From contig NZ_JAIWJX010000002.1 in NCBI RefSeq assembly GCF_023149135.1, forward strand, positions 558,001 to 622,000: a DNA stretch of 64,000 nt, written 5' to 3'. Positions within the stretch are counted from its first letter, which is position 1, and each line of letters opens with the position of its first letter. The DNA comes from Fictibacillus marinisediminis. GTDB lineage: Bacteria; Bacillota; Bacilli; Bacillales; Fictibacillaceae. Below the pieces are notes generated by a model. That model did not search any database. It was not told the origin of the DNA and was given only the letters and a program-made list of their open reading frames with translations. Positions 1 to 64,000 of this stretch are shown piece by piece. A program made the position numbers and the translations under genes.

Positions 1-84
1 AGCCTGGGAACAGAGGCCCTGATTCTTGGCTGCTGGCTGATTGGTGCCTTTATAGTAGCGAGCCTCACGTTTAAGTGGGAATAA
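1..84 (+). CDS. C-terminal end of a probable ABC-2 type permease (partial)
   Basis: The window opens inside a reading frame that stops with TAA at 82-84. The 27 visible residues are a hydrophobic helix followed by a short polar end, SLTFKWE. ABC-2 family permeases often end in a last transmembrane helix plus an F-(R/K)-W-E tail, so this is probably the end of such an exporter subunit. The start is outside the window. The next gene begins 27 bases later and may be co-transcribed. The identification rests on a short tail and is tentative. Confidence 0.5.
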   Translation, partial: SLGTEALILGCWLIGAFIVASLTFKWE

Positions 85-111
85 GAAGTTCGAAAATTAG
101 GAGGAAAAAAC

Positions 112-546
112 ATGGAAAATCAAAACTATCAAAACCATACACGGATGCATCCGTTGTTTCATTATGTCCTGTCCCTTTTCGTGCTGGGAACACTCGTAAC
201 AGCACTGGTTTACTTTGTCCGTTCGCTGAGTAATGGAGAGAATGTACTCCTTGCCTGTGTGGTGCTTTTAGCGGCAGGGTCACTGGTTATTCTATTTTTA
301 CTCGTAAGAAGTTATCCGCTGAAGGCGCAAGACCGGGCCATCCGTGCCGAAGAGAATCTGCGGCACTTTGTACTAACCGGCAAGCTCATGGATTCCAGGC
401 TGACAACCGGACAGATTGTCGCTTTACGCTTTGCCAGTGATCAAGAACTGCCAGCGTTGAGCCAAAGAGCAGCTGAAGAAAGTTTGCGTTCTAAAGAAAT
501 TAAGCAGGCGATCAATGAATGGCGCGGGGATTACTATCGGGTATAG
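112..546 (+). CDS. Small membrane protein, DUF6526-like
   Basis: A 144-residue protein. Two hydrophobic segments (about residues 17-37 and 45-66) are joined by a short loop and followed by a charged cytoplasmic tail of about 75 residues, predicted helical. The pattern (NYQNHxRxxPLxHY start, two membrane helices, polar tail) fits what I recall of the DUF6526 family in Bacillaceae; its function is unknown. The ATG at 112 is preceded by AGGAGG at the right distance. A strong terminator follows at 548-575, so the gene ends the transcription unit that includes the upstream permease. Confidence 0.75.
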   Translation: MENQNYQNHTRMHPLFHYVLSLFVLGTLVTALVYFVRSLSNGENVLLACVVLLAAGSLVILFLLVRSYPLKAQDRAIRAEENLRHFVLTGKLMDSRLTTGQIVALRFASDQELPALSQRAAEESLRSKEIKQAINEWRGDYYRV

Positions 547-547
547 G

Positions 548-575
548 AAAAAACAGCCGTTTTGGCTGTTTTTTT
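548..575 (+). terminator. Intrinsic terminator after the DUF6526-like gene
   Basis: AACAGCC (552-558) pairs with GGCTGTT (564-570) around a GTTTT loop, followed by a run of T. Confidence 0.85.
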
Positions 576-600
576 CTATGGGTATGGCTCTGTAAATAGA

Positions 601-716
601 TTTACCCGCTGAAATGAAACATTTACCCGCCAAAACAGACGATTTACCTGCTAAAATCCAAAAATACCCTCCGAAACAAAAGAAATACCCGCCAAAACGA
701 TATTATGGAAACTAGC
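601..716. repeat. 21-nt periodic repeat element, copy 1
   Basis: Five consecutive units of exactly 21 nt (starting at 601, 622, 643, 664, 685), each beginning with a variant of TTTACCCGCC(A/G)AAA, followed by TGGAAACTAGC to 716. A second copy with the same length, unit number and 3' end lies at 4600-4715 in the same orientation. There are no protein-coding signs and no unique spacers, so this is neither a gene nor a CRISPR array. Confidence 0.85.
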
Positions 717-730
717 ACACTATCATAAGC

Positions 731-771
731 AAAAAAAAGAAAGGAAAGGCACGCTGCCTTCCTTTCTTTTT
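731..771 (-). terminator. Intrinsic terminator of citM
   Basis: Read on the minus strand, AAAGAAAGGAAGGCA pairs with TGCCTTTCCTTTCTTT and is followed by T residues, directly downstream of the citM stop codon at 776-778. Confidence 0.85.
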
Positions 772-775
772 AAAC

Positions 776-2074
776 TCAAAACGGAATGATCGTTAAGACG
801 AGAGCTACGAGAATCATTACCGCGGTTGCACCACAGGCCCATTTCAGGAAGCCTCGCTGCAAGTCTCCGAAGTCTTCGCCTACCATGCCGACTAATAGAT
901 AAGTAGAAGGGACCAATGGACTTAATAGATGGACCGGCAATCCTAAAAGGGAAGCGCGTCCGATCATGGCTGGATCAATGCCGTATCCAGCAGCTGCTTT
1001 GGCAAGCAAAGGCAGGACGCCGTAATAAAAGGCATCATTGGACATGAAAAAGGTAAACGGTGCAGAGATGATGGCTGTAATGAGCGCAAAGTGTGAACCC
1101 AATGCATCAGGGACATGTGTGATCATCGTGTTGGCCATAGCATCGACCATTTTTGTACCTGAAAGAATTCCTGTGAAAATACCTGCGGCAAAAACCATCG
1201 TGACGACAGATAAGGCATTATCAGCATAGTTGGCAATTCTTTCTTTCTGGTCACGCAGTTTTGGATAATTCATCGTAATGGCAATAGCAAAGCCAATCAT
1301 AAATAAAACAGTTGTTGGCAAAAGTTCTTTGATCAATGCAACAAGAAGCAGGATTGTTAGCAGATAGTTCACTACGATGAGCTTTGGACGCTTTAAACCG
1401 ACAGCATCAGCATCAACAGCAGCGGCCTGCATCGCCATTGTTTTATAATCAATCTCAAGAACACCTACACGGCTGCGTTCTTTTTTTCCGAGAATAAAGG
1501 CCATGAACAGGACGAACACTACGCCGCCGATCATGGATGGAATAACAGGCGTAAAGATATCAGACATCTCGAGGTGCAGCGCTGTCATCGCTCTGGCAGT
1601 AGGACCGCCCCATGGAAGGAGGTTCATCACACCGGACGCAGATACGGCAATACCGGCCAAAACAAGAGGCCTCATGCCAATTCTTTTGTACAATGGAAGC
1701 ATTGCTGAGATGGTGATCATGTAGGTCGTCGTGCCGTCACCATCTAACGAAATTAACAAAGCCAGTACTGCTGTTCCGATGGCGATCTTTACAGGATCTC
1801 CTTTTACAACTTTCAGAATGCTTGAGATAATGGGATCAAACACACCGGCATCAATCATAATGCCGAAGAAGAGAATGGCGAACAGGATCATGATTCCTGT
1901 AGGCGCTACACTTTTTATGCCCTCAAGCGCCATCGGTCCGATATCTTTGCCGAATCCGCCAATCAAGGCGAAAGCTACAGGGACAACCATCAAGGCGATC
2001 ATGGCGGTCAGGCGTTTTGTCATAATTAAAACCATGAATGTAAGTATCATTAAAAAACCTAATAATGCGAGCAT
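776..2074 (-). CDS. citM: Citrate-metal ion:proton symporter, CitMHS family
   Basis: A 432-residue secondary transporter of the CitMHS family, whose B. subtilis members CitM and CitH import citrate complexed with divalent metal ions together with protons. The sequence is almost wholly hydrophobic with about 11-12 membrane helices, a central polar loop (around residues 240-255, GKKERSR) and conserved glycine/serine-rich segments such as LLPWGGPTARA. The frame is open further upstream, but ATG at 2074 has AAGGGGTGA at proper distance and gives the usual length. It lies downstream of citS and citT on the same strand, with a perfect cre site in its leader. Induction by CitST and repression by CcpA, as in B. 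subtilis, are therefore expected. The exact metal preference cannot be read from sequence. Confidence 0.92.
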   Translation of the reverse strand: MLALLGFLMILTFMVLIMTKRLTAMIALMVVPVAFALIGGFGKDIGPMALEGIKSVAPTGIMILFAILFFGIMIDAGVFDPIISSILKVVKGDPVKIAIGTAVLALLISLDGDGTTTYMITISAMLPLYKRIGMRPLVLAGIAVSASGVMNLLPWGGPTARAMTALHLEMSDIFTPVIPSMIGGVVFVLFMAFILGKKERSRVGVLEIDYKTMAMQAAAVDADAVGLKRPKLIVVNYLLTILLLVALIKELLPTTVLFMIGFAIAITMNYPKLRDQKERIANYADNALSVVTMVFAAGIFTGILSGTKMVDAMANTMITHVPDALGSHFALITAIISAPFTFFMSNDAFYYGVLPLLAKAAAGYGIDPAMIGRASLLGLPVHLLSPLVPSTYLLVGMVGEDFGDLQRGFLKWACGATAVMILVALVLTIIPF

Positions 2075-2125
2075 CGTCTTCACCCCTTTTGTAAGTAAGT
2101 TGAGTGTAAACAAAATATTCTGAAA

Positions 2126-2139
2126 TGAAAACGTTTTCA
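2126..2139. promoter_or_regulatory. cre site (CcpA operator) upstream of citM
   Basis: TGAAAACGTTTTCA matches the cre consensus TGWAARCGYTWNCW at every position and is fully palindromic. It lies 52-65 nt upstream of the citM start, in the citT-citM gap. B. subtilis citM is under CcpA repression, so a catabolite-control role is expected. Confidence 0.8.
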
Positions 2140-2225
2140 AAATAAAGTTATTAAAGTACTTTAAATTAATTTTGTACATAAAGTTCATGAGAAAACTAAA
2201 AGAGGACGGCGATTTCGCCATCCTC

Positions 2226-2903
2226 TTACAGGGGATAATATTTCTTTTCGGGGCGGCCGACAATGCCGTAGACAACTTCGGCTTTGGATTCGTTTATGGA
2301 GGAGAGGTACTCGAGATACCGGCGCGCAGTAATTCTTGAAGCTCCAATCTCGTTTCCGACTTCCTCTGCAGAAAGCCCGTCCCTTTTTGCCTGAAGGACG
2401 GCCTTCACTTTGCCCAGTGTGATCTCATCGATTCCTTTTGGGAAGCTGGTTCCTTTTTTGGATTGCTCAAGTTTCCTCTTATCAAAAATCAAATCAATCA
2501 GGTTTTGATTCACTTGTTCATTGGATGAAAGGAGATTATGCTTTTTAATAAATGACTGGATGATCTCATCAAATCGTTCCCGGCTCACAGGTTTGATTAA
2601 ATAATTCTCCGCGCCATATCCCAGGGCTTTCTCAAGGAACTCCTTGTCCGTCGCGGCTGTAATCATGATAATACTCAGTTTAGGAAAGTGCTCACGGATG
2701 AGAGGGAGGAGATCAGAGCCCAGCATATCAGGCAGATACACATCAAGAAGAAGCAGGTCGGGTTCCGTTGTTTTCAGCAATTGCAGCGTCTGTTCTCCGG
2801 TCAATGCCTTTCCGACCACCTCAATCTCATTGAATTTCTTCAAAAACTTTTCATGTATATCGGCTATTCGAAAATCATCTTCGGCTATCGCTGCTTTGAT
2901 CAT
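2226..2903 (-). CDS. citT: Citrate-responsive response regulator CitT
   Basis: A 225-residue response regulator of the CitB/CitT family. The N-terminal receiver domain (about 1-120) shows the acidic pair E8-D9-D10, phosphoacceptor D54 (LLLLDVYLP), T81 and K103. The C-terminal half has a helix-turn-helix of the CitT type (about 165-200, SAEEVGNEIGASRITARRYL). In B. subtilis the phosphorylated protein activates citM. The longer open frame starts at 2981, but ATG at 2903 has AAGGGAG about 10 nt upstream and gives the family length of about 226 residues. The start overlaps the 3' end of citS by 29 nt, indicating translational coupling in a citS-citT-citM unit. Confidence 0.93.
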   Translation of the reverse strand: MIKAAIAEDDFRIADIHEKFLKKFNEIEVVGKALTGEQTLQLLKTTEPDLLLLDVYLPDMLGSDLLPLIREHFPKLSIIMITAATDKEFLEKALGYGAENYLIKPVSRERFDEIIQSFIKKHNLLSSNEQVNQNLIDLIFDKRKLEQSKKGTSFPKGIDEITLGKVKAVLQAKRDGLSAEEVGNEIGASRITARRYLEYLSSINESKAEVVYGIVGRPEKKYYPL

Positions 2904-4500
2904 ATGAATCAGCTCCCTTATCATTCTTAGGAAGATACACCGTAAATACAGTACCAGTGCCTGGATTACTTTGCACTTCAATTATTCCATTCATATCCCG
3001 TACCGCTTCGTCCGCATTTGATAAGCCATATCCTCTTGGTTCATCTCCGTCTTTAGAAGTGTAGCCCCGATTGAAGAGAAGCGGTATTTCTTTATCGTTT
3101 ATTCCTTTGCCATTATCCTCAATTTCAAAAATAATTTCACTGCCGATATCGGTAACAAAAAGCGTGACTTTCGGACTCTTCACATGATAAACCGCTTCGA
3201 AAGCGTTATCAATTAAATTTCCAAGAATAACAATTAAGCTGGAGAGCTTGAAGTGTGCCGGCAGTTCTTCCAGAAAACTATCAGAAGCGATCTCAAACTG
3301 TATTTTTTTCTCAGAAGCTTTTCCCAGCTTGCCTAATAGAATCGCTTGTACTTTTGTATCTTTAATTTGGTTAAAGACGACGGCATTTTGAAATTGCAGG
3401 ACCTGTGTTTCGCTTTTGATCATACTGATGGCCTGCTCATATTCACCAAGCTGCAAGAGACCATACAGAACATATAATTTATTGGTAAACTCATGGGTTT
3501 GCGAACGAAGGTCTTCAGAATACTGTTTGACTTCAGAAAGGGTATTGATCATCTGCTCCACCTCTGTTTTGTCCCGGAAGGAAGCAACCACACCGCTGAT
3601 CTTGTTTTGATGAAAGAGAGGGGTACAGTTAACGATCACTGTTTTATCTTTCCAAAACATCTCTTTATCACTTTGGGGGTTACCGTGCTTTAACACCTCA
3701 TAAAGATAAGCGGAGGGAAAGAGGCCGTCCACTTTCATATGCCGGACAGATCCTTCAATATCGAGCAGCTTCTTGGCCGATTGGTTCATATTCGTTATCC
3801 GTCCTTCTTTATCAATGGCCAATATGCCCTCTTTAACGGAATGATACACAGCGTTCTTTTCTTTATACAGTGCGGCGATCTCATACGGTTCAAGCCCCAT
3901 CGTATCTCGCCGGATATCTCTAGAAAGGATATAGCTCCCAATCACAGATACCAGCAGTGCGATAAGAGAAACAAAAAGGACTTTTAAGAAGTTGTTCATG
4001 ATCTGTTCATGAATGTCTTCCAACAAAAATCCTACGGAAACGAGGCCGATGATCTTTCCTTGCTGGTTATAGATCGGGGATTTTCCTCTGAGAGAGGGAC
4101 CGAGAGAACCTTTTGCCTGTGAAACGTAATACTCCCCTTTAAGAGCTCTGTCATTATCGCCCCCAGTCATTTTTCTTCCGATTTCTGAAGGGATGGGATG
4201 TGAATAGCGGATGCCGGATGTGTTGCCGACCACAATGAATTCAGCACCAGTATGTTTACGTATCTTTTCAACGAGAGGCTGTATCGTTTTGGATGGATCG
4301 CTCGATTGGAAAGCATCAATAACCGTAGGCATGAAGGATATGGATTTTGATAACTCGAGGGCCAGCCGTCCTTTATTTTCTTCAATTTGTTTACTCTCTT
4401 TATAACTGAAATACCCTGTCAGCAACAAGATCAGCAATGCACCCAATAGCAGGACGAGCCCGAGTATTTTAATCTGCAGCGAAACTTTTATGGCTTTCAG
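2875..4500 (-). CDS. citS: Citrate sensor histidine kinase CitS
   Basis: A membrane sensor kinase of the CitA/DcuS family. Order: first transmembrane helix (about 9-28), extracytoplasmic sensor domain with the ligand-type stretch RYSHPIPSEIGRKMTGGD, second helix (about 175-197), PAS domain, a dimerisation/phosphoacceptor region with His in QTHEFTNKLYVLYGL, and a HATPase domain with N box NLIDNAFEAV, G1 DNGKGI and G2 GYGLSNA. No ATG, GTG or TTG in frame gives the expected N-terminus: the first TTG (4446) falls inside the first helix. A CTG at 4498-4500 lies 8 nt after AAGGAGG and gives 541 residues (B. subtilis CitS is about 542), so I chose CTG. A one-base error after the out-of-frame ATG at 4507 is the alternative. 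Confidence 0.85.
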   Translation of the reverse strand: MKAIKVSLQIKILGLVLLLGALLILLLTGYFSYKESKQIEENKGRLALELSKSISFMPTVIDAFQSSDPSKTIQPLVEKIRKHTGAEFIVVGNTSGIRYSHPIPSEIGRKMTGGDNDRALKGEYYVSQAKGSLGPSLRGKSPIYNQQGKIIGLVSVGFLLEDIHEQIMNNFLKVLFVSLIALLVSVIGSYILSRDIRRDTMGLEPYEIAALYKEKNAVYHSVKEGILAIDKEGRITNMNQSAKKLLDIEGSVRHMKVDGLFPSAYLYEVLKHGNPQSDKEMFWKDKTVIVNCTPLFHQNKISGVVASFRDKTEVEQMINTLSEVKQYSEDLRSQTHEFTNKLYVLYGLLQLGEYEQAISMIKSETQVLQFQNAVVFNQIKDTKVQAILLGKLGKASEKKIQFEIASDSFLEELPAHFKLSSLIVILGNLIDNAFEAVYHVKSPKVTLFVTDIGSEIIFEIEDNGKGINDKEIPLLFNRGYTSKDGDEPRGYGLSNADEAVRDMNGIIEVQSNPGTGTVFTVYLPKNDKGADSYDQSSDSRR

Positions 4501-4599
4501 GCGGCATTCCTCCTTGTTTCTTTGTTTCTACTATACGCCAAAGCGTCTGTTTCCTTCAAATCGATATTGTTTGGACGGTCTGCCTCGGCGTTGATTCGG

Positions 4600-4715
4600 T
4601 TTACCTGCCGAAATGAGAGATTTACCCGCGGAAACAGAGAATTTACCCGCCAAAATTTGAAAATACCCGCGGAAACAGCAGAAATATCCGCCAACACGGC
4701 ATTATGGAAACTAGC
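4600..4715. repeat. 21-nt periodic repeat element, copy 2
   Basis: Five 21-nt units (starting 4600, 4621, 4642, 4663, 4684) and the same TGGAAACTAGC end as the copy at 601-716; both are 116 nt long and in direct orientation. It sits between the citS start and the glnS terminator, so the two copies bracket the citrate cluster. The plus-strand frame through it gives 7-residue repeats, an automatic consequence of the 21-nt period rather than evidence of coding. Confidence 0.85.
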
Positions 4716-4744
4716 GACGCTCCGATCAGCGTTCATTCAATCAC

Positions 4745-4791
4745 AAAAAAAACCGGCCCGAGAGGCAGTTGCCCCTAAAGAACCGGTTTTT
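4745..4791 (-). terminator. Intrinsic terminator of glnS
   Basis: On the minus strand AAAACCGG (from 4790) pairs with CCGGTTTT (to 4749) with an inner partly paired loop, followed by a T run just after the glnS stop. Confidence 0.8.
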
Positions 4792-4800
4792 ACTCTAAGC

Positions 4801-6459
4801 TTAGAGCTTGAATGAACTTTTCAATGATACGATGCGGTTGAATACGATCTTGTCCTCGGCCGTGTGCTTTGGATCGACGTTAAAGTAGCCGTGGCGGAAG
4901 AACTGGAACTTGTCCTGCGGCTTCGCGTCCTTCATGTTTGGCTCGATGAACCCTTCTTGGATGGTCAATGAGTCTTCGTTGACGAAATCGATAAACGTTT
5001 TGTCTTCACTCTCATCAGCAGCCTTCAGATCTTCATCGCGGATTAACGGCTCGTATAATCGGAACTCAGCTGGAATGGCCTGTGAAGCATCCACCCAGTG
5101 AAGGGTCCCTTTTACTTTACGGCCTGTAAAACCGCTGCCGCTCTTCGTTTCCACATCATACGTACAGTGAAGCTCGATGACATTTCCATCCTCGTCTTTG
5201 ATGACATCCTCACATTTAATGAAGTACGCATGCTTTAAGCGGACTTCGTTGCCAGGGAAGAGGCGGAAGTATTTCTTTGGAGGGTTCTCCATGAAGTCAT
5301 CCTGTTCCACATAGATCTCACGTGAAAAAGGAATTTGGCGTGTGCCCATCTCAGGGTTCTCAGGGTTGATTTCCGCATCCAGCATTTCAACTTGTCCTTC
5401 AGGATAGTTCGTAATGACGACTTTTAACGGATTCAGGATACCCATCGTACGAGGAGCCTTCATCTTTAGGTCTTCACGCACAAAGTGCTCAAGCATCGCT
5501 TCGTCTACAGCACCGGATCCTTTGGAAACACCGGTCGCTTGTACAAATTCACGGATCGCTTCAGGGGTATATCCTTTGCGGCGAAGTCCGGAAATGGTCG
5601 GCATGCGCGGATCATCCCAGCCGTCAACATAGCCTTCGTCAACAAGCTGTTTTAATTTACGTTTGCTCATGACTGTATTTTCGATATTCAGACGGCCGAA
5701 CTCGATTTGCTGAGGCTGGCTTTCCATCTCGCACTCTGCTACCACCCAGTTATAAAGAGGACGCTGTTCTTCAAACTCAGTCGTACAAAGAGAGTGGGTT
5801 ACACCCTCAATGGCATCCTCAAGCGGATGAGCGAACGCGTACATTGGGTAGATGCACCAAGCGTCTCCTGTATTATGGTGGGTCGCGTGGGATACACGGT
5901 AGATCACCGGATCACGCATGTTGATGTTCCCGGACGCCATGTCGATTTTGGCGCGGAGCACTTTTTCACCATTCTGGAATTCGCCTTTGCGCATGCGGTC
6001 AAAGAGGTCAAGGTTTTCTTCAACAGAACGGTCACGGTACGGGCTGTCTTTTCCGGGTTCAGTTAACGTTCCGCGGTATTCGCGGATCTCATCCGGTGAC
6101 AGATCATCGACGTATGCTTTTCCTTTTTTGATAAGCAGGACAGCGCGGCTGTACATTTCCTCAAAATAGTCGGAGGCGAAGCGAAGGTTTTCCCATTCAT
6201 AGCCCAGCCATGCGACATCGTTTTTGATCGAATCGACATACTCACGGTCTTCTTTAAGTGGATTGGTATCGTCGAAGCGAAGGTTGGTCTGCCCGTTAAA
6301 CTCGTCGGCGAGCCCAAAATTTATAACAATGGATTTGGCGTGCCCGATGTGCAGGTAACCGTTCGGTTCTGGCGGGAAACGAGTGATGACGGTGTCCCTT
6401 TTTCCGGATTCCAAATCCTCTTTAATGATGCTTCTAATAAAATTCGAATTTTCTTCCAT
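4801..6459 (-). CDS. glnS: Glutaminyl-tRNA synthetase
   Basis: A 552-residue class Ib aminoacyl-tRNA synthetase that charges tRNA-Gln with glutamine. The HIGH motif is in [12 protein letters not shown] (about residues 33-44) and the KMSKS-type loop is [12 protein letters not shown] (about 265). The two C-terminal beta-barrel anticodon-binding domains follow, and the length matches E. coli GlnRS (554). Start ATG at 6459 has AAAGG upstream. It is flanked by its own terminator and stands alone. Most Bacillus relatives lack GlnRS and make Gln-tRNA with GluRS plus GatCAB, so an acquired gene is likely. No YqeY fusion is present. Confidence 0.95.
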
Positions 6460-6689
6460 CCCGTATCAGCCTTTCTGTTAACATTCTATCTCACCATTAT
6501 ATCATTCACAGCAAGGAAACAAAATTGCCTTTAGCTACCTTAGCTATTATAAACAAAAAAAACTGTAAATCGCGCATCAATCTCTGGCCTTTTTTCGTTT
6601 TTTGTCTTTTTTTATAAAATTTTAGAAAACAAGCAGGAATTTTGCGCTAGAAAAAATACGGTAGACGAGTTTGGAAATCTCGTGTAAAA

Positions 6690-6704
6690 TATTTTCAGAA
6701 TATT
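6690..6704. promoter_or_regulatory. CodY-box-like site upstream of the liv operon
   Basis: TATTTTCAGAATATT matches the CodY consensus AATTTTCWGAAAATT at 13 of 15 positions. It lies about 70 nt upstream of the binding-protein gene of a branched-chain amino acid transporter. CodY responds to branched-chain amino acids in low-GC Gram-positives, so the target makes sense. The 16-nt palindrome CAATATTTAAATATTG at 6716-6731 next to it may be part of the promoter region. Confidence 0.6.
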
Positions 6705-6772
6705 GATTTTATTTACAATATTTAAATATTGTAGGTAGTTTTCATTTTCACAAAAAATAGGGGGATGAGAAA

Positions 6773-7945
6773 ATGAAGAAGAGAAAACTTGCTGGGATCT
6801 TTCTTTCCTTGTCATTATCAGCAGGAGTCATGGCGGGCTGCGGTGCAGCATCGACAGGCGGTTCAGGAGGAAAAGAAACAATTAAAGTCGGGGCCAACCT
6901 TGAGCTCTCAGGAGGCGTAGCTTCCTACGGACAATCCATCGCAGAGGGACTTCAGCTTGGATTGGATGAAATCAATAAAAAAGGGATTAAAGGCAAGAAA
7001 ATCAAGCTTGTGAAAGTAGACAATAAATCGGAAGCGGCAGAAGCGACGAACGGAGCAGTGAAGCTCGTCAGCCAGGATAAAGTAGCGGCTGTAATCGGTG
7101 CTGCAACGAGTACGAATACACTGGCTCAGGTACAGATCGCTCAAAGCAACAAAGTTCCGCTCGTCACACCGACAGGAACAAACCCTGATATTACAAATAA
7201 AGACGGCAAAGTGAATGATTATGTGTTCCGTACATGTTTCATCGATCCGTTCCAGGGAACAGTGGCTGCGAACTTTGCGACAGATAAATTGAAAACGAGT
7301 AAAGCGGCTGTGTTCATCGACAGTGCGAGCGATTACTCCAAAGGGCTGGCTTCAGCGTTTAAATCTGCTTATAAGAAAAACGGCGGCAGCATCGTGGCCG
7401 AGGAAGCCTATGTCGCTAAAGATACCGACTTCCGTGCAACACTTACCCGCTTAAAAGCAGCAAAGCCGGACTTCATTTTCCTTCCTGGCTATTATGAGGA
7501 AGTCGGCTTGATCATCAAGCAAGCGCGTGAGATCGGCATTACAGCACCATTCATGGGCGGAGACGGCTGGGATTCTCCTAAACTTGTAGAGATCGCCGGA
7601 CCGGAAGCGCTCAATAACACGTACATCACGAACCACTATTCTTCTGGAGACCCTGATAAGAAGATTCAGGACTTTGTAAATGCATTCAAGAAGAAATATA
7701 AAGGGAAATCTCCAGATGCCTTTAGTGCACTTGGATATGATACAGCGTACTACCTTGCTGATGCCATCAAGCGTTCAGGCGATGCCAGCCCTGAAAAAAT
7801 TGCAAAAGCATTAGCGAAGACAAAAGATCTTTCCCTTGTTTCCGGTAAATTGACATTGGATAAGAAACATGACCCGATCAAATCAGCATCTATTCTTGAG
7901 TACAAAGACGGCAAACAAGAGTTTAATACAAAAATCAATCCATAA
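6773..7945 (+). CDS. livJ: Branched-chain amino acid ABC transporter, substrate-binding lipoprotein
   Basis: A 390-residue periplasmic-binding-protein-like lipoprotein (LivJ/Leu-binding family). The N-terminus MKKRKLAGIFLSLSLS is a signal sequence with a lipobox ending in GVMAGC; Cys23 is the predicted lipidated residue. The mature part has the two-lobe type I fold with typical early motifs (ANLELSGGVASYG, GAATSTNTLA). It should bind leucine/isoleucine/valine outside the membrane and deliver them to the permeases encoded downstream. ATG at 6773 has GGGGG upstream. A stem-loop at 7958-7983 separates it from the permeases, fitting the common pattern of extra binding-protein mRNA. Confidence 0.93.
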   Translation: MKKRKLAGIFLSLSLSAGVMAGCGAASTGGSGGKETIKVGANLELSGGVASYGQSIAEGLQLGLDEINKKGIKGKKIKLVKVDNKSEAAEATNGAVKLVSQDKVAAVIGAATSTNTLAQVQIAQSNKVPLVTPTGTNPDITNKDGKVNDYVFRTCFIDPFQGTVAANFATDKLKTSKAAVFIDSASDYSKGLASAFKSAYKKNGGSIVAEEAYVAKDTDFRATLTRLKAAKPDFIFLPGYYEEVGLIIKQAREIGITAPFMGGDGWDSPKLVEIAGPEALNNTYITNHYSSGDPDKKIQDFVNAFKKKYKGKSPDAFSALGYDTAYYLADAIKRSGDASPEKIAKALAKTKDLSLVSGKLTLDKKHDPIKSASILEYKDGKQEFNTKINP

Positions 7946-7957
7946 GAGCAGTTTAAC

Positions 7958-7983
7958 GAATAGGGGGCTCCGTCCCCCTATTC
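7958..7983 (+). promoter_or_regulatory. Intercistronic stem-loop between livJ and livH
   Basis: GAATAGGGGG (7958-7967) pairs perfectly with CCCCCTATTC (7974-7983) around a 6-nt loop. Only a weak T stretch follows, so it is more likely a partial terminator or RNA-stabilising hairpin than a full stop. Confidence 0.7.
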
Positions 7984-8022
7984 TGTGTTTTCAGGAATTG
8001 GACATATTAAGGAGTGTCGGAG

Positions 8023-8901
8023 ATGGAACTCATACAACAGCTGGTCAATGGTATATCACTCGGCAGTATCTATGCCCTCATTGCTCTTGGCTACACGATG
8101 GTATATGGAATTGTTAAATTGATCAACTTCGCGCATGGCGATGTTTTTATGGTAGGTGCCTTTGTAGGCTTCTATTCCATTACAGTTTTGCACATCCCAT
8201 TTGTCTTATCATTGATTCTTGCCATGGCGGTCTGTGCGATTTTCGGGGTACTGATCGAACGCATCGCGTATAAACCGCTAAGGAACGCTACTCGGATCGC
8301 GGCATTGATTACAGCGATCGGTGTCTCTCTTTTAATTGAGTACGGCTTTATCTATGTAAGGGGTGCACAGCCTGAAGCGTACCCTGGCGATGTATTGCCG
8401 GAACATGCTATCCACATTTTTGGCGCGAAAATTAACAGCCAGTCGCTGCTGATCCTCGGTGTTTCGGTAGCGCTCATGATCATTTTACAGTTCATCGTAC
8501 ATAAAACGAAAATCGGTAAAGCAATGCGTGCTGTATCCTTTGATGCAGAAGCAGCACAGCTGATGGGGATTAACGTTGACCGTACAATTTCTGCTACCTT
8601 CGCGATCGGCTCAGCGCTTGCAGGGGCAGCGGGTGTTATTTTCGGAGTTTACTATATTAAGATTGAACCTTTAATGGGTGTCATTCCTGGGCTAAAAGCC
8701 TTTGTTGCCGCTGTTCTTGGGGGAATCGGAATTCTTCCGGGGGCGATGGTGGGAGGATTGCTGCTGGGTGTCATCGAATCGCTCGTCAGTGCGTTTGGTT
8801 ACTCTTTGTGGCGCGATGGGGCAGCGTTTGTTGTCCTTATCTTGATTCTCATCTTTCTTCCTTCAGGATTGTTCGGCAAATATAAAAGAGAAAAGGTATA
8901 A
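8023..8901 (+). CDS. livH: Branched-chain amino acid ABC transporter permease LivH
   Basis: A 292-residue inner-membrane permease with about 8 hydrophobic helices, the early LivH motif SLGSIYALIALGYTMVYGI, and a cytoplasmic coupling segment around residues 185-210. It pairs with LivM to form the channel. The open frame allows a GTG at 8014, but that base triplet overlaps the AAGGAG ribosome site (8009-8014). ATG at 8023, 8 nt after it, is the better start. LivM follows after 12 nt. Confidence 0.93.
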   Translation: MELIQQLVNGISLGSIYALIALGYTMVYGIVKLINFAHGDVFMVGAFVGFYSITVLHIPFVLSLILAMAVCAIFGVLIERIAYKPLRNATRIAALITAIGVSLLIEYGFIYVRGAQPEAYPGDVLPEHAIHIFGAKINSQSLLILGVSVALMIILQFIVHKTKIGKAMRAVSFDAEAAQLMGINVDRTISATFAIGSALAGAAGVIFGVYYIKIEPLMGVIPGLKAFVAAVLGGIGILPGAMVGGLLLGVIESLVSAFGYSLWRDGAAFVVLILILIFLPSGLFGKYKREKV

Positions 8902-8913
8902 GGGGGAACGAAT

Positions 8914-9888
8914 ATGGCGATTTTTAAACAAGCTAAGCTCTTTTGGACATCCATCGTTTTGTCTCTCGTTATCTTTGGCGTTATCCAGTTCATGATCACG
9001 GGTCAAATGCTGAACCTCTTTTATGTAAATACACTGATCTTTATCGCTATTAATATCATATTGGCCGTCTCGCTTCACTTGATCATCGGGATTACAGGGC
9101 AGTTTTCTATTGGACATGCAGGCTTCCTTGCCGTAGGTGCGTATGCGTCGGGAATCATCACTATGAAACTGGAGCTTCCTTTTGCAGCAGCTCTTCTCGT
9201 TGGAGGATTGGTGGCCGCATTGGCGGGCTTTATTATCGGGTTTCCAAGTCTTCGGCTAAAAGGCGATTATCTTGCCATCGCAACTCTTGGATTTGGTGAG
9301 ATTGTCCGTATTGTGTTTCTGAACCTGGATTATGTAGGCGGAGCGAGCGGCATGCAGGTCAACCACTTGACGACATGGCCGTGGGTCTTCGGCTGTATGC
9401 TCATTGCTATCCTTGTTATTGTAAACTTTACAAATTCCACACATGGCCGGGCATGTATTTCCATTCGGGAAGATGAAACCGCGGCTGACGCGATGGGAAT
9501 CAATACGACCTATTATAAGGTTACTGCCTTTGTCATCGGCGCCTTCTTTGCCGGAATTGCGGGTGGGTTGTATGCTCATAACTTCTACATTATCCAGCCT
9601 TCGAACTTTGGATTCCTGAAATCATTTGATATTTTGATTTTCGTTGTACTCGGAGGGCTTGGCTCCTTATCGGGTTCTGTTATTGCAGCGATCCTTTTAA
9701 CTGTTGTTTCCACGTTCCTGCAGGACTATCCTGAAACGAGGATGATCATCTACAGCATCGTCCTCATTGTTGTCATGCTGTACCGCCCTCAAGGATTGAT
9801 GGGGACGAAAGAGATTACGTCAATCTTCAGCAAAGGAAAGAAGACGAAGGGAGGAGCGAAGGATGGAAACAAGCAAACCGTTGCTTAA
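8914..9888 (+). CDS. livM: Branched-chain amino acid ABC transporter permease LivM
   Basis: A 324-residue second permease subunit with about 8-9 membrane helices. The motif GITGQFSIGHAGFLAVGAYA (about 57-76) is typical of LivM. The last 20 residues are lysine/glycine rich and cytoplasmic. The gene is preceded by AAGGGGG and its end overlaps livG by 26 nt, indicating coupled translation within the operon. Confidence 0.93.
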   Translation: MAIFKQAKLFWTSIVLSLVIFGVIQFMITGQMLNLFYVNTLIFIAINIILAVSLHLIIGITGQFSIGHAGFLAVGAYASGIITMKLELPFAAALLVGGLVAALAGFIIGFPSLRLKGDYLAIATLGFGEIVRIVFLNLDYVGGASGMQVNHLTTWPWVFGCMLIAILVIVNFTNSTHGRACISIREDETAADAMGINTTYYKVTAFVIGAFFAGIAGGLYAHNFYIIQPSNFGFLKSFDILIFVVLGGLGSLSGSVIAAILLTVVSTFLQDYPETRMIIYSIVLIVVMLYRPQGLMGTKEITSIFSKGKKTKGGAKDGNKQTVA

Positions 9889-10642
9889 GGTTGACAACAT
9901 CGGTATTCGCTTTGGGGGGTTAAGAGCGGTTTCGGATGTGAACATTGAATTGTTTCCTGGCGAGATGGCAGGACTGATCGGACCTAACGGTGCCGGGAAA
10001 ACAACCTTTTTTAATATGCTGACCGGGGTTTATGTTCCAACGGAAGGGGAAATCTCGCTGAACGGGAAAAGGCTGAACAACCTTCCTCCTTACAAGATTA
10101 CGAGAAATGGAATCAGCCGGACGTTCCAGAATATACGGCTGTTTGGGGAACTGTCCGTTATTGATAATGTAAAAGTGGCTTACCATTCGCAGGCTAAGCA
10201 TACTCTTTTCACCTCGATTTTCAGGCTTCCGGGACATTTTTCCGGAGAAAAGGAAATGGACGTGAAAGCGACAGAGTTCTTGAAGATTTTTAATTTGGAC
10301 AGATTTAAAGATGAAAAGGCGAAGAACCTGCCATATGGCCAGCAGCGCCGTCTGGAGATCGCGCGTGCCCTGGCCGCCAACCCGAAGCTCTTGCTGCTCG
10401 ACGAACCGGCCGCCGGGATGAATCCTCATGAGACAAAAGAATTAATGAATCTGATCGCCTTCATCCGGAAGCAATTCAATCTGACCGTTCTTCTCATTGA
10501 GCATGATATGCCGCTTGTCATGGGTGTCTGTGAACGGATTTACGTTCTTGACCATGGCCAGCTCATTGCTGAAGGGACACCATCAGAAATTAAGAACAAC
10601 CCAAAAGTCATCGAAGCGTATCTGGGCGAGGAGGTTTCATAA
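9863..10642 (+). CDS. livG: Branched-chain amino acid ABC transporter ATPase LivG
   Basis: A 259-residue ABC ATPase. Walker A GPNGAGKTT lies at about 40-48. A signature-like stretch PYGQQRRLEIARAL and Walker B LLLLDEPAAGMNP follow, then a switch His in LIEHDM. The extended family-specific C-terminal tail (LGEEVS) is present. It energises transport with LivF. Start ATG at 9863 lies inside the end of livM after GGGAGGAG; the stop shares one base with the livF start. Confidence 0.95.
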   Translation: METSKPLLKVDNIGIRFGGLRAVSDVNIELFPGEMAGLIGPNGAGKTTFFNMLTGVYVPTEGEISLNGKRLNNLPPYKITRNGISRTFQNIRLFGELSVIDNVKVAYHSQAKHTLFTSIFRLPGHFSGEKEMDVKATEFLKIFNLDRFKDEKAKNLPYGQQRRLEIARALAANPKLLLLDEPAAGMNPHETKELMNLIAFIRKQFNLTVLLIEHDMPLVMGVCERIYVLDHGQLIAEGTPSEIKNNPKVIEAYLGEEVS

Positions 10643-11349
10643 TGCTGAAGGTAGAGGATATTAACGTTTATTATGGCAACATTCAGGCGCTTGAGGGCAT
10701 ATCGCTTGAAATCAATCAAGGCGAGATCGTTACGCTGATCGGTGCGAACGGAGCCGGCAAAAGTACTCTGCTTAAAACCGTTTCCGGACTGTTGAAACCG
10801 AAGCAGGGGAAAATCCTTTATGAGGGCAAATCGATCAATGGAAAAGCCGCACAAATGATTGTAAAACAGGGAATCTCTCATGTTCCTGAAGGCCGCCGTG
10901 TGTTTGCGAATATGACCGTAGAGGAAAATCTTCAGCTCGGCGCGTTCTTAAGGAAAGATAAAGACGGAATTAAGCAGGACCTGGAAAAGGTGTATGAGCT
11001 TTTTCCAAGACTGCTTGAGCGGCTGAAACAGCAGGCCGGAACACTGTCCGGAGGGGAGCAGCAGATGCTTGCCATGGGGCGGGCATTGATGGCCAGGCCG
11101 AGATTGCTGCTGCTTGATGAGCCTTCCATGGGACTGGCGCCGCTGTTGGTTAAGACGATTTTTCGTATAATCGAAGAGATCAACAAAGCGGGAACGACTA
11201 TTTTACTCGTGGAGCAAAATGCGAATCTGGCGCTTTCCATCGCTAACCGTGCGTATGTCGTAGAGACAGGGCGAATCGTGCTGTCAGGTAATGCAGCGGA
11301 GCTCACTTCAAGCGAGCAGGTGAAAATGGCCTATCTTGGCGGACATTAA
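10642..11349 (+). CDS. livF: Branched-chain amino acid ABC transporter ATPase LivF
   Basis: A 235-residue ABC ATPase with Walker A GANGAGKST (about 35-43), signature LSGGEQQMLAMGRAL, Walker B LLLLDEPSMGLAP and switch residue Q in LVEQNAN, as is usual for LivF. Its ATG overlaps the livG stop (TAATG). It is the last gene of the livJ-H-M-G-F operon and is followed by a terminator. Confidence 0.95.
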   Translation: MLKVEDINVYYGNIQALEGISLEINQGEIVTLIGANGAGKSTLLKTVSGLLKPKQGKILYEGKSINGKAAQMIVKQGISHVPEGRRVFANMTVEENLQLGAFLRKDKDGIKQDLEKVYELFPRLLERLKQQAGTLSGGEQQMLAMGRALMARPRLLLLDEPSMGLAPLLVKTIFRIIEEINKAGTTILLVEQNANLALSIANRAYVVETGRIVLSGNAAELTSSEQVKMAYLGGH

Positions 11350-11361
11350 TAAAAGATTCAT

Positions 11362-11393
11362 AAAAACCGGTTCCTTATGGAGCTGGTTTTTTT
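11362..11393 (+). terminator. Intrinsic terminator of the liv operon
   Basis: AACCGGTTCC pairs with GGAGCTGGTT (one mismatch) around TTAT, followed by seven T. Confidence 0.8.
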
Positions 11394-11529
11394 GCAGGTA
11401 CAAGTTTATGGGACAGCAGATTATGGATATAGAAATAAAGAGTCATTTTACAAGTTACATTCATTGTGTGAAGCTCACGTAAAACGATATAATGCACAGA
11501 AAAGCTAATTCAGCAGAAGGGGGGATCAA

Positions 11530-13695
11530 ATGAGGTACTGGATGTATCGGCTGCTTGCATCAGATCCAGGCAGGAAACGGTTGCGGACAGCGAGTAAAGT
11601 GACGCTGAGTGTCATTAGTTCAGTAGTAGTCATGCTGATTATCGTTCTGAATGCCGGAGGCCAGATCACAGCAGCTATTTTTGCTGGTGTGGTAGGAATG
11701 ATGGGAATTCTTGTAGTCAACGATGATACAGAAAAAGAACAGAAACTGACGACCGTTCTGCTTGCCGCCTCTAGTGCATGTTCTCTCGCCACCGGATCAT
11801 GGCTGTCCAAATGGGGGATTGCAGCGGATCTGTTTTTACTTCTTGTTGTTTTTTTAGCGCTTTATCTTCAACGTTTTGGAAGCCGCTACTTTTCTATCTG
11901 CATGATTGCATTCATGTCCTTTTATTTTGCTACGCTCCTTAAAGTTACTTTCGCTCAGGTTCCCTGGCTGTTTGCTTCCATAGCAACAGGTATTTTATTT
12001 GCTTACTTTTATAATTTTATCCTCATTAAGGACAAGCCCGAAGAAGTGTTAAAACGTTCCATGGGTTCTTTTCATATACAGGCAAATCTTACGCTGAATA
12101 TTGTCATTGATATCGTCAGGGATATTAAATTAGATAAACAGAGGCTGGCAAATCTCGACCGGAATGTCAAAAAGCTCGGAGATTATGCACGTGTAGTCTC
12201 GAATGAGCTTGGTTCTACAGATCCAGGAGGCATATGGCCCGGTCTCAGCACCAGCCAGCTTCGCCTGTACATTTTTGATACAGCGATGCTGATGGAAACC
12301 TTGTCACCCTCCATACGACGTCTAAAAGAGCACCGGGCCCTCGAAAACCATTCAATACGTTCCTCGCTGCTGCTTGTTATTCAATCCATTCGTGAGGCCG
12401 AAGTGCTCAACAGGGAACAGGTGCATTACTTGGAGAACGCAGCAGCCAGTTTACAATCGCTCCGGCAGCTGCTTCGTACTTTGAAGCTGGATAAAAGAAA
12501 TGAAGAATGGCTTTACCTGATCCGGAGGATAGAGTCGATTGCCAATCATATAATTGATGGGGCGTTCGGGCTTCAACAGTCTCTGCAGAGAACAAGCAGT
12601 GACGGCGCAACTTCGGATCCACTTGAAAAAGAAGACACTGAAGAAGATGCGAAGAATGAAGAAGAGGAAGGGATGCGTCCAACAACCAAAAAAGCCATCC
12701 AGGCATTGATCGCAGGAGGCTTATCCATTGTGCTCGGCCATATATATTCTCCTGCTCATCAATATTGGATTTTACTGTCCTGTTTTGTTGTCCTTCTCGG
12801 AACAGAAACGGTCGGCCGTACGCTCGTCAAAGCTGTACAGCGGAGCGTAGGGACCTTTTTAGGAGCAATAGCCGGCTTCATTATCGCCCTGTATTTAACC
12901 GGCATTCAGGATATTATCTTGCTCTTCATTTGTGTTTTCCTGGCTTTTTACTTACTGCCGATCTCTTATACACTGATGATGTTCTGGATCACGATGCTGC
13001 TTGCATTGATGTATGATATCCTCCTTGGCGGCATCAACGAGCAATTAATGGCAGCGCGTGTCATTGATACCGTTGCAGGGGTCGGATTGGGGTTTGCGGT
13101 ATCAGCTCTCGTCTATCCGCAGAGAACACGGGATAAAGTCACAACCTCTACTGTAGAGTACCTGAATTCACTTAAGGAGTACGTGGACAATTATATTGAC
13201 CGTTTCAGAGAGAAACACTCTGCTTTCAACCTGGCGGATCATGCGCTGGAGCTCGATCAGCTGCTGCAGACACTGATAGACGACGCAAGCCCATTATACA
13301 GAGGCTGGTTTGGCCAATCCGGCATTCAGCAGCAGCTCACCGTTCTGACGGCCATCAACTTTTACGCCAAGCATCTGGTTGCTTCTTCAACACGAAAAAG
13401 CCAGCTGAACACGGACGAAAAGTTTGAAGAGCTGATAAACCATGTTCAGCTCTCACTGACGGATAATATTGAAGCACTGAGTGCGGTGATCAGAGGAGAA
13501 GGGCAGGCACAAATTGTCAATTTGGAAGAGGAACGTAGACAATTGGAACGCCTGCCGGAAGAGTCTGAATCAAGCGAACATGAAATGCTTAACCATCTCC
13601 GCCTGTTACACAACGTTCATTATATTTGGCGGATCAATGAGTCCATTGTTTATCTGGCCAGGCAGCTCGGTGCTGAACCGAAAAGCAAAGGTTAG
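11530..13695 (+). CDS. FUSC-family membrane protein (aromatic acid exporter-like)
   Basis: A 721-residue protein with two blocks of membrane helices, about residues 20-165 and 385-520, each followed by a long soluble helical region. This duplicated layout is that of the fusaric acid resistance (FUSC/YccS) family of presumed exporters. An acidic linker (about 355-378, rich in E and D) separates the halves. ATG at 11530 follows AAGGGGGG. The gene stands alone on the plus strand. Its stop codon TAG (13693-13695) overlaps the TAA of the converging gene. The substrate is unknown. Confidence 0.85.
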   Translation: MRYWMYRLLASDPGRKRLRTASKVTLSVISSVVVMLIIVLNAGGQITAAIFAGVVGMMGILVVNDDTEKEQKLTTVLLAASSACSLATGSWLSKWGIAADLFLLLVVFLALYLQRFGSRYFSICMIAFMSFYFATLLKVTFAQVPWLFASIATGILFAYFYNFILIKDKPEEVLKRSMGSFHIQANLTLNIVIDIVRDIKLDKQRLANLDRNVKKLGDYARVVSNELGSTDPGGIWPGLSTSQLRLYIFDTAMLMETLSPSIRRLKEHRALENHSIRSSLLLVIQSIREAEVLNREQVHYLENAAASLQSLRQLLRTLKLDKRNEEWLYLIRRIESIANHIIDGAFGLQQSLQRTSSDGATSDPLEKEDTEEDAKNEEEEGMRPTTKKAIQALIAGGLSIVLGHIYSPAHQYWILLSCFVVLLGTETVGRTLVKAVQRSVGTFLGAIAGFIIALYLTGIQDIILLFICVFLAFYLLPISYTLMMFWITMLLALMYDILLGGINEQLMAARVIDTVAGVGLGFAVSALVYPQRTRDKVTTSTVEYLNSLKEYVDNYIDRFREKHSAFNLADHALELDQLLQTLIDDASPLYRGWFGQSGIQQQLTVLTAINFYAKHLVASSTRKSQLNTDEKFEELINHVQLSLTDNIEALSAVIRGEGQAQIVNLEEERRQLERLPEESESSEHEMLNHLRLLHNVHYIWRINESIVYLARQLGAEPKSKG

Positions 13696-14132
13696 TGAAC
13701 GGCGTGAGAACGGGATGGTGCACAGTTTTGGCAGGTTTTTTGGTTGAAGCGCTGTTCCGGGGGGAATTTAAGGCTGCAGTATTGGCACGTCCGATACTGC
13801 TTTTTTCGTGAACGGATGGTTGAAACCAATGTATTTAATATTTTCTCTTGCCGTTCTTCTCTGCTTCCTGACTCCAGCATCTCCCATTCAATCAGATGCC
13901 GTTTTACCTTAGAGGGAGCAGGCCGGGAAGGATCTATCTCCTTAAAAGAGTGATAGCCGAACTGTAAGCCCTCTTCATCTCGGCAAATAAAAAAGACCGG
14001 TTTTTGTTCACAAAACCCTTCAACTGTAAACAAGAAGGTTTCGTCATGAATTTTTTCATCTTTCATATCGATTTTTTCTTTATGGATGAGGCGGGACAGC
14101 CAGCGGGCCGCCTGCGCCTTAGTAGATTTCAT
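13692..14132 (-). CDS. Hypothetical protein with C-terminal zinc ribbon
   Basis: A 146-residue soluble protein I do not recognise. The last 35 residues hold two CxxC pairs (CQYC about 113-116 and CQNC about 133-136), 17 residues apart, spaced like a small zinc ribbon. The N-terminal two thirds is mixed alpha/beta with a basic start. ATG at 14132 has AAAGGA about 8 nt upstream. It converges on the FUSC gene and the two stop codons overlap (13692-13695), leaving no room for a terminator between them. Confidence 0.65.
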   Translation of the reverse strand: MKSTKAQAARWLSRLIHKEKIDMKDEKIHDETFLFTVEGFCEQKPVFFICRDEEGLQFGYHSFKEIDPSRPAPSKVKRHLIEWEMLESGSREERQEKILNTLVSTIRSRKKQYRTCQYCSLKFPPEQRFNQKTCQNCAPSRSHAVH

Positions 14133-14380
14133 ACGCAGTTTCCTTTCTTTTATATTCTGTATCTAAACCATGAACCAAAAGAACTAGTCAGTTATTAGAC
14201 AATTTCGACATATTGTGCCAAAACTCCTCTTACAATGAAAAAAATTAGCAGGATTCTTTATTTTTGTGAAAAGGCTGGGGATATTGACCTAAGTCATCCA
14301 AAAAAAATAGAGGAAAGGCAGGAGGAGTGCGGTCTTTCAAGAAGTAACTACATACGTGAGTAAACAAGAAGGAGTAAAAC

Positions 14381-15325
14381 ATGAACATCATTGATTTTCA
14401 TTGTGACGCATTATTAAAACTGTATGAAGAAAAAGGGAAGCTGAGTTTTGCATCTGCCCATGAGCTCGAGACAAATAAGGAGCGGCTGAAAAAAGGGCAG
14501 GTAAAAGTGCAGTGTTTTGCTATTTTCATTGAACCTGAGATTCCGTCAGATCAGAAGTTTCAGGCTGCGCTTGCCCAGGTGGATCTATTTTATAAAGAGG
14601 TGCTTGGCAAAAATCCAGAGATGAAGCATATACGCTGCTGGGATGATTTTGACAGGATTCAGGATGGCGAGATTGGTGCGATGCTGACACTGGAAGGGGT
14701 AGATGCCATTGGAAATGATCTTTCCAAATTGCACATCCTCCATCAATTAGGCGTTCTTTCTGTCGGGTTAACGTGGAACACGGCGAACCTGGCTGCCGAT
14801 GGGGCAGGAGAACCCCGGGGCGGGGGATTGACCGTGTTTGGAAAAGAGGTTGTTGACTTCCATAATAAGCATCAGATTCTAACAGATGTTTCCCATTTAA
14901 GTGAGATGGCCTTCTGGGATGTACTCGAGATCGCTGATTATCCGTTTGCCAGCCATTCCAATTCCAAAGAACTTTGTGACCATCCGCGAAATTTAACCGA
15001 TGAACAGGCCAGTGCGATGTTTGAAAAGGGTGGAACGATTCATGTGGTATATAATCCCCCCTTTATCAATCAAGATCAGGTCAAAGCATCTATTCCTGAC
15101 TTAATAAGGCACATTGATCATTTTTGTGGACTGGGCGGAGTGAGACAAATCGGCTTAGGTTCTGATTTCGATGGCATTGCCAACTTTATAACGGATTTGG
15201 AGAATGCGGCTAAAAGCCAGAATTTAATCAATGAACTGCTCAAGCACTATTCTGAAGAACAGGTGAGAGGATTTGCTTTTGATAACTTCATGAATTACCG
15301 GCCGAATGCGAGAAAAGTAAAGTAA
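14381..15325 (+). CDS. Membrane-dipeptidase family peptidase (M19)
   Basis: A 314-residue metallopeptidase of family M19 (renal dipeptidase). Zinc ligands appear in the expected order: FHCD near residue 7, E in TLEGVDA (about 107), H in TDVSHLS, and H in FASHSN (about 200). A later D in GLGSDFDGI is the catalytic-site aspartate region. The enzyme should cleave dipeptides in the cytoplasm, as no signal peptide is seen. ATG at 14381 follows AAGGAG. The gap upstream (14133-14380) holds only promoter-like AT-rich sequence and a 42-codon frame without a ribosome site. Confidence 0.9.
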   Translation: MNIIDFHCDALLKLYEEKGKLSFASAHELETNKERLKKGQVKVQCFAIFIEPEIPSDQKFQAALAQVDLFYKEVLGKNPEMKHIRCWDDFDRIQDGEIGAMLTLEGVDAIGNDLSKLHILHQLGVLSVGLTWNTANLAADGAGEPRGGGLTVFGKEVVDFHNKHQILTDVSHLSEMAFWDVLEIADYPFASHSNSKELCDHPRNLTDEQASAMFEKGGTIHVVYNPPFINQDQVKASIPDLIRHIDHFCGLGGVRQIGLGSDFDGIANFITDLENAAKSQNLINELLKHYSEEQVRGFAFDNFMNYRPNARKVK

Positions 15326-15395
15326 TAGGTTCAAGTCTGAATCGAAGCTGCATATATAGCCGATAAGGCCCATTAAAGGAAGGGAGCGATAACAC

Positions 15396-16205
15396 ATGCC
15401 TTTTGCAGAGGTTGAAGACCATGTAGAGCTTTTTTATGAAGAACGGGGAACAGGAACGCCTGTTATATTTATCCATGGAGTCTGGATGAGCAGTAAATTT
15501 TTTCATAAACAGCTTTCGGCTCCTTCTAAAAGCTACCGAACGATCACACTGGACTTGAGAGGACACGGACAATCCTCCATGGTTCATCACGGACACACAA
15601 TTGCTCAATATGCGCGCGATGTCCATGCGTTTATTCAGAAGCTGGATTTAAAGAATGTCGTTTTGGCCGGCTGGTCCATGGGAGCTTTTGTGATTTGGGA
15701 CTATTTGCAGCAATTTGGGGAAGACCACGTAAAAGGGACCGTGATTGTAGATGAACTTGCTTCCGACTTTAAATGGCCGGATTTTCCGATCGGTGCTTTT
15801 GATCTGCCGGCACTGACTCAGTTTATGAGAGATATTCAAAGTAATCGGAGGGCAGTACTCGAAGGCTTTGTCCCTCTTATGTTTAAAGAGGAGCTGTCTG
15901 AGGACGATTTTTCCTGGATGATGGACGAAGTTACTAAAATGCCGGAGTCGATTGCGAGTGCGGTATTGTTCGACCAATCGATTGTGGATTACCGAGGTTT
16001 TTTAAGTAAAATTAAAAAACCAACATTACTTTGTTTCGGAAGAGAAGAAAAGCTCATACCTGTAGCAGCAGGTGAACATCTGCGGGAGAACATTTCTGAT
16101 TCCCGGCTTGAAATCTTTGAGCAAAGCTGCCATTGCCCATTTCTTGAAGAAAGTGAGAAATTCAATAAGGTCGTAGAACAGTTTATTCAATCACTGAATG
16201 ACTAG
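15396..16205 (+). CDS. Alpha/beta hydrolase
   Basis: A 269-residue alpha/beta hydrolase. Oxyanion motif FIHGVW is at about 25-30 and the nucleophile elbow GWSMG at about 90. The likely catalytic His is in QSCHCPFLEE near residue 250. The usual acid position after the sixth strand reads GREEKLIP, with Glu instead of Asp. The substrate cannot be told from sequence. ATG at 15396 follows AAGGGAG. It lies 70 nt after the M19 dipeptidase and probably shares its transcript; a terminator follows. Confidence 0.85.
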   Translation: MPFAEVEDHVELFYEERGTGTPVIFIHGVWMSSKFFHKQLSAPSKSYRTITLDLRGHGQSSMVHHGHTIAQYARDVHAFIQKLDLKNVVLAGWSMGAFVIWDYLQQFGEDHVKGTVIVDELASDFKWPDFPIGAFDLPALTQFMRDIQSNRRAVLEGFVPLMFKEELSEDDFSWMMDEVTKMPESIASAVLFDQSIVDYRGFLSKIKKPTLLCFGREEKLIPVAAGEHLRENISDSRLEIFEQSCHCPFLEESEKFNKVVEQFIQSLND

Positions 16206-16210
16206 AGAAA

Positions 16211-16239
16211 AAAGAACCCGCTTTTTCGAGCGGGTTTTG
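16211..16239 (+). terminator. Intrinsic terminator after the alpha/beta hydrolase
   Basis: AACCCGCT pairs with AGCGGGTT across TTTTTCG, followed by T residues. Confidence 0.85.
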
Positions 16240-16345
16240 TTATGCACTTGAAATCTTTGCAGACAGAAGAGAATGGCAAGCAGGACTCTTATCCCTTTAA
16301 ACGAAATGTTAGGTGTACAAATCCTTTAAATGGAAGGTGATATCC

Positions 16346-17103
16346 ATGGAAGACAGGGCATTAAAGTATCCGGTTTTAAAAGATGCAGAGGCGTTTTATT
16401 ATGAAGGCAGCCAGGTGGGGATTTTGGTCTCGCACGGTTTTACTGGTTCAACACAAAGCATCCTGCCTTTGGGCAAGGCTTATGCAAAAGCTGGCTATAC
16501 TGTTTGCGGTCCCAGGCTTAAAGGGCACGGTACCCATTATGAGGACATGGAACAAAGCAGTCATCAGGATTGGATTGCATCTGTGGAGGAAGGATACCAA
16601 TGGCTGAAGGAACTCTGCGATACGATCTTTGTTACGGGACTTTCCATGGGGGGGACGTTAACCCTTTATCTGGCTGAAAAATATCCGGAAATCAAAGGAA
16701 TCATACCCATTAATGCGGCTGTAGATATCCCGGAGATGGAACCGTTAAAAAATGCTGCAGAGCCCCGTTTTCTGGACGCTATCGGTTCGGATATAAAAAA
16801 AGAGGGTATATTAGAACTTGCCTATGAAAAAACACCGGTCCAATCTGTGAAGGAAATTTTAAAACTTATGGAAGATGTTAAGAATCATCTTGATCAGGTA
16901 ACGTGCCCTGCGTTCATTTTCGTTTCGGAGGAAGACCATGTCGTACCCCGCTGAATTCTCAATTCATCTATGAACAGATCTCTTCAGAGGATAAAGACCT
17001 GTATTACATGAGTGACAGCTACCATGTGGCCACCCTCGATCATGATCAGGAAGCTATTATTGAACATACGCTGACCTTCATCCAGAGGCAGCTTGCCAAA
17101 TGA
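16346..17103 (+). pseudogene. Carboxylesterase (Est30/YvaK-like), frameshifted
   Basis: The first frame (16346-16954) encodes an esterase of the Est30 type with SHGFTG near the N-terminus, nucleophile GLSMGG and the catalytic Asp region EEDHVVP. It then hits TGA at 16952. The sequence continues one frame over (to 17103) with the expected tail, including DSYHVATLDHDQE that carries the catalytic His. Restoring one C in the run CCCC near 16948 joins the frames as VVPPLNSQ. As written, the protein loses its catalytic His. This is either a recent single-base deletion or a sequencing error in a C run. ATG at 16346 has AAGGTG upstream; the ORF start at 16313 has none. Confidence 0.8.
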
Positions 17104-17110
17104 AATAAGA

Positions 17111-17141
17111 GGAATCCGGCCTAAAAGCCGGCTTCTTTTTT
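17111..17141 (+). terminator. Intrinsic terminator after the esterase
   Basis: CCGGC(CT)AAAAGCCGG forms the stem, followed by CTTCTTTTTT. Confidence 0.8.
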
Positions 17142-17201
17142 GTAATCTCAACAAATATTTATGCCTTCTGAAGTAATCGATGTGTAAAATCACCGCATGC
17201 T

Positions 17202-17232
17202 CCAGCTGTCCGATTACACAATCGACAGCTGG
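17202..17232. promoter_or_regulatory. Inverted repeat in the iadA leader
   Basis: CCAGCTGTC (17202-17210) and GACAGCTGG (17224-17232) form a perfect 9-bp inverted repeat with a 13-nt spacer, ending 31 nt before the iadA start. It could be an operator or a leader hairpin; no T run follows, so it is not a terminator. Confidence 0.5.
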
Positions 17233-17263
17233 GGCAATTGACAAAATTGGAGGGAACAAAGCA

Positions 17264-18436
17264 GTGCTTACATTAATAAAAAATGGAGATGTATACAGCC
17301 CGAATCATCTGGGGCAGAAAGATATATTGCTTGCAGGCGGAAAGATCGGCTATATCAGAAAACAGATTGGTATTCCGGACAGCTTTGTGCCGATCACTGT
17401 TATCGATGCAACAGATAAGCTTGTTGTACCGGGCTTTATCGACTCCCATGTCCACATCACCGGCGGAGGAGGAGAGGGAGGTTTCAGAACACGTACGCCT
17501 GAATTGATGCTGACAGATGCCACAACCGCTGGCATTACAACGATGGTCGGGCTTCTTGGGACGGATGGGACGACGAGAAAAATGGAGAGTCTTCTAGCGA
17601 AAGCTCATGCCCTTGATGAAGAAGGAATCACCACCTATATCCATTCCGGATCATATCAGCTGCCTGTACGCACCATCACAGGCAAGGTTGAAGAAGATAT
17701 TATTTTTATCGAAAAGGTCATTGGAGTAGGGGAGATCGCTATCTCAGACCATCGTTCATCTGAACCGACTTTTGAGGAGTTAACGAAGATCGCAGCAGCT
17801 GCCCGCAACGGCGGCCTGCTTACAGGGAAAGCCGGTATTCTAGAACTCCATATTGGGTTCGGTGAATCGAGGCTTCAACCGATTGAGGAACTGATCGAAC
17901 GAACGAATATACCGATCATGCATTTTCATCCGACTCATATTAACCGTACCGAAGAACTTTTTCATGACGGAATCCGCTTTGCCAAGAGGGGCGGTTTTGT
18001 TGATTTGACGACTAGCACCATACCGAAATTCTTAGAAGAGGGCGAAGTGAAATGCAGCAAGGGACTTAAGATGATGCTCGATCAGGGCATTCCAATCTGG
18101 AACATAACGTTCTCATCCGACGGCCAGGCAAGCCTTCCTATTTTTAATGAAGACGGGGAATTTAAAGGGCTGCAGGTAGGAAAAGTTTCTTCGCTGTTTG
18201 AAGAAGTCAGAGATGCTGTCCTGCAGGAAGGGGTTTCGCTTGAAGACGCGTTAAAGGTGATCACCTCCAACCCCGCCCAAGTATTGAAGCTGAAGAGCAA
18301 AGGCTTTGTGCATGAGAAGAAGGATGCCGATCTTGTGCTTTTAACTAAGGAAACAATGGCTATTGATACGGTTATTGCTAAAGGGCAGGTCATGGTACAG
18401 GACGGTATACCAGTTGTGAAAGGAACATTTGAGTAG
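17264..18436 (+). CDS. iadA: Isoaspartyl dipeptidase IadA
   Basis: A 390-residue amidohydrolase-superfamily enzyme that cleaves beta-aspartyl dipeptides from damaged proteins. Binuclear zinc motif DSHVHITGGGGEGG is at about 65-78. Later ligands are in IHSGSY, HFHPTH and the catalytic Asp in FSSDGQ (about 285). The length equals E. coli IadA. The open frame begins at 17180, but GTG at 17264 has GGAGGG 9 nt upstream and gives the right N-terminus (LTLIKNGDVY). Its own terminator follows. Confidence 0.92.
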   Translation: MLTLIKNGDVYSPNHLGQKDILLAGGKIGYIRKQIGIPDSFVPITVIDATDKLVVPGFIDSHVHITGGGGEGGFRTRTPELMLTDATTAGITTMVGLLGTDGTTRKMESLLAKAHALDEEGITTYIHSGSYQLPVRTITGKVEEDIIFIEKVIGVGEIAISDHRSSEPTFEELTKIAAAARNGGLLTGKAGILELHIGFGESRLQPIEELIERTNIPIMHFHPTHINRTEELFHDGIRFAKRGGFVDLTTSTIPKFLEEGEVKCSKGLKMMLDQGIPIWNITFSSDGQASLPIFNEDGEFKGLQVGKVSSLFEEVRDAVLQEGVSLEDALKVITSNPAQVLKLKSKGFVHEKKDADLVLLTKETMAIDTVIAKGQVMVQDGIPVVKGTFE

Positions 18437-18497
18437 ATAAACGAAGGAATCAAAGGAACCATTTGACACAGTAAGAGTACAAGTAAAATAGACTTCT

Positions 18498-18530
18498 AAG
18501 GTTCTGTCGGGTAATCCTGACAGAACCTTT
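18498..18530 (+). terminator. Intrinsic terminator of iadA
   Basis: AAGGTTCTGTC pairs with GACAGAACCTT around GGGTAATCCT; followed by TTCATT. Confidence 0.85.
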
Positions 18531-18743
18531 CATTATTTCCCCTGTTTCATGAATATTCCCTCGGAAATAATCGAAAAACCGCAAATATTGCCCGGGAGTG
18601 TTAAGTAATACTTAAGCGTTAGTTCTTTTAGAGAAGACATTTGTTTTCTCTGCATGGAAAATATCCTTGCATCTTATACTGAAACGCGCAATAATAGTAA
18701 CTAAAATTTACCGGACAAATACTAACAGTAGGGGATGTTAAAA

Positions 18744-20105
18744 ATGAAAGTCGTGAAATTCGGTGGTTCATCTTTATCGTGTTCAGAGCAGGTGGAAAAA
18801 GTGTTTCATATTGTCGTTTCAGATCCGGAACGTAAAGTAGTCGTGGTGTCAGCCCCGGGAAAACGGTTTGCAGAAGACACAAAGGTTACGGATCTTTTAA
18901 TAGAATGTGCTGCAGCGTATCTTCAAGGAAGAGAAGACCAAAACGCGTTTCAAGGCATTATTGGCCGTTATGAAAGCATTGCTGAAGGGCTTCAGCTTCC
19001 AAGGGAACCGGTCACGGAAATTAAAGCGAACCTCTTGGAATTATTGAACAGAGACCGCCATAATCCGCAGAAATATATGGATGCAGTAAAGGCGAGCGGG
19101 GAGGACAGCCATGCGAGGCTGATTGCGGCTTATTTTCGGCACAAAGGTATAGATGCTCATTATGTTAATCCCGAGGAAGCAGGTCTTCTTGTTACTGACG
19201 AGCCGGGAAACGCCCAGCCACTGCCAGAAACCTATGACTTTCTTTATAGGCTTAGAGACCGGGAAGGTATTCTTATTTTTCCGGGTTTTTTTGGCTTTAA
19301 TCGAGATGGTGAGATTGTGACCTTTTCCCGGAGCGGCTCAGATATTACCGGTTCTATTCTGGCGAGCGGCATAAAGGCCGATGTTTATGAAAACTTCACG
19401 GATGTGGATGCCGTCTATTCCGTAAACCCTAAAATTATTAACCGTCCAAAAGAAATAAGTGAAATTACGTACCGTGAAATGCGTGAACTCTCCTATGCAG
19501 GTTTTTCTGTATTTCATGATGAAGCGCTCATGCCGGCCTTTAAAGCAGGTATACCAGTCAATGTGAAGAACACGAATCAGCCGAAAAAACCTGGAACCAT
19601 GATTGTAAAGAAAAGAGAGCTGGTCAATGGCCCTGTTATCGGTATTGCAAGTGATGAGGGCTTTTGCAGTATCTATGTCAGCAAATATCTTTTGAACCGC
19701 GAGATTGGATTTGGCCGCAGGCTTCTTAGCATTTTGGAGGACTTTCACCTATCGTTTGAGCACATGCCATCGGGAATTGATGACATCTCTATCATTCTCA
19801 GGCAGGATCGATTCACTAAATCTGTGGAGGAACAGATTGTTAAACGGATTAAAGAGGAGCTTCAGGCAGATGATGTAAAAGTAGAACGTGATTTGGCTCT
19901 TATCATGATGGTGGGAGAAGGGATGAGAGAAAGTGTAGGAACGGCGGCCCGTGCATCAACAGCTTTGGCCAAAGCGGGAGTTAATATCGAAATGATCAAT
20001 CAGGGTTCTTCTGAGGTAAGTATGATGTTCGGTGTAAGAGTGAGCGACGAAAGAAAAGCGGTTCAGGCATTGTATGAGGAGTTTTTCGCCGGGGTGGCGG
20101 TATAG
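18744..20105 (+). CDS. yclM: Aspartokinase III (YclM/ThrD type)
   Basis: A 453-residue monofunctional aspartokinase that phosphorylates aspartate at the head of the lysine, threonine and methionine pathway. The N-terminal kinase motif VVKFGGSS is at residues 3-10, FSRSGSDITG at about 196, and two ACT domains occupy about residues 305-453 (EMINQGSSEVSMMFGV in the second). Closest in length and layout to B. subtilis YclM rather than LysC or DapG. Two ATGs are possible; the one at 18744 has AGGGGA at the right distance, while 18735 lies inside it. The 307-nt gap upstream has a palindrome TTAAGTAATACTTAA (18601-18615). I see no lysine riboswitch or T-box. Confidence 0.9.
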   Translation: MKVVKFGGSSLSCSEQVEKVFHIVVSDPERKVVVVSAPGKRFAEDTKVTDLLIECAAAYLQGREDQNAFQGIIGRYESIAEGLQLPREPVTEIKANLLELLNRDRHNPQKYMDAVKASGEDSHARLIAAYFRHKGIDAHYVNPEEAGLLVTDEPGNAQPLPETYDFLYRLRDREGILIFPGFFGFNRDGEIVTFSRSGSDITGSILASGIKADVYENFTDVDAVYSVNPKIINRPKEISEITYREMRELSYAGFSVFHDEALMPAFKAGIPVNVKNTNQPKKPGTMIVKKRELVNGPVIGIASDEGFCSIYVSKYLLNREIGFGRRLLSILEDFHLSFEHMPSGIDDISIILRQDRFTKSVEEQIVKRIKEELQADDVKVERDLALIMMVGEGMRESVGTAARASTALAKAGVNIEMINQGSSEVSMMFGVRVSDERKAVQALYEEFFAGVAV

Positions 20106-20126
20106 TCCTATTTTCATGGATAAAAG

Positions 20127-20165
20127 AAAAAAGGAGCTGATCCAAAAATGGGGTCGCTCCTTTTT
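20127..20165. terminator. Bidirectional terminator between yclM and a converging gene
   Basis: AAAAAGGAGC pairs with GCTCCTTTTT, with A and T runs on both sides, and lies between convergent genes. Confidence 0.8.
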
Positions 20166-20167
20166 CT

Positions 20168-20608
20168 CTACCATATTACAGGTTTGGCAACCATTAACCA
20201 TAGCATGGCCATCATGAGGGCCATGTAGATCCAAATAGCTTTTTTTAGTTTGGTTACAAGAGGATTCCTTTGTTCTTCAAGGTCTTTAAACCTTCGTATG
20301 GTTGGCGAAAAGGCTCTTGCGAGAAAATAAAGCGAGCAGATTAAGATGATGATTGTGGTCAACAGCCATGGCGTTGTCCACGATCGGTTCGTAATCAGCA
20401 CGAGCAAAACCCCGCTGACAACAAGGACATGGCCCGCATGCTTGGCAAGACGGACAGCTGCCTTAAAGGAGTCCAGGTAAGCCTCTTCATTGCCAGGACC
20501 TGCTGTTCTTAGCTTCTTTAATAAAGGAAGCAAAATAAAGAAGGGCCCGACTGATAAGATGACGCTAAGAATATGAATATAAAGCAAAACACGATAGGCC
20601 ATGTTCAT
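20168..20608 (-). CDS. Four-helix membrane protein, DUF2269-like
   Basis: A 146-residue integral membrane protein with four hydrophobic helices (about 7-28, 60-77, 83-102, 123-143). The first holds HI in LLYIHILSVILSVGPFF, resembling DUF2269-type proteins; this family placement is from memory and tentative. Start could be 20608 or 20602, and no strong ribosome site is visible. It lies 12 nt downstream of the ASCH gene and may be translated from the same message. Confidence 0.65.
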   Translation of the reverse strand: MNMAYRVLLYIHILSVILSVGPFFILLPLLKKLRTAGPGNEEAYLDSFKAAVRLAKHAGHVLVVSGVLLVLITNRSWTTPWLLTTIIILICSLYFLARAFSPTIRRFKDLEEQRNPLVTKLKKAIWIYMALMMAMLWLMVAKPVIW

Positions 20609-20620
20609 TGAGAGCTGCTA

Positions 20621-20971
20621 TTAATCTTCCAGCGCGCGGAATTCATGCACCCATACTTTCATGTGAGGCAGCCAAGGCATACCAGGGTGGATCGAGAGAA
20701 TGGAATTTTTATAGCCTTCCACATCTTCAAAGCCTTCCTGCTTTGCATGCTCGTCTGTTAATTCGCCAAGCGTCTGGGAATACACGTTTTCAACAATAAA
20801 CTTTGAGCCTTTAAGCTCCATGATTTCCCCGATGTCAGCATATCTGCCGTTGCGGCGAGTGGCTGTTTTTTCTCCTGCAAGTACTTTTTCCACGTCCTCA
20901 GGAAGGGTGACTAAACGTTCGATTGTACATGTTTTTGGCGGTAGTTCGCTGTTTTTCATTTCATTGCTCAT
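20621..20971 (-). CDS. ASCH domain protein
   Basis: A 116-residue soluble protein with an ASCH fold (a PUA-like beta-barrel thought to bind RNA). Typical features are the motif EKTATRRNGRYADIGEIMEL (about 34-53), the central beta-strand FIVENV and a late WVHEFRAL strand. The natural ligand is unknown. ATG at 20971 has AAGGAGG 7 nt upstream. It appears to lead a two-gene unit with the downstream membrane protein. Confidence 0.8.
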   Translation of the reverse strand: MSNEMKNSELPPKTCTIERLVTLPEDVEKVLAGEKTATRRNGRYADIGEIMELKGSKFIVENVYSQTLGELTDEHAKQEGFEDVEGYKNSILSIHPGMPWLPHMKVWVHEFRALED

Positions 20972-21002
20972 TTTGGTTCCTCCTTGTTTTGAAGCGATAG
21001 CT

Positions 21003-21200
21003 CTAATTGCTGAGTATTTCCTTCACTCTGCCTACTTGTCCATCTTGAAGCCGTACTTTAATTCCGTGCGGATGGAAAGCAGCGTTCGTCAGGATATCCT
21101 TCACAATACCATTTGTGAGTTTGCCGCTTCTTTGATCTTGTTTTAAAACAATATTAACCTCGAGTCCTGGAGAGATGTCTTTCCGGTTCTGTCCATTCAC
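21003..21200 (-). CDS. ywbE: YwbE family protein (DUF2196)
   Basis: A 65-residue conserved protein of the YwbE family, unknown function, with a small beta-rich fold (PGLEVNIVLKQDQRSGKLT, GIVKDILTNAAFHPHGIKV). The frame is open to 21209. AGGAGG directly precedes that first GTG, so the second GTG at 21200, 8 nt after the site, is the better start. A 32-nt gap separates its end from the ASCH gene. Confidence 0.85.
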   Translation of the reverse strand: MNGQNRKDISPGLEVNIVLKQDQRSGKLTNGIVKDILTNAAFHPHGIKVRLQDGQVGRVKEILSN

Positions 21201-21385
21201 TGTAAACACCTCCTGCAGTCCATTTTCCTTTGAATTATATCATTCTTTCCATAAGTGAAGGAAATCGAGATGCTCTGAAAAGCTCAAATTATTTAATAAA
21301 TTATCCAGAAAAGGTATGATTAAGTAAGTAAACAATACATATTATTATAATTTTTTTACAGATGGCTCTGGAGGATGATGCAGTC

Positions 21386-23125
21386 TTGAACGTTCTGTCG
21401 ATTTTAAAACCTTACCGCTTGCAGATTGCTGTTGCTTTGTTTTTGATGCTTGTTGAGCTGGCTGTCGAGCTTTTGCAGCCCTTATTGATCGCCAAAATTA
21501 TTGATAATGGGATATTAAAAAAAGATCTTGAGGTGGTCATGGTGTGGGGAGGAGTCATGGTCGGCATATCGCTTTGCGCGTTTGCAGCCGGTGTAACCAA
21601 TTCCTTCTATGCTTCGCACGTCAGTCAAAACTACGGATATGATCTCAGGAAGCATTTGTTTACGAAAATTCAGGCGTTCTCATTTGCGAATTTCAACCGG
21701 TTTCCTACCACGTCTCTGATCACAAGAATGACCAATGATGTGACCCAGATGCAAAACACGGTGTTTATGAGTTTGCGGGTCATGCTGAGAGCTCCCTTAA
21801 TGATCATAGGCGGACTCGTCATGTCATTTGTCGTAGACGCGAGATTGGCCATTTTCATAGCAGTGGCTATTCCAATTTTATTTGTATTTTTAATGTGGGT
21901 CTTGAAAAAAGGAGGCGTATTGTTCAAGTCTGTTCAAGAAAACCTGGATAAAGTGAATGGCGTCATGCGGGAAAACCTTTCAGGTATCCGCATCATTAAA
22001 GCTTTCTTAAGAAGCAGGCATGAAGTCAAACGGTTTACCGAAGCCAACAGCAAGCTTAGGAATAATACAGCATTTGCATTGAGGCTGATGGAGTCTACGA
22101 ATCCGATCCTGCTTCTCGTTATGAATATCGCCATCTTATGTATCCTTTGGTTTGGCAGTGTTCAAGTCAATACGGGAGATGCACAGGTCGGTGATCTAGT
22201 AGCCATCATCAACTACAGCACACGAATCACGTCAACTTTTTCTATCTTTTCGTGGATCATCATGGCTTTTTCAAGAGCAAAGGCATCAGGAAACAGGATT
22301 TCTGATGTGCTCAATACCGAGGTGGATCTCGTTGACCATGAAGATTCAGAAATAATCCGTCCTGATTTCAAAGGGGAAATTGAGTTTCAGAAAGTATCCT
22401 TTCATTATCCGGGGACGGAAAAACAAGTCCTGGAGCACATTTCATTTAAAGCTGAACCAGGACAGACTGTAGCAGTCATGGGAGCGACAGGGTCCGGAAA
22501 GTCGTCGCTGTTTCAGCTGATTCCTCGACTTTATGATGTAGATGAGGGAAAGATTCTGATTGATGGAATGGATATATCACGCATAAAGCTCGAGCATCTA
22601 AGAAGTGCGATCGGCCTTGTTTCTCAGGAAGCCCTTCTTTTCACAGGAACCGTGAAGGAGAATATCGCGTGGGGAAAAGAAAACGCCACCGAGGAAGAGA
22701 TTAGGGCAGCTGCTGAGAATTCCCAGATTGCTGAAACCATAGCGTCTCTGCCAAAACAATATGAAACCAAACTCGGGCAAAAAGGGGTCAATTTATCTGG
22801 GGGACAGAAACAGCGTCTTTCCATTGCACGGGCTTTAGTCAGAAAGCCGAAGATTCTGCTCCTTGATGACAGTACAAGTGCTCTTGATTTGAAAACAGAA
22901 GGAAAACTCCTCGGTGCACTGAGAAACTATCCTTCTACGATCCTGATTATTACCCAAAAGATTGCTACAGCAATGGAAGCGGATAAAATTCTGCTGATTG
23001 AAAACGGCAAGCTGCTGATGGAAGGAAAACATGAGGACCTGCTGCTGCGCTCCAGCCTGTATCAGCAAATCTTCGAATCTCAGTTTGGAGAGGAGTCGTT
23101 AAAGCATGCTCAAGGGTTTGAGTGA
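21386..23125 (+). CDS. Heterodimeric ABC exporter subunit with degenerate nucleotide site
   Basis: A 579-residue half-transporter: six membrane helices (about 1-300) then an ABC ATPase with Walker A GATGSGKSS, signature LSGGQKQRLS and Walker B KILLLDDSTSALD. The catalytic Glu after Walker B is Asp and the switch His is Gln (IITQKIAT). These changes mark the non-hydrolysing site of heterodimeric exporters such as BmrC/BmrD and YfiB/YfiC of B. subtilis. The longest frame starts at ATG 21362 without a ribosome site. TTG at 21386, after GGAGG, gives the typical N-terminus (NVLSILKPYR) and is preferred. Overlaps the partner gene by 20 nt. Confidence 0.88.
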   Translation: MNVLSILKPYRLQIAVALFLMLVELAVELLQPLLIAKIIDNGILKKDLEVVMVWGGVMVGISLCAFAAGVTNSFYASHVSQNYGYDLRKHLFTKIQAFSFANFNRFPTTSLITRMTNDVTQMQNTVFMSLRVMLRAPLMIIGGLVMSFVVDARLAIFIAVAIPILFVFLMWVLKKGGVLFKSVQENLDKVNGVMRENLSGIRIIKAFLRSRHEVKRFTEANSKLRNNTAFALRLMESTNPILLLVMNIAILCILWFGSVQVNTGDAQVGDLVAIINYSTRITSTFSIFSWIIMAFSRAKASGNRISDVLNTEVDLVDHEDSEIIRPDFKGEIEFQKVSFHYPGTEKQVLEHISFKAEPGQTVAVMGATGSGKSSLFQLIPRLYDVDEGKILIDGMDISRIKLEHLRSAIGLVSQEALLFTGTVKENIAWGKENATEEEIRAAAENSQIAETIASLPKQYETKLGQKGVNLSGGQKQRLSIARALVRKPKILLLDDSTSALDLKTEGKLLGALRNYPSTILIITQKIATAMEADKILLIENGKLLMEGKHEDLLLRSSLYQQIFESQFGEESLKHAQGFE

Positions 23126-24944
23126 ACCGTTCTGGCATAAAAGGGCTGTCGTTCAAGAGGTGATGGCGAAGGAAGCCGTACCGGGAAGAAAAAAAGAGAA
23201 AGCAAAGGATTGGCGAAGAACGCTTCAGCAGATCTGGAGCTATCTTGCACGTGAGAAGGGTCGCTTATGGCTCGTCCTCTTCATGGTTGTCCTAAGTTCA
23301 ATTCTCGGTCTGCTTGGCCCTTTTTTGATCGGAAGGGCCATTGACCATTATATTATTACAAAAGAAAACAGCGGCCTTTTAAGGCTTCTTGCCGGTTTGC
23401 TGGCTATTTATATCCTGAACTCCGGAGCGCTATGGCTTCAGAACTACTGGATGATCGGAATTGCACAGAATACGGTCTTCTCGATGAGGACTCAGCTGTT
23501 TCGCCATCTTCACAAACTGCCGATCCCATTTTTCGATCAGCGCCAGTACGGAGAAATCATGAGCCGGGTCATCAATGATATTGAGAATGTAAGCTCCACG
23601 CTTAACTCTTCGGTCATCCAGATTTTCTCCAGTGTACTGACTCTGTTAGGAACAATTGGATTCATGCTTTGGCTGAGCCCGCTGCTAACTGCGGTCACCC
23701 TTGTGATTGTGCCGGTTATGTTCCTTGGTATGCGGTGGATCACAAGCCGTACAGGCCGGTTATTTAAGGAACAGCAGAGAAACCTTGGAGAACTGAACGG
23801 TTATATCGAGGAAACCGTTTCAGGGCAGCGGATCGTAAAAGCTTTCTCTCAGGAAGAACGTGTTATTGCTGAGCTTTTGGCGAAAAATGATAAGTTAAAG
23901 GAATCCGGGTTTTGGGCACAAACGTATTCAGGTTTCATTCCCAAACTGATGAATGTTTTGAATAATGTCAGCTTTGCTTTAATTGCCGGGGCAGGGGGCG
24001 TTTTAGCTTTAAAAGGGATGGTCACGATCGGAACCATCGTAATCTTTGGCGAATACTCGAGGCAGTTTACCCGCCCGCTGAATGATCTTTCCAACCAGTT
24101 TAATACGCTCTTATCAGCAGTTGCAGGAGCGGAGCGGGTGTTTGAAGTACTGGATGAGGAAGAAGAGACGAAAGATGAAGAAGGAAACGAAGATTTGGAT
24201 GATGTTCATGGAGAGATTGAATTTAAGGATGTCTCCTTCTCCTATGAAGAAGGAGGCAATACCGTCAATGATATCTCATTTCATGCTTCACCAGGTGAAA
24301 CGGTCGCCTTGGTCGGTCCGACGGGAGCCGGGAAAACGACGATCATCAATCTTTTGTCCCGTTTTTATGATGCGAACAGCGGAAGTATTCTCGTGGACGG
24401 GCGTGAAATCACGGGGATTAAGCGCAAGGCACTTAGGGAGCATATGGGATTTGTGCTGCAGGATCCGTTCCTCTTTGAAGGGACCATTATGGAAAACATC
24501 CGTTACGGAAGACTGGATGCTTCAGATGAGGAAGTCAGGGAAGCAGCAAAGGAAGCGAATGCCCACTCCTTTATTGCGAAACTGGCTAATGGGTACGAGA
24601 CCATGGTTGAACAGGATGGCAGCGGCATCAGCCAGGGGCAGAAGCAGCTGTTAAGCATCGCAAGAGCGATTCTGGCCAATCCTGTCATCCTCGTTTTGGA
24701 TGAAGCAACGAGCAGCATTGATACGATCACAGAGATGAAAATTCAGGAAGCCTTGCAGCGGCTGATGGAAGGCAAGACGAGCTTTATTATCGCCCACAGG
24801 CTGAACACCATTCAAAAAGCCGATCAGATCCTCGTATTAAAAGACGGAGGAATACTTGAAAGAGGCTCTCACGAAAAACTTCTGAAGCAAAAAGGCTTTT
24901 ACTCCGAGCTTTACCACAGCCAGCTCCAAAGGGAGATCGGCTAG
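23106..24944 (+). CDS. Heterodimeric ABC exporter subunit, catalytic partner
   Basis: A 612-residue half-transporter with about 45 extra N-terminal residues, six membrane helices and an ATPase domain. It has Walker A GPTGAGKTT, a signature variant ISQGQKQLLS, Walker B VILVLDEATSSID with the catalytic Glu, and the switch His in IIAHRLNTI. It is thus the competent half of the pair. An acidic insert (DEEEETKDEEGNEDLDD) links the membrane and ATPase parts. By family it should export drugs or lipid-like compounds; the substrate is not known. It resembles YfiC in length. Confidence 0.9.
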   Translation: MLKGLSEPFWHKRAVVQEVMAKEAVPGRKKEKAKDWRRTLQQIWSYLAREKGRLWLVLFMVVLSSILGLLGPFLIGRAIDHYIITKENSGLLRLLAGLLAIYILNSGALWLQNYWMIGIAQNTVFSMRTQLFRHLHKLPIPFFDQRQYGEIMSRVINDIENVSSTLNSSVIQIFSSVLTLLGTIGFMLWLSPLLTAVTLVIVPVMFLGMRWITSRTGRLFKEQQRNLGELNGYIEETVSGQRIVKAFSQEERVIAELLAKNDKLKESGFWAQTYSGFIPKLMNVLNNVSFALIAGAGGVLALKGMVTIGTIVIFGEYSRQFTRPLNDLSNQFNTLLSAVAGAERVFEVLDEEEETKDEEGNEDLDDVHGEIEFKDVSFSYEEGGNTVNDISFHASPGETVALVGPTGAGKTTIINLLSRFYDANSGSILVDGREITGIKRKALREHMGFVLQDPFLFEGTIMENIRYGRLDASDEEVREAAKEANAHSFIAKLANGYETMVEQDGSGISQGQKQLLSIARAILANPVILVLDEATSSIDTITEMKIQEALQRLMEGKTSFIIAHRLNTIQKADQILVLKDGGILERGSHEKLLKQKGFYSELYHSQLQREIG

Positions 24945-25039
24945 GAAGGCACCTGTTTATAGTTGTTCGATGCAGGGAATAGAATCGTACTGTTATAAAG
25001 TACGGCCGAGGCTGATGGAATCATTTAGGAGGACACGAT

Positions 25040-26500
25040 ATGGAGGCTGATATTGCTGCTTTGGTAAAGACGGAAATGTTCATAGACGGAGAATGGTTAG
25101 AGGCGGCAAAGGGAGAACGTCATCCTGTGAGAAATCCAGCGACCGGGGAGCTCATCGCAAATGTCGCTTTTGGCGGTGAAAAAGACGCAGAGCGTGCGGT
25201 TAATGCCGCTGAAAGAGCTTTTCCTCATTGGGCAGCAGAAACAGCGGAAATACGTGCTGACTACTTGATAACCATCTATAACTTAATTATGGAGGATGCG
25301 GACCGGCTGGCAAAAATCCTAACGATGGAAGAAGGAAAGCCGCTTGCCGAGGCGAAACGGGAAGTCCTCTGGGGTGCTGAATATGTCCTCTGGTATGCTG
25401 GGGAAGCAAAGCGAATTTATGGTGAGATCCTTCCTTCTTCTGAACAAAACCAGCAGCTTCTTGTTCAGCGGTATCCGGTCGGCATTGTGGCGGCCATTAC
25501 GCCATGGAATTTTCCCTTCTCCATGATTACAAGGAAACTGGCTCCTGCCCTGGCAGCAGGGTGCACGGTTGTGATTAAGCCGTCCCCTGAAACGCCGCTG
25601 TCGGCCATTGCTCTTTTTGAAATCTTTGAAAAGGCAGGTCTGCCGCATGGTGCAGCCAATCTGGTCATCGGAAATGCAAAGGAAATCAGTGGAGTCTTTG
25701 TGAACCATGATAAGGTCAGAAAGATTAGTTTTACCGGATCCGCTCAGATCGGGAAGCAATTCATGGAACAAGCTGCAAAAAAACTGAAGAAGGTTTCTCT
25801 CGAGCTTGGCGGACATGCTCCTTTTATCGTATTTGATGATGCAGACATTGATCTTGCGGTTGATGGTTTAATACAAAATAAGTTTCAAAACAATGGTCAG
25901 ACCTGCACGTGTGCTAATCGTGTATTTGTCCAAAAAAATGTGCTTGAACAATTTACGGATGTGCTAACTGATAAAATAAAAGAACTGAAAATCGGAAATG
26001 GAATAGAGAAGGGTGTAGAGGTAGGTCCGCTCATCCATAAAGCGGCGCTCTCACAGGTACAGATCCAAGTCGAAGATGCCGTACATAAAGGAGCCGAAAT
26101 TATAGCAGGAGGCAACCCGCTTAGGAACGGCGTATACAAAAAAGGGAATTTCTTTGAACCGACCATCCTGTGTGATGTCACACAAGAGATGAAAATCTTT
26201 CAGGAAGAAACATTCGGGCCTGTTATTCCCCTCATCCCCTTTGAGACAGAAGACGAAGCAGTCGAACAGGCGAATGAGACGGTCTACGGTTTGGCCGCTT
26301 ATGTATATACGAAAAACCTTGGAAGGACTATCAGGGTTTCAGATCGACTGGAATTTGGGATGGTCGGCATTAACGGAACAAAAGTCGGGTATGTGCAGGC
26401 ACCGTTTGGCGGTATGAAAGAAAGCGGAATAGGCCGTGAGGGCGGGAAGTACGGACTGGATGAATTTCTGGAGTATAAACTGCTCAATATTAATTTTTAG
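25040..26500 (+). CDS. NAD(P)-dependent aldehyde dehydrogenase, succinate-semialdehyde dehydrogenase-like
   Basis: A 486-residue aldehyde dehydrogenase. The cofactor region has TPWNFPFSMITRKLAPALAA (about 155-174) and KPSPETPLSA. The general base Glu is in LELGGHAPF (about 256) and the nucleophile Cys in NNGQTCTCANR (about 290). The overall pattern is that of GabD-type succinate-semialdehyde dehydrogenases, but glutarate or other semialdehydes are possible. No gabT aminotransferase lies beside it. ATG at 25040 has TTAGGAGGACACG just before it. A terminator with a GGTGCC-type stem follows. Confidence 0.88.
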   Translation: MEADIAALVKTEMFIDGEWLEAAKGERHPVRNPATGELIANVAFGGEKDAERAVNAAERAFPHWAAETAEIRADYLITIYNLIMEDADRLAKILTMEEGKPLAEAKREVLWGAEYVLWYAGEAKRIYGEILPSSEQNQQLLVQRYPVGIVAAITPWNFPFSMITRKLAPALAAGCTVVIKPSPETPLSAIALFEIFEKAGLPHGAANLVIGNAKEISGVFVNHDKVRKISFTGSAQIGKQFMEQAAKKLKKVSLELGGHAPFIVFDDADIDLAVDGLIQNKFQNNGQTCTCANRVFVQKNVLEQFTDVLTDKIKELKIGNGIEKGVEVGPLIHKAALSQVQIQVEDAVHKGAEIIAGGNPLRNGVYKKGNFFEPTILCDVTQEMKIFQEETFGPVIPLIPFETEDEAVEQANETVYGLAAYVYTKNLGRTIRVSDRLEFGMVGINGTKVGYVQAPFGGMKESGIGREGGKYGLDEFLEYKLLNINF

Positions 26501-26535
26501 AAGGTGCAAGGCACGGCGGTGTCAGGCACCTTTTT
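26501..26535 (+). terminator. Terminator built from a GGTGCC-type repeat
   Basis: AAGGTGC (26501-26507) pairs with GCACCTT (26526-26532), followed by T residues. The GTCAGGCACC portion belongs to the dispersed GGTGCC(T)G-CACC motif also seen at 42173-42223 and 56456-56470. Confidence 0.65.
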
Positions 26536-26636
26536 GGTGTTGACTTTTATTTGGAAAGAAACTATAGTAACCTTGTAGGTTTATATGTTTAAGTTTTTAA
26601 ACATATGATCATGACAATGGAAAAGGGGTATGTATC

Positions 26637-28022
26637 ATGAAAGAAGCATCAGCAGCAGAAGTTAATCAAATTCTGCAGAATCAAAAATTTTATTTTGCAT
26701 CCCAGGAAACAAAAAGCATAGACTTCCGTTTGGAACAGCTGAAAAAGCTGAAAGCCGGAGTAAAGATGCATGAACAGAAGATCGTCAAGGCTCTTGCACT
26801 TGATTTAAATAAATCGGAACTTGAATCATATTCCACGGAAATTGGAATTTTATATGAAGAAATTAATTTTTCGATGAAGCGCCTAAGAAAATGGGCGAAG
26901 CCGAAAAAAGTACGGACCGCTTTAACACATGCAGGATCAAAAGGTTATATCCTGCCGGAGCCTTATGGTGCGGTGCTGATCATTGCTCCTTGGAACTATC
27001 CGTTTCAGCTTGCATTATCTCCGCTTGTCGGTGCGATTGCTGCAGGAAATACTGCTGTTATCAAGCCTTCAGAGCTGACACCGAACGTCTCTGCGCTGAT
27101 TGCAGATATTTTGCAGGAGCTATATCCATCATCTTATATCGCAGTGGCAGAAGGGGGAGTATCAACGAGTCAAGCTCTTCTAGATCAGCCATTTGATTAC
27201 ATTTTTTTCACGGGCAGTGTATCGGTTGGAAAAGTTGTCATGGAGGCTGCTTCCAAAAAATTAACTCCCGTCACGCTTGAACTTGGCGGGAAAAGTCCTA
27301 CGATCGTACATGAAGATGCCAACATCAGGCTTGCGGCGAAACGAATCGTTTTCGGTAAATTTATGAACGCGGGGCAAACGTGTATTGCTCCAGACTATTT
27401 GCTTGTCCATACGAAAGTAAAGGCTGCCCTTATTGAGGCAATGAAGGTGACGATAAAAGAATTTTACGGAGAGCAGCCGATTGAAAACAGCTCTTATTCA
27501 AAAATAGTAAATGGTCATCACTATAACAGACTAACGGGTTACTTGAACGACGGAACGATAATTTTCGGCGGAGAAAAATCGGATGACAAAAACAGAATTG
27601 CGCCTACCTTGCTAGATGAGGTAAGCCCTGATTCTCCAGTTATGACAGAGGAAATCTTCGGCCCGATTTTTCCGGTTATGGAATATACTTCATTGAATGA
27701 GGCGATTACGTTCATCAACTCACGCCCGAAGCCGCTTGCTCTCTATTTGTTTACACAAAACAAGGAAACGGAGGACCAGATTACGGGGCGTGTTTCTTTC
27801 GGTGGAGGCTGCATAAATGATGCTCTCATGCATATCGCCCCGCCTTACCTTCCGTTCGGCGGTGTTGGAGAAAGCGGGATGGGTAACTACCACGGAAAAT
27901 ACAGCTTTGAAACGTTCTCACATTCTAAAAGCGTGCTGAAGCAAACAAACCGGTTTGATTTCTCCTTCCGATATCCTTCTGCAAAGAACGGGTTAAAGTT
28001 AGTTAAGAAGCTATTAAAATAA
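26637..28022 (+). CDS. ywdH: Aldehyde dehydrogenase, ALDH3 class (YwdH-like)
   Basis: A 461-residue aldehyde dehydrogenase of the class 3 type. The length is shorter than the neighbouring enzyme and it has a basic C-terminal tail ([12 protein letters not shown]). Motifs: [20 protein letters not shown] (about 116-135), general base in LELGGKSP (about 215) and nucleophile Cys in [11 protein letters not shown] (about 249). Class 3 enzymes oxidise medium and long aliphatic or aromatic aldehydes. Closest by layout to B. subtilis YwdH. ATG at 26637 follows AAAAGGGG. Confidence 0.85.
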
Positions 28023-28025
28023 GTG

Positions 28026-28056
28026 AAAGCCGGCATTCTTGAATGCCGGCTTTTTC
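28026..28056 (+). terminator. Intrinsic terminator of the ALDH3 gene
   Basis: AAAGCCGGCATTC pairs with GAATGCCGGCTTT across a tight loop, followed by T. Confidence 0.9.
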
Positions 28057-28064
28057 CGTATAAA

Positions 28065-28205
28065 TCAAAAGAACGTTTTCACTTCTGTTTCTGTATGCTT
28101 GCAGTTGGTGCACGTATATTCGAGTTCGAGAGCATCTTCACGAACAATGTGCATCGTTTCCTGATTGCAATGGCTGCAGTGCCTCTTCATTTTTGTCTCT
28201 TCCAT
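28065..28205 (-). CDS. Small zinc-ribbon protein (46 aa)
   Basis: A short gene below usual ORF cutoffs. It encodes 46 residues with two CxxC knuckles, CSHC (10-13) and CTNC (32-35), about 18 residues apart, and acidic sequence between (REDALELEY). This is a compact zinc ribbon. ATG at 28205 has GGAAGGA about 10 nt upstream, and the stop TGA at 28065-28067 lies next to the converging terminator of ywdH. I know no named family for it; such mini-ribbons are common in Bacillaceae. The coding call rests on ribosome site, cysteine spacing and context. Confidence 0.7.
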   Translation of the reverse strand: MEETKMKRHCSHCNQETMHIVREDALELEYTCTNCKHTETEVKTFF

Positions 28206-28391
28206 CCTGAACACATCCTTCCGTTGATATCGTTAAAAATAGTATTCCTCTAACCTGAATATGTAAAACAAACATAAAACATTGACTTCTGCATCTAAAG
28301 ACCTAGACTAAGAAAGGAAGCAAACTTATGAATCTTAGGGAATAGGCCATCTTAAGACATAAGACAGAGGATGGCAGGAGCAGGTGATAAA

Positions 28392-30335
28392 GTGATTGAA
28401 AGACAAAACAGACTGCTTTCTTTTTTATTAAAAAGCGGGGGAAGCGTGTCAGTAGATGATATTGCCGCTGAACTGGATTGTTCTGAAAAAACAATCCGAA
28501 ATGACTGTAAGGTTATTGACCAATGGCTGAAGCAGGCATCAGACGTCCGCTTGATAAGAAGACGCGGAGTAGGTGTTTATCTCGAGGGTACAGCCTCTGC
28601 AATCTCAAATTTAATGGATATCTCTAAAAAGGAGCAGGCAGCAGACACCGTAATGGCTGACAGCATTAGAAGAATGAGCATCGTGCGCCAGCTCCTCTTA
28701 AAAAATAAAGATTCGACGCTTCAGGAGCTGGCAGAAAAGTATTACGTCAGCAAAACAGTTGTGAGGCATGATATCAAGCAGATGGGGGATTGGCTTAAGT
28801 CGTTCAATCTGGAGATGCAGCTTAAACAAAAGGTTGGTTTGAGGGTGGACGGTAACGAAAAAAACAGGCGTGATGCTTTATCCAGATTGACCGGTATGCT
28901 GATTCATGCTGCAGAAGAAGAAAAAAACTTCGTGAACCAGATCTTTGCTCCTCATGAGATTGATTTCGTGAGAAGCAGCCTTAAGAAATTAGAGCAGCAG
29001 CTGTGCTATTCGTTCACAGAAAGTGCGCTTGAAAACTTGATTACTCATATTCTGATTTCAATTAAAAGGGTGAAGACGGGCAGTAAAATTACGATTTCTC
29101 CGGATGAGGAGGAGCGGATTAAACAAACGAAAGAATACCCGGCTGTTGGAGCTTTTTTAAAGGATATTGAAAAGGCAATAGCCGTTAAACTCCCTCAGGA
29201 GGAAGCCGTCTATATCACGATCCGGGTTCTTGGCACAAAAGTTTATTATCACGCGAAGGACAGGGGAAAACTGGAGAAAGAACTGGCTGGATTTGATGCT
29301 GCTGTACTGGAGTTTTCCAAGAAGCTGATCGAGGCTGTTTCTGAGATTACGGATATTGATTTTACGAATGATGAGCTCTTGCTTGCCGGATTGGCAGGCC
29401 ATCTGCAGACCACGTTCCATCGACTGGATTATGCCCTGCCGTTTTCCAATCCTATGGCAGATGAGATCAAGAAAATGTACATGACGATGTTTGAGATGAT
29501 TTATTATGCGTTGCCGGTTGTTGAACAAAAGCTGAAAAAATCGCTCCCTGAAGAAGAGATCGCTTATCTGACGCTTCATTTTCAAGCCTCGGTAGAACGG
29601 TTCAAGAAAAAAAGCGCCCGTCATCTGAAGGTGCTCGTCATATGTACGATGGGAATCGGCATGTCCCAGCTCATCGTGACCAAACTTGAGCGGAAGTTCC
29701 ATTCCATTGAGATCACAGGAACAGCGTCGGTCAGTGAAGCACCTGTTGAAATTAAAGAGAAGAAGCCGGATTTAGTGATCAGCACGGTCCCTTTCTCTTA
29801 TCAGGATGTGCCAGTGATAGTCGTGTCTCCTCTTATGACCGAAGAGGAGGAGAAAGAAATTGAACATTGGATTCAAAACGGCTCGCAAATCGATACGCAT
29901 AGCAGCTATCCGATCTTAAAAAAGCTGCTGCATTCAGAGCTGATATCGGTTCATTCCGGTGAGGCAGACCCTGCAGATATTTTAAAATCAATGGTTCATC
30001 AATTGGAGGAACTTGGATTCGTAAAAGACAGCTACAAAGAAAGCGTCCTGATACGAGAAGAACAATCGTCTACGGCAGTGGGAGGCGGTGTGGCGATCCC
30101 TCATGGAAACCCGAATCTTGTAAAAGAAGCAGGCATTGGGATGTCGGTTTTTAGAAATCCCGTTAAGTGGGGGAAAGAAAGAGTATCAATCGTATTTTTG
30201 CTGGCCATGAGCAATGAAAAAAGATACCTCTTGAAAGACCTTTTCAAGGAGATATCTCATTTGACGGAGAATCCATCATTTATTCGTGAAGTGGCAGAAC
30301 AAGAAACTGCTGAAAATATTTATGCATTATTTTAA
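28392..30335 (+). CDS. PRD-domain PTS-controlled transcriptional activator (MtlR/ManR/LicR family)
   Basis: About 647 residues. Order: two helix-turn-helix domains (about 5-60, DIAAELDCSEKTIRNDC, and 90-150, ELAEKYYVSKTVVRHDI); two PTS regulation domains (about 180-290 and 295-400) with His residues such as GHLQTTFHRL and LTLHFQAS; an EIIB-like domain with Cys in LVICTMGIGMSQL; and an EIIA domain with the phospho-His in GVAIPHGNPN. Such proteins activate a sugar PTS operon and are tuned by HPr and EII phosphorylation. The matching PTS genes start 1.1 kb downstream. ATG at 28371 lacks a spaced ribosome site; GTG at 28392, after AGGAG/AGGTGA, is preferred. Confidence 0.88.
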   Translation: MIERQNRLLSFLLKSGGSVSVDDIAAELDCSEKTIRNDCKVIDQWLKQASDVRLIRRRGVGVYLEGTASAISNLMDISKKEQAADTVMADSIRRMSIVRQLLLKNKDSTLQELAEKYYVSKTVVRHDIKQMGDWLKSFNLEMQLKQKVGLRVDGNEKNRRDALSRLTGMLIHAAEEEKNFVNQIFAPHEIDFVRSSLKKLEQQLCYSFTESALENLITHILISIKRVKTGSKITISPDEEERIKQTKEYPAVGAFLKDIEKAIAVKLPQEEAVYITIRVLGTKVYYHAKDRGKLEKELAGFDAAVLEFSKKLIEAVSEITDIDFTNDELLLAGLAGHLQTTFHRLDYALPFSNPMADEIKKMYMTMFEMIYYALPVVEQKLKKSLPEEEIAYLTLHFQASVERFKKKSARHLKVLVICTMGIGMSQLIVTKLERKFHSIEITGTASVSEAPVEIKEKKPDLVISTVPFSYQDVPVIVVSPLMTEEEEKEIEHWIQNGSQIDTHSSYPILKKLLHSELISVHSGEADPADILKSMVHQLEELGFVKDSYKESVLIREEQSSTAVGGGVAIPHGNPNLVKEAGIGMSVFRNPVKWGKERVSIVFLLAMSNEKRYLLKDLFKEISHLTENPSFIREVAEQETAENIYALF

Positions 30336-30371
30336 AGGGGCAGCTTCCTAGCTAATAAGATAAGAAAGTAT

Positions 30372-30414
30372 AAAAATCTGGAGAACATTCATGGTTCTCC
30401 TGATTTTTATTTTT
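30372..30414 (+). terminator. Intrinsic terminator of the PRD regulator gene
   Basis: AAAAATCTGGAGAAC pairs with GTTCTCCTGATTTTT (one mismatch), followed by ATTTTT. The regulator is therefore transcribed apart from the PTS genes. Confidence 0.85.
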
Positions 30415-30579
30415 GGGGATTGGGCTTGCCGGTGGATGAGGTAGGCAGGGAGATGAATGTGGAAATAAATGTGTCAAAACGTGTCGATTGATGTCGCATA
30501 TAAACGGTTCGAGAATACATCCATTCATTTCGAGAATAGAAAAAAGCCCATCCTGGGATGAACAAGATAGGCTTTCTTA

Positions 30580-30708
30580 GGCTGTTTTCGTAACTTTTGT
30601 AGCTATTGGGGTGGCTGATTTCCGTTTCACGTTGCTCGCTTTTCGCGGGGCGGGCGGTAAGCCTTACCGGCGCATGGTGTCTGCGGGTCTCACCTGTCCC
30701 GCTGCTCC
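30580..30708 (+). repeat. 129-nt dispersed repeat, left copy
   Basis: Begins GGCTGTTTTCGTAAC and ends CACCTGTCCCGCTGCTCC. The core is GC-rich (TTCGCGGGGCGGGCGGTAAG). An inverted copy of the same 129-nt length lies at 33413-33541. The ORF readable on the minus strand here is low-complexity repeat translation, not a gene. The remainder of 30415-30806 holds an imperfect hairpin at about 30541-30576 and otherwise nothing I can identify. Confidence 0.85.
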
Positions 30709-30806
30709 AAGGCTTTTTACAAAAATGTCCCAGAAGCAATAATCTTTTATAAAAGAGTCTTTTTTAAATAATAATCAATGACAAGCGGGTCGGAGCCGCC
30801 CATCGC

Positions 30807-31191
30807 TTAGGGAAGATGGTTCAAATCAAAGAAGCGAACATCCTGTACTTCTATCCCGTCAATTACGGTACTACCTTCATAGTCTGTACAGATATAAGCA
30901 GCGACAACGTTATATACCTCGTCTCCATGAGGATATTGATAATAAAACTCTTCACCGGAGAACACGTGAAGCAGTTCAAGGCTGCAGGCCGAATATCCTG
31001 TTTCTTCAAAGAGCTCTCTTTTCGCCGCATCCTCAAGGGCCTCTCCAGGTTCTAATGAGCCGCCCGGAACCGTTATCTGTCCGATGCTGAAGCAGCAGCT
31101 GCCCCTCAGCATTCAATAAAAGTACACAAGCACCTGTCATAATAATCGGCCGGCTTCCGATCAATTTCCGCAAGTCCATAATATATCCCAT
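30807..31191 (-). pseudogene. Nudix hydrolase, frameshifted
   Basis: The N-terminal frame starts at ATG 31191 (AAAGGA upstream) and encodes MGYIMDLRKLIGSRP and LLLNAEGQLLLQHRTDNG. Near 31075 it leaves the frame and stops. The rest, in the next frame, starts TVPGGSLEPGE and holds an intact Nudix box (GGSLEP-GE-x7-RELFEETG). Normal relatives have a few more residues at the junction, so a short deletion between the two ACGG-like stretches (bases not a multiple of three) is likely. Without repair no full enzyme is made. It points away from the PTS operon and lies within the segment bracketed by the 129-nt inverted repeats. Confidence 0.75.
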
Positions 31192-31275
31192 GATTTCAGT
31201 CCTTTAAAAAAAATTGAGTATTTACCGATTCATTACATTCGGCTAAATCATTCATATTCCTTCAGCGATTATTAT

Positions 31276-31289
31276 TGAAAACGCTTTTA
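31276..31289. promoter_or_regulatory. cre-like site upstream of the PTS operon
   Basis: TGAAAACGCTTTTA differs from the cre consensus at one position (T for C near the end). It lies about 115 nt upstream of the IIBC start, beside the inverted-repeat operator. Confidence 0.6.
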
Positions 31290-31312
31290 TATAATTCGTT
31301 TTTGCCGGAACT

Positions 31313-31341
31313 TACGGTAAATAAAAAATCTATTTACCGTA
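31313..31341. promoter_or_regulatory. Operator-like inverted repeat upstream of the PTS operon
   Basis: TACGGTAAATA (31313-31323) and TATTTACCGTA (31331-31341) form a perfect 11-bp inverted repeat with a 7-nt spacer. Further half-sites are TATTTACCG at 31219-31227 and TATTTACTG at about 31340-31348. The likely binder is the PRD regulator encoded upstream; that link is inference. Confidence 0.65.
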
Positions 31342-31402
31342 TTTACTGAGCTACAATTGGTTCATAGATATGACAGACTAATGAATAGCGGAGGTACGGA
31401 AA

Positions 31403-32797
31403 ATGAAGTTATTAGGAATTACTTCGTGTCCTAATGGGATTGCTCATACGTATATGGCGGCCGAAAGCTTGCGTAAGGGAGCCGAGGCGTTAGGAGTTGA
31501 AATAAAGGTAGAAACCCAAGGGTCCATCGGGGTGGAAAATGAATTCACGCCAGAAGAGATCCAGGAGGCGGACGGTATTATTATTGCTGCAGATAAAGCG
31601 GTGGATAAAAACCGGTTTGTTGGGAAAAAATTAATCGTCACGGGTGTACAGGATGGAATTCATAAAGCACAGGAACTCATCAAACGTTTTGAAACTGGAG
31701 ATGTGCCGGAGTATAAGGGTGACATGAAGTCCATCAATGAAGTGAAACAGGAACGCAAAGATAAGCAGAATCCATTTTACCGCCACTTGATGAACGGTGT
31801 TTCCTATATGATTCCGTTTGTTGCGGTCGGCGGGCTGCTGATCGCTTTGTCCTTGGCAATCGGAGGACATCCGACGGACAGCGGGCTCCAGATTCCGAAA
31901 GACTCGGTCTGGAAGCAGATTATGGATGTCGGTTCCGCGGGCTTTACGTTTATGGTGCCGATTCTCGCAGGTTTCATCGCCATGAGTATTGCTGACCGCC
32001 CGGGGCTTGCTCCAGGGATGATCGGCGGTTATATCGCAGCTAACGGAAGCTTTTATGGAAGTGAAGCAGGTGCAGGATTCCTTGGAGGCATCTTGGCCGG
32101 TTTTGTTGCCGGCTATGTTGCGAAGTGGATCAAGTCCTGGAGGGTTCCGAGGGTCATCCAGCCGATTATGCCAATTCTGGTTATTCCTTTACTTGCTTCA
32201 CTTGTTGTTGCCAGCTTGTTTATTTTTGTAGTAGGTGCACCGATTGCCAGCCTGATGGATTGGCTCACCGCCTTCCTTAATGGCATGCAGGGCGCTTCAA
32301 GCATTATTCTCGCACTGATTCTGGGTGCCATGATTTCCTTTGATATGGGCGGCCCGGTGAATAAAGTAGCGTTCCTTTTCGGAGCGAGTATGATCGGACA
32401 GGGAAATGTTCATATCATGGGTGCAATTGCGGCAGCGATTTGTGTTCCGCCGCTTGGAATGGGTCTTGCTACATTGCTCAATAAGAAAAAATACGAAAAA
32501 GCGGAACAGGAAGCCGGGAAAGCAGCATTGGCAATGGGGCTCGTCGGAATTACAGAAGGTGCTATCCCGTTTGCTGCAAAAGATCCGCTGCGCGTTATTC
32601 CAAGTATTATGGCAGGGTCGATGGTCGCTTCTACGATCGCTATGCTCGGACATGTCGGAAACAACGTACCTCATGGAGGACCGATTGTTGCGGTGCTTGG
32701 TGCGATCAGCCATCCGATCATGTACTTTATCGGCATTATAGCGGGCGTTGCCGTAACAGCGTTCTTGGTTAATACATTAAAGAAAAACGTAGCTTAA
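31403..32797 (+). CDS. PTS fructose-family IIBC component
   Basis: A 464-residue sugar permease/phosphotransferase. The N-terminal IIB domain (about 1-100) has the phospho-Cys in TSCPNGIAHTYMAAE (Cys at about 9). The C-terminal IIC domain (about 125-464) has about 9-10 membrane helices and the family motif ITEGAIPFAAKDP. Fructose-family systems carry fructose, mannose or mannosylglycerate. No isomerase or kinase is nearby to settle the sugar. ATG at 31403 follows GGAGG. Expression probably depends on the PRD activator and CcpA, given the operator and cre-like sites in the leader. Confidence 0.9.
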   Translation: MKLLGITSCPNGIAHTYMAAESLRKGAEALGVEIKVETQGSIGVENEFTPEEIQEADGIIIAADKAVDKNRFVGKKLIVTGVQDGIHKAQELIKRFETGDVPEYKGDMKSINEVKQERKDKQNPFYRHLMNGVSYMIPFVAVGGLLIALSLAIGGHPTDSGLQIPKDSVWKQIMDVGSAGFTFMVPILAGFIAMSIADRPGLAPGMIGGYIAANGSFYGSEAGAGFLGGILAGFVAGYVAKWIKSWRVPRVIQPIMPILVIPLLASLVVASLFIFVVGAPIASLMDWLTAFLNGMQGASSIILALILGAMISFDMGGPVNKVAFLFGASMIGQGNVHIMGAIAAAICVPPLGMGLATLLNKKKYEKAEQEAGKAALAMGLVGITEGAIPFAAKDPLRVIPSIMAGSMVASTIAMLGHVGNNVPHGGPIVAVLGAISHPIMYFIGIIAGVAVTAFLVNTLKKNVA

Positions 32798-32813
32798 CAG
32801 GGAGTGACAAGCA

Positions 32814-33269
32814 ATGAAACTGACAGAGTTGATGAGCAAAGACCTGGTTGATGTTGACTTGAAAGGTTCAACAAAAAATGAAGTGATCGACCATATGATT
32901 GAGAAGCTGGAACAGTCCGATGCTTTGAAATCCAAGCGTAAGTTTAAAAAAGCGATTGAAAAGCGGGAGAAGGAAGGAAGCACAGGCATTGGTTTTAAGG
33001 TGGCGATCCCTCATGGAAAATCAAAAGCTGTCATCTCTCCAAGAGTTGCGTTTGGCCTGAGCCGGACTGGTGTAGACTGGAACAGCGTTGATGGAGAAAA
33101 CGCCCAGTTGGTGTTCATGATTGCCGTGCCGGAAGAAAGTGCAGGAAACGAACATTTGAAAATTCTGCAGATGCTTTCTATCAAACTCATGGATGAATCG
33201 TTCAGAAACGAGTTATTGAATGTGCAAACTGTAGATGAAGCGTATCAATTACTGGAGCAGATTGGGTAA
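32814..33269 (+). CDS. PTS fructose-family IIA component
   Basis: A 151-residue phosphocarrier of the PTS EIIA-2 family. The active His is in VAIPHGKSKAV (about residue 66). The conserved STGIGF stretch precedes it and a C-terminal helix (DEAYQLLEQIG) closes the domain. It accepts phosphate from HPr and passes it to the IIB domain encoded 16 nt upstream. GGGAGTG lies before the ATG at 32814. It ends the two-gene operon at a strong terminator. Confidence 0.92.
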   Translation: MKLTELMSKDLVDVDLKGSTKNEVIDHMIEKLEQSDALKSKRKFKKAIEKREKEGSTGIGFKVAIPHGKSKAVISPRVAFGLSRTGVDWNSVDGENAQLVFMIAVPEESAGNEHLKILQMLSIKLMDESFRNELLNVQTVDEAYQLLEQIG

Positions 33270-33271
33270 TC

Positions 33272-33310
33272 AAAAAGCCTGCAGACGAAATCATGTCTGC
33301 AGGCTTTTTT
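33272..33310 (+). terminator. Intrinsic terminator of the PTS operon
   Basis: AAAAAGCCTGCAGAC pairs with GTCTGCAGGCTTTTT around GAAATCAT, followed by T. Confidence 0.9.
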
Positions 33311-33412
33311 CTTTTTATTAGGCGGTTTTCTAAAAGTTTGTTGCTTTGGAAACATTTTTGTAAAGACTTCATTGATCAGTTGATTGGAGTGCAAGGTGCG
33401 AGACTACGGCTA

Positions 33413-33541
33413 GGAGCAGCGGGACAGGTGAGACCCGGAGGCGATAGCGCTAGTAAGGCTCACCGCACGCCCCGCGGAAAGCGAGCATCCTGGAACGGAA
33501 ATCAACCACTCCCAAGAGCAGCAAATGTTACGAAAACAGCC
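33413..33541 (-). repeat. 129-nt dispersed repeat, right copy (inverted)
   Basis: Reverse complement of the element at 30580-30708, sharing both ends (GGCTGTTTTCGTAAC and CACCTGTCCCGCTGCTCC) and most of the GC-rich core. Together the two copies bracket the broken Nudix gene and the PTS operon. The plus-strand ORF across it is not coding. Confidence 0.85.
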
Positions 33542-33602
33542 TTTTATTAAAATAGTTATTGCATAATTCTGTCATCACGGCTACACTTTTAGTAAAGGTT
33601 TG

Positions 33603-33616
33603 TGAAAGCGTTTGCA
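33603..33616. promoter_or_regulatory. cre site upstream of the secreted GH13 gene
   Basis: TGAAAGCGTTTGCA matches the cre consensus at every position and ends 36 nt before the TTG start, so it probably overlaps the transcription start region. Catabolite repression of a starch-type enzyme fits. Confidence 0.8.
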
Positions 33617-33652
33617 CAAAGCTGCACAAACTGCTCAAAAGGAGGAGTCTAT

Positions 33653-36112
33653 TTGAAAAAGGGATTTGGCATATTGATGTCATTGGTGCTGTTTTTAGGG
33701 ATCGTATTGGTTCAGCTGCCTAAAACGGCTGATGCGAGCAGCTATCAAAAAGTGGTTGTAAGGGGAAGCTTGTCTCCATTGGATTGGGGTTCTGACAATA
33801 ATCCGCTGACAATGCAGCAGGATGGGACATGGAAGAGCAATCCGATTCCGCTTACCGGAGGCAGCAAGCTTGAGTTTAAGTACGTAAGGGACGATCAGTG
33901 GATGGATGGCAGCAATCTGGAGTTTACGCCACCACAGACAGGAAGCTATGTTTTCGTCTTTCATCCGGACGATGAAAGAAAAGTAGATATCAATCTCTTA
34001 GAAGGCAAAGGGAAAGTAACATTGAACGTGACGGTTCCAAAATCCACACCCGACTGGGCGAATGTAACCGTTGGGACAAGCTTGAACGGTTTTAACTATT
34101 CAGTAACCAGCCTGAAAAAGGCAGGAGATCAGAAATACAGCATCCAGCTAACAGGTGAACCAGGCCAATCCTTCATCTATTTTTACGCGCTTGGTGATGA
34201 AAAGTATAAAGAGGTAAGAAGTGAACCGCGTAAAGCAGTATTCACCGAAGCGGGCGAGACGGTGAATGATGAAGTAGAGAAATGGAGCGGTGTGCCTGTT
34301 GCAAAGAGCGTGACGCATAACTTTAACTATAAGCCTTTCATTCCGAACCATAAAGAGAATGTAATGGTCAAGACGACAGTAGAGCATTACGGGCAGGTGA
34401 ATAAAGGCGGAATCTATTTTACGGCAGACGGCTCCACTCCTGAAGGGAAAAGGGGCATTGCAAAGAACGGAACTTTTGTCCCAATGTATGCTGTCTCGAA
34501 AACAAGTCTTGGAGATGGATTATATAAGTCTGTGCTTAGTGGAACCATTCCAAAACAAAAAGACAGTACAAGGATTAAATACAAGATCGATGTTTGGAAT
34601 ACAGCCGGCGAAGGTTCGCAGTTTGCAGACACGAACAGCATTCAGTCTGCTGATGCTACTGAATTCGCCTATTATGTAGATGACTATAAATCTCCTGAAT
34701 GGGCAAAAAATGCTTCTATCTATCATATTTTTGTAGACCGTTTTATGGACGGAAATCCGAAGAACAATGAGCCTGTTGATCCTAACCTTTCCTATGATGA
34801 GCGGTTAAAAGGATGGATGGGCGGCGACCTTCAAGGTGTTAAGGATAAAATTGATTACATCAAGGATCTTGGTGTCAATACCATCTGGATTTCGCCGATC
34901 TACAAAGGGCCGTATTCACACGGCTATCATCCGGCAGACTTTATGAAGATTGATCCGCGTTTTGGAAACAACAAACTCATGAAGGAAATTATTAAAGAAG
35001 CACACAAAAAGGGTATGAAAGTGGTTTATGATCTCGTTCCGAACCATACGTCCATCCAGCATCCGTTCTTCCAGGACGCTTTGAAAAATGGAACAAACAG
35101 CCCGTATTACAACTGGTACACCTTTACGAAATGGCCGACAGATTATAAAACGTTCTACGGTGTAACAGAGCTTCCAGAACTGAACAACGACAATCCTGCA
35201 ACTCGGAGCTATATGATGAATAAAGTCGTTCCTTTCTGGCTGAACGATCTTGGCTTCGACGGTTTCAGGCTCGATTATGCCAAGGGCCCAAGCTATAGCT
35301 TCTGGGTGGATTTCAGGCATACTGTGAAAAAACTTAAGCCGAACGCTTTTATTTATGGGGAAGTTTGGGACAGCCGAGAAAAGATCAACACTTACTCCGG
35401 CAAGCTTGACGGTGCTCTGGATTTCCCGATGCAGGGCGCATTGCTTGATGTGTTCGCAAAAGGGCAATCAATGAATGAGCTGAGTGATGCGATCCGCTTG
35501 AACCAAAAAACATACAACTCAGAATATGTGATGGGAACGGTCTTGGACAACCATGATATGCCTCGCTTTTTATTCGAGTCCGGCGGTGATGTGAACAAAT
35601 TGAAGCAGGCAGCTGCGGCGCAGTTTACACTTCCAGGAGCACCAATCATCTACTACGGAACTGAGGTTGGCTTATCACAAAGCAAGGATCATAACAAAGT
35701 TGACGAGTGGAAGGACCGCTATTTCCGAGAGATGATGCCATGGGATAAAGCGCATCAAAATGCTTCCATAAAGCAGTATTATAAGAAACTGATTAAACTG
35801 AGAAACGATGAACCCGCGCTACGTACAGGAAAGTATAAAGAGTGGTATTCTGATGACCAAGTCATCATTTATGAAAGAAGCAATAAGCATGACCGCTTCC
35901 TTGTTGTTCTGAACAACGGAAGTGAAGAAAAAGTAACACTGAAGAAATCATTTGATGATAAGAATGATCTCGTACTAAAGAATGTATGGAACAAAAAGGA
36001 TGTCATCCAGCCTGGAAAGAAAGACGATCTGACCATCGTCTCTAAAGCAGGATCTGTTCAGATTTTTGAAGTAGTTAAAGATAAAAAGAGCACAAAGAAA
36101 AAGGCATCGTAA
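33653..36112 (+). CDS. Secreted alpha-amylase-family enzyme (GH13) with N-terminal beta domains
   Basis: About 819 residues. Signal peptide of about 28 residues (KKGFGILMSLVLFLGIVLV, cleavage near TADA-SS). Three beta-rich modules follow (about 30-110, 115-200, 225-345), resembling starch-binding or pullulanase-type accessory domains. The GH13 barrel starts at WAKNASIYHIFVDRF. Catalytic residues: Asp in GFRLDYAKG, Glu in FIYGEVWD, Asp in LDNHDMPRF. A C-terminal beta domain and lysine-rich tail end the protein. It should hydrolyse alpha-glucans outside the cell. The frame is open to 33602, but TTG at 33653 has AAAGGAGGAG 6 nt upstream and starts a proper signal peptide. Confidence 0.9.
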   Translation: MKKGFGILMSLVLFLGIVLVQLPKTADASSYQKVVVRGSLSPLDWGSDNNPLTMQQDGTWKSNPIPLTGGSKLEFKYVRDDQWMDGSNLEFTPPQTGSYVFVFHPDDERKVDINLLEGKGKVTLNVTVPKSTPDWANVTVGTSLNGFNYSVTSLKKAGDQKYSIQLTGEPGQSFIYFYALGDEKYKEVRSEPRKAVFTEAGETVNDEVEKWSGVPVAKSVTHNFNYKPFIPNHKENVMVKTTVEHYGQVNKGGIYFTADGSTPEGKRGIAKNGTFVPMYAVSKTSLGDGLYKSVLSGTIPKQKDSTRIKYKIDVWNTAGEGSQFADTNSIQSADATEFAYYVDDYKSPEWAKNASIYHIFVDRFMDGNPKNNEPVDPNLSYDERLKGWMGGDLQGVKDKIDYIKDLGVNTIWISPIYKGPYSHGYHPADFMKIDPRFGNNKLMKEIIKEAHKKGMKVVYDLVPNHTSIQHPFFQDALKNGTNSPYYNWYTFTKWPTDYKTFYGVTELPELNNDNPATRSYMMNKVVPFWLNDLGFDGFRLDYAKGPSYSFWVDFRHTVKKLKPNAFIYGEVWDSREKINTYSGKLDGALDFPMQGALLDVFAKGQSMNELSDAIRLNQKTYNSEYVMGTVLDNHDMPRFLFESGGDVNKLKQAAAAQFTLPGAPIIYYGTEVGLSQSKDHNKVDEWKDRYFREMMPWDKAHQNASIKQYYKKLIKLRNDEPALRTGKYKEWYSDDQVIIYERSNKHDRFLVVLNNGSEEKVTLKKSFDDKNDLVLKNVWNKKDVIQPGKKDDLTIVSKAGSVQIFEVVKDKKSTKKKAS

Positions 36113-36113
36113 C

Positions 36114-36150
36114 AAAGAGACCGTCTCCCACATTGGGAGCGGTCTTTTTT
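36114..36150 (+). terminator. Intrinsic terminator of the GH13 gene
   Basis: AAAGAGACCG...CTCCC pairs with GGGAG...CGGTCTTTTTT, followed by AA. Confidence 0.85.
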
Positions 36151-36246
36151 AAAGTTCAGAATAGGACAATTTTCTCATCATTTGGCAGGGTAAAGTAATT
36201 TTTTGTCGTAATTAATAGGTAACTAAACTCGTTGGGAGATAAACTG

Positions 36247-37515
36247 ATGCTGATAGAAAAACTCCTTCTGCATGTGCTGATTGTTTTGGCTCCAATCTTA
36301 AGCTACAGTTTCTTTTTTGAGAAAAAGCAGGTTTCAACATCCCCTTACCTCTACGGAACCTTGCAAAGTATCTCTGCAACACTTTGTATTCTGTTTGCTT
36401 TTTACGAAGGAGACCTCTATTGGGATTTACGGTACGCCCCTCTGGTGCTTGCCTTTCTTTATGGAGGTAGAATAGCAGGCGGAATGGTTTTGGGTACAAT
36501 TCTAATCGTCAGAGCTGCAATGGGCGGGGATGCAGTGGTGTTTGCATTGGCCGGTGTTGTATTAGCCACGGTTATCCCCTTTTTTTTCAGCAAAAAAATC
36601 AGTGGTTATCATGCAGGTAAACGGGTGAAGGCAGCGATGTTAATGGGTGTCTGGCCATCTTTTGTCCAAATTGCGATCCTCATTTCCTATACCTTTTTTT
36701 ATGGAACAGCAGATGAGGATTTCATGACAACGATATCTCATGTTCTTTCGTTCAGCATCCTTCAGGTGATAGGGGTAGGAACAGCCTCTAAGCTGAATGA
36801 GCTGGTCATTGAACGTGCCTTGATGAAGCAGGAGATTGAGAAGGCAGAAAAGCTGAACACGATGGGAGAGCTTGCTGCCTCGATTGCTCATGAAGTGAGA
36901 AATCCTCTTACCGTAGTAAAGGGGTTCCTTCAGCTTATGCAACAGGATGATAAAGACAATAACCACCCGTATATTCCGCTCGTGTTAAGCGAATTAGGGC
37001 GTGCTGAAGTAATTATCAGCGACTATTTAAATTTTGCCAAACCAGAATTTAAAAATCTGGAAGATTTCTCCTTGTCACAAGTCCTGTCCGATGTTGTTAT
37101 GCTTCTCAATGCGCTGGCTGTCAAGCAAGGCGTAGAGCTAAAAAGCGATTTAAAGCCGGCACTTTTTTTGTTCACAGACCGAAATCAGCTGAAGCAGGCG
37201 TTCGTTAACATTATTAAAAATGCGATTGAAGCGACACCTTCCGGGGGGACAGTCACTGTCAGTCTTGCACTATCGGGAGATCAGGCATTGATTACCGTAG
37301 CGGATACAGGCAAAGGGATGACGGAAGAACAGCTTTCGAGAATCGGTACGCTGTTCTATACGACAAAAGATAAGGGAACAGGGCTGGGAACGACGGTGTC
37401 TGTCAGAATCATAGAATCTATGCAAGGCAAAGTTTCTTTCAAAAGCGAAGTCGGAAAAGGTACGGAAGTTACATTGCGGCTGCCGATTGTGCAAAACGTT
37501 CAAATCAGCCTATAA
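36247..37515 (+). CDS. kinB: Sporulation-type sensor histidine kinase, KinB-like
   Basis: A 422-residue membrane kinase. The first 190 residues contain five to six hydrophobic helices with the 5TMR-LYT-like signature DLRYAPLVLAFLYGG. The dimerisation domain has the phospho-His in SIAHEVRNPLTVVKGFLQL (about 217). The ATPase domain has N box NIIKNAIEAT, G1 DTGKGM and a G2 region GTGLGTTVS. Layout and length match B. subtilis KinB (428), which feeds phosphate into the Spo0F-Spo0A relay. ATG at 36247 follows GGGAG; TTG at 36232 is an unlikely alternative. No response regulator is adjacent, as usual for phosphorelay kinases. Confidence 0.85.
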   Translation: MLIEKLLLHVLIVLAPILSYSFFFEKKQVSTSPYLYGTLQSISATLCILFAFYEGDLYWDLRYAPLVLAFLYGGRIAGGMVLGTILIVRAAMGGDAVVFALAGVVLATVIPFFFSKKISGYHAGKRVKAAMLMGVWPSFVQIAILISYTFFYGTADEDFMTTISHVLSFSILQVIGVGTASKLNELVIERALMKQEIEKAEKLNTMGELAASIAHEVRNPLTVVKGFLQLMQQDDKDNNHPYIPLVLSELGRAEVIISDYLNFAKPEFKNLEDFSLSQVLSDVVMLLNALAVKQGVELKSDLKPALFLFTDRNQLKQAFVNIIKNAIEATPSGGTVTVSLALSGDQALITVADTGKGMTEEQLSRIGTLFYTTKDKGTGLGTTVSVRIIESMQGKVSFKSEVGKGTEVTLRLPIVQNVQISL

Positions 37516-37567
37516 CTCCCTATTTCTGTTACACTTCTCTTAAGAGAACTTATGGAATGGTGATAAC

Positions 37568-39874
37568 ATGTTGGACATTGTAAAAGTTTCGGTTCGAGGC
37601 CTTGTCGAATACGTATACAGAAGCGGAAGCATCGATTCGCGTTTCCGTACCGCCAGCACGCTGGCGGAAGGTACGAGAGCTCATCAAAAAATACAGCAGA
37701 CATACGCAGAATCTGATCAGAAAGAAGTGTTTGTTCAGACCGAAATAGTCCAGGACAATCTTTCTTTTCTTATTGAAGGAAGATGCGACGGTCTGCTTTT
37801 TTCTGATGATGAGGTAACGATTGATGAAATAAAATCAACGTCTCGTGACTTGAATACCATTGAAGAGGATACCTATCCTGTTCATTGGGCGCAGGCGAAG
37901 GTTTATGCCTGTATATATGCCACGGACCACGGACTCGATGCCATACATGTCCAGCTGACATACGTGCAGGTGGAAACCCAGGAAAAGAAGCGGTTTAAAA
38001 AAGTATTTTTCCTTGATGAGCTCAAGCATTTTCTTGAGGAAACAGTAAAAGTATACGCACCTTATGCCCAGCTGCTGGTAAGCCACCGGAAAGAACGGGA
38101 TTACAGTATCAAAGAGCTTCCGTTTCCATTTGACCGGTACCGTGAAGGGCAGAGGAAACTGGCAGGGGCGGTCTACACGACAATCGCCGAAGGTAAAAAT
38201 CTGTTCGCCCAGGCACCGACAGGAATCGGTAAAACGATGTCGACCACATTTCCTGCAGTTAAAGCCATCGGTGAAGGCCTGATGCAGCGCTTCTTTTACT
38301 TGACGGCAAAGACGATCACAAGAGAGGCGGCGGAGGAAGCTTTTTTGCTTATGCAGGAAAAAGGCCTTCGCCTGCACACGGTCACCCTGACTGCCAAGGA
38401 CAAAATGTGCCTGCAGGATAAGACAGTCTGCCAAAAAGAGTACTGCGAGTTTGCTGATGGATATTATGATCGTGTAAACGGCGCCGTGCTGGACATTTTG
38501 GCAAACGAAACGGTCATTCACCGCAGAACGATCCAGGAGTGTGCGATCAAACACCGGCTTTGCCCGTTCGAGTTTTCCATTGACTTGGCGTATGGTGCCG
38601 ATGCGGTCATTTGTGATTACAATTATGTATTTGATCCAAGGGTGTCTTTAAAGCGTTTCTTTGAAGAGCAGAAAAAGCAAACCGCCTTGCTCGTGGATGA
38701 AGCCCACAATCTTGTCGACCGGGGCCGGGAAATGTATTCTGCTGAAATTTACAAGTCGGCTTTTCTGAACGTTTCGCGTGAATATAAAGGCAGCAATGCA
38801 GAGCTCCAAAGGGCGGCCAAAACCGTCAATGACTTCGGTCTTTCTATGAAAAAAAGATGCGGTGATGCGAGAAGCCTTGTGTTGAACGACAAGCCGGAAG
38901 AACTGATAGAGCTTTTGGAAACCTTTATTGTTTCTGCGGAAAGTGAACTGCTGACCCAAAAAGAGGGAGAGGGTCAGCAGCTATTGCTCGATACGTACTT
39001 TGCCGCACAAAGCTTTATCCGTATCTCAAAGCTCTATGACGAGCGGTATGTCACGTATGCGGAATATGAAAGAAGCGAAGTGAAGATGAAAATGTTTTGC
39101 CTTGATCCTTCTGTTCTGCTTCAACAAATGGGCAAAGGATATCGTTCAAGTATCTTTTTTTCGGCCACCTTTACACCGATTGATTACTACAAGGATATGA
39201 TCGGCTTTCGTGATGAAGATTACGCACTGGCCATTCCATCGCCATTTGAAAGGGACAAGCTTCAAATCTATATCCAGCCGTTATCCACAAGATACCGTGA
39301 CAGAGAAAAAACAAGAGAGCCGATCGCAGACATGATTTATCAGGTTGTGAGAGAAAATAAAGGAAACTTTCTTGTGTTTTTCCCTTCCTATCAATACATG
39401 AACGATGTGTACGAACAGTTTTTGAATGAGGATTTTCCTCTAAAATCAATGATTCAGTCGACTGGAATGTCAGAAGAGGAGCGGGAACAGTTTTTAAACT
39501 CGTTTCAGGCAGATACACAGGAAACACTGATCGGTTTTGCGGTGATGGGCGGCATTTTTTCAGAAGGTGTGGACCTTGTCGGTGACAGGCTTAACGGTGT
39601 GATTGTAGTTGGGGTAGGGCTTCCTCAGCTTGGGCTGGAACGAAATATCATTAAGGATTATTTTTCATCCCGAGGGAAAAATGGCTATAATTATTCGTAT
39701 GTATATCCTGGCATTAATAAGGTACTGCAGGCTGGGGGCAGATTGATCCGCTCAGAAACCGATCGTGGGACGATCGTTCTTGTCGATGACCGATTTTTAA
39801 CCCGGCAGTATCAGGCGCTCCTTCCGTATGAATGGAAGAACTTTACGATTCTAAAACCAGAGAGGATGAACTGA
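37568..39874 (+). CDS. Rad3/DinG-type DNA helicase with N-terminal PD-(D/E)XK nuclease-like domain
   Basis: A 768-residue superfamily 2 helicase. The first 180 residues resemble a Cas4-type PD-(D/E)XK domain with Asp in EGRCDGLLFS and EIK in TIDEIKST. Helicase motifs follow: Walker A APTGIGKTMST (about 215), DEAH in LLVDEAHNL (about 380), and late motifs GGIFSEGVDL and QAGGRLIRSETDRG. Between motifs I and II are cysteines (KMCLQDKTVCQKEYCEF, HRLCPFEF) placed like the XPD/DinG iron-sulfur cluster. It probably unwinds 5'-to-3' and may nick DNA during repair. ATG at 37568 has GGTG upstream. The next gene starts 2 nt after its stop. Confidence 0.85.
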   Translation: MLDIVKVSVRGLVEYVYRSGSIDSRFRTASTLAEGTRAHQKIQQTYAESDQKEVFVQTEIVQDNLSFLIEGRCDGLLFSDDEVTIDEIKSTSRDLNTIEEDTYPVHWAQAKVYACIYATDHGLDAIHVQLTYVQVETQEKKRFKKVFFLDELKHFLEETVKVYAPYAQLLVSHRKERDYSIKELPFPFDRYREGQRKLAGAVYTTIAEGKNLFAQAPTGIGKTMSTTFPAVKAIGEGLMQRFFYLTAKTITREAAEEAFLLMQEKGLRLHTVTLTAKDKMCLQDKTVCQKEYCEFADGYYDRVNGAVLDILANETVIHRRTIQECAIKHRLCPFEFSIDLAYGADAVICDYNYVFDPRVSLKRFFEEQKKQTALLVDEAHNLVDRGREMYSAEIYKSAFLNVSREYKGSNAELQRAAKTVNDFGLSMKKRCGDARSLVLNDKPEELIELLETFIVSAESELLTQKEGEGQQLLLDTYFAAQSFIRISKLYDERYVTYAEYERSEVKMKMFCLDPSVLLQQMGKGYRSSIFFSATFTPIDYYKDMIGFRDEDYALAIPSPFERDKLQIYIQPLSTRYRDREKTREPIADMIYQVVRENKGNFLVFFPSYQYMNDVYEQFLNEDFPLKSMIQSTGMSEEEREQFLNSFQADTQETLIGFAVMGGIFSEGVDLVGDRLNGVIVVGVGLPQLGLERNIIKDYFSSRGKNGYNYSYVYPGINKVLQAGGRLIRSETDRGTIVLVDDRFLTRQYQALLPYEWKNFTILKPERMN

Positions 39875-39876
39875 CA

Positions 39877-40275
39877 ATGGGTCTTGTGAAAAAATTACAG
39901 ATTAAAACAGGCTATTCGGTGGCTGTACTGAACGCGCCAGAAGGTTTTAGCCTCCCGAAAGAAGAGTTTCCTGAAGGGGCAAGGCTTGTTGACCGGCCTG
40001 AAGGAGAGCTGGATTCGGTTTTGCTTTTTGCAAAGGATTCAGGAGAACTTAAGCAATTTGCCACTGATGCGGCAAATCACTTGAAGGATGACGGCTTGCT
40101 CTGGGTGGCCTACCCGAAGAAAAGTTCAAAAATTAAAAGCGATATCAGCCGTGATCAAGGCTGGGATGTGCTAAAGGAAAAAGGTTATGAAGGTGTATCA
40201 CTTGTCTCTGTTGATGAAAAGTGGTCCGCATTCAGGTTCAGGGAACGAAAATACATTAAGAGCTTAAATGAATAA
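39877..40275 (+). CDS. DUF3052-like protein
   Basis: A 132-residue soluble protein. Pattern: IKTGYSVAVLNAPEGF at the start, a central acidic strand DSVLLFAKDSGEL, then LLWVAYPKKSSKIKSD and a late VSVDEKWSAFRFRERK. This is the layout I associate with DUF3052 proteins, of unknown function. The frame opens at 39832 inside the helicase gene. ATG at 39877, after GAGAGGATG, gives the conserved N-terminus. It starts 2 nt after the helicase stop and is probably co-transcribed with it. Confidence 0.75.
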   Translation: MGLVKKLQIKTGYSVAVLNAPEGFSLPKEEFPEGARLVDRPEGELDSVLLFAKDSGELKQFATDAANHLKDDGLLWVAYPKKSSKIKSDISRDQGWDVLKEKGYEGVSLVSVDEKWSAFRFRERKYIKSLNE

Positions 40276-40319
40276 AAGCTTCAGCATAGCGGATATTCCG
40301 CCGTGCTGAAGCTTTTTTG
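40274..40319. terminator. Bidirectional terminator
   Basis: AAAAGCTTCAGCA pairs with TGCTGAAGCTTTT, with a T run on the plus side, between two convergent genes. Confidence 0.85.
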
Positions 40320-41999
40320 TTATTTCGCATTCAGTTTCCTTTCGCTCATGTAGCGGTAAATCGGCAGCTCGTCGCCAACATCTGTCGGGATGAAGTTAAA
40401 GGTGACATAGCTGTCGACGGATTCAGGTTCCAGTGCAAGCGCAATAAAGTTTGCGTTTGGCTGTCCCATGCTGAAGACATAGCTTCCGGCAGGGAAGGAG
40501 CGGACGGTTTCCTTCACATCTGTCGTTACTTCATTCGTATAATGCCCGTTTTCTAAAGTGGTGGAAACTTTTTTACCGGTTACTTTGTATCGTTCCACAG
40601 ATTTGGAGACAGGTCCTTGCAGCTTCTGAACGTTAACTCCGAGCGTTTCCAGCTTGCGTGCAATGCTGTGGTAAGCCGGAGGCATGATGTAAGCCGTCGG
40701 CCTTTCTCTTTCAAGTGTAGGGTAGGCATCCGTAGAATCTTCCCATACGATAGGAATGTTTGCTTTTTTTGCTTGAGCAAGATCTATCACTTCAAGCTGC
40801 TGATCAGGAACCCTTTTGTTCTCACTTTTTATTACGATCGTATCTTTATCTTTGGCTTCCTTGCCCTTGTTGATTACATCCTGGCGTGCGTTCTTGACCA
40901 CGGTTTTTATTTTATTGGCATCAGCAGCGGTGGTTTTTATAAAGTTCTCCTGTGCGGTTGCCTGTGCATAGACTCGACGGTTAAAATCAGCACGGCCAAT
41001 ATTGATGCCACGGGTCTCAATCAGATAGGTGAGCGTGTTCTTTAAACCAAGAGCGTTTCTGCCGATGCGGGTTTCTGTGCTTCCTTCGGTTGCTACAAGC
41101 TGGCCGTCATCATCCGTATCAAGGGTGTAATAGTCATGATGAGACAATTTCCTTTGATCGAGCACCTGTTTGACCTTGTTAAGAACTAAGTTGTCGGATG
41201 TTTTTCTCAACTGCTTCGGTATATTCAAGTTTTTTGCTGAGGATATCAGCAGGTCATAAGACGAAACAGAGCCCTGCTCTCCAAATTTTTTGAACAGAGG
41301 TGAGTTTACTGTATACTCATGGGCATCCAGGACAACATCAGGCTTATATTCGTTGACCGCTTTATGTACCGCTTGTACTTCTGGATATTCCACTCTCATA
41401 TAATCACGGTTTGCGTCAAGATTAGTGGCAATCTGCCGTTTGAAATAGTAGGAGCCATCCGGGTTAACACGAGGTACGATTGCTACATTTACTTTGTCCA
41501 GAACATTCCCCATCTTGCCTTGGGCAAGCTTCTGAGCGGTGACGAGAACTGATTCACCGGCTGCGGGTTCGTTTCCGTGAATTTGTCCTTGAATCCAGAT
41601 TAGCGGTTTCTTTTTGTTGTTTTTTATTTTGTCAGGATTTTCTTTGCTGAAGAGCAGGATAGGCAGATCACGCCCCTCCAGGGATTTGCCGATGCTTTTT
41701 AACGTCACAAGCTTATTTTTGTGGTCGAGCTTCTTAATAAAGGCGAGCATTTCTTCCTGGGAAGTAAAGGGGAGTCGTCCCTTTTCAAAGGCAGGAGTTG
41801 AGAAGTGTTCAGCTGGCTTTGGAAAAAGATACGAGATGCTGCTGGGCTGAACATAGCTTGGGCCGTATCCGTAATAAGGCGTGAATTTCTCTGTTTCATC
41901 AGCAGCTGCCGCTTTTGGCAGAGCGTCTGAAGAGGAATAGAGCCCAGCTGCAAGCGCCATAGCCAGGACGAAAGAGGTGGAGCGAAAGACATTTTTCAT
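40320..41999 (-). CDS. Secreted M14-family zinc carboxypeptidase
   Basis: A 559-residue secreted peptidase. The N-terminus has a signal peptide (FVLAMALAAGLYSSSDA). The M14 domain (about 75-340) shows the zinc pair in IHGNEPAAGE (about 141-144), the third ligand in VVLDAHEYT (about 227), and the catalytic Glu in LIETRGI (about 333). The last 200 residues are a beta-rich extension with no family I recognise. ATG at 41999 has AGGAGG upstream. Amidase or carboxypeptidase activity on extracellular peptides is expected. Confidence 0.88.
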   Translation of the reverse strand: MKNVFRSTSFVLAMALAAGLYSSSDALPKAAAADETEKFTPYYGYGPSYVQPSSISYLFPKPAEHFSTPAFEKGRLPFTSQEEMLAFIKKLDHKNKLVTLKSIGKSLEGRDLPILLFSKENPDKIKNNKKKPLIWIQGQIHGNEPAAGESVLVTAQKLAQGKMGNVLDKVNVAIVPRVNPDGSYYFKRQIATNLDANRDYMRVEYPEVQAVHKAVNEYKPDVVLDAHEYTVNSPLFKKFGEQGSVSSYDLLISSAKNLNIPKQLRKTSDNLVLNKVKQVLDQRKLSHHDYYTLDTDDDGQLVATEGSTETRIGRNALGLKNTLTYLIETRGINIGRADFNRRVYAQATAQENFIKTTAADANKIKTVVKNARQDVINKGKEAKDKDTIVIKSENKRVPDQQLEVIDLAQAKKANIPIVWEDSTDAYPTLERERPTAYIMPPAYHSIARKLETLGVNVQKLQGPVSKSVERYKVTGKKVSTTLENGHYTNEVTTDVKETVRSFPAGSYVFSMGQPNANFIALALEPESVDSYVTFNFIPTDVGDELPIYRYMSERKLNAK

Positions 42000-42172
42000 A
42001 ATAACCTCCTGTAATTAATTATTTGATTATTCAATAAATAACATACATAGAAGCGTGAATAAAAACGTTTTGTGCTGCTGAAATGGAAAACAGGAGATAT
42101 CTACCAATTCCGCAGGTGGAAATTACGCATAGATGAGTGGTTGGACCCAGGACTTGCCACATGCAACGGAGC

Positions 42173-42223
42173 CAGGCACCGCAATTACACAAGTATGTAA
42201 CGGCGGTGCCTGGCACCAACAAA
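42173..42223. repeat. GGTGCCTGGCACC-type inverted repeat
   Basis: GCCAGGCACCG and CGGTGCCTGGC face each other across about 20 nt in the gap between two minus-strand genes. The same motif family appears at 26501-26535 and 56456-56470. The rest of 42000-42227 holds nothing else I can name. Confidence 0.65.
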
Positions 42224-42227
42224 AAAA

Positions 42228-43655
42228 CTATTGTAAATATTTTTGAATTCTTTCTTGGAGGTGCTGTTTGTCATATGTGCTGTATTGGACAGCGATGTTG
42301 CGGATCGGGTCACCTGCGTAGAAGCGTTCATACAGCTCATGTCTTGAACCGAGCGGGCTTCCAACGAGATCCCATGCCAGCTTGAAGAGTTTCGTTTTCT
42401 TCTCAGCATCCACAGTGGCTCCTACTAAATATTTTTGCAGCAGGGAAGAGAGGGGACCCTGAAAATCCTGAAGGCTCGAAGGCAGCTGGATGAATCCTCC
42501 GGCTCCGATGAGCTGCAGAATCTCAAGGGCACGGGGATAGTATTTGGGCCCGAGGTTTCTGGCGGTTTGGATATAGGTGAAGTTAGGGACGAACGTATTG
42601 TATGGATTTAAGCTTCCTTCTCTTTCTGAAGCGATAACTAATGCCCGAATGGTTTCTACCTGCATGATGAGCTCTCCGAGTTTCTCTTGGACATGCAGAT
42701 AGCCGTCCGCTCCGATTGCCTCCGCGATTTCAAAACCTATAGCAGTAACAAACTCCAGCTTGTTTAATAGACGGACGATCGCCTGATGATAGGCCAGGCT
42801 GTTTGAAACGGGATCTGTATTAATCTTTGCGATGGCTTCAGGATTATCATAGAGCAGCACGCGCTCCCACGGTACAAACACGTTGTCAAAAAGCAGCAGG
42901 GCATCCATTTCGTCGTAACTTGCACTTAGCGGCGCATCTGCCTTGTTGGGCGGAGTGGCCGCACAGGATTCACGGCAGACCAGGTGCAGACCTGGGGAAT
43001 GGGCGGCTACGATCAGCATATGGGCCAAAGGCTTATGCTCTTCTTTTAGATGTCCGACCGGATAAACAATGATGTCATTAGAATAAGGGGAGGCTGTACC
43101 AATCATTTTGGCGCCGCTTAAAAAAACACCGTCGCTTGTCTTTTTAGTGATCCGAAGCAAGCCAAGATCTTCTATATTTTTGAGCTGTGAATCCGACCTG
43201 TTAATCTGCGGATCCCTCTGTACCAAACTTAAGAAAAGATGGCGGTCTCTTGCTTCTTCATAATAAGAACGGATCTTATCAGGGAAGGCTTTATCAAACG
43301 CTCTGTAATCTTCCCTGGAGGCATACCAGCCTGTTAATCTCGATCGTGCATAATCGGACAGCCGGCTCATTACACCATCTGTGGATTGGCTCCATATTTC
43401 AAATGCGGTTCTCCGCTTTAGCAGGTCCTCATAGGATTCAGGGACATAGAAGGCCGAATGAACGTATTCCATTGTTTTAGGGCTTAAATAGCCTACCTTG
43501 TCCCTGAGCTTGGGATCACCGAACATGGCAAACAGTTCAGAAATGGCAGCCAGCGTCCCTGTAAAATTTTCGTCCTTTGTGATATCGATCTTTTTGCCGT
43601 CCAGCCATACGTTCCGGCCATCCTGCAAACTTTTAATGAACGGGTCTTTTTGCAA
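42228..43655 (-). CDS. 4-hydroxyphenylacetate 3-hydroxylase (HpaB) family flavin monooxygenase
   Basis: A 475-residue protein of the HpaB/acyl-CoA-dehydrogenase-like family (B. subtilis YoaI is similar). These use reduced FAD to hydroxylate phenols. Typical stretches are EIWSQSTDGVMSRLSDYA near residue 90, SGAKMIGTASPYSNDI, LFDNVFVPWERVLLYDNPEA and the C-terminal FYAGDPIRN. No flavin reductase partner is adjacent. The frame begins at TTG 43655, 11 nt after AAAGGAG. An ATG at 43660 sits at ideal distance but is out of frame by one base, so either TTG is used or a base was lost in the A5 run just after it. It lies 39 nt downstream of the cupin gene. Confidence 0.82.
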   Translation of the reverse strand: MQKDPFIKSLQDGRNVWLDGKKIDITKDENFTGTLAAISELFAMFGDPKLRDKVGYLSPKTMEYVHSAFYVPESYEDLLKRRTAFEIWSQSTDGVMSRLSDYARSRLTGWYASREDYRAFDKAFPDKIRSYYEEARDRHLFLSLVQRDPQINRSDSQLKNIEDLGLLRITKKTSDGVFLSGAKMIGTASPYSNDIIVYPVGHLKEEHKPLAHMLIVAAHSPGLHLVCRESCAATPPNKADAPLSASYDEMDALLLFDNVFVPWERVLLYDNPEAIAKINTDPVSNSLAYHQAIVRLLNKLEFVTAIGFEIAEAIGADGYLHVQEKLGELIMQVETIRALVIASEREGSLNPYNTFVPNFTYIQTARNLGPKYYPRALEILQLIGAGGFIQLPSSLQDFQGPLSSLLQKYLVGATVDAEKKTKLFKLAWDLVGSPLGSRHELYERFYAGDPIRNIAVQYSTYDKQHLQERIQKYLQ

Positions 43656-43694
43656 GGCATGATACTCTCCTTTGTGTTTAATAGGTTCAGCTTT

Positions 43695-44162
43695 TTATAA
43701 AGGGGAAACAATTCCTCCTCCCAGAGGCGGTGTATAGACATGGAATGTAACAACGGGAGAAGCGGTAGGGTTGTACATCATATGAAAGGTGTCTCCTTCA
43801 ATTGTAAAAAAATCCCCTTCTGAAATTTCCTCTAAGCCTTTATAAACAGGCTCAGCATCAGCGGATTCAATTGTGTATAAAAAATTGATCAAGCTGCCTT
43901 CTACAGCTAAGATGCATCCTTGTGATGTTCCATAATCATGGATGAGTGTTCTGGCCATGCTTGGCAGCATCAAAACAATAACTTCTACATGCTCGGACCT
44001 GTAGATCACGTTCCGGCCATATCCTAAATTCTTGGGTTCAGTAACAAAATCTGAGATCTTTTCGATCGTAACCTGCAGGGATTGCACCACTTGTACGAGG
44101 TGAATCACTTCATAGGAGGGAAGCTGATCCAGCTCAGATTTGATAGACTCAAAAAATTCCAT
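43695..44162 (-). CDS. Cysteine-dioxygenase-like cupin
   Basis: A 155-residue cupin of the cysteine dioxygenase fold. The metal-site stretch reads LIHDYGTSQGCILAVEGSL (about 74-92), followed by GDFFTIEGDTFHMMYNPT with the late His. In thiol dioxygenases the first motif is HDHxxSxG; here the second His is Tyr. Activity as a cysteine dioxygenase is therefore doubtful unless Tyr can substitute. It heads a two-gene unit with the HpaB-type oxygenase. ATG at 44162 has AAAGG-type sequence upstream. Confidence 0.75.
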   Translation of the reverse strand: MEFFESIKSELDQLPSYEVIHLVQVVQSLQVTIEKISDFVTEPKNLGYGRNVIYRSEHVEVIVLMLPSMARTLIHDYGTSQGCILAVEGSLINFLYTIESADAEPVYKGLEEISEGDFFTIEGDTFHMMYNPTASPVVTFHVYTPPLGGGIVSPL

Positions 44163-44342
44163 TCGTTTTACTCGCCTTTCTATTGATCATGTATACGGCT
44201 TTATTATTCCTATTAACCTTATTATCGTTAACTTTATAAAATATAGTATTAATAAAAGATAGAGATGTTCCGGCTGGAGAGGAAAATGGACAACATTCCT
44301 ATTCTTTATGCAGCTCCTATGGTTATTCTTTTTATGGCATGG

Positions 44343-44348
44343 TATAAT
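44343..44348 (+). promoter_or_regulatory. Extended -10 promoter element for pheA
   Basis: TGG-TATAAT (44340-44348) is a perfect -10 hexamer with an extended TGn, about 50 nt before the pheA start. Confidence 0.6.
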
Positions 44349-44397
44349 CCTCAGAAAAGTTTCAGTAAGAGAAACGGCAAAAGAGGAGTTTTTGAAC

Positions 44398-45222
44398 ATG
44401 AAAGTGGCATATTTAGGACCTCATGGCACATTTTCAGAGGAAGCGGCTCACCGGTATTTTAGTGGACAAGAAATCGAATGGCATATGTGCGATTCAGTTC
44501 CTGAAGTGCTCGAAGCGGTGGGTGAGGGGATGGCTGATAAGGGGATTGCCCCAATTGAAAATGCAATTGAAGGAACCATTACGATGACTGTCGACAGCCT
44601 TCTTGTGCATGACCTTTATATCGATGGAGAAGCCATACTGCCAGTATCGCTTCATCTTCTCGCTGCTTCCGAGACACGCCTGGAAGACATTAAAGAGGTA
44701 TGGTCGATTCCTCCGGCTCTCGCTCAGTGCAGGAAGTATCTCAGGGGATTAAAAGTAAAGAGCCGACATTTTGACAGTACGGCTTCTGCTGCCGAGGCTA
44801 TCAGGAATACCGATCGCCGCGATGTTGCTGCTGTAGCGTCCGAGTATGCGGGTAATCTGTTTGGCTTACAGCCGGTTAAGCGTAATATTGAGGAAAGCTT
44901 TGAGAACCAGACCAGGTTCGTTATCGTTTCAAAGGATAAAACACCCTCAGAAGACGCTCAAAAAACGATGCTGCAAGTCACACCGAGCGATGAATATACA
45001 GGGGTGCTTTCTGCGATCCTCAATGTTTTTTCGGCTTTGAATATTAACTTGACCTGGATCGAATCACGGCCAACAAAAAAGAAGCTGGGAACCTATCAAT
45101 TTTTCCTTGAAGCGGGACTGGGTGCTGTCCACCCGTCCATCGAAAAAGCGATTGCCGTCCTGCAGACCTATGGCCACGAAGTGAACGTATTAGGAAGCTT
45201 TACAGCAACAAAACTGGACTAA
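44398..45222 (+). CDS. pheA: Prephenate dehydratase
   Basis: A 274-residue enzyme converting prephenate to phenylpyruvate in phenylalanine synthesis. The catalytic domain (about 1-180) starts VAYLGPHGTFSEEAA and includes GIAPIENAIEGTI and the TRF motif in NQTRFVIVS. A C-terminal ACT domain with ESRPTKKKLGTYQFF binds phenylalanine for feedback control. The frame is open to 44308. ATG at 44398 after AGAGGAG gives the conserved N-terminus and lies downstream of the TATAAT box. Confidence 0.95.
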   Translation: MKVAYLGPHGTFSEEAAHRYFSGQEIEWHMCDSVPEVLEAVGEGMADKGIAPIENAIEGTITMTVDSLLVHDLYIDGEAILPVSLHLLAASETRLEDIKEVWSIPPALAQCRKYLRGLKVKSRHFDSTASAAEAIRNTDRRDVAAVASEYAGNLFGLQPVKRNIEESFENQTRFVIVSKDKTPSEDAQKTMLQVTPSDEYTGVLSAILNVFSALNINLTWIESRPTKKKLGTYQFFLEAGLGAVHPSIEKAIAVLQTYGHEVNVLGSFTATKLD

Positions 45223-45255
45223 AAACGGAAACCACTTTGAGAGAAGGGGGATTTC

Positions 45256-46230
45256 ATGAAGGTTCATATTGTGAATGGAGATATAACTGGAAACAAGCTT
45301 CAAGATCTCGATGGAGAAGTGATCGTCTGGCGGGAAATGTATGATTTGGGTCCGGCAGCAGCAGATATGGATAGAAAAAGGATCAAGTCCAGAGCTGAAT
45401 TCTTTGAGAAAAAGATGGGGATCCCATCTGAGATCTTTCTTAAGAACTGCACGCTGCAGGAAAACCGGCTCCGGGCCCTGCCTAAGGACGCTGAGATTAC
45501 ACTTTGGTTTGAACATGACCGATACGACCAAACCATGCTTCTGTACTTGCTGAAATCTCTAGGGTTACGTGAATTTAACAACCTGAATATGGTGACAGCC
45601 GATTCCTATCCGGGAATTGAGCCGTTCTTTGGGCTTGGCCAGCTTTCCGAATTTCAGCTTATCGGCCTTTTAGAGCATCGGATTTCTATTAGGCGGGAGC
45701 AGGTTATGGAAGGAGCTGCAGGATGGAACGCCTATGCATCACCAAATCCCCGTGATCTTGAAGAGTGGCTCAAATGTGCTGAGTGCAGTCTGCCTTTTGC
45801 CAAAAGAGCCTTGTGGCATCATCTCGAATATTATCCTTCCGTAAAAAATGGTTTGAATCAGGTGGAAGAGCTGGCTTTCCAGTACCTGTATGACGGCATC
45901 ACCTCGTTTCATGAACTGTTTCAAAAGGTCAGTGCCAAGCGTACGGATGACGGGCTGAGTGACTTTCATTTTTCGGCCTTGCTGGATCAGCTGCAAAAAG
46001 GCCCGGTACCGCTTCTTAAAATGACAGAAGGATCATTACCGCACTATAATACCGAACCAGAGGATGCTGCTATCGAGCTAACGTATGAAGGAATTGAGGT
46101 CCTCATGGAAAGAGAAGACCGTTTCGATTACACTTCGGCTGATTGGTGGCTTGGTGGTGTTTACAACCATCGAGGAAAATGGCGGTGGAACGAAGAAAAA
46201 TTAATAGACATGGAAAAGAGGCAGGGGTAA
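45256..46230 (+). CDS. DUF1835-domain protein
   Basis: A 324-residue soluble protein. The first 120 residues (VHIVNGDITGNKL, VWREMYDLGP, ITLWFEHDRYDQTMLLYLL) fit the DUF1835 domain, and the C-terminal part (YEGIEVLMEREDR, WWLGGVYNHRGKWRW) fits the paired DUF3658-type region. Function unknown. ATG at 45256 has GAGAAGGGGG upstream. It starts 33 nt after pheA with no terminator between, so it is probably co-transcribed. Confidence 0.8.
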   Translation: MKVHIVNGDITGNKLQDLDGEVIVWREMYDLGPAAADMDRKRIKSRAEFFEKKMGIPSEIFLKNCTLQENRLRALPKDAEITLWFEHDRYDQTMLLYLLKSLGLREFNNLNMVTADSYPGIEPFFGLGQLSEFQLIGLLEHRISIRREQVMEGAAGWNAYASPNPRDLEEWLKCAECSLPFAKRALWHHLEYYPSVKNGLNQVEELAFQYLYDGITSFHELFQKVSAKRTDDGLSDFHFSALLDQLQKGPVPLLKMTEGSLPHYNTEPEDAAIELTYEGIEVLMEREDRFDYTSADWWLGGVYNHRGKWRWNEEKLIDMEKRQG

Positions 46231-46425
46231 TCCTGTCTTTTTTGCGGACAGCGGAACAGCTGTGCACCTCTTTTTTTACTACAAAATACTAAAAGATAAA
46301 CCCTTCTTTGGTAACTGTGTGAATGTTTTACATTTCTGTAAGATGGAATTAACACATGCCTTTTAAGATCAAACTATATTCATCGTGCATCAGGGATGAA
46401 AAATATGGATGCGGGAGGGTTTATT

Positions 46426-47598
46426 ATGAAAGGGAAGCCGGTAAAAAGCTTCAAGCTGGTCTTTCTGTTTTCACTTGTTTTAACAATGGTGATTGGCAGT
46501 TTCGCATTTCTTCCATCTCTCAAGGCATCAGGAGACGGTTCGGTATCATCGCCGTACACTGTTTCACAGGCCATCTCCAATCAAAACAGCAGTTTAAAAA
46601 CGATTCAGGGTTACATAACAGGCCAGCCGACTGCCGCAGCAACCGTAATTACCAGCCATTATCCCAACGATTATGCGGTTGCACTGGCTGATACAGCAGG
46701 GGAAACTGACACTTCCAAAATGGTTTATGTACAGATTCCAACTGACTACCGTTCGCAATATGGGCTGAAGTCCCATCCAGCCCTAAAAGGAACACTGGTT
46801 AAAGTAACAGGCAATTTAACGTCTTATTTCTCGCATGCGGGCATCAAAAATGTAACCAACATGACAAATGGAGGCGGAGGTGGTACTCCATCGGATCCGC
46901 CGGCTTCCGATACAGGCTCTTATTATGATAGTGCCCAGGGAAAAACAGGGGCTGCGCTAAAAAGTGCGCTTCATAACATTATTGATGATCATACGGAGCT
47001 TTCCTATGATGCTGTTTGGGATGCTCTCCGCCATACGGATGAAGATCCGAACAACAAAAATGATGTTATCTTGTTGTACACCGGCCGTTCACAGAGCAAG
47101 ACTGCGAACGGATCAGGCGTCAACGACTGGAACAGGGAGCATGTTTGGGCAAAATCCCACGGTGATTTTGGAACAGCGATGGGTCCAGGAACAGATTTAC
47201 ATCATTTGCGCCCGGCTGATGTTTCAGTGAACAGTGCTCGAGGGAACCTTGATTTTGATAACGGCGGCACTGAGAATTCTGAAGCAAAAGGCAACTACTC
47301 GGACAGTGATTCATGGGAACCGCGTGATGCGGTTAAAGGCGATGTTGCCCGCATGATCTTCTATATGGCGGTCCGTTACGAAGGAGATAGGGGTGAACCT
47401 GATCTCGAGATGAACAACAGCGTCAGCAATGGTTCAGCGCCTTTTATCGGAAAACTGCCGGTGCTCATGCAGTGGAGCCAGCAGGACCCGGTCGACAGCT
47501 TCGAGCGCCACCGCAACGATGTGATCTACAATGACTATCAGCACAACCGGAATCCATTTATAGATCACCCGGAATACGCAGCAGCCATCTGGCAATAA
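46426..47598 (+). CDS. Secreted endonuclease I-family nuclease (Bsn/YhcR-like)
   Basis: A 390-residue secreted protein. Signal peptide at about 1-35 (KLVFLFSLVLTMVIGSFAFL). An N-terminal beta domain (about 45-155, PYTVSQAISNQNSS, IQGYITGQ) is typical of YhcR-type nucleases. A glycine-rich linker GGGGGTPSDPPASDTG follows. The endonuclease I domain (about 170-390) has DWNREHVWAKSHGDFG, LHHLRPADVSVNSARGNLDF and a metal-site Asn/His set. It should cut DNA or RNA outside the cell. The frame opens at 46396, but ATG at 46426, 6 nt after GGGAGGG, starts the signal peptide. Confidence 0.88.
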   Translation: MKGKPVKSFKLVFLFSLVLTMVIGSFAFLPSLKASGDGSVSSPYTVSQAISNQNSSLKTIQGYITGQPTAAATVITSHYPNDYAVALADTAGETDTSKMVYVQIPTDYRSQYGLKSHPALKGTLVKVTGNLTSYFSHAGIKNVTNMTNGGGGGTPSDPPASDTGSYYDSAQGKTGAALKSALHNIIDDHTELSYDAVWDALRHTDEDPNNKNDVILLYTGRSQSKTANGSGVNDWNREHVWAKSHGDFGTAMGPGTDLHHLRPADVSVNSARGNLDFDNGGTENSEAKGNYSDSDSWEPRDAVKGDVARMIFYMAVRYEGDRGEPDLEMNNSVSNGSAPFIGKLPVLMQWSQQDPVDSFERHRNDVIYNDYQHNRNPFIDHPEYAAAIWQ

Positions 47599-47624
47599 AT
47601 CATTGGGTATAGCAAGTGTAATAT

Positions 47625-47660
47625 AAAAAAGAGCCTGCTGTATGGAACAGCAGGCTCTTT
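47625..47660. terminator. Bidirectional terminator
   Basis: AAAGAGCCTGCTG pairs with CAGCAGGCTCTTT around TATGGAA, with an A run on one side, between convergent genes. Confidence 0.85.
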
Positions 47661-47667
47661 GGCATCA

Positions 47668-49224
47668 TTAAAATACTTTTGTCGTCCAGTCTTCACAGTT
47701 CCAGACTTCGGTAACAACATCACGATAAAATTCAGGTTCATGTGAGATCAGAAGTATGCTTCCTTTATAGGCTTTTAATGCCCGTTTAAGTTCATCCTTA
47801 GCATCTACATCCAAGTGATTTGTCGGCTCATCCAGAACAAGAAGGTTCGTCTCGTTGTTGATCAGTTTGCAGAGGCGGACTTTTGCTTTTTCTCCTCCGC
47901 TGAGTACCTGCACCTTGCTTTCGATGTGCTTCGTTGTCAGGCCGCATTTTGCAAGTGCGGAACGGACTTCATGCATGTTGAAAGAAGGGAACTCGTTCCA
48001 AACTTCATCAATACACGTATTGTTATTATTGCTTTTAATCTCTTGCTCAAAGTATCCGATATGCAAAAATTCGCCTTGTTCCACAGAACCGGAGATCGGT
48101 TTGATTTCGCCAAGAATGCTGCGCAGCAATGTTGTTTTTCCGATTCCGTTCGCTCCGACAAGAGCGATCTTTTGTCCGCGTTCCATTCTGAGATCGAGTG
48201 GGCGGGAGAGTGGCTCGTCATATCCGATGACCAGGTTTTCGGTTTCAAAAATCATCTTTCCGGATGTGCGGGCTTCTTTAAAGTTGAATTCCGGCTTTGG
48301 TTTTTCTTTCGCCAGTTCAATAACATCCATTTTATCCAGCTTTTTTTGGCGGGACATGGCCATGTTTCGAGTGGAAACACGCGCTTTATTTCTGGCAACA
48401 AAATCCTTCAGCTCAGAAATTTCCTGCTGCTGGCGCTTAAAGGCAGCTTCAAGCTGCTGTTTTTTCGCTTCGTGAATATGCTGGAAGTAGTTATAGTCTC
48501 CTACATAGCGGTTAAGCTCTTGATTCTCCATGTGGTAGATCAAGTTGATGACACTGTTTAAGAATGGAATATCATGCGAGATCAAAATGAACGCATTCTC
48601 ATATTCCTGCAGGTAGCGTCTCAGCCACTCAATATGCTGTTCATCCAAATAATTGGTCGGCTCATCCAGCAAAAGGATTTCAGGCTTTTCAAGCAAAAGC
48701 TTCGCAAGAAGAACCTTCGTACGCTGACCGCCTGACAGCTCATGAACATCACGGTCGAGGCCGATATCTTCCAGACCAAGTCCGCGGGCAATCTCTTCTA
48801 CTTTTGCGTCTATAACATAAAAGTCGTTGTTCGTTAACGTATCTTGAAGAACCCCAACATCCTCTAAAAGTTTTTCAAGTTCTTCCGGAGTAGCTTCGCC
48901 CATTTTTTCGTACATGCTGTTCATTTCGTTTTCAATATCAAAGAGGTATTGAAACGCACTCTTCAGCACATCGCGAATGGTCATTCCTTGCTGAAGGACT
49001 GTATGCTGATCGAGATACCCGACCCGCACTTTCTTTGCCCATTCTACTTTTCCTTCATCTGGCTGCAGTTTGCCGGTGATGATGTTCATAAAAGTGGATT
49101 TACCTTCACCGTTTGCTCCGATTAAGCCAATGTGTTCTCCTTTAAGGAGACGGAAGGAGACATCATTAAAAATCGCACGGTCACCAAAACCGTGGCTTAA
49201 GTTCTTTACTGTTAAAACACTCAT
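47668..49224 (-). CDS. ABC-F family ATPase
   Basis: A 518-residue soluble protein with two ABC ATPase domains in tandem and no membrane segments. First domain: Walker A GANGEGKST (about 36-44), signature LSGGQRTKVLLAK and LLLDEPTNYLD. Second domain: GANGIGKTT, LSGGEKAKVRL and LVLDEPTNHLD. The linker (about 240-310) is basic and coiled-coil-like, as in ABC-F proteins that act at the ribosomal E site as translation factors or antibiotic-protection proteins. Which of these roles applies cannot be told. ATG at 49224 has AAAAGG upstream. Confidence 0.9.
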   Translation of the reverse strand: MSVLTVKNLSHGFGDRAIFNDVSFRLLKGEHIGLIGANGEGKSTFMNIITGKLQPDEGKVEWAKKVRVGYLDQHTVLQQGMTIRDVLKSAFQYLFDIENEMNSMYEKMGEATPEELEKLLEDVGVLQDTLTNNDFYVIDAKVEEIARGLGLEDIGLDRDVHELSGGQRTKVLLAKLLLEKPEILLLDEPTNYLDEQHIEWLRRYLQEYENAFILISHDIPFLNSVINLIYHMENQELNRYVGDYNYFQHIHEAKKQQLEAAFKRQQQEISELKDFVARNKARVSTRNMAMSRQKKLDKMDVIELAKEKPKPEFNFKEARTSGKMIFETENLVIGYDEPLSRPLDLRMERGQKIALVGANGIGKTTLLRSILGEIKPISGSVEQGEFLHIGYFEQEIKSNNNNTCIDEVWNEFPSFNMHEVRSALAKCGLTTKHIESKVQVLSGGEKAKVRLCKLINNETNLLVLDEPTNHLDVDAKDELKRALKAYKGSILLISHEPEFYRDVVTEVWNCEDWTTKVF

Positions 49225-49382
49225 CTATATGCACCTTTTCTTGTTTGTTAAGATTACCATTTGATTATAGTATTAATTGCAGGGAGAACTCAATCTTTCT
49301 GAAGGATTTTTCAAAGAATGTTTCGTATAGAGACATGATGGGGAACTTTTCATGCAGAAGGGCTAAAAAGGAGGGGTGCAGA

Positions 49383-49580
49383 ATGAATGATTACAGTGTA
49401 GTTCCTGATCAAGGTGAAAATGGCTGGATCGTTAAAATTCAAGATGTAGCACCGACCGATACTTTTCCCAGCCGTGCTGAAGCGATTGCAAAGGCTGAAA
49501 AGCTGGCAACGGAAGACAAACCAAGCCGTGTGCTTGTGTATGATACCCAGCTGAAAGTGGAAGAAGAAAAGATGTTTTAA
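49383..49580 (+). CDS. DUF2188 family protein
   Basis: A 65-residue protein: YSVVPDQGENGWIVKIQDV, then a helix (SRAEAIAKAEKLA) and a final strand SRVLVYDTQL. This matches the small DUF2188 fold, unknown function. ATG at 49383 follows AAGGAGGGG. A strong terminator follows. Confidence 0.8.
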   Translation: MNDYSVVPDQGENGWIVKIQDVAPTDTFPSRAEAIAKAEKLATEDKPSRVLVYDTQLKVEEEKMF

Positions 49581-49587
49581 CAAAATG

Positions 49588-49616
49588 AAAATCCCTTCAT
49601 ATGAAGGGATTTTTTG
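49588..49616 (+). terminator. Intrinsic terminator of the DUF2188 gene
   Basis: AAATCCCTTCA pairs with TGAAGGGATTT, followed by T. Confidence 0.85.
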
Positions 49617-49618
49617 TG

Positions 49619-49650
49619 CAAAAAAAGGAGCCTTGGGTCCAAGACTCCTT
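49619..49650 (-). terminator. Terminator closing the micropeptide unit
   Basis: On the minus strand AGGAG(T)CTTGG pairs with CCAAGG(C)TCCT around ACC and is followed by seven T. It lies downstream of the three tandem tiny ORFs and faces the DUF2188 terminator. Confidence 0.8.
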
Positions 49651-49744
49651 CAATGCTTTTCGTTGTTCAACTTACGTGGTTTTTCTTGCTTGTTCACGTG
49701 CAATTGATTCACGTACATTCATTCGTCCTACAAACTGCTATATT

Positions 49745-49819
49745 CTAATTCGCTTTCTCACTATTAGGTCCATCTCTCGGTTCTTCGCAAGTTTCGGAAC
49801 TAAGGTCGTTCCGATTCAT
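49745..49819 (-). CDS. Tandem micropeptide A (24 aa, SETC-PRDGP family)
   Basis: A 24-codon ORF with TGGAGGG 7 nt before its ATG. Residues 7-21 read SSETCEEPRDGPNSE, and the core sits at the same residue positions as in micropeptide B. Against the sister copies, conserved Thr uses ACT/ACC/ACA and the second Pro CCT/CCA/CCG, so third positions vary while the peptide is kept. There is no signal peptide or membrane segment. I do not recognise the family. Confidence 0.7.
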   Translation of the reverse strand: MNRNDLSSETCEEPRDGPNSEKAN

Positions 49820-49893
49820 GACAAATCCCTCCATTTGGGTCTGAATAGTGTTTTCACTCATTTGTTAACAAACTAATAATTTCTAACTATCCT

Positions 49894-49980
49894 TTAAATC
49901 GCTCTTACACACGTGCATTCACTACTTGGTCCATCTCTCGGATCATTGCAGGTTTCGGAACTGTAAACGTCCTTACCCAT
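49894..49980 (-). CDS. Tandem micropeptide B (28 aa, SETC-PRDGP family)
   Basis: A 28-codon ORF with CTGGAGGG 6 nt before its ATG. Residues 7-21 read SSETCNDPRDGPSSE; the tail adds a second Cys pair (CTC). The upstream stretch GCAACACTAT is shared with copy C (about 50248-50257). Soluble, charged, no leader sequence visible. Its stop is 75 nt before the start of copy A. Confidence 0.7.
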   Translation of the reverse strand: MGKDVYSSETCNDPRDGPSSECTCVRAI

Positions 49981-50135
49981 TGCAAACCCTCCAGTATATG
50001 ACTTATAGTGTTGCATCTTCATAAATCATAGAGCTGATCTTTACTGCTTTAAAACTTTGAAGCTCAACTTACGGTTCTAACACATCTTGCTTTGTTACTT
50101 CAAAACTGTCTTGCTTTACAAACATATGAACCTTG

Positions 50136-50225
50136 CTACTCTTTAATTCCTATTTCTGTGTTGCATTCACTATTCGGTCCATCTCTTGGCTCATTGGATG
50201 TTTCGGAACGATTGTTCTTTCTCAT
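50136..50225 (-). CDS. Tandem micropeptide C (29 aa, SETC-PRDGP family)
   Basis: A 29-codon ORF with ATGGAGGG 7 nt before its ATG. Residues 7-20 read SETSNEPRDGPNSE; the family Cys is Ser here and a Cys follows the core. It is the first of the three copies in transcription order, 97 nt after the methyltransferase stop. The gap holds the palindrome at 50301-50320, so it may have its own promoter. Confidence 0.7.
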   Translation of the reverse strand: MRKNNRSETSNEPRDGPNSECNTEIGIKE

Positions 50226-50300
50226 CACAATTCCCTCCATATGGTTGACATAGTGTTGCATGGTTTGTTTTCCCGGTACGAAAAATTTAAAACATCTTTT

Positions 50301-50320
50301 ACAATAAAAATTTTTATTGT
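50301..50320. promoter_or_regulatory. 20-bp perfect AT palindrome after the methyltransferase gene
   Basis: ACAATAAAAATTTTTATTGT lies directly after the methyltransferase stop codon. It may act as a weak terminator or as an operator for the micropeptide genes. Confidence 0.5.
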
Positions 50321-50321
50321 T

Positions 50322-50933
50322 TTACGTTTCCTTGATGGCAGTTACGGTCACTGCATCTACAGGCTTCTTGTTCTTAATGCTATCGGAAATCTGAGAGAAG
50401 CCGGCTTCTTTTAAATAAAGCGAGATAATGGTTCCAATTTCTTTTGTGGTATCATCATCTGCTCCCTTTTCGTGGGGCTGAAGGGTAACCGCAATACGAG
50501 CCTTTTCTTTCATCAGACGTTTAATCTTTTTAAGATCTCCAATCGGATCTTTCCAGATCAGGATGGAATTGACGGTATACACGCCATCAAATTTCGGGGC
50601 GTCTTCATCGGCAAAAGTGATCGGGCCCTCAAAAAGCTCCACACGCCCTTCTTTTATAAACGCTTCGTTTCTTGATTCCGCCTGTTCCTTCATCACTTTT
50701 GAAACATCATAGCCTACAATGTGACAGGAGGGGTAATTGATGCAGACATATTCAATGCCTACACCAGGACCAAAACCGACTTCAAGAAGACGGTCATGTG
50801 TTCCGGGCTGTAAAGCTGAAATCGTCCATTCATTCAATTCCTTGTTTTCGTTGGACATGATTTTTCCAGCCAGTTTTCCGAGCAGACCCTCGGGTTTTTC
50901 AAACTGTTCGGAGATGTTTTTCCTAATGCTCAT
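50322..50933 (-). CDS. Class I SAM-dependent methyltransferase
   Basis: A 203-residue soluble methyltransferase. SAM-binding motif I is RLLEVGFGPGVGIEYV (about 50-65) and motif II is HIVGYDVSKVMKEQA (about 74-88). Later motifs are FDGVYTVNSILIW and a C-terminal strand pair ending DAVTVTAIK. The substrate is unknown. The frame opens at 50948, but ATG at 50933 has GGGAG 8 nt upstream. It is followed on the same strand by three micropeptide ORFs; whether it acts on them is untested. Confidence 0.85.
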   Translation of the reverse strand: MSIRKNISEQFEKPEGLLGKLAGKIMSNENKELNEWTISALQPGTHDRLLEVGFGPGVGIEYVCINYPSCHIVGYDVSKVMKEQAESRNEAFIKEGRVELFEGPITFADEDAPKFDGVYTVNSILIWKDPIGDLKKIKRLMKEKARIAVTLQPHEKGADDDTTKEIGTIISLYLKEAGFSQISDSIKNKKPVDAVTVTAIKET

Positions 50934-51019
50934 GCGGCACACTCCCACTTTTTATTATATATTTCAATGTACCCAAAAGGGAGGTGTTCAAAGCAAAAAG
51001 ACAGCCAGGCGCCTGAAAT

Positions 51020-51052
51020 AAAGAACGGCTGAATAATTTTCAGCCGTTCTTT
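51020..51052 (-). terminator. Terminator of the sdpR-sdpI unit
   Basis: AAAGAACGGCTG pairs with CAGCCGTTCTTT directly after the sdpI stop; the T tract is short. Confidence 0.75.
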
Positions 51053-51060
51053 GAACAAAA

Positions 51061-51711
51061 TTACATTTTATTCGTAAACCCTGTATTCTTCTTAAAAAAA
51101 TAGTAGGATGACCCCACGGATAGTATGGCTGCACCAAGGAGGGCAGGAAGAATAATATAATCTCTCCAGTTGGACGGTGCAAATAAAGAAAGCAGAACAA
51201 TTATACCTGCTGCAACAAAAACTTTGGAGCTGAAACGGTGGGTTTGCCGCCAGACGTTCTCATCAGCCAGCGTCCACGGAGTCTTGATTCCAACAAAATA
51301 GTTCGGTTTTACCTGCTGCATATAGTTTCCTAGAACGATAAACAGTCCTCCAAGAATGAGGGGCATTAACGAGTTCATCGGAAGTTCGTAGCCAAGTCCG
51401 ATCAGAATAACCATAAGATTGATCAGGAAAAAAAAGATGAACAGGGAAAAGTTAATCATGGAATAGCTGCGCGAGAAACTTTTATAATTTTCTTTTTTGG
51501 GATCGATTTTCGGCAAGAATTGGAGCAGGAGATACATAAGAATCATAATACCAAGATTTGTGAGCATGGCCCCCAGTTTGGAAGAATACCCGTTGATTTC
51601 GCCTTTCGCATTCCAGTGGATAGGCAGTTCAGCCGGCAGCTTGGAGTAAAACACAAGCCAAAGAGCCGCCGCCGCAAGAATGAGCAACACAGGAAATACA
51701 TGTTTTTTCAT
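51061..51711 (-). CDS. sdpI: SdpI family membrane protein
   Basis: A 216-residue protein with about six membrane helices. The N-terminal DUF1648-type segment contains LPAELPIHWNAKGEINGY, and the C-terminal SdpI domain has NYFVGIKTPWTLADENVWRQTHRF (residues about 140-163). In B. subtilis SdpI gives immunity to the SdpC cannibalism toxin and also sequesters SdpR at the membrane. No sdpABC toxin genes lie in this window. It overlaps the sdpR stop by 4 nt, so translation is coupled. Confidence 0.88.
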   Translation of the reverse strand: MKKHVFPVLLILAAAALWLVFYSKLPAELPIHWNAKGEINGYSSKLGAMLTNLGIMILMYLLLQFLPKIDPKKENYKSFSRSYSMINFSLFIFFFLINLMVILIGLGYELPMNSLMPLILGGLFIVLGNYMQQVKPNYFVGIKTPWTLADENVWRQTHRFSSKVFVAAGIIVLLSLFAPSNWRDYIILPALLGAAILSVGSSYYFFKKNTGFTNKM

Positions 51712-51995
51712 TTTTCGTTCTCTCCTTTGTCCTTATAATCGGCTTGCATGACACCCATGAACCAGTTCATGACATCGTGAAAAACGGTTGTATTGAGAGA
51801 GTAGATGACGAACTGGCCTTGTTTCACATCTTGTATGAGTCCGGTTTTCTTTAAGGTGTTTAAGTGATGGGAGATGGTAGGTTTGGTCATTTGAAAATGA
51901 TCCGCAATTTCGCCTGCGCTTAGATCCTGATTCTTTAGCAAATCAAGAATTTTACGGCGGGTGGGGTCGGATAATGCCTTAAATACTTCATTCAA
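51708..51995 (-). CDS. sdpR: ArsR-family repressor SdpR
   Basis: A 95-residue winged-helix repressor: VFKALSDPTRRKILDLL, then the recognition helix in DHFQMTKPTISHHLNTL and the wing in QGQFVIYSLNTT. It lacks the metal-binding Cys pair of ArsR sensors, as does SdpR. TTG at 51995 after GGAGTGG matches the start of B. subtilis SdpR (MNxVFKAxSD); an ATG nearby is out of frame. It should repress its own operon through the palindrome at 52022-52047 until SdpI captures it. Confidence 0.9.
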   Translation of the reverse strand: MNEVFKALSDPTRRKILDLLKNQDLSAGEIADHFQMTKPTISHHLNTLKKTGLIQDVKQGQFVIYSLNTTVFHDVMNWFMGVMQADYKDKGENEK

Positions 51996-52021
51996 TAAAA
52001 TCCACTCCAATTGGAAGAAAA

Positions 52022-52047
52022 AGTATTTAGATGTTTATCTAAATACT
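52022..52047. promoter_or_regulatory. Palindromic operator of the sdpR-sdpI operon
   Basis: AGTATTTAGAT (52022-52032) and ATCTAAATACT (52037-52047) form a perfect 11-bp inverted repeat with a GTTT spacer, 27 nt upstream of the sdpR start. ArsR-type repressors bind such sites. Confidence 0.75.
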
Positions 52048-52091
52048 ACATAGAAAAGAAGGCGTTGTAAATAGGCAGCTTATTCAATTCC

Positions 52092-52120
52092 AAAAAAAAA
52101 TCGACAGCTATTGAGCTGTC
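52092..52120 (-). terminator. Intrinsic terminator of yerD
   Basis: GACAGCT pairs with AGCTGTC around CAAT; the minus strand then has a long T run. Confidence 0.85.
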
Positions 52121-52136
52121 AGAGTAATAAGGATAT

Positions 52137-53738
52137 TCAGGTTTGCTGCTGTGTTTTCTTGGCAGAATGAAGAATTTCCTCGAGTGGGAAAATCCTGCCG
52201 AGTTCATCTTTATGAACAACATGTTTCCGTTCAAATTTGGTGGGGGAATCAATGCCTGCAGCAGCAGCCAGATTGTAAAGGCCTTCCCGAAGTGAAACTA
52301 AATAGTTGCAGACTCTATAGTGTTTTTCCTCGACACTTAAGCCGTCCTGCAGTTTTTTATTCGTAGTCGCTACCCCCACAGGACAGTTGTTCGTGTGGCA
52401 GACCTGCGCCATGATGCATCCTACACTGATCATAAATCCACGTGCAATGTTGACGAGGTCAGCTCCCATTGCAAGAGCGATGGCAATTTTGTCAGGAGTA
52501 ATCAGTTTTCCTGAAGCAATGAGCTTCACCCTGTCCCGGATGCCATATTCTTTCAGCATTTCATCAACAACCGGAAGTGCAGATTGTATGGGCAGCCCGA
52601 CAGTATCGGCTAACTCCTGGAACGTTGCACCTGTTCCGCCTTCTCCGCCGTCAATGGTAATAAAATCAGGGCCTTTTCCGCTTTCTTTCATGCAGGAAAC
52701 CAAATTCTCCAGCGCATCCAAATCCCCGACAACAATTTTGATGCCGATGGGTTTTCCGGACACGTTTCTCATCTCTTCCACAAAGTGAAAAAGAGAAGAG
52801 ACATTATCAAATTCTTTGAACCGGTTAGGGCTGTTGATCGTTTTGCCAGGTTCCACGAGCCGGATTTTAGCAATCTCTTCTGTTACTTTTTCACCTTCAA
52901 TGTGGCCTCCGCGTGTTTTTGCACCTTGTGCGAGCTTCAGTTCAAATGCCTTAATTTCTTCCATTTCACTTTTTTTCTTAAACTCTTCCCATGAAAACTC
53001 TCCGTTCTTTTTTCTTACACCAAACAAGTCAGGACCGATCTGCAGGATGATATCCGGCTTGCCGGCCAGATGATATTGAGAGAGTCCGCCTTCTCCTGTA
53101 TTCATCCAGGTGCCTCCGGCAAGGCCGAGCCCTTTGGATAATGCGGTTATCGCATTTTCTCCCAATGCGCCAAAACTCATGCCGGATTGTCCGATGAGAC
53201 CTTTGAGTTTGAAAGGCTGGCGGCAAGTATGTTCACCGAGGATGACGGCGTCTTCGTCTTGCAGGTATACGGGATTAATCAGTCGATCCTCGCTATGTTC
53301 CTTGCGGGCAAAGAGATTATCTCCGTCCAATTTATACACCTTGGTTTTTATCTTGCTGGCATTGTCCACTTTCATTTCTTCACGCAATTTGGGGAATAAG
53401 GTGTTGCGGATATAAAACCCTTCAGCAGTAAAATCCCTGAGTGAACCGAATCCTATTAATCTTTCTTTATATTTTCCTGCCTTTACAACATCCTCGAATT
53501 CTTTTCGGGAGAAGGGTTTGCCTTCATTATCGTTAAGAAACAAATACTGCCGTAGCTCGGGACCGATTTTCTCGGTAAAATATCTCACCTTTCCGAGTAC
53601 AGGGAAGTTTCTTAGGATCGAGTGCTGTTTTTGGCGGTCGTCTTTGAAGTATAAAAAGATGAAAAAGACGATGGGAATTACGAGAATCAAACCGATGAGT
53701 ACGATTAATCCAATAACTAGATCAAAAATGGCTGTCAT
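52137..53738 (-). CDS. yerD: FMN-binding glutamate synthase-like protein (YerD)
   Basis: A 533-residue protein with one N-terminal membrane helix (about 5-30) and the FMN/iron-sulfur central domain of glutamate synthase. Typical stretches are IGQSGMSFGALGENAITALS, GEGGLSQYH, KLAQGAKTRGGHIEG, ITIDGGEGGTGATFQE and the late cysteines CIMAQVCHTNNCPVGVATTN, placed like the 3Fe-4S ligands. It lacks the glutaminase domain, so it is not a complete GltB. Related to B. subtilis YerD, whose reaction is unknown. ATG at 53738 has AAGGAGG 7 nt upstream and is preferred to the GTG before it. Confidence 0.88.
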   Translation of the reverse strand: MTAIFDLVIGLIVLIGLILVIPIVFFIFLYFKDDRQKQHSILRNFPVLGKVRYFTEKIGPELRQYLFLNDNEGKPFSRKEFEDVVKAGKYKERLIGFGSLRDFTAEGFYIRNTLFPKLREEMKVDNASKIKTKVYKLDGDNLFARKEHSEDRLINPVYLQDEDAVILGEHTCRQPFKLKGLIGQSGMSFGALGENAITALSKGLGLAGGTWMNTGEGGLSQYHLAGKPDIILQIGPDLFGVRKKNGEFSWEEFKKKSEMEEIKAFELKLAQGAKTRGGHIEGEKVTEEIAKIRLVEPGKTINSPNRFKEFDNVSSLFHFVEEMRNVSGKPIGIKIVVGDLDALENLVSCMKESGKGPDFITIDGGEGGTGATFQELADTVGLPIQSALPVVDEMLKEYGIRDRVKLIASGKLITPDKIAIALAMGADLVNIARGFMISVGCIMAQVCHTNNCPVGVATTNKKLQDGLSVEEKHYRVCNYLVSLREGLYNLAAAAGIDSPTKFERKHVVHKDELGRIFPLEEILHSAKKTQQQT

Positions 53739-53963
53739 CACAATCCTCCTTAATGAATGGGGCTGGTGTACACTGAGGTTCTCACCTATTTCTTTTCCAC
53801 CAACAAGTGAGAAAGAAACCAGCAGGGTATAAAGTCCCTTTGGTCGGAAAAAACGCTTGTCAACAAGACTATATTAATAAAAATCAAAAGGTATGAAAGA
53901 ACTGTTTTTCCAAAAATGTTCATAATTTACAAATAATTAAATTTCAGTAAGGATTTACACTGC

Positions 53964-53969
53964 TATAAT
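53964..53969 (+). promoter_or_regulatory. -10 element upstream of the secreted 528-aa protein gene
   Basis: TATAAT about 50 nt before the start, with TTTCAG 16 nt upstream as a weak -35. Confidence 0.5.
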
Positions 53970-54018
53970 GCTCTTGGTAAGGTCATCCTTTTCCACAAAT
54001 ATGAGAGGAGCATTATGT

Positions 54019-55605
54019 ATGCAAAGAAAGTATGGACGTTTAGGGTATGCGGCTTTAACGCTTTTTACAGCTTTAACAGTTTCATTGCCTTCTTCATTTC
54101 AGCCCGTATCAGCAGAGAGTGCTGTTGATCCAGCACCAGAAATCAAGTCAACCGTTGTAAATGCCAACAATGGGAAGAAAATTCTGTTTGATAACACGCA
54201 TGGCCAAACAGCAGGAACAGCTGATTGGGTCATTGATGGAGGTTTCTCGGATTTCGGAAAAGGATTGGCGAATAACGGCTTTGATGTAAAAGAACTGCGG
54301 AAATCAACACCGATTACGGCTAGTGATTTGAGCAGCTACAGTGTTTTTGTTATCCCGGAAGCCAACATTCCTTATAAAGCTTCCGAGCAAGCGGCCATTC
54401 TTCAATATGTTCAAAACGGCGGAAGTGTTTTCTTTATCGCTGATCATTATAATGCAGACCGCAACAAAAACCGCTGGGATTCATCAGAGGTTTTCAATGG
54501 GTATCGAAGAGGGGCATGGACAAACCCAGCGAAGGGAATGAGTACAGAGGAAGCCAATTCTGCAGCGATGCAGAGTGTAACGAGCTCTGATTGGCTGTCC
54601 GCAAACTTCGGTGTCCGCTTTCGTTATAATGCGATCGGGGACGTAACAGCGAATGATATCGTCGCTCCATCTCAAGCGTTTGGCATTACACAAGGTGTTT
54701 CCACCGTAGCCATGCACGCGGGGTCTACTGTAGCGATCATGGATCCGAATAAAGCAAAAGGAATTGTTTATCTTCCTAAAACAACAACAAAATGGTCAAG
54801 CGCCGTCGATCAAGGTGTATATAACGGAGGGGGACGAGCAGAAGGGCCATTTGCTGCCGTTTCAAAAGTGGGGGCTGGAAAAGCTGCCTTTATCGGAGAT
54901 TCTTCTCCTGTCGAAGATGCGACACCGAAATATAAACGAGAAGATACAGGGTCTGCTAAAACGACGTATGATGGATACAAAGAACAAAATGATGCCACGC
55001 TGCTTGTAAATGTGGTGAACTGGCTGGCTAAGCAAGAAGGATATACCGCTTTAAACCAGGTGTCAGGGCTACAGCTCGATCAAGCTACGACATTGCTTGC
55101 TTCAGAAACACCAGGCCAGTCAACTGAACCTCAACCTGAGCCATGGTCAGCTCCTGCTGCAGGATACAAATGGTATGATGCGACCACTTTTGCTTCAGGC
55201 TCATATGGTTATGGTGGGGGAACAACGCAGCCTCCTGCAACGAGCGGTTATTCTTTTGATCATCAGGCAGTTTTACCGACAAGCGGTATTTTCCAAATAA
55301 GGGTAAAAGTGAACGGGCTCACAGCCAATACAACCTACAGTACTTTTAACTTAGGAGTTTACAATGGATCAGGCACACAGATTGCCAAGGTCCAAAATAC
55401 GGATGGAAGCTGGCCTTCTGCCTATGGATACAGCAGCAACTTTTCCATTACGACGGATGCATCCGGTAACGGACAGAAGGTAATGAATGTTCAATTAAAC
55501 TCAAGTTCAACAGGAAATGCAAATTTGCGTTTGCGCCAAAGCAGTACCAATGTCTATACTGAGGCTGTAACGGTAGGAAATGTAGCCGTTGAGCCGCTTC
55601 CTTAA
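54019..55605 (+). CDS. Secreted protein with GATase-like domain and C-terminal beta domain, unknown function
   Basis: A 528-residue exported protein. Signal peptide at about 1-34 (LGYAALTLFTALTVSLPSSF, cleavage near VSAES). Residues about 55-340 look like a type 1 glutamine amidotransferase-like or DUF4350-type fold (KILFDNTHGQTAGT, SYSVFVIPEANIPYKASEQA, NGGSVFFIADHYNADRN, AAFIGDSSPVEDATP), but I see no clear catalytic Cys. A proline-rich linker (GQSTEPQPEPWSAPAAGYKW) leads to a beta-rich domain of about 130 residues rich in S, T and N. ATG at 54019 is 8 nt after GAGAGGAG. It stands alone; cell-envelope or nucleic-acid roles are both possible. Confidence 0.7.
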   Translation: MQRKYGRLGYAALTLFTALTVSLPSSFQPVSAESAVDPAPEIKSTVVNANNGKKILFDNTHGQTAGTADWVIDGGFSDFGKGLANNGFDVKELRKSTPITASDLSSYSVFVIPEANIPYKASEQAAILQYVQNGGSVFFIADHYNADRNKNRWDSSEVFNGYRRGAWTNPAKGMSTEEANSAAMQSVTSSDWLSANFGVRFRYNAIGDVTANDIVAPSQAFGITQGVSTVAMHAGSTVAIMDPNKAKGIVYLPKTTTKWSSAVDQGVYNGGGRAEGPFAAVSKVGAGKAAFIGDSSPVEDATPKYKREDTGSAKTTYDGYKEQNDATLLVNVVNWLAKQEGYTALNQVSGLQLDQATTLLASETPGQSTEPQPEPWSAPAAGYKWYDATTFASGSYGYGGGTTQPPATSGYSFDHQAVLPTSGIFQIRVKVNGLTANTTYSTFNLGVYNGSGTQIAKVQNTDGSWPSAYGYSSNFSITTDASGNGQKVMNVQLNSSSTGNANLRLRQSSTNVYTEAVTVGNVAVEPLP

Positions 55606-55703
55606 GTTGATTGCTTAATCAACCAGCCATAGAGGCACTTTTTAAGAGGAAAATGAAATCAGACTCATTTATTTCAAACGGCCGTCAAGCCGGGTCCCAT
55701 AGA

Positions 55704-55735
55704 AAAAGCCGCCGGTATCTGTACCAGCGGCTTTC
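55704..55735 (+). terminator. Intrinsic terminator
   Basis: AAAGCCGC pairs with GCGGCTTT across an inner partly paired loop, about 100 nt after the secreted protein gene. Confidence 0.75.
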
Positions 55736-55757
55736 TCAAGTTGAGCATTGAAATGGT

Positions 55758-55855
55758 GTCTAGCTCCAGCGCCCAGGGCTGAAAACGTGTTTCTTGTTTT
55801 CAGAATAGGTCCTCGGAGGACGAAATTGAAAAGCATAATTTCGTTCGCTTTCGGT
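55758..55855. repeat. Dispersed Bacillus-type repeat (TCTAGCTCCAGCGCC family)
   Basis: The stretch starting GTGTCTAGCTCCAGCGCCC resembles a repeat I know from many Bacillaceae genomes, continuing into a hairpin-prone segment (CTGAAAACG...TTTTCAG) and CCTCGGAGG. Only one copy is in this window. Confidence 0.5.
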
Positions 55856-55862
55856 TTTCTAA

Positions 55863-56018
55863 TTACTCTTCTTCTTTTCGGTTCTTAAACGCCTCGTTCG
55901 TAACGATATATGGATCGACTTCTGCTTTTTCTTTTCCTTGCTTAGCAGTCATGCTGCCTTCGGGAAAATTCCCGGGATGTCCTTTTTTCTTCTGTTCAAA
56001 CTCTTTACCTCGAGACAT
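55863..56018 (-). CDS. Small charged protein (51 aa)
   Basis: A 51-codon gene below common cutoffs. It is hydrophilic with many K and E and the stretches SRGKEFEQKKKGHPGNFPEG and VDPYIVTNEAFKNRKEEE. ATG at 56018 has AAAGGAAG about 8 nt upstream. Disordered, highly charged proteins of this size are common in spore formers, but I cannot assign a family. Confidence 0.6.
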   Translation of the reverse strand: MSRGKEFEQKKKGHPGNFPEGSMTAKQGKEKAEVDPYIVTNEAFKNRKEEE

Positions 56019-56085
56019 AGTTGTTCTTCCTTTCTTTAGGCTGAAAATGGTGTTACCTAAAAATTATGTTCTGTTTGGTGAGGTT

Positions 56086-56370
56086 TTAAACCATACCAAC
56101 AAGTTCAACAGTGACATCATTAAATAATCCGTTGCCGATATAATACCCATCCAGGTCGAATTGCCAGTCATGAGGTCCGGCTTCAATATGTATAATGCCC
56201 GGCATGATATCCATCGTAATTGAAGTAATCAAAGAGACATCGATCTGGTCTTTCGTAAAATCATCCGCTACTTTATAGGCAATCTTCATTAAATGCTCAT
56301 CTATAATATTTAAATCCTTCTCTTCAAAAGCCATCACAACATTCATCACCGTATATTCATAAATGTTCAT
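56086..56370 (-). CDS. Hypothetical protein (94 aa)
   Basis: A 94-residue acidic protein I do not recognise. The first half is helical (MNVVMAFEEKDLNIIDEHL), the second beta-rich (GIIHIEAGPHDWQFDLDGYY). No signal peptide or cysteines. ATG at 56370 follows AAGGGGATGAG. It stands alone between the 51-aa gene and a broken Nudix gene. Confidence 0.6.
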   Translation of the reverse strand: MNIYEYTVMNVVMAFEEKDLNIIDEHLMKIAYKVADDFTKDQIDVSLITSITMDIMPGIIHIEAGPHDWQFDLDGYYIGNGLFNDVTVELVGMV

Positions 56371-56455
56371 CCGCTCATCCCCTTAAGCTTATTTAAAACT
56401 ATCATTTCCAAAAAACTATGAAACTATTCATTTATACTAAAATTCATCTTTGAAC

Positions 56456-56470
56456 GGTGCCTGGCACTAA
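56456..56470. repeat. GGTGCCTGGCAC repeat fragment
   Basis: GGTGCCTGGCACT, just upstream of the broken Nudix gene, belongs to the motif family at 26501-26535 and 42173-42223. Confidence 0.5.
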
Positions 56471-56490
56471 ATAAATGGAGCGAGGAGAGA

Positions 56491-56988
56491 ATGAATGATC
56501 AAAAACCATTTTTCGGCAGGAAAGAAATTGGGAAGCAATACACACGGAGAAAAGGCGTCTATGCCATTATCTTTGATGAACAGAGGAAAATGCTTGCCGT
56601 GATGAAAACGCCGAGAGGCTATTTTCTTGCAGGCGGCGGAATGGAAGGAGAAGAGTCGTTGGAAGAATGCTTGCAGCGTGAAGCTCTTGAAGAGTTGGGG
56701 CATGATATTCTCATCAAGCAGTACATAGGAAATGCAGAAAAATAGTACATCACTCAGCAGGACCAGACCCCAATGATTGCTGACAGCTATTTTTATCTCG
56801 CGGAGCTGGCGGAATGGAAGCTCGATCCGATTGAAGAGGATTACGAGCTGGAGTGGGTTCCCATTTCAGAAGCCCAGGAGATTTTGCATCGAGCATCAGG
56901 CATGGGCGGTCGCACAGGCTTTTCAGAACAAATAAAAAGAGCCCGGCCGGCTCTTATTTTACGCTTGGCATTTCTTTTACAACAATGA
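56491..56988 (+). pseudogene. Nudix hydrolase interrupted by an in-frame TAG
   Basis: The frame starts at ATG 56491 (GAGGAGAG upstream) and carries a complete Nudix box (GGGMEGEE-x7-REALEELG, about residues 49-71). It stops at TAG 56743-56745 after IGNAEK. The same frame then continues with YITQQDQTPMIADSYFYLAE and further typical sequence (LEWVPISEAQEIL) to 56988. One base change of the TAG (for example to TAC) restores a protein of about 165 residues. This is a nonsense-mutated gene or a read error. The last 20 codons run into the terminator shared with the converging gene. Confidence 0.8.
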
Positions 56989-57358
56989 CCGGTGTTATTT
57001 TCCGCAGTAAGCAACCATCCAGTTCACCTTGAGGAATAAGGCCGAGTGTCATGGCCGCTTCAATCTTTTGTTTGTCAGGCTGCTTTGTTGTAATGATACA
57101 GTCCTGAAGGTTGAGTTCTTCGAGTTTTTGAACTGTTTTTTCCGTATGAAAACTTTCTGATTTTCGGATCTGCCGCTGAAGTTTATAACTGCCATACAAA
57201 GCTTCCCCTTTTTCACTTTCGCCGCACATATAATCAAAATGAGTGTTAAATTTCTTCTTTAGTTCTGACAGCTCGGCATCGATCGCTTTTGCCTGCTGGT
57301 TCAGCTCGTGAAAGCGGGAAACCATCTCTTCGGTAACTTGTCCACTTTTTGTTTTCAC
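56954..57358 (-). CDS. Hypothetical coiled-coil protein (134 aa)
   Basis: A 134-residue soluble protein, unrecognised. The first 45 residues are a predicted coiled coil (EEMVSRFHELNQQAKAID, ELSELKKKFNTHFDYM). The rest is mixed (YGSYKLQRQIRKSESF, GLIPQGELDGCLLRK). The general form recalls small phage or DNA-metabolism proteins, but nothing specific supports that. The start is GTG at 57358, 8 nt after AGGGGG. A GC-rich hairpin at about 56938-56958 near its stop may terminate it. Confidence 0.65.
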   Translation of the reverse strand: MKTKSGQVTEEMVSRFHELNQQAKAIDAELSELKKKFNTHFDYMCGESEKGEALYGSYKLQRQIRKSESFHTEKTVQKLEELNLQDCIITTKQPDKQKIEAAMTLGLIPQGELDGCLLRKITPVIVVKEMPSVK

Positions 57359-57472
57359 AGTTCTAAGCCCCCTCTTATTTCCTTACTTCATCCTATGGCG
57401 GGAGGGCAGGAGATAGTACTGTATAGTATAATGAAGATAGGTTAAACACTCGCATGAAAGGAGCTTTTACCT

Positions 57473-57611
57473 ATGGATTTTGCATTTTTGATGGCGGAAC
57501 AGCGCATCAAGGAGGCGATTGATAGGGAAGCCGCTGGAGTTAGAAGGCCTGTCCTCTGTTCCACCAGAATTTTATTATCAAGACGTAAATTATAAAAATC
57601 CTCAAAAATAA
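57473..57611 (+). pseudogene. Remnant of a DUF1992 (YhdN/DnaJ-like) gene
   Basis: From ATG 57473 (AAAGGAG upstream) the sequence reads FAFLMAEQRIKEAID, the start of DUF1992 proteins. The family continues with a FDNLPGKGKPLELEDLSSVPP-like stretch. Here the frame shifts after about residue 19, and PLELEGLSSVPPEF appears one frame over, then ends at TAA 57609-57611. The middle (NLPGKGK) and all of the C-terminus are missing. This is a decayed gene. Confidence 0.7.
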
Positions 57612-57656
57612 AGGAGAGCACATATTAGTCATGTATAATATGTGCTCTCCTTTTTT
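57610..57656. terminator. Long hairpin terminator
   Basis: AAGGAGAGCACATATTA pairs over 17 nt with its complement around GTCATG and is followed by six T. It lies between the DUF1992 remnant and the YdhG-like gene. Confidence 0.85.
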
Positions 57657-57690
57657 CATGTCATGCGTTTTTTTAATAAGGCGTGATGTA

Positions 57691-58062
57691 TTATTTCCGC
57701 CAAAAATTCGTATATTCTGCTTTATCCTGAATATTAAATTCAATCATTTTCTCAAGCAATTCGTAATTTACCGGCTCATTCCACGGAATTCGAAACAAGC
57801 CTTTGGTAGCGCTGTAGCCAGCTTGTGCAATGTCATCGGCAAAGTGCGTCATGCCTACTTCTTCGGGTGAAACGCTCAAATGATGCTTCGCTGTGGAAAA
57901 GCCGATGATAAATGTGCCGTGATCGGAAAACATTGGCGTATTCCACTTGATTTGCGGTTCTAAATTTGGGAATTTATTAGCAACCCACGCCAAAATTTCC
58001 TCTGTTCGGTTGCGGTGGTCGGGGTTGTCGATACCTGCTAAATATTTCGCAAAAACTTCCAT
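57691..58062 (-). CDS. DUF1801 protein, YdhG/Fra-like iron chaperone
   Basis: A 123-residue soluble protein of the YdhG/DUF1801 fold. Typical stretches: [68 protein letters not shown] and a C-terminal helix ending FWRK. B. subtilis YdhG (Fra) is described as a frataxin-like iron chaperone; the link here is by family only. The frame is open to 58137, but ATG at 58062 follows GAAGGAGG. A decayed duplicate of its 3' end lies just upstream. Confidence 0.8.
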
Positions 58063-58084
58063 GTCTTCCTCCTTCGATATTATG

Positions 58085-58230
58085 CTATTGCCGCCAAAAA
58101 TTCGAATTCTCAGCCTTATCCTTGATATTAAATTCAATTATCTTCTCAAGCAATTCGTAATGAACTGGTTCAGTCCATTGAATTCGGAACAAGCGTGAAG
58201 AAGCGCTGTAGCCAGCTTAGGCGATTTCCA
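58085..58230 (-). pseudogene. C-terminal fragment of a second DUF1801 gene
   Basis: The minus strand here encodes AGYSASSRLFRIQWTEP and [19 protein letters not shown] and FWRQ, clearly paralogous to the end of the intact neighbour. The codon before it is TAA where the intact gene has CAA, and no N-terminal part is present. A tandem duplicate has decayed to about 140 nt. The rest of 58231-58445 holds nothing I can identify. Confidence 0.75.
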
Positions 58231-58445
58231 GAATCTGCACCTGTTATTATTTTTCTCCGTTTCTATTCCATATAACACCAAAACCTACTATGAAACCAAT
58301 TGTAACATGATCCTAATCTTTTAAAGTAACGCGCCCTTAACATAAAGAAAGATCACAATGCTTATTGAAGATTTGCGCCCGGCAAATAATAGGGCGGCAT
58401 CGTCTTCGTATGTTCATCGCCACGCTTACTTATATACTCAATACA

Positions 58446-58496
58446 AAAAAGCTGACCCGGAAGTACACGTAAAAGTGTCTTTCTGGAATCAGCCTT
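58446..58496 (-). terminator. Terminator of yojF-bshB2
   Basis: On the minus strand GGCTGA...ACAC pairs with GTGT...TCAGC (imperfect inner stem), followed by a T run. Confidence 0.7.
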
Positions 58497-58501
58497 TATC
58501 T

Positions 58502-59164
58502 TTAGAATTTATAGGTCCAAAACTGTTCTCTATTGATGCGTTTTAACACTTCTGGAACTTTGTCTTTGTTTTCTTCCGCCATGGCGGCAATGATCCATTC
58601 GGTTTGGGAACGATGGGCTTTAATCGCTTCAAGCTTTTGATCGGAGACGGAACTCACGTCATTGATCACATCGGGCTCACCGAGCATTTCATAGCAATCA
58701 TTCGAGAATGCGACACAATGAACGGCCGGCCGCTGATCTTCAGGAAGCTGTTCAACCGCTCGGATGACAGCGGCCCCGGTAGCTTCATGGTCAGGATGGA
58801 CGCTATATCCGGGATAAAACGTAATGATGAGTGAAGGCTTCAGTTCATCGATCACGTTTCCGATTCGTGCGGCCAACGTTTTCGGATCTTCAAACTCAAC
58901 CGTTTTATCCCGCAGCCCCCACATTCTTAAATCGTCGATGTTCAAGACATTAGCGGCTTGTTCCAGCTCTTTTTTTCTGATCTTTGGCAAGGATTCTCTG
59001 GTGGCAAACGGTGGATTCCCCATATTTCGCCCCATCTCGCCAAGAGTCAGGCAGACATAGGTGACTGGGACTCCCTTTTTTGTATTCATCGCAATGGTGC
59101 CTGAGACGCCGAAAGCTTCATCATCAGGATGTGGAAAAATGACTAAAACATGTTCGTGTGACAT
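58502..59164 (-). CDS. bshB2: Bacillithiol biosynthesis deacetylase BshB2
   Basis: A 220-residue LmbE/PIG-L-family zinc hydrolase that removes acetyl from GlcNAc-malate in bacillithiol synthesis. Zinc motif HPDDE at residues 12-16, then LGEMGRNMGNPPFATRE and the late His in GYSVHPDHEATG. Length and neighbours match B. subtilis YojG (BshB2). ATG at 59164 lies 12 nt downstream of yojF, with AGGAGG before it. Confidence 0.93.
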   Translation of the reverse strand: MSHEHVLVIFPHPDDEAFGVSGTIAMNTKKGVPVTYVCLTLGEMGRNMGNPPFATRESLPKIRKKELEQAANVLNIDDLRMWGLRDKTVEFEDPKTLAARIGNVIDELKPSLIITFYPGYSVHPDHEATGAAVIRAVEQLPEDQRPAVHCVAFSNDCYEMLGEPDVINDVSSVSDQKLEAIKAHRSQTEWIIAAMAEENKDKVPEVLKRINREQFWTYKF

Positions 59165-59175
59165 ACGTTTACCTC

Positions 59176-59526
59176 CTATTCAAACGGATGAGGGCTGAGC
59201 TGAAGAGCGACGGCTAATTTACCTTCTGCATCGTGCCCTGCAAGCAGGAGCTGTCCGTCTTCGTTGACTTCCCAATGCGTCAAACCCTCAGCGTAAACCC
59301 ACCCGATGTTAATTTTTAATCCTGCACGATAAGGAGATTTTTCTCCCGTAATCACTCCGCGCTCAAAATTTATTTTCGCGTTGCGTATATAAGCGCCCAC
59401 TGAAAAAAAAGACTGATTAAAATGAGAGGCGTATGCTCCATTTGTTGTTTCCAAATGCAAATAAACGTCCCGGTTCAAGAATTGATCAATCTCATTTTGA
59501 ACCGTTTCTGGTGTAATCGGCTGCAA
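59176..59526 (-). CDS. yojF: YojF family protein (DUF1806)
   Basis: A 116-residue protein of the YojF family, beta-rich (VYLHLETTNGAYASHFN, FFSVGAYIRNAKINFERG, GLKINIGWVYAEGLTHWE). It is regularly encoded just before bshB2, as here with a 12-nt gap, which suggests a helper role in bacillithiol metabolism. ATG at 59526 has GAGGAGGG upstream. Confidence 0.9.
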   Translation of the reverse strand: MQPITPETVQNEIDQFLNRDVYLHLETTNGAYASHFNQSFFSVGAYIRNAKINFERGVITGEKSPYRAGLKINIGWVYAEGLTHWEVNEDGQLLLAGHDAEGKLAVALQLSPHPFE

Positions 59527-59625
59527 GGTTTTCCCTCCTCAAAAAGCTTCATTTCAATCATTATACTTTAAGGATGGCAAAGCGTTAAATAAACTGCTTA
59601 GCAAAGAGATCGAAATACTAAGCAT

Positions 59626-59659
59626 AAAAAAGAGGCATTAAAAAGTTTAATCCCTCTTT
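59626..59659 (-). terminator. Terminator of the 65-aa gene
   Basis: AAAGAGG(G)ATTAAA pairs with TTTAAT(G)CCTCTTT (one bulge), followed by T on the minus strand, just after the stop at 59667. Confidence 0.7.
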
Positions 59660-59666
59660 CAGCTTT

Positions 59667-59864
59667 CTATTTCTTTTTTTCATCCTTACGCACCACTTCT
59701 GTCGGATCAAAGCCAGGAGGTGATTTCAATTCATAGTGTGAAGTCAGTTCTTTTGCCAGTTCCACTTCCTGATTGTCGTGCACGATTTCATTTTTCGGAA
59801 CTTGAGGAAGTTTGGCTTTGTTTTTATCACGTGCCGGCTGTTTATGGCTGTTGCCTCTGCCCAT
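59667..59864 (-). CDS. Small charged hypothetical protein (65 aa)
   Basis: A 65-residue, very hydrophilic protein. The start GRGNSHKQPARDKNKAKLPQ is basic, the middle (NEIVHDNQEVELAKEL) acidic, and the end (EVVRKDEKKK) again basic; probably disordered. Relatives of unknown role, possibly spore-associated, occur in Bacillaceae, but I cannot name the family with certainty. ATG at 59864 follows AAAGGTGG. Confidence 0.7.
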   Translation of the reverse strand: MGRGNSHKQPARDKNKAKLPQVPKNEIVHDNQEVELAKELTSHYELKSPPGFDPTEVVRKDEKKK

Positions 59865-59946
59865 GGTTAACCCACCTTTTTCTTAAAATGATATGTGAGT
59901 AGAATCCCAAGTTCAGGATGTTTTTATTCAGGATAAATCTCATGAA

Positions 59947-59980
59947 TAAAAAAAGAGCAAAACAAATGATGTCTGCTCTC
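59947..59980 (-). terminator. Intrinsic terminator of pdxK
   Basis: AGAGCA pairs with TGCTCT across a 20-nt partly paired loop, then seven T on the minus strand. Confidence 0.75.
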
Positions 59981-59988
59981 TGTATGGT

Positions 59989-60801
59989 TTATTTAATTTT
60001 GGAGTTGCGGTATGCACTGTGGTCGGTCGGCCCGACATATTGATTCAGCGGGAACGAGTTGCGGATTGCTTCTGTAATAAAGTCTTTTGCAACGGCGATC
60101 GCTTCTTTTACTGATTTCCCCTTGGCTAATTCTGCAGCGACTGCAGAAGAATACGTACAGCCTGCTCCATGAGTATAGGTCGTATCGATTCGTTCAGATT
60201 CAAGAATATCGAAATTATCACCATCAAACAAAACGTCGACTGCTTTTTCGTGAGCAAGCTTGCCGCCGCCTTTAACAATGACATATTTAGCGCCGGCAGA
60301 CTGGATCTTTTGAGCGGCTTCTTTCATTTGATCAACAGTTGTAATCGGAGCCATTCCACTAAGCTGGGCAGCTTCAAAAAGGTTCGGCGTGACGACGGTG
60401 GCCTTCGGTACAAGAACATTCTGAAGCGTGTCTGCGAGTTCCGGCTGAAGCGGTTCTGCACCTTTACATACCATTACTGGGTCAACGACTACATTTTTTA
60501 TATCATATTTATCAATGGCTTCCGCAGTGGCCTTAATAACATCAACAGAAGCAAGCATACCGGTTTTTACAGCATCCACTCGGATTCCTGCCAGAACGGT
60601 TTCAAGCTGTGCTTTGAATAAATCAAGAGGAAGTAAAAATACTTCATGGTACCAGTCTCTGTGAGGATCCTGGGCCACAACGACATTGATGGCTGTCATG
60701 CCGTAAACTCCGAGCTCCTGGAATGTCTTTAAATCCGCCTGAATACCAGCTCCGCCGCTTGTGTCAGAACCGGCAATGGTTAATGCTTTAAACTTACTCA
60801 T
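59989..60801 (-). CDS. pdxK: Pyridoxine/pyridoxal/pyridoxamine kinase
   Basis: A 270-residue ribokinase-family enzyme of the ThiD-like PdxK branch that phosphorylates vitamin B6 forms. Motifs: TIAGSDTSGGAGIQADLKTF at residues 8-27, VDPVMVCKGAEPL (about 127-139), and the anion hole/catalytic base in TTYTHGAGCTYSSAVAAELA (about 208-227; the His-Gly-Ala-Gly-Cys lid is typical of this branch). Length matches B. subtilis PdxK (271). ATG at 60801 has AAAGGAG upstream. It is a single gene with its own terminator. Confidence 0.92.
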   Translation of the reverse strand: MSKFKALTIAGSDTSGGAGIQADLKTFQELGVYGMTAINVVVAQDPHRDWYHEVFLLPLDLFKAQLETVLAGIRVDAVKTGMLASVDVIKATAEAIDKYDIKNVVVDPVMVCKGAEPLQPELADTLQNVLVPKATVVTPNLFEAAQLSGMAPITTVDQMKEAAQKIQSAGAKYVIVKGGGKLAHEKAVDVLFDGDNFDILESERIDTTYTHGAGCTYSSAVAAELAKGKSVKEAIAVAKDFITEAIRNSFPLNQYVGPTDHSAYRNSKIK

Positions 60802-61016
60802 TGTCCAATCTCCTTTTATGCCTGTCTTTTAAATTTCATCTATGTATTCTATTATAACAATGATTGCCAGCGGGACAAAATTCATGATTTCATTGTAATA
60901 TCCGTTTAACCTGACCTAAAAGAGTGAAAAGTAACAGCAGACAGATTTTCTTTGCTTCGTACGGCCAACCTATGTTTTACTAAGTAACAAACAAATTAAA
61001 TGAAGAAGGTGTTCTC

Positions 61017-61523
61017 ATGCTGAAAAAATTATTTGGTAAAAAAGAAAATGAAGCGCCTACAGAAGAAATCATTGTTTCACCATTAAATGGGGAGATCATA
61101 GGCCTAGAAGATGTGCCGGATCCTGTTTTCTCTGAAAAAATGATGGGCGACGGCATCGCGATTTTGCCGGAAGACGGTGAACTGTTGTCTCCCGTTGATG
61201 GTGAAATCCTTCAGGTGTTCCCGACCAGGCATGCTGTCGGCATTAAAACAAAATCAGGAATGGAGATTCTTATTCATATCGGTCTTGAAACAGTCATGAT
61301 GAAAGGGGAAGGCTTCACGTCTCTTGTTAAAGAAGGAGACCGTGTAAGAACCGGACAGCCGCTGATCTCGTTTAATGTAGATCTCGTCAAGGAAAAAGCA
61401 AAAAGCACGGTAACTCCTGTCATCATTACGAATGGTGATAAGGCAGGGGCGATTGAGAAATTCCAAAGCGAACATGCCCAAGCCGGCACCACTAAGATTA
61501 TGCAAATCAGTGACATTAAATAA
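61017..61523 (+). CDS. PTS glucose-type IIA component
   Basis: A 168-residue phosphocarrier of the EIIA-Glc (Crr) family. The active His is in MEILIHIGLETVMMKGEGF (about residue 88), the second conserved His in FPTRHAVGIKTKSG (about 73), and GDRVRTGQPLISFN lies near 120. It is not fused to a permease, as with B. subtilis YpqE, so it must serve IIBC partners elsewhere. ATG at 61017 has GAAGAAGGTG upstream. A strong terminator follows. Confidence 0.92.
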   Translation: MLKKLFGKKENEAPTEEIIVSPLNGEIIGLEDVPDPVFSEKMMGDGIAILPEDGELLSPVDGEILQVFPTRHAVGIKTKSGMEILIHIGLETVMMKGEGFTSLVKEGDRVRTGQPLISFNVDLVKEKAKSTVTPVIITNGDKAGAIEKFQSEHAQAGTTKIMQISDIK

Positions 61524-61564
61524 TAAAAGAGACAGACCAGCTGCTGGTCTGTCTCTTTTATTTT
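61524..61564 (+). terminator. Intrinsic terminator of the IIA gene
   Basis: AAAAGAGACAGACCA pairs with TGGTCTGTCTCTTTT around GCTGC; T-rich on the plus side. Confidence 0.9.
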
Positions 61565-61586
61565 GGAATGAGTCGAAGTGGCCGGC

Positions 61587-61712
61587 CGCCCGTAAAATGA
61601 CGATATACGCCAGTAAATTTCGCGGACGCGCCAGTAAAATCCTGAAACGCGCCCGTATTTTCCCCGAATCCGCCCGTAATTCTTCCGAACGCGCCCGTAA
61701 GCTATTTAAACC
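61587..61712. repeat. 21-nt periodic repeat array (six units)
   Basis: CGCC(C/A)GTAA-type cores start at 61587, 61608, 61629, 61650, 61671 and 61692, exactly 21 nt apart. The period equals that of the elements at 601-716 and 4600-4715, but the core differs (reverse complement TTAC(G/T)GGCG against TTTACCCGCC). The array runs into the last codons of metH. Confidence 0.8.
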
Positions 61713-64000
61713 AGCACATTGAAATAGCGGGCTTCAGGGTGGGAGAAAACTAGAGCTGTGACGGAGGCTTCGGGCTCCATCATGAATCCTTCTGTCAGCT
61801 GAATGCCGATTTCTTCAGGCTGAAGAAGTTTGAACAGCTTTGATTGATCTTCAAGATCCGGGCAGGCTGGATAACCGAACGAGAAGCGCTGGCCTTGGTA
61901 TCTCGCAGAAAAACGATCCTGCATGGAAAGGGTAACAGGGTCAGGGAACCCCCATTTATCCCTCATCTGGCGGTGAATAAGTTCAGCCAATCCTTCCGCA
62001 GTTTCAAGAGCAAGCGATTGAAGCGCAAAGCTTTCCAGAAAACGGCCTTCGGCTTTAAGCTGCTGTGCTCGTTCGCGGATGCCGCTTCCAGCTGTTACCG
62101 CAAAGAACCCGACATAATCCATTTCGCCGCTGTCGACGGGCTTGGCGTAGTCTGCCAAGCAGAGGTTCGGTTCTCTTGTCTGGCGTGGAAACTCAAACGT
62201 CTCAATGATACGGGATGTATCGTTTGGATCATAAATATAAAGTTTCTGCCCATCCGACTGTGAAGGGAAAAACTGATACAGTGCTGCTGGATCGATCAGT
62301 TTTTTCTCCTGGCTCTCCCGAAGCAGTTCATCAACTATTCCTTTTATTTCCAGTGCTCGTTCATCTTTCTCGGCGAGCAGCCGTGAAACCTTTCCTTTCA
62401 CTCCTAAATGGTGTCCGAGCAGCATCTGCAGATTAATGTACGGAACTACAGAAGAGAGCGGGAAAGACTTAAACACATGGCGTTCCGTATCTTTTGGAAC
62501 AAATACTTTTAAACTCTGATTAACGGAAGGCCGGACTTTGACGGCCTCAGCAACAGCGGTGCCGGTACCTCCTCCGGACGGCGTGGCTTCTGAAGCAGGT
62601 GCGGCAGGTGCTTTCGCCACAGGCTTTTGAAAAACTTCTCCTTTTTGAAGCTTGTTTGCAAGGCTCAATCCGTCCATCGCATCCTTGGCGTAAAGCACAG
62701 TCCCCTGATATTCCTGAGCAATCCGGTTTTCTGTAAACTTGCGGGTCAAGGCGGCGCCTCCTACAAGAATCGGGACGGAAATACCCGACTCTCTCAGGTC
62801 GGAAGCAGTAAGCACCATTTGCTGAGCTGATTTTACAAGCAATCCTGAAAGGCCGACCACATCGGGCTTCTCCCTCTGAATGGCCTGAATCAGTTCTTGC
62901 GGCGTAACTTTAATTCCGAGATCCACCACTTCAAATCCATTATTGCCAAGGATAATATCTACAAGGTTTTTGCCGATATCATGGACGTCGCCTTTAACCG
63001 TGGCCAAAACGACCTTACCTTTCGTGCTGACCGCACCGCTGCTCTCCATATGGGGCTCAAGGTGGGCGACGGCAGCCTTCATCACTTCAGCGCTCTGCAG
63101 GACTTCAGCTACGATGAGCTGGTTATCGTTAAAGAGCCGGCCGACTTCTTCCATCCCGGACATAAGAGGTCCATTTATAATTTCCAAAGGCGCATCATAC
63201 TGTGCCAGAGCAAGGTCAAGATCCGGAATGAGTCCTTCTTTCGTTCCTTCGACCACGTAAAAGGCGAGGCGCTCAGCAAGAGGCAGTTCCAAGACAGGAG
63301 TTTTTGCCTCCTTTTTCTTCCCTCGGTAGAACTCTGTAAAGGATGCCAGGTTCTCGTCGTTCGTCTCAAACAGCAAGGCTTTTGCCATCTCTACTTCCTT
63401 TTCTGGGATAGAAGCATAGCGTTCCAGCTTTTCAGTGTTGACGATCGCGTAGTCGAGCCCAGCCTGTGTACAGGCATAAAGATATACCGCGTTTAAGATT
63501 TCCCGGCCGACCGGCGGGAGACCGAACGATACGTTACTGATGCCAAGGATCGTCTGGCATTCAGGAAGTGTTTCTTTCAGCTTTCTCAAACTTTCCACTG
63601 TCGCATTGGCAGAACCGATGTATTGTTCATCTCCTGTTCCGACAGGGAAGACGAGAGGATCAAAAATAATATCGCTCGGAGAGATTCCGTATTTGTTCAC
63701 TAGCAGATCGTAGGATCGTTTAGCGATCTCGAGCTTTCGGCCTGTTGTGACCCCCATGCCTTTTTCATCGATCGTACCGACAACAACGGCTGCTCCGTAA
63801 CGGGAGATGATAGGGGCAACTTTCCCAAACCGCTCCTCGCCGTCCTCTAGGTTAATAGAGTTGATAATGGCTTTTCCCTGCGAGTATTTCAGGGCTATCT
63901 CCAGCACCTCGTCGTCCGTTGAATCAATAACAAGAGGCACTTTCACTTTTTTTACAGCTTCCTTAATAAAATTCTCCATATCCTGAAGCTCTTCACGATC
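61706..64000 (-). CDS. metH: Cobalamin-dependent methionine synthase, C-terminal part (partial)
   Basis: About 765 residues are visible; the 5' end lies beyond the right edge and the frame stays open there. Order in the visible part: the latter part of the methyltetrahydrofolate (pterin) domain (VVGTIDEKGMGVT, ILGISNVSFGLPP); the cobalamin domain with cap and GDVHDIGKNLV, whose His ligates cobalt; an alanine/proline linker (KAPAAPASEATPSGGGTG); and the SAM-dependent reactivation domain with RFSFGYPACPDLEDQ (RxxxGY SAM motif). It transfers methyl from methyl-THF to homocysteine. The homocysteine-binding N-terminal module is outside the window. Six 21-nt repeats directly follow, and overlap, the stop at 61706. 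Confidence 0.95.
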   Translation of the reverse strand, partial: DREELQDMENFIKEAVKKVKVPLVIDSTDDEVLEIALKYSQGKAIINSINLEDGEERFGKVAPIISRYGAAVVVGTIDEKGMGVTTGRKLEIAKRSYDLLVNKYGISPSDIIFDPLVFPVGTGDEQYIGSANATVESLRKLKETLPECQTILGISNVSFGLPPVGREILNAVYLYACTQAGLDYAIVNTEKLERYASIPEKEVEMAKALLFETNDENLASFTEFYRGKKKEAKTPVLELPLAERLAFYVVEGTKEGLIPDLDLALAQYDAPLEIINGPLMSGMEEVGRLFNDNQLIVAEVLQSAEVMKAAVAHLEPHMESSGAVSTKGKVVLATVKGDVHDIGKNLVDIILGNNGFEVVDLGIKVTPQELIQAIQREKPDVVGLSGLLVKSAQQMVLTASDLRESGISVPILVGGAALTRKFTENRIAQEYQGTVLYAKDAMDGLSLANKLQKGEVFQKPVAKAPAAPASEATPSGGGTGTAVAEAVKVRPSVNQSLKVFVPKDTERHVFKSFPLSSVVPYINLQMLLGHHLGVKGKVSRLLAEKDERALEIKGIVDELLRESQEKKLIDPAALYQFFPSQSDGQKLYIYDPNDTSRIIETFEFPRQTREPNLCLADYAKPVDSGEMDYVGFFAVTAGSGIRERAQQLKAEGRFLESFALQSLALETAEGLAELIHRQMRDKWGFPDPVTLSMQDRFSARYQGQRFSFGYPACPDLEDQSKLFKLLQPEEIGIQLTEGFMMEPEASVTALVFSHPEARYFNVLV

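Follow-up and report, generated by a model that had tools for sequence, protein, structure and literature searches.

Tandem hairpins enclosing micro-ORFs behind a methyltransferase gene suggest a Fictibacillus-restricted small RNA, probably of dual function

Small RNAs that titrate CsrA carry repeated GGA hairpins, several in one RNA, and their copy number differs between species. A cluster of sRNA genes in Staphylococcus aureus is said to contain one member that encodes a peptide (PMC5496865). SR1 of Bacillus subtilis, together with SR1P, is described as a dual-function sRNA (PMC8501984). RAPP-like arrest peptides include SecM, ApdA, ApdP and the RQH family (PMC10987492, PMC12992588). The SigB-regulated stress genes of Bacillus are described with the promoter consensus GTTTAA-N15(+/-2)-GGGTAT (PMC9847131). 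In this study, we describe a locus of Fictibacillus marinisediminis that can be compared with these systems. Like SR1/SR1P, it would combine a short ORF with a role at the RNA level in one small transcript, its promoter, terminator and ORF being predicted from the sequence; unlike SR1, for which a relation was checked through the Rfam search only, the ORF lies inside a hairpin that is repeated in tandem, with one to four copies. An RNA with several hairpins, in a number that varies between species, recalls the CsrA-titrating sRNAs. However, the second GGA is not conserved here (GGG in genome G032, GGC in copy 3 of genome G060), and a CsrA sponge was set aside because of this variation. The peptide core ends in R-D-G-P, once in R-A-G-P, and RNA structure surrounds the putative stall point, as in the RAPP-like peptides insofar as the available parts of PMC10987492 and PMC12992588 describe them; in contrast to those, the peptides of the window are very short, have no signal sequence and have no regulated gene downstream. 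The promoter predicted here, GTTTTA-N13-GGGAA, is of the type described for SigB-regulated stress genes in the available part of PMC9847131, whereas the product would be a repeated structured RNA.

The window, that is, the whole stretch of 64,000 nucleotides that was analysed (contig NZ_JAIWJX010000002.1), carries three short ORFs on the minus strand. A sequence-only reading had pointed them out, and they translate as it stated: micro-ORF 1 (50136..50225, 29 codons, MRKNNRSETSNEPRDGPNSECNTEIGIKE), micro-ORF 2 (49894..49980, 28 codons, MGKDVYSSETCNDPRDGPSSECTCVRAI) and micro-ORF 3 (49745..49819, 24 codons, MNRNDLSSETCEEPRDGPNSEKAN). It had also placed GGAGGG 6-7 nt ahead of each ATG, and this holds for all three. 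The peptide core that it saw as shared is present in the three-way alignment of the window copies, which has a mean column identity of 71%, and conservation reaches upstream of the ORFs, again as claimed. Ten changes separate the three copies within the 11-codon core, and 8 of these fall at third positions. Directly upstream of the RNA lies a gene for a SAM-dependent methyltransferase (50322..50933, minus strand; Pfam Methyltransf_25/11/12), with 96 nt from its stop to the first ATG. The arrangement is more than chance, because six other genomes have related hairpins in the corresponding position behind this gene.

The sequence-only reading did not mention that each ORF sits within a long imperfect hairpin of about 100 nt, nor that a SigB-type promoter lies between the methyltransferase gene and the first hairpin. 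The hairpins stand one, three or four in a row between this promoter and a terminator. In the window, copy 1 (50162..50261), copy 2 (49914..50016) and copy 3 (49756..49853), all on the minus strand, match the covariance model R1 at E values of 4e-27, 5e-26 and 2e-19; all three are training sequences of R1, which was built from seven copies. The helices are P1 at the foot, then P2 to P5 with internal loops between them. The foot P1 is TGCA-a-CACTAT / ATAGTG-aa-TGCA, and its outer TGCA part is absent from copy 3. P2 is CCAT/ATGG, P3 is GG/CC, P5 is GAAC/GTTC, and P4 lies between P3 and P5. The Shine-Dalgarno (SD) site falls in or beside P3. Copies 1 and 3 fold better than shuffled sequences (z -2.67 and -2.99), and copy 2 is not significant alone (z -0.80). 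In the minimum-energy fold of the whole 644-nt transcript (z -2.19; one of 20 shuffles was as good), the foot helix is kept in copies 1 and 2, and copy 3 forms the inner helices only, its foot helix not being formed. The divergent single copy of G032 with the 100 nt behind it (202 nt) folds into the same hairpin (z -2.38).

In an alignment of 18 distinct rows fitted to the model, 91.8% of 417 cells pair, a value reached by one of 500 shuffles, and slid-structure controls pair at most 38.7%. The alignment contains 11 double-changed cells (0 of 500 shuffles), its covariation score was not reached either (0 of 500), and four pairs show a double change (21 of 500). The 17 further pair types are not significant (210 of 500). 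A change from C-G to U-A in P1 occurs in three of the rows, and in copy 2 of G002 as seen by eye. These stronger covariation values belong to an alignment fitted to the structure and made of related sequences; the first alignment of seven sequences gave no significant covariation (80 of 500), and RNAalifold on a plain MAFFT alignment gave seven pairs only, with no double change. By eye, copy 3 of G005 has lost P4 with its ORF open.

The promoter predicted for the RNA (50270..50293, minus strand, found as a pattern match) is SigB-type by consensus, and the predicted transcript start lies near the foot of hairpin copy 1. All 7 loci have GTTTT[AG]-N13-GGG[AT]A 8 nt ahead of the hairpin foot, and the letters of the spacer vary. 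The 13-base spacer was set from the sequence itself; an earlier pattern with a 14-base spacer gave no match. The bare motif is common (10 matches in the genome of the window, 25 for the reversed control), so the support for the promoter comes from its conservation in place. A SigB factor is found above the family cut-off in all 34 family genomes, and the RNA may well depend on it. A sigma-70 scan gave five sites against 2.0 expected. One of them, a sigma-70-like site (9 of 12; 50053-50025, minus strand), lies between hairpins 1 and 2, ahead of copy 2; thus a second start is possible, and a single SigB transcript is not the sole possibility. At the other end, the unit is closed by an intrinsic terminator, at the place where the sequence-only reading had proposed a terminator (49620..49650, minus strand), and its 12-pair stem is formed in the whole-transcript fold. 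The terminator scan omitted this site and gave two others instead. The stem is shared by six of the seven loci; by eye, G032 has a different GC-rich stem with a T-run. Ahead of the terminator we spotted, also by eye, a conserved linker, CCACGTAAGTTGAACAAC (49662..49679, minus strand), and a related linker, AAGTAAGTTGAAACAA, in G032.

Of 34 family genomes searched with R1, 7 contain hairpins, 20 in all: three each in the window's genome, G060, G002, G004 and G005, four in G003 and one in G032. Seven of the 20 had trained R1, nine are training sequences or identical to one, and 11 are not; most had first been picked up with a short pattern. The fourth copy of G003 (L019:3769-3866) is decaying and has lost its ATG. 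The 3' flank of copy 3 in the same genome resembles, by eye, that of copy 2, which suggests exchange between copies. Over 397 sampled genomes of the order, searched with stricter filters in a sample that held part of the family only, R1 matched three genomes and gave no convincing hairpin outside the genus. Two of the three (G000 and G004) belong to the genus itself. The third match, in G293 (E 0.08), was rejected as chance-level, and by eye it overlaps the apparent start of a protein gene. A pattern search of the genome_contigs collection returned 26 stretches; six from Fictibacillus were taken as real, and the other 20 were judged to be chance by their organism, not individually. One pattern match in a viral contig was likewise attributed to chance by eye, the frame with a ribosome site and start there encoding another peptide. 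A tblastn search of peptide 2 in plasmids and a blastn search of the region in phages and plasmids gave no match, and the methyltransferase has no relative in the viral_contigs collection by the search tool used. With no match in these searches, a mobile or phage origin of the RNA was rejected.

Rfam at the gathering score gave no match in the whole window, and at a permissive E value the region gave two chance-level matches (E 2.1 and 2.9). No such RNA appears, by title, in the literature on Fictibacillus small RNA, and the wider literature holds nothing alike among the matches listed. The evidence points to a previously undescribed RNA element of Fictibacillus. With it, the Bacillales would gain an RNA that has a stress-type promoter and is confined to one lineage.

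To see what is conserved, we compared the window with G002, G003 and G004, always in this order. At fourfold sites, the methyltransferase genes are identical at 37, 30 and 33% (n = 62, 60 and 61). Hairpin 1 is identical at 98, 97 and 96% over 100 columns, hairpin 2 at 92, 86 and 84% (85, 101 and 101 columns) and hairpin 3 at 82, 81 and 85% over 97 columns, despite a broken ORF in copy 3 of these three genomes; gapped columns were excluded. Against the more distant G032, hairpin 1 keeps 76% identity. Third positions of ORF 1 are identical in 15, 15 and 14 of 16 cases, which has a probability of 8e-5, 8e-5 and 7e-4 if each had the 46% of the gene. Copy 1 is therefore almost free of synonymous change beside a methyltransferase gene near saturation. 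Paired cells are kept in 83 of 88 cases in broken copies and in 347 of 379 in open ones. When an equal number of random substitutions was placed on copy 3 of the window, the mean pairing was 73-78%, and P was 0.003-0.016 for each broken copy, a value per copy among related copies. Because hairpin 1 is kept despite the divergence of the gene and hairpin 3 is kept with a broken ORF, we regard the RNA as the main selected object. The evidence points to an RNA shape preserved more strongly than the tiny peptides.

This bears on what the sequence-only reading had called a duplicated small-protein system. The duplicated unit with a small ORF stands, but conservation is not confined to the peptide, nor is the peptide its main object. 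Frameshifted homologues, which that reading would have counted against itself, do occur: the ORF is lost in 4 of 20 copies (copy 3 of G002 and G004, copies 3 and 4 of G003), and the pairing of the hairpin persists. These ORFs are broken by a frameshift with a weakened ribosome site (GGAGTG or GAAGTG) or by a lost start. The other 16 copies are open from the SD through the core. That reading had also held that the copies differ mainly at third positions. This is so when the differences among the window paralogues are included (16 of 24 changes in the core, p 0.0009); without the paralogues, open orthologues show 8 of 14 (p 0.058). In broken copies, 4 of 8 changes fall at third positions, and open and broken copies do not differ (Fisher p 1.0). 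The ORF seems to form a second, weaker layer of selection, and there is moderate evidence, short of proof, that it is translated.

Overall, we believe that the locus is probably a small RNA gene in its own right, with tandem hairpins and of the general-stress (SigB) type. A dual-function RNA is its most likely form, because the hairpin seems to be the first target of selection and the ORF a weaker one. The RNA would be built from the hairpin of about 100 nt, present in one to four tandem copies and closed by the terminator. Within each hairpin lie a Shine-Dalgarno site and an ATG, followed in most copies by a short ORF. By their repetition, the hairpins may provide a set of similar sites in trans that a protein or target RNAs could bind, and ribosomes on the micro-ORF would open the hairpin. 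Our sequence analysis shows copy number, support for the structure, conservation of promoter and terminator, nucleotide constraint and adjacency to the methyltransferase; we infer transcription, SigB dependence, translation, a partner in trans and a coupling between translation and the opening of the hairpin. No target or partner of the RNA was found. The locus also offers a small natural test case for constraints that overlap: one set of bases would serve both hairpin and peptide, and nature provides copies in which the ORF is broken and the hairpin kept.

The RNA may instead be purely structured and non-coding, the SD, ATG and ORF being a by-product of a conserved loop sequence with no purposeful translation. 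Nucleotide constraint in excess of coding constraint and the four copies that lost the ORF but kept their pairing agree with this. So does copy 1 of G002, G003 and G004, in which a one-base insertion directly after the core truncates the ORF. However, all seven genomes retain at least one copy that is open from the SD through the core, and the length differences among copies 1, 2 and 3 and the copy of G032 preserve the frame by eye. The third-position lean among paralogues and the weakened SD of the broken copies also speak for translation, and we consider a purely non-coding RNA unlikely.

A special case of the dual-function reading, whose likelihood therefore overlaps with it, is that each tandem hairpin of a stand-alone stress RNA carries its own arrest peptide of 17-18 residues ending in RDGP. 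Conservation of the peptide ends at PRDGP and the residues beyond vary; in copy 1 of G002-G004 a stop follows one codon after RDGP. Among the 16 open copies, RDGP occurs in 15 and RAGP, which is the SecM ending, in one (copy 3 of G005). The open copies agree at this point with the stall motif (R/Q/H)-(A/G/D)-(P/G/S)-(P/G) as given in the available part of PMC10987492, where RDGP was used as a query motif. Since conservation ends at this RAPP-like RDGP, the hairpin could be kept open, and so be switched, by a ribosome that stalls there. At most a few bases lie between the Pro codon of RDGP and the start of the 3' arm of P1; a stalled ribosome would cover this arm, free the 5' arm and the loops, and switch or stabilise the RNA. 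The available part of PMC12992588 describes a change from Ala to Asp as partly permissive in ApdA and ApdP, but reports that ApcA tolerated no Ala substitution, and in the parts of PMC10987492 and PMC12992588 available to us, stalling at RDGP itself is not documented. Up to and including RDGP, the ORFs encode only 17-18 mostly polar residues, and none has a signal-like N-terminus by eye. In addition, a terminator, not a regulated gene, lies behind the last hairpin in the seven loci, and four copies are broken. We regard arrest as a doubtful, quite improbable form of the dual-function reading. Should ribosomes stall at RDGP, the motif would cause arrest within a small RNA that no gene follows, and stalling would then control this small RNA and not a gene downstream.

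A family of micropeptide genes, with the peptide as product and a hairpin that only controls its translation, would explain the shared core, the SD sites with their position in or beside P3, and the third-position lean among paralogues. It fits poorly with an ORF 1 that hardly changes at synonymous sites between strongly diverged loci and with pairing that is kept where the ORF is broken. The peptides match no known family: NCBIfam gave no match, and Pfam gave one sub-threshold match to one peptide (E 0.27). We give this explanation little credence.

The sequence-only reading had named the methyltransferase as a candidate partner and had asked whether homologues always follow it. They do: the hairpin locus stands directly behind the same gene in all seven genomes with the element, and the pair is constant (in six loci, and in G060 by positions) although the other upstream neighbours vary. 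This adjacency is the positive evidence that the enzyme makes a modified peptide, RiPP-like or of another kind; since the RNA has its own predicted promoter, we see no evidence for modification beyond it. Moreover, 94 of the 397 sampled genomes of the order carry a member of the methyltransferase family (E 1e-25), and the R1 search of 397 order genomes gave no convincing hairpin outside the genus; the enzyme has generic methyltransferase matches only, and ORFs are lost in 4 of 20 copies, so a modified peptide appears highly improbable. Within the family, 10 of 34 genomes have the gene at E 1e-20 or better, and the other 24 show neither gene nor hairpins. Its identity to that of the window is 56-100% in the seven hairpin genomes and 36-42% in G013, G016 and G020, three genomes in which R1 found no hairpin and inspection by eye showed none behind the gene (about 200 nt were viewed in G016).

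Several further features lie beside the RNA. A small DUF2188 protein is encoded on the plus strand, convergent to the RNA terminator (49245-49580); the RNA itself lies on the minus strand. In five genus loci, the gene that comes next on this strand after the RNA encodes a two-domain ABC ATPase (47668-49224, minus strand), which we take to be of the ABC-F type. ABC-F proteins act on ribosomes. Further upstream, on the minus strand, an ArsR-type regulator is followed by an SdpI/DUF1648 membrane protein (51061-52010), a pair that resembles a regulator with its immunity protein. Upstream of the methyltransferase gene, a stretch of the form CTTTT...GGGTACATTGA (50964-51000, minus strand) is much alike in six genus loci. 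It is perhaps a second, weaker SigB-type promoter, in which case the gene and the RNA would share one regulon.
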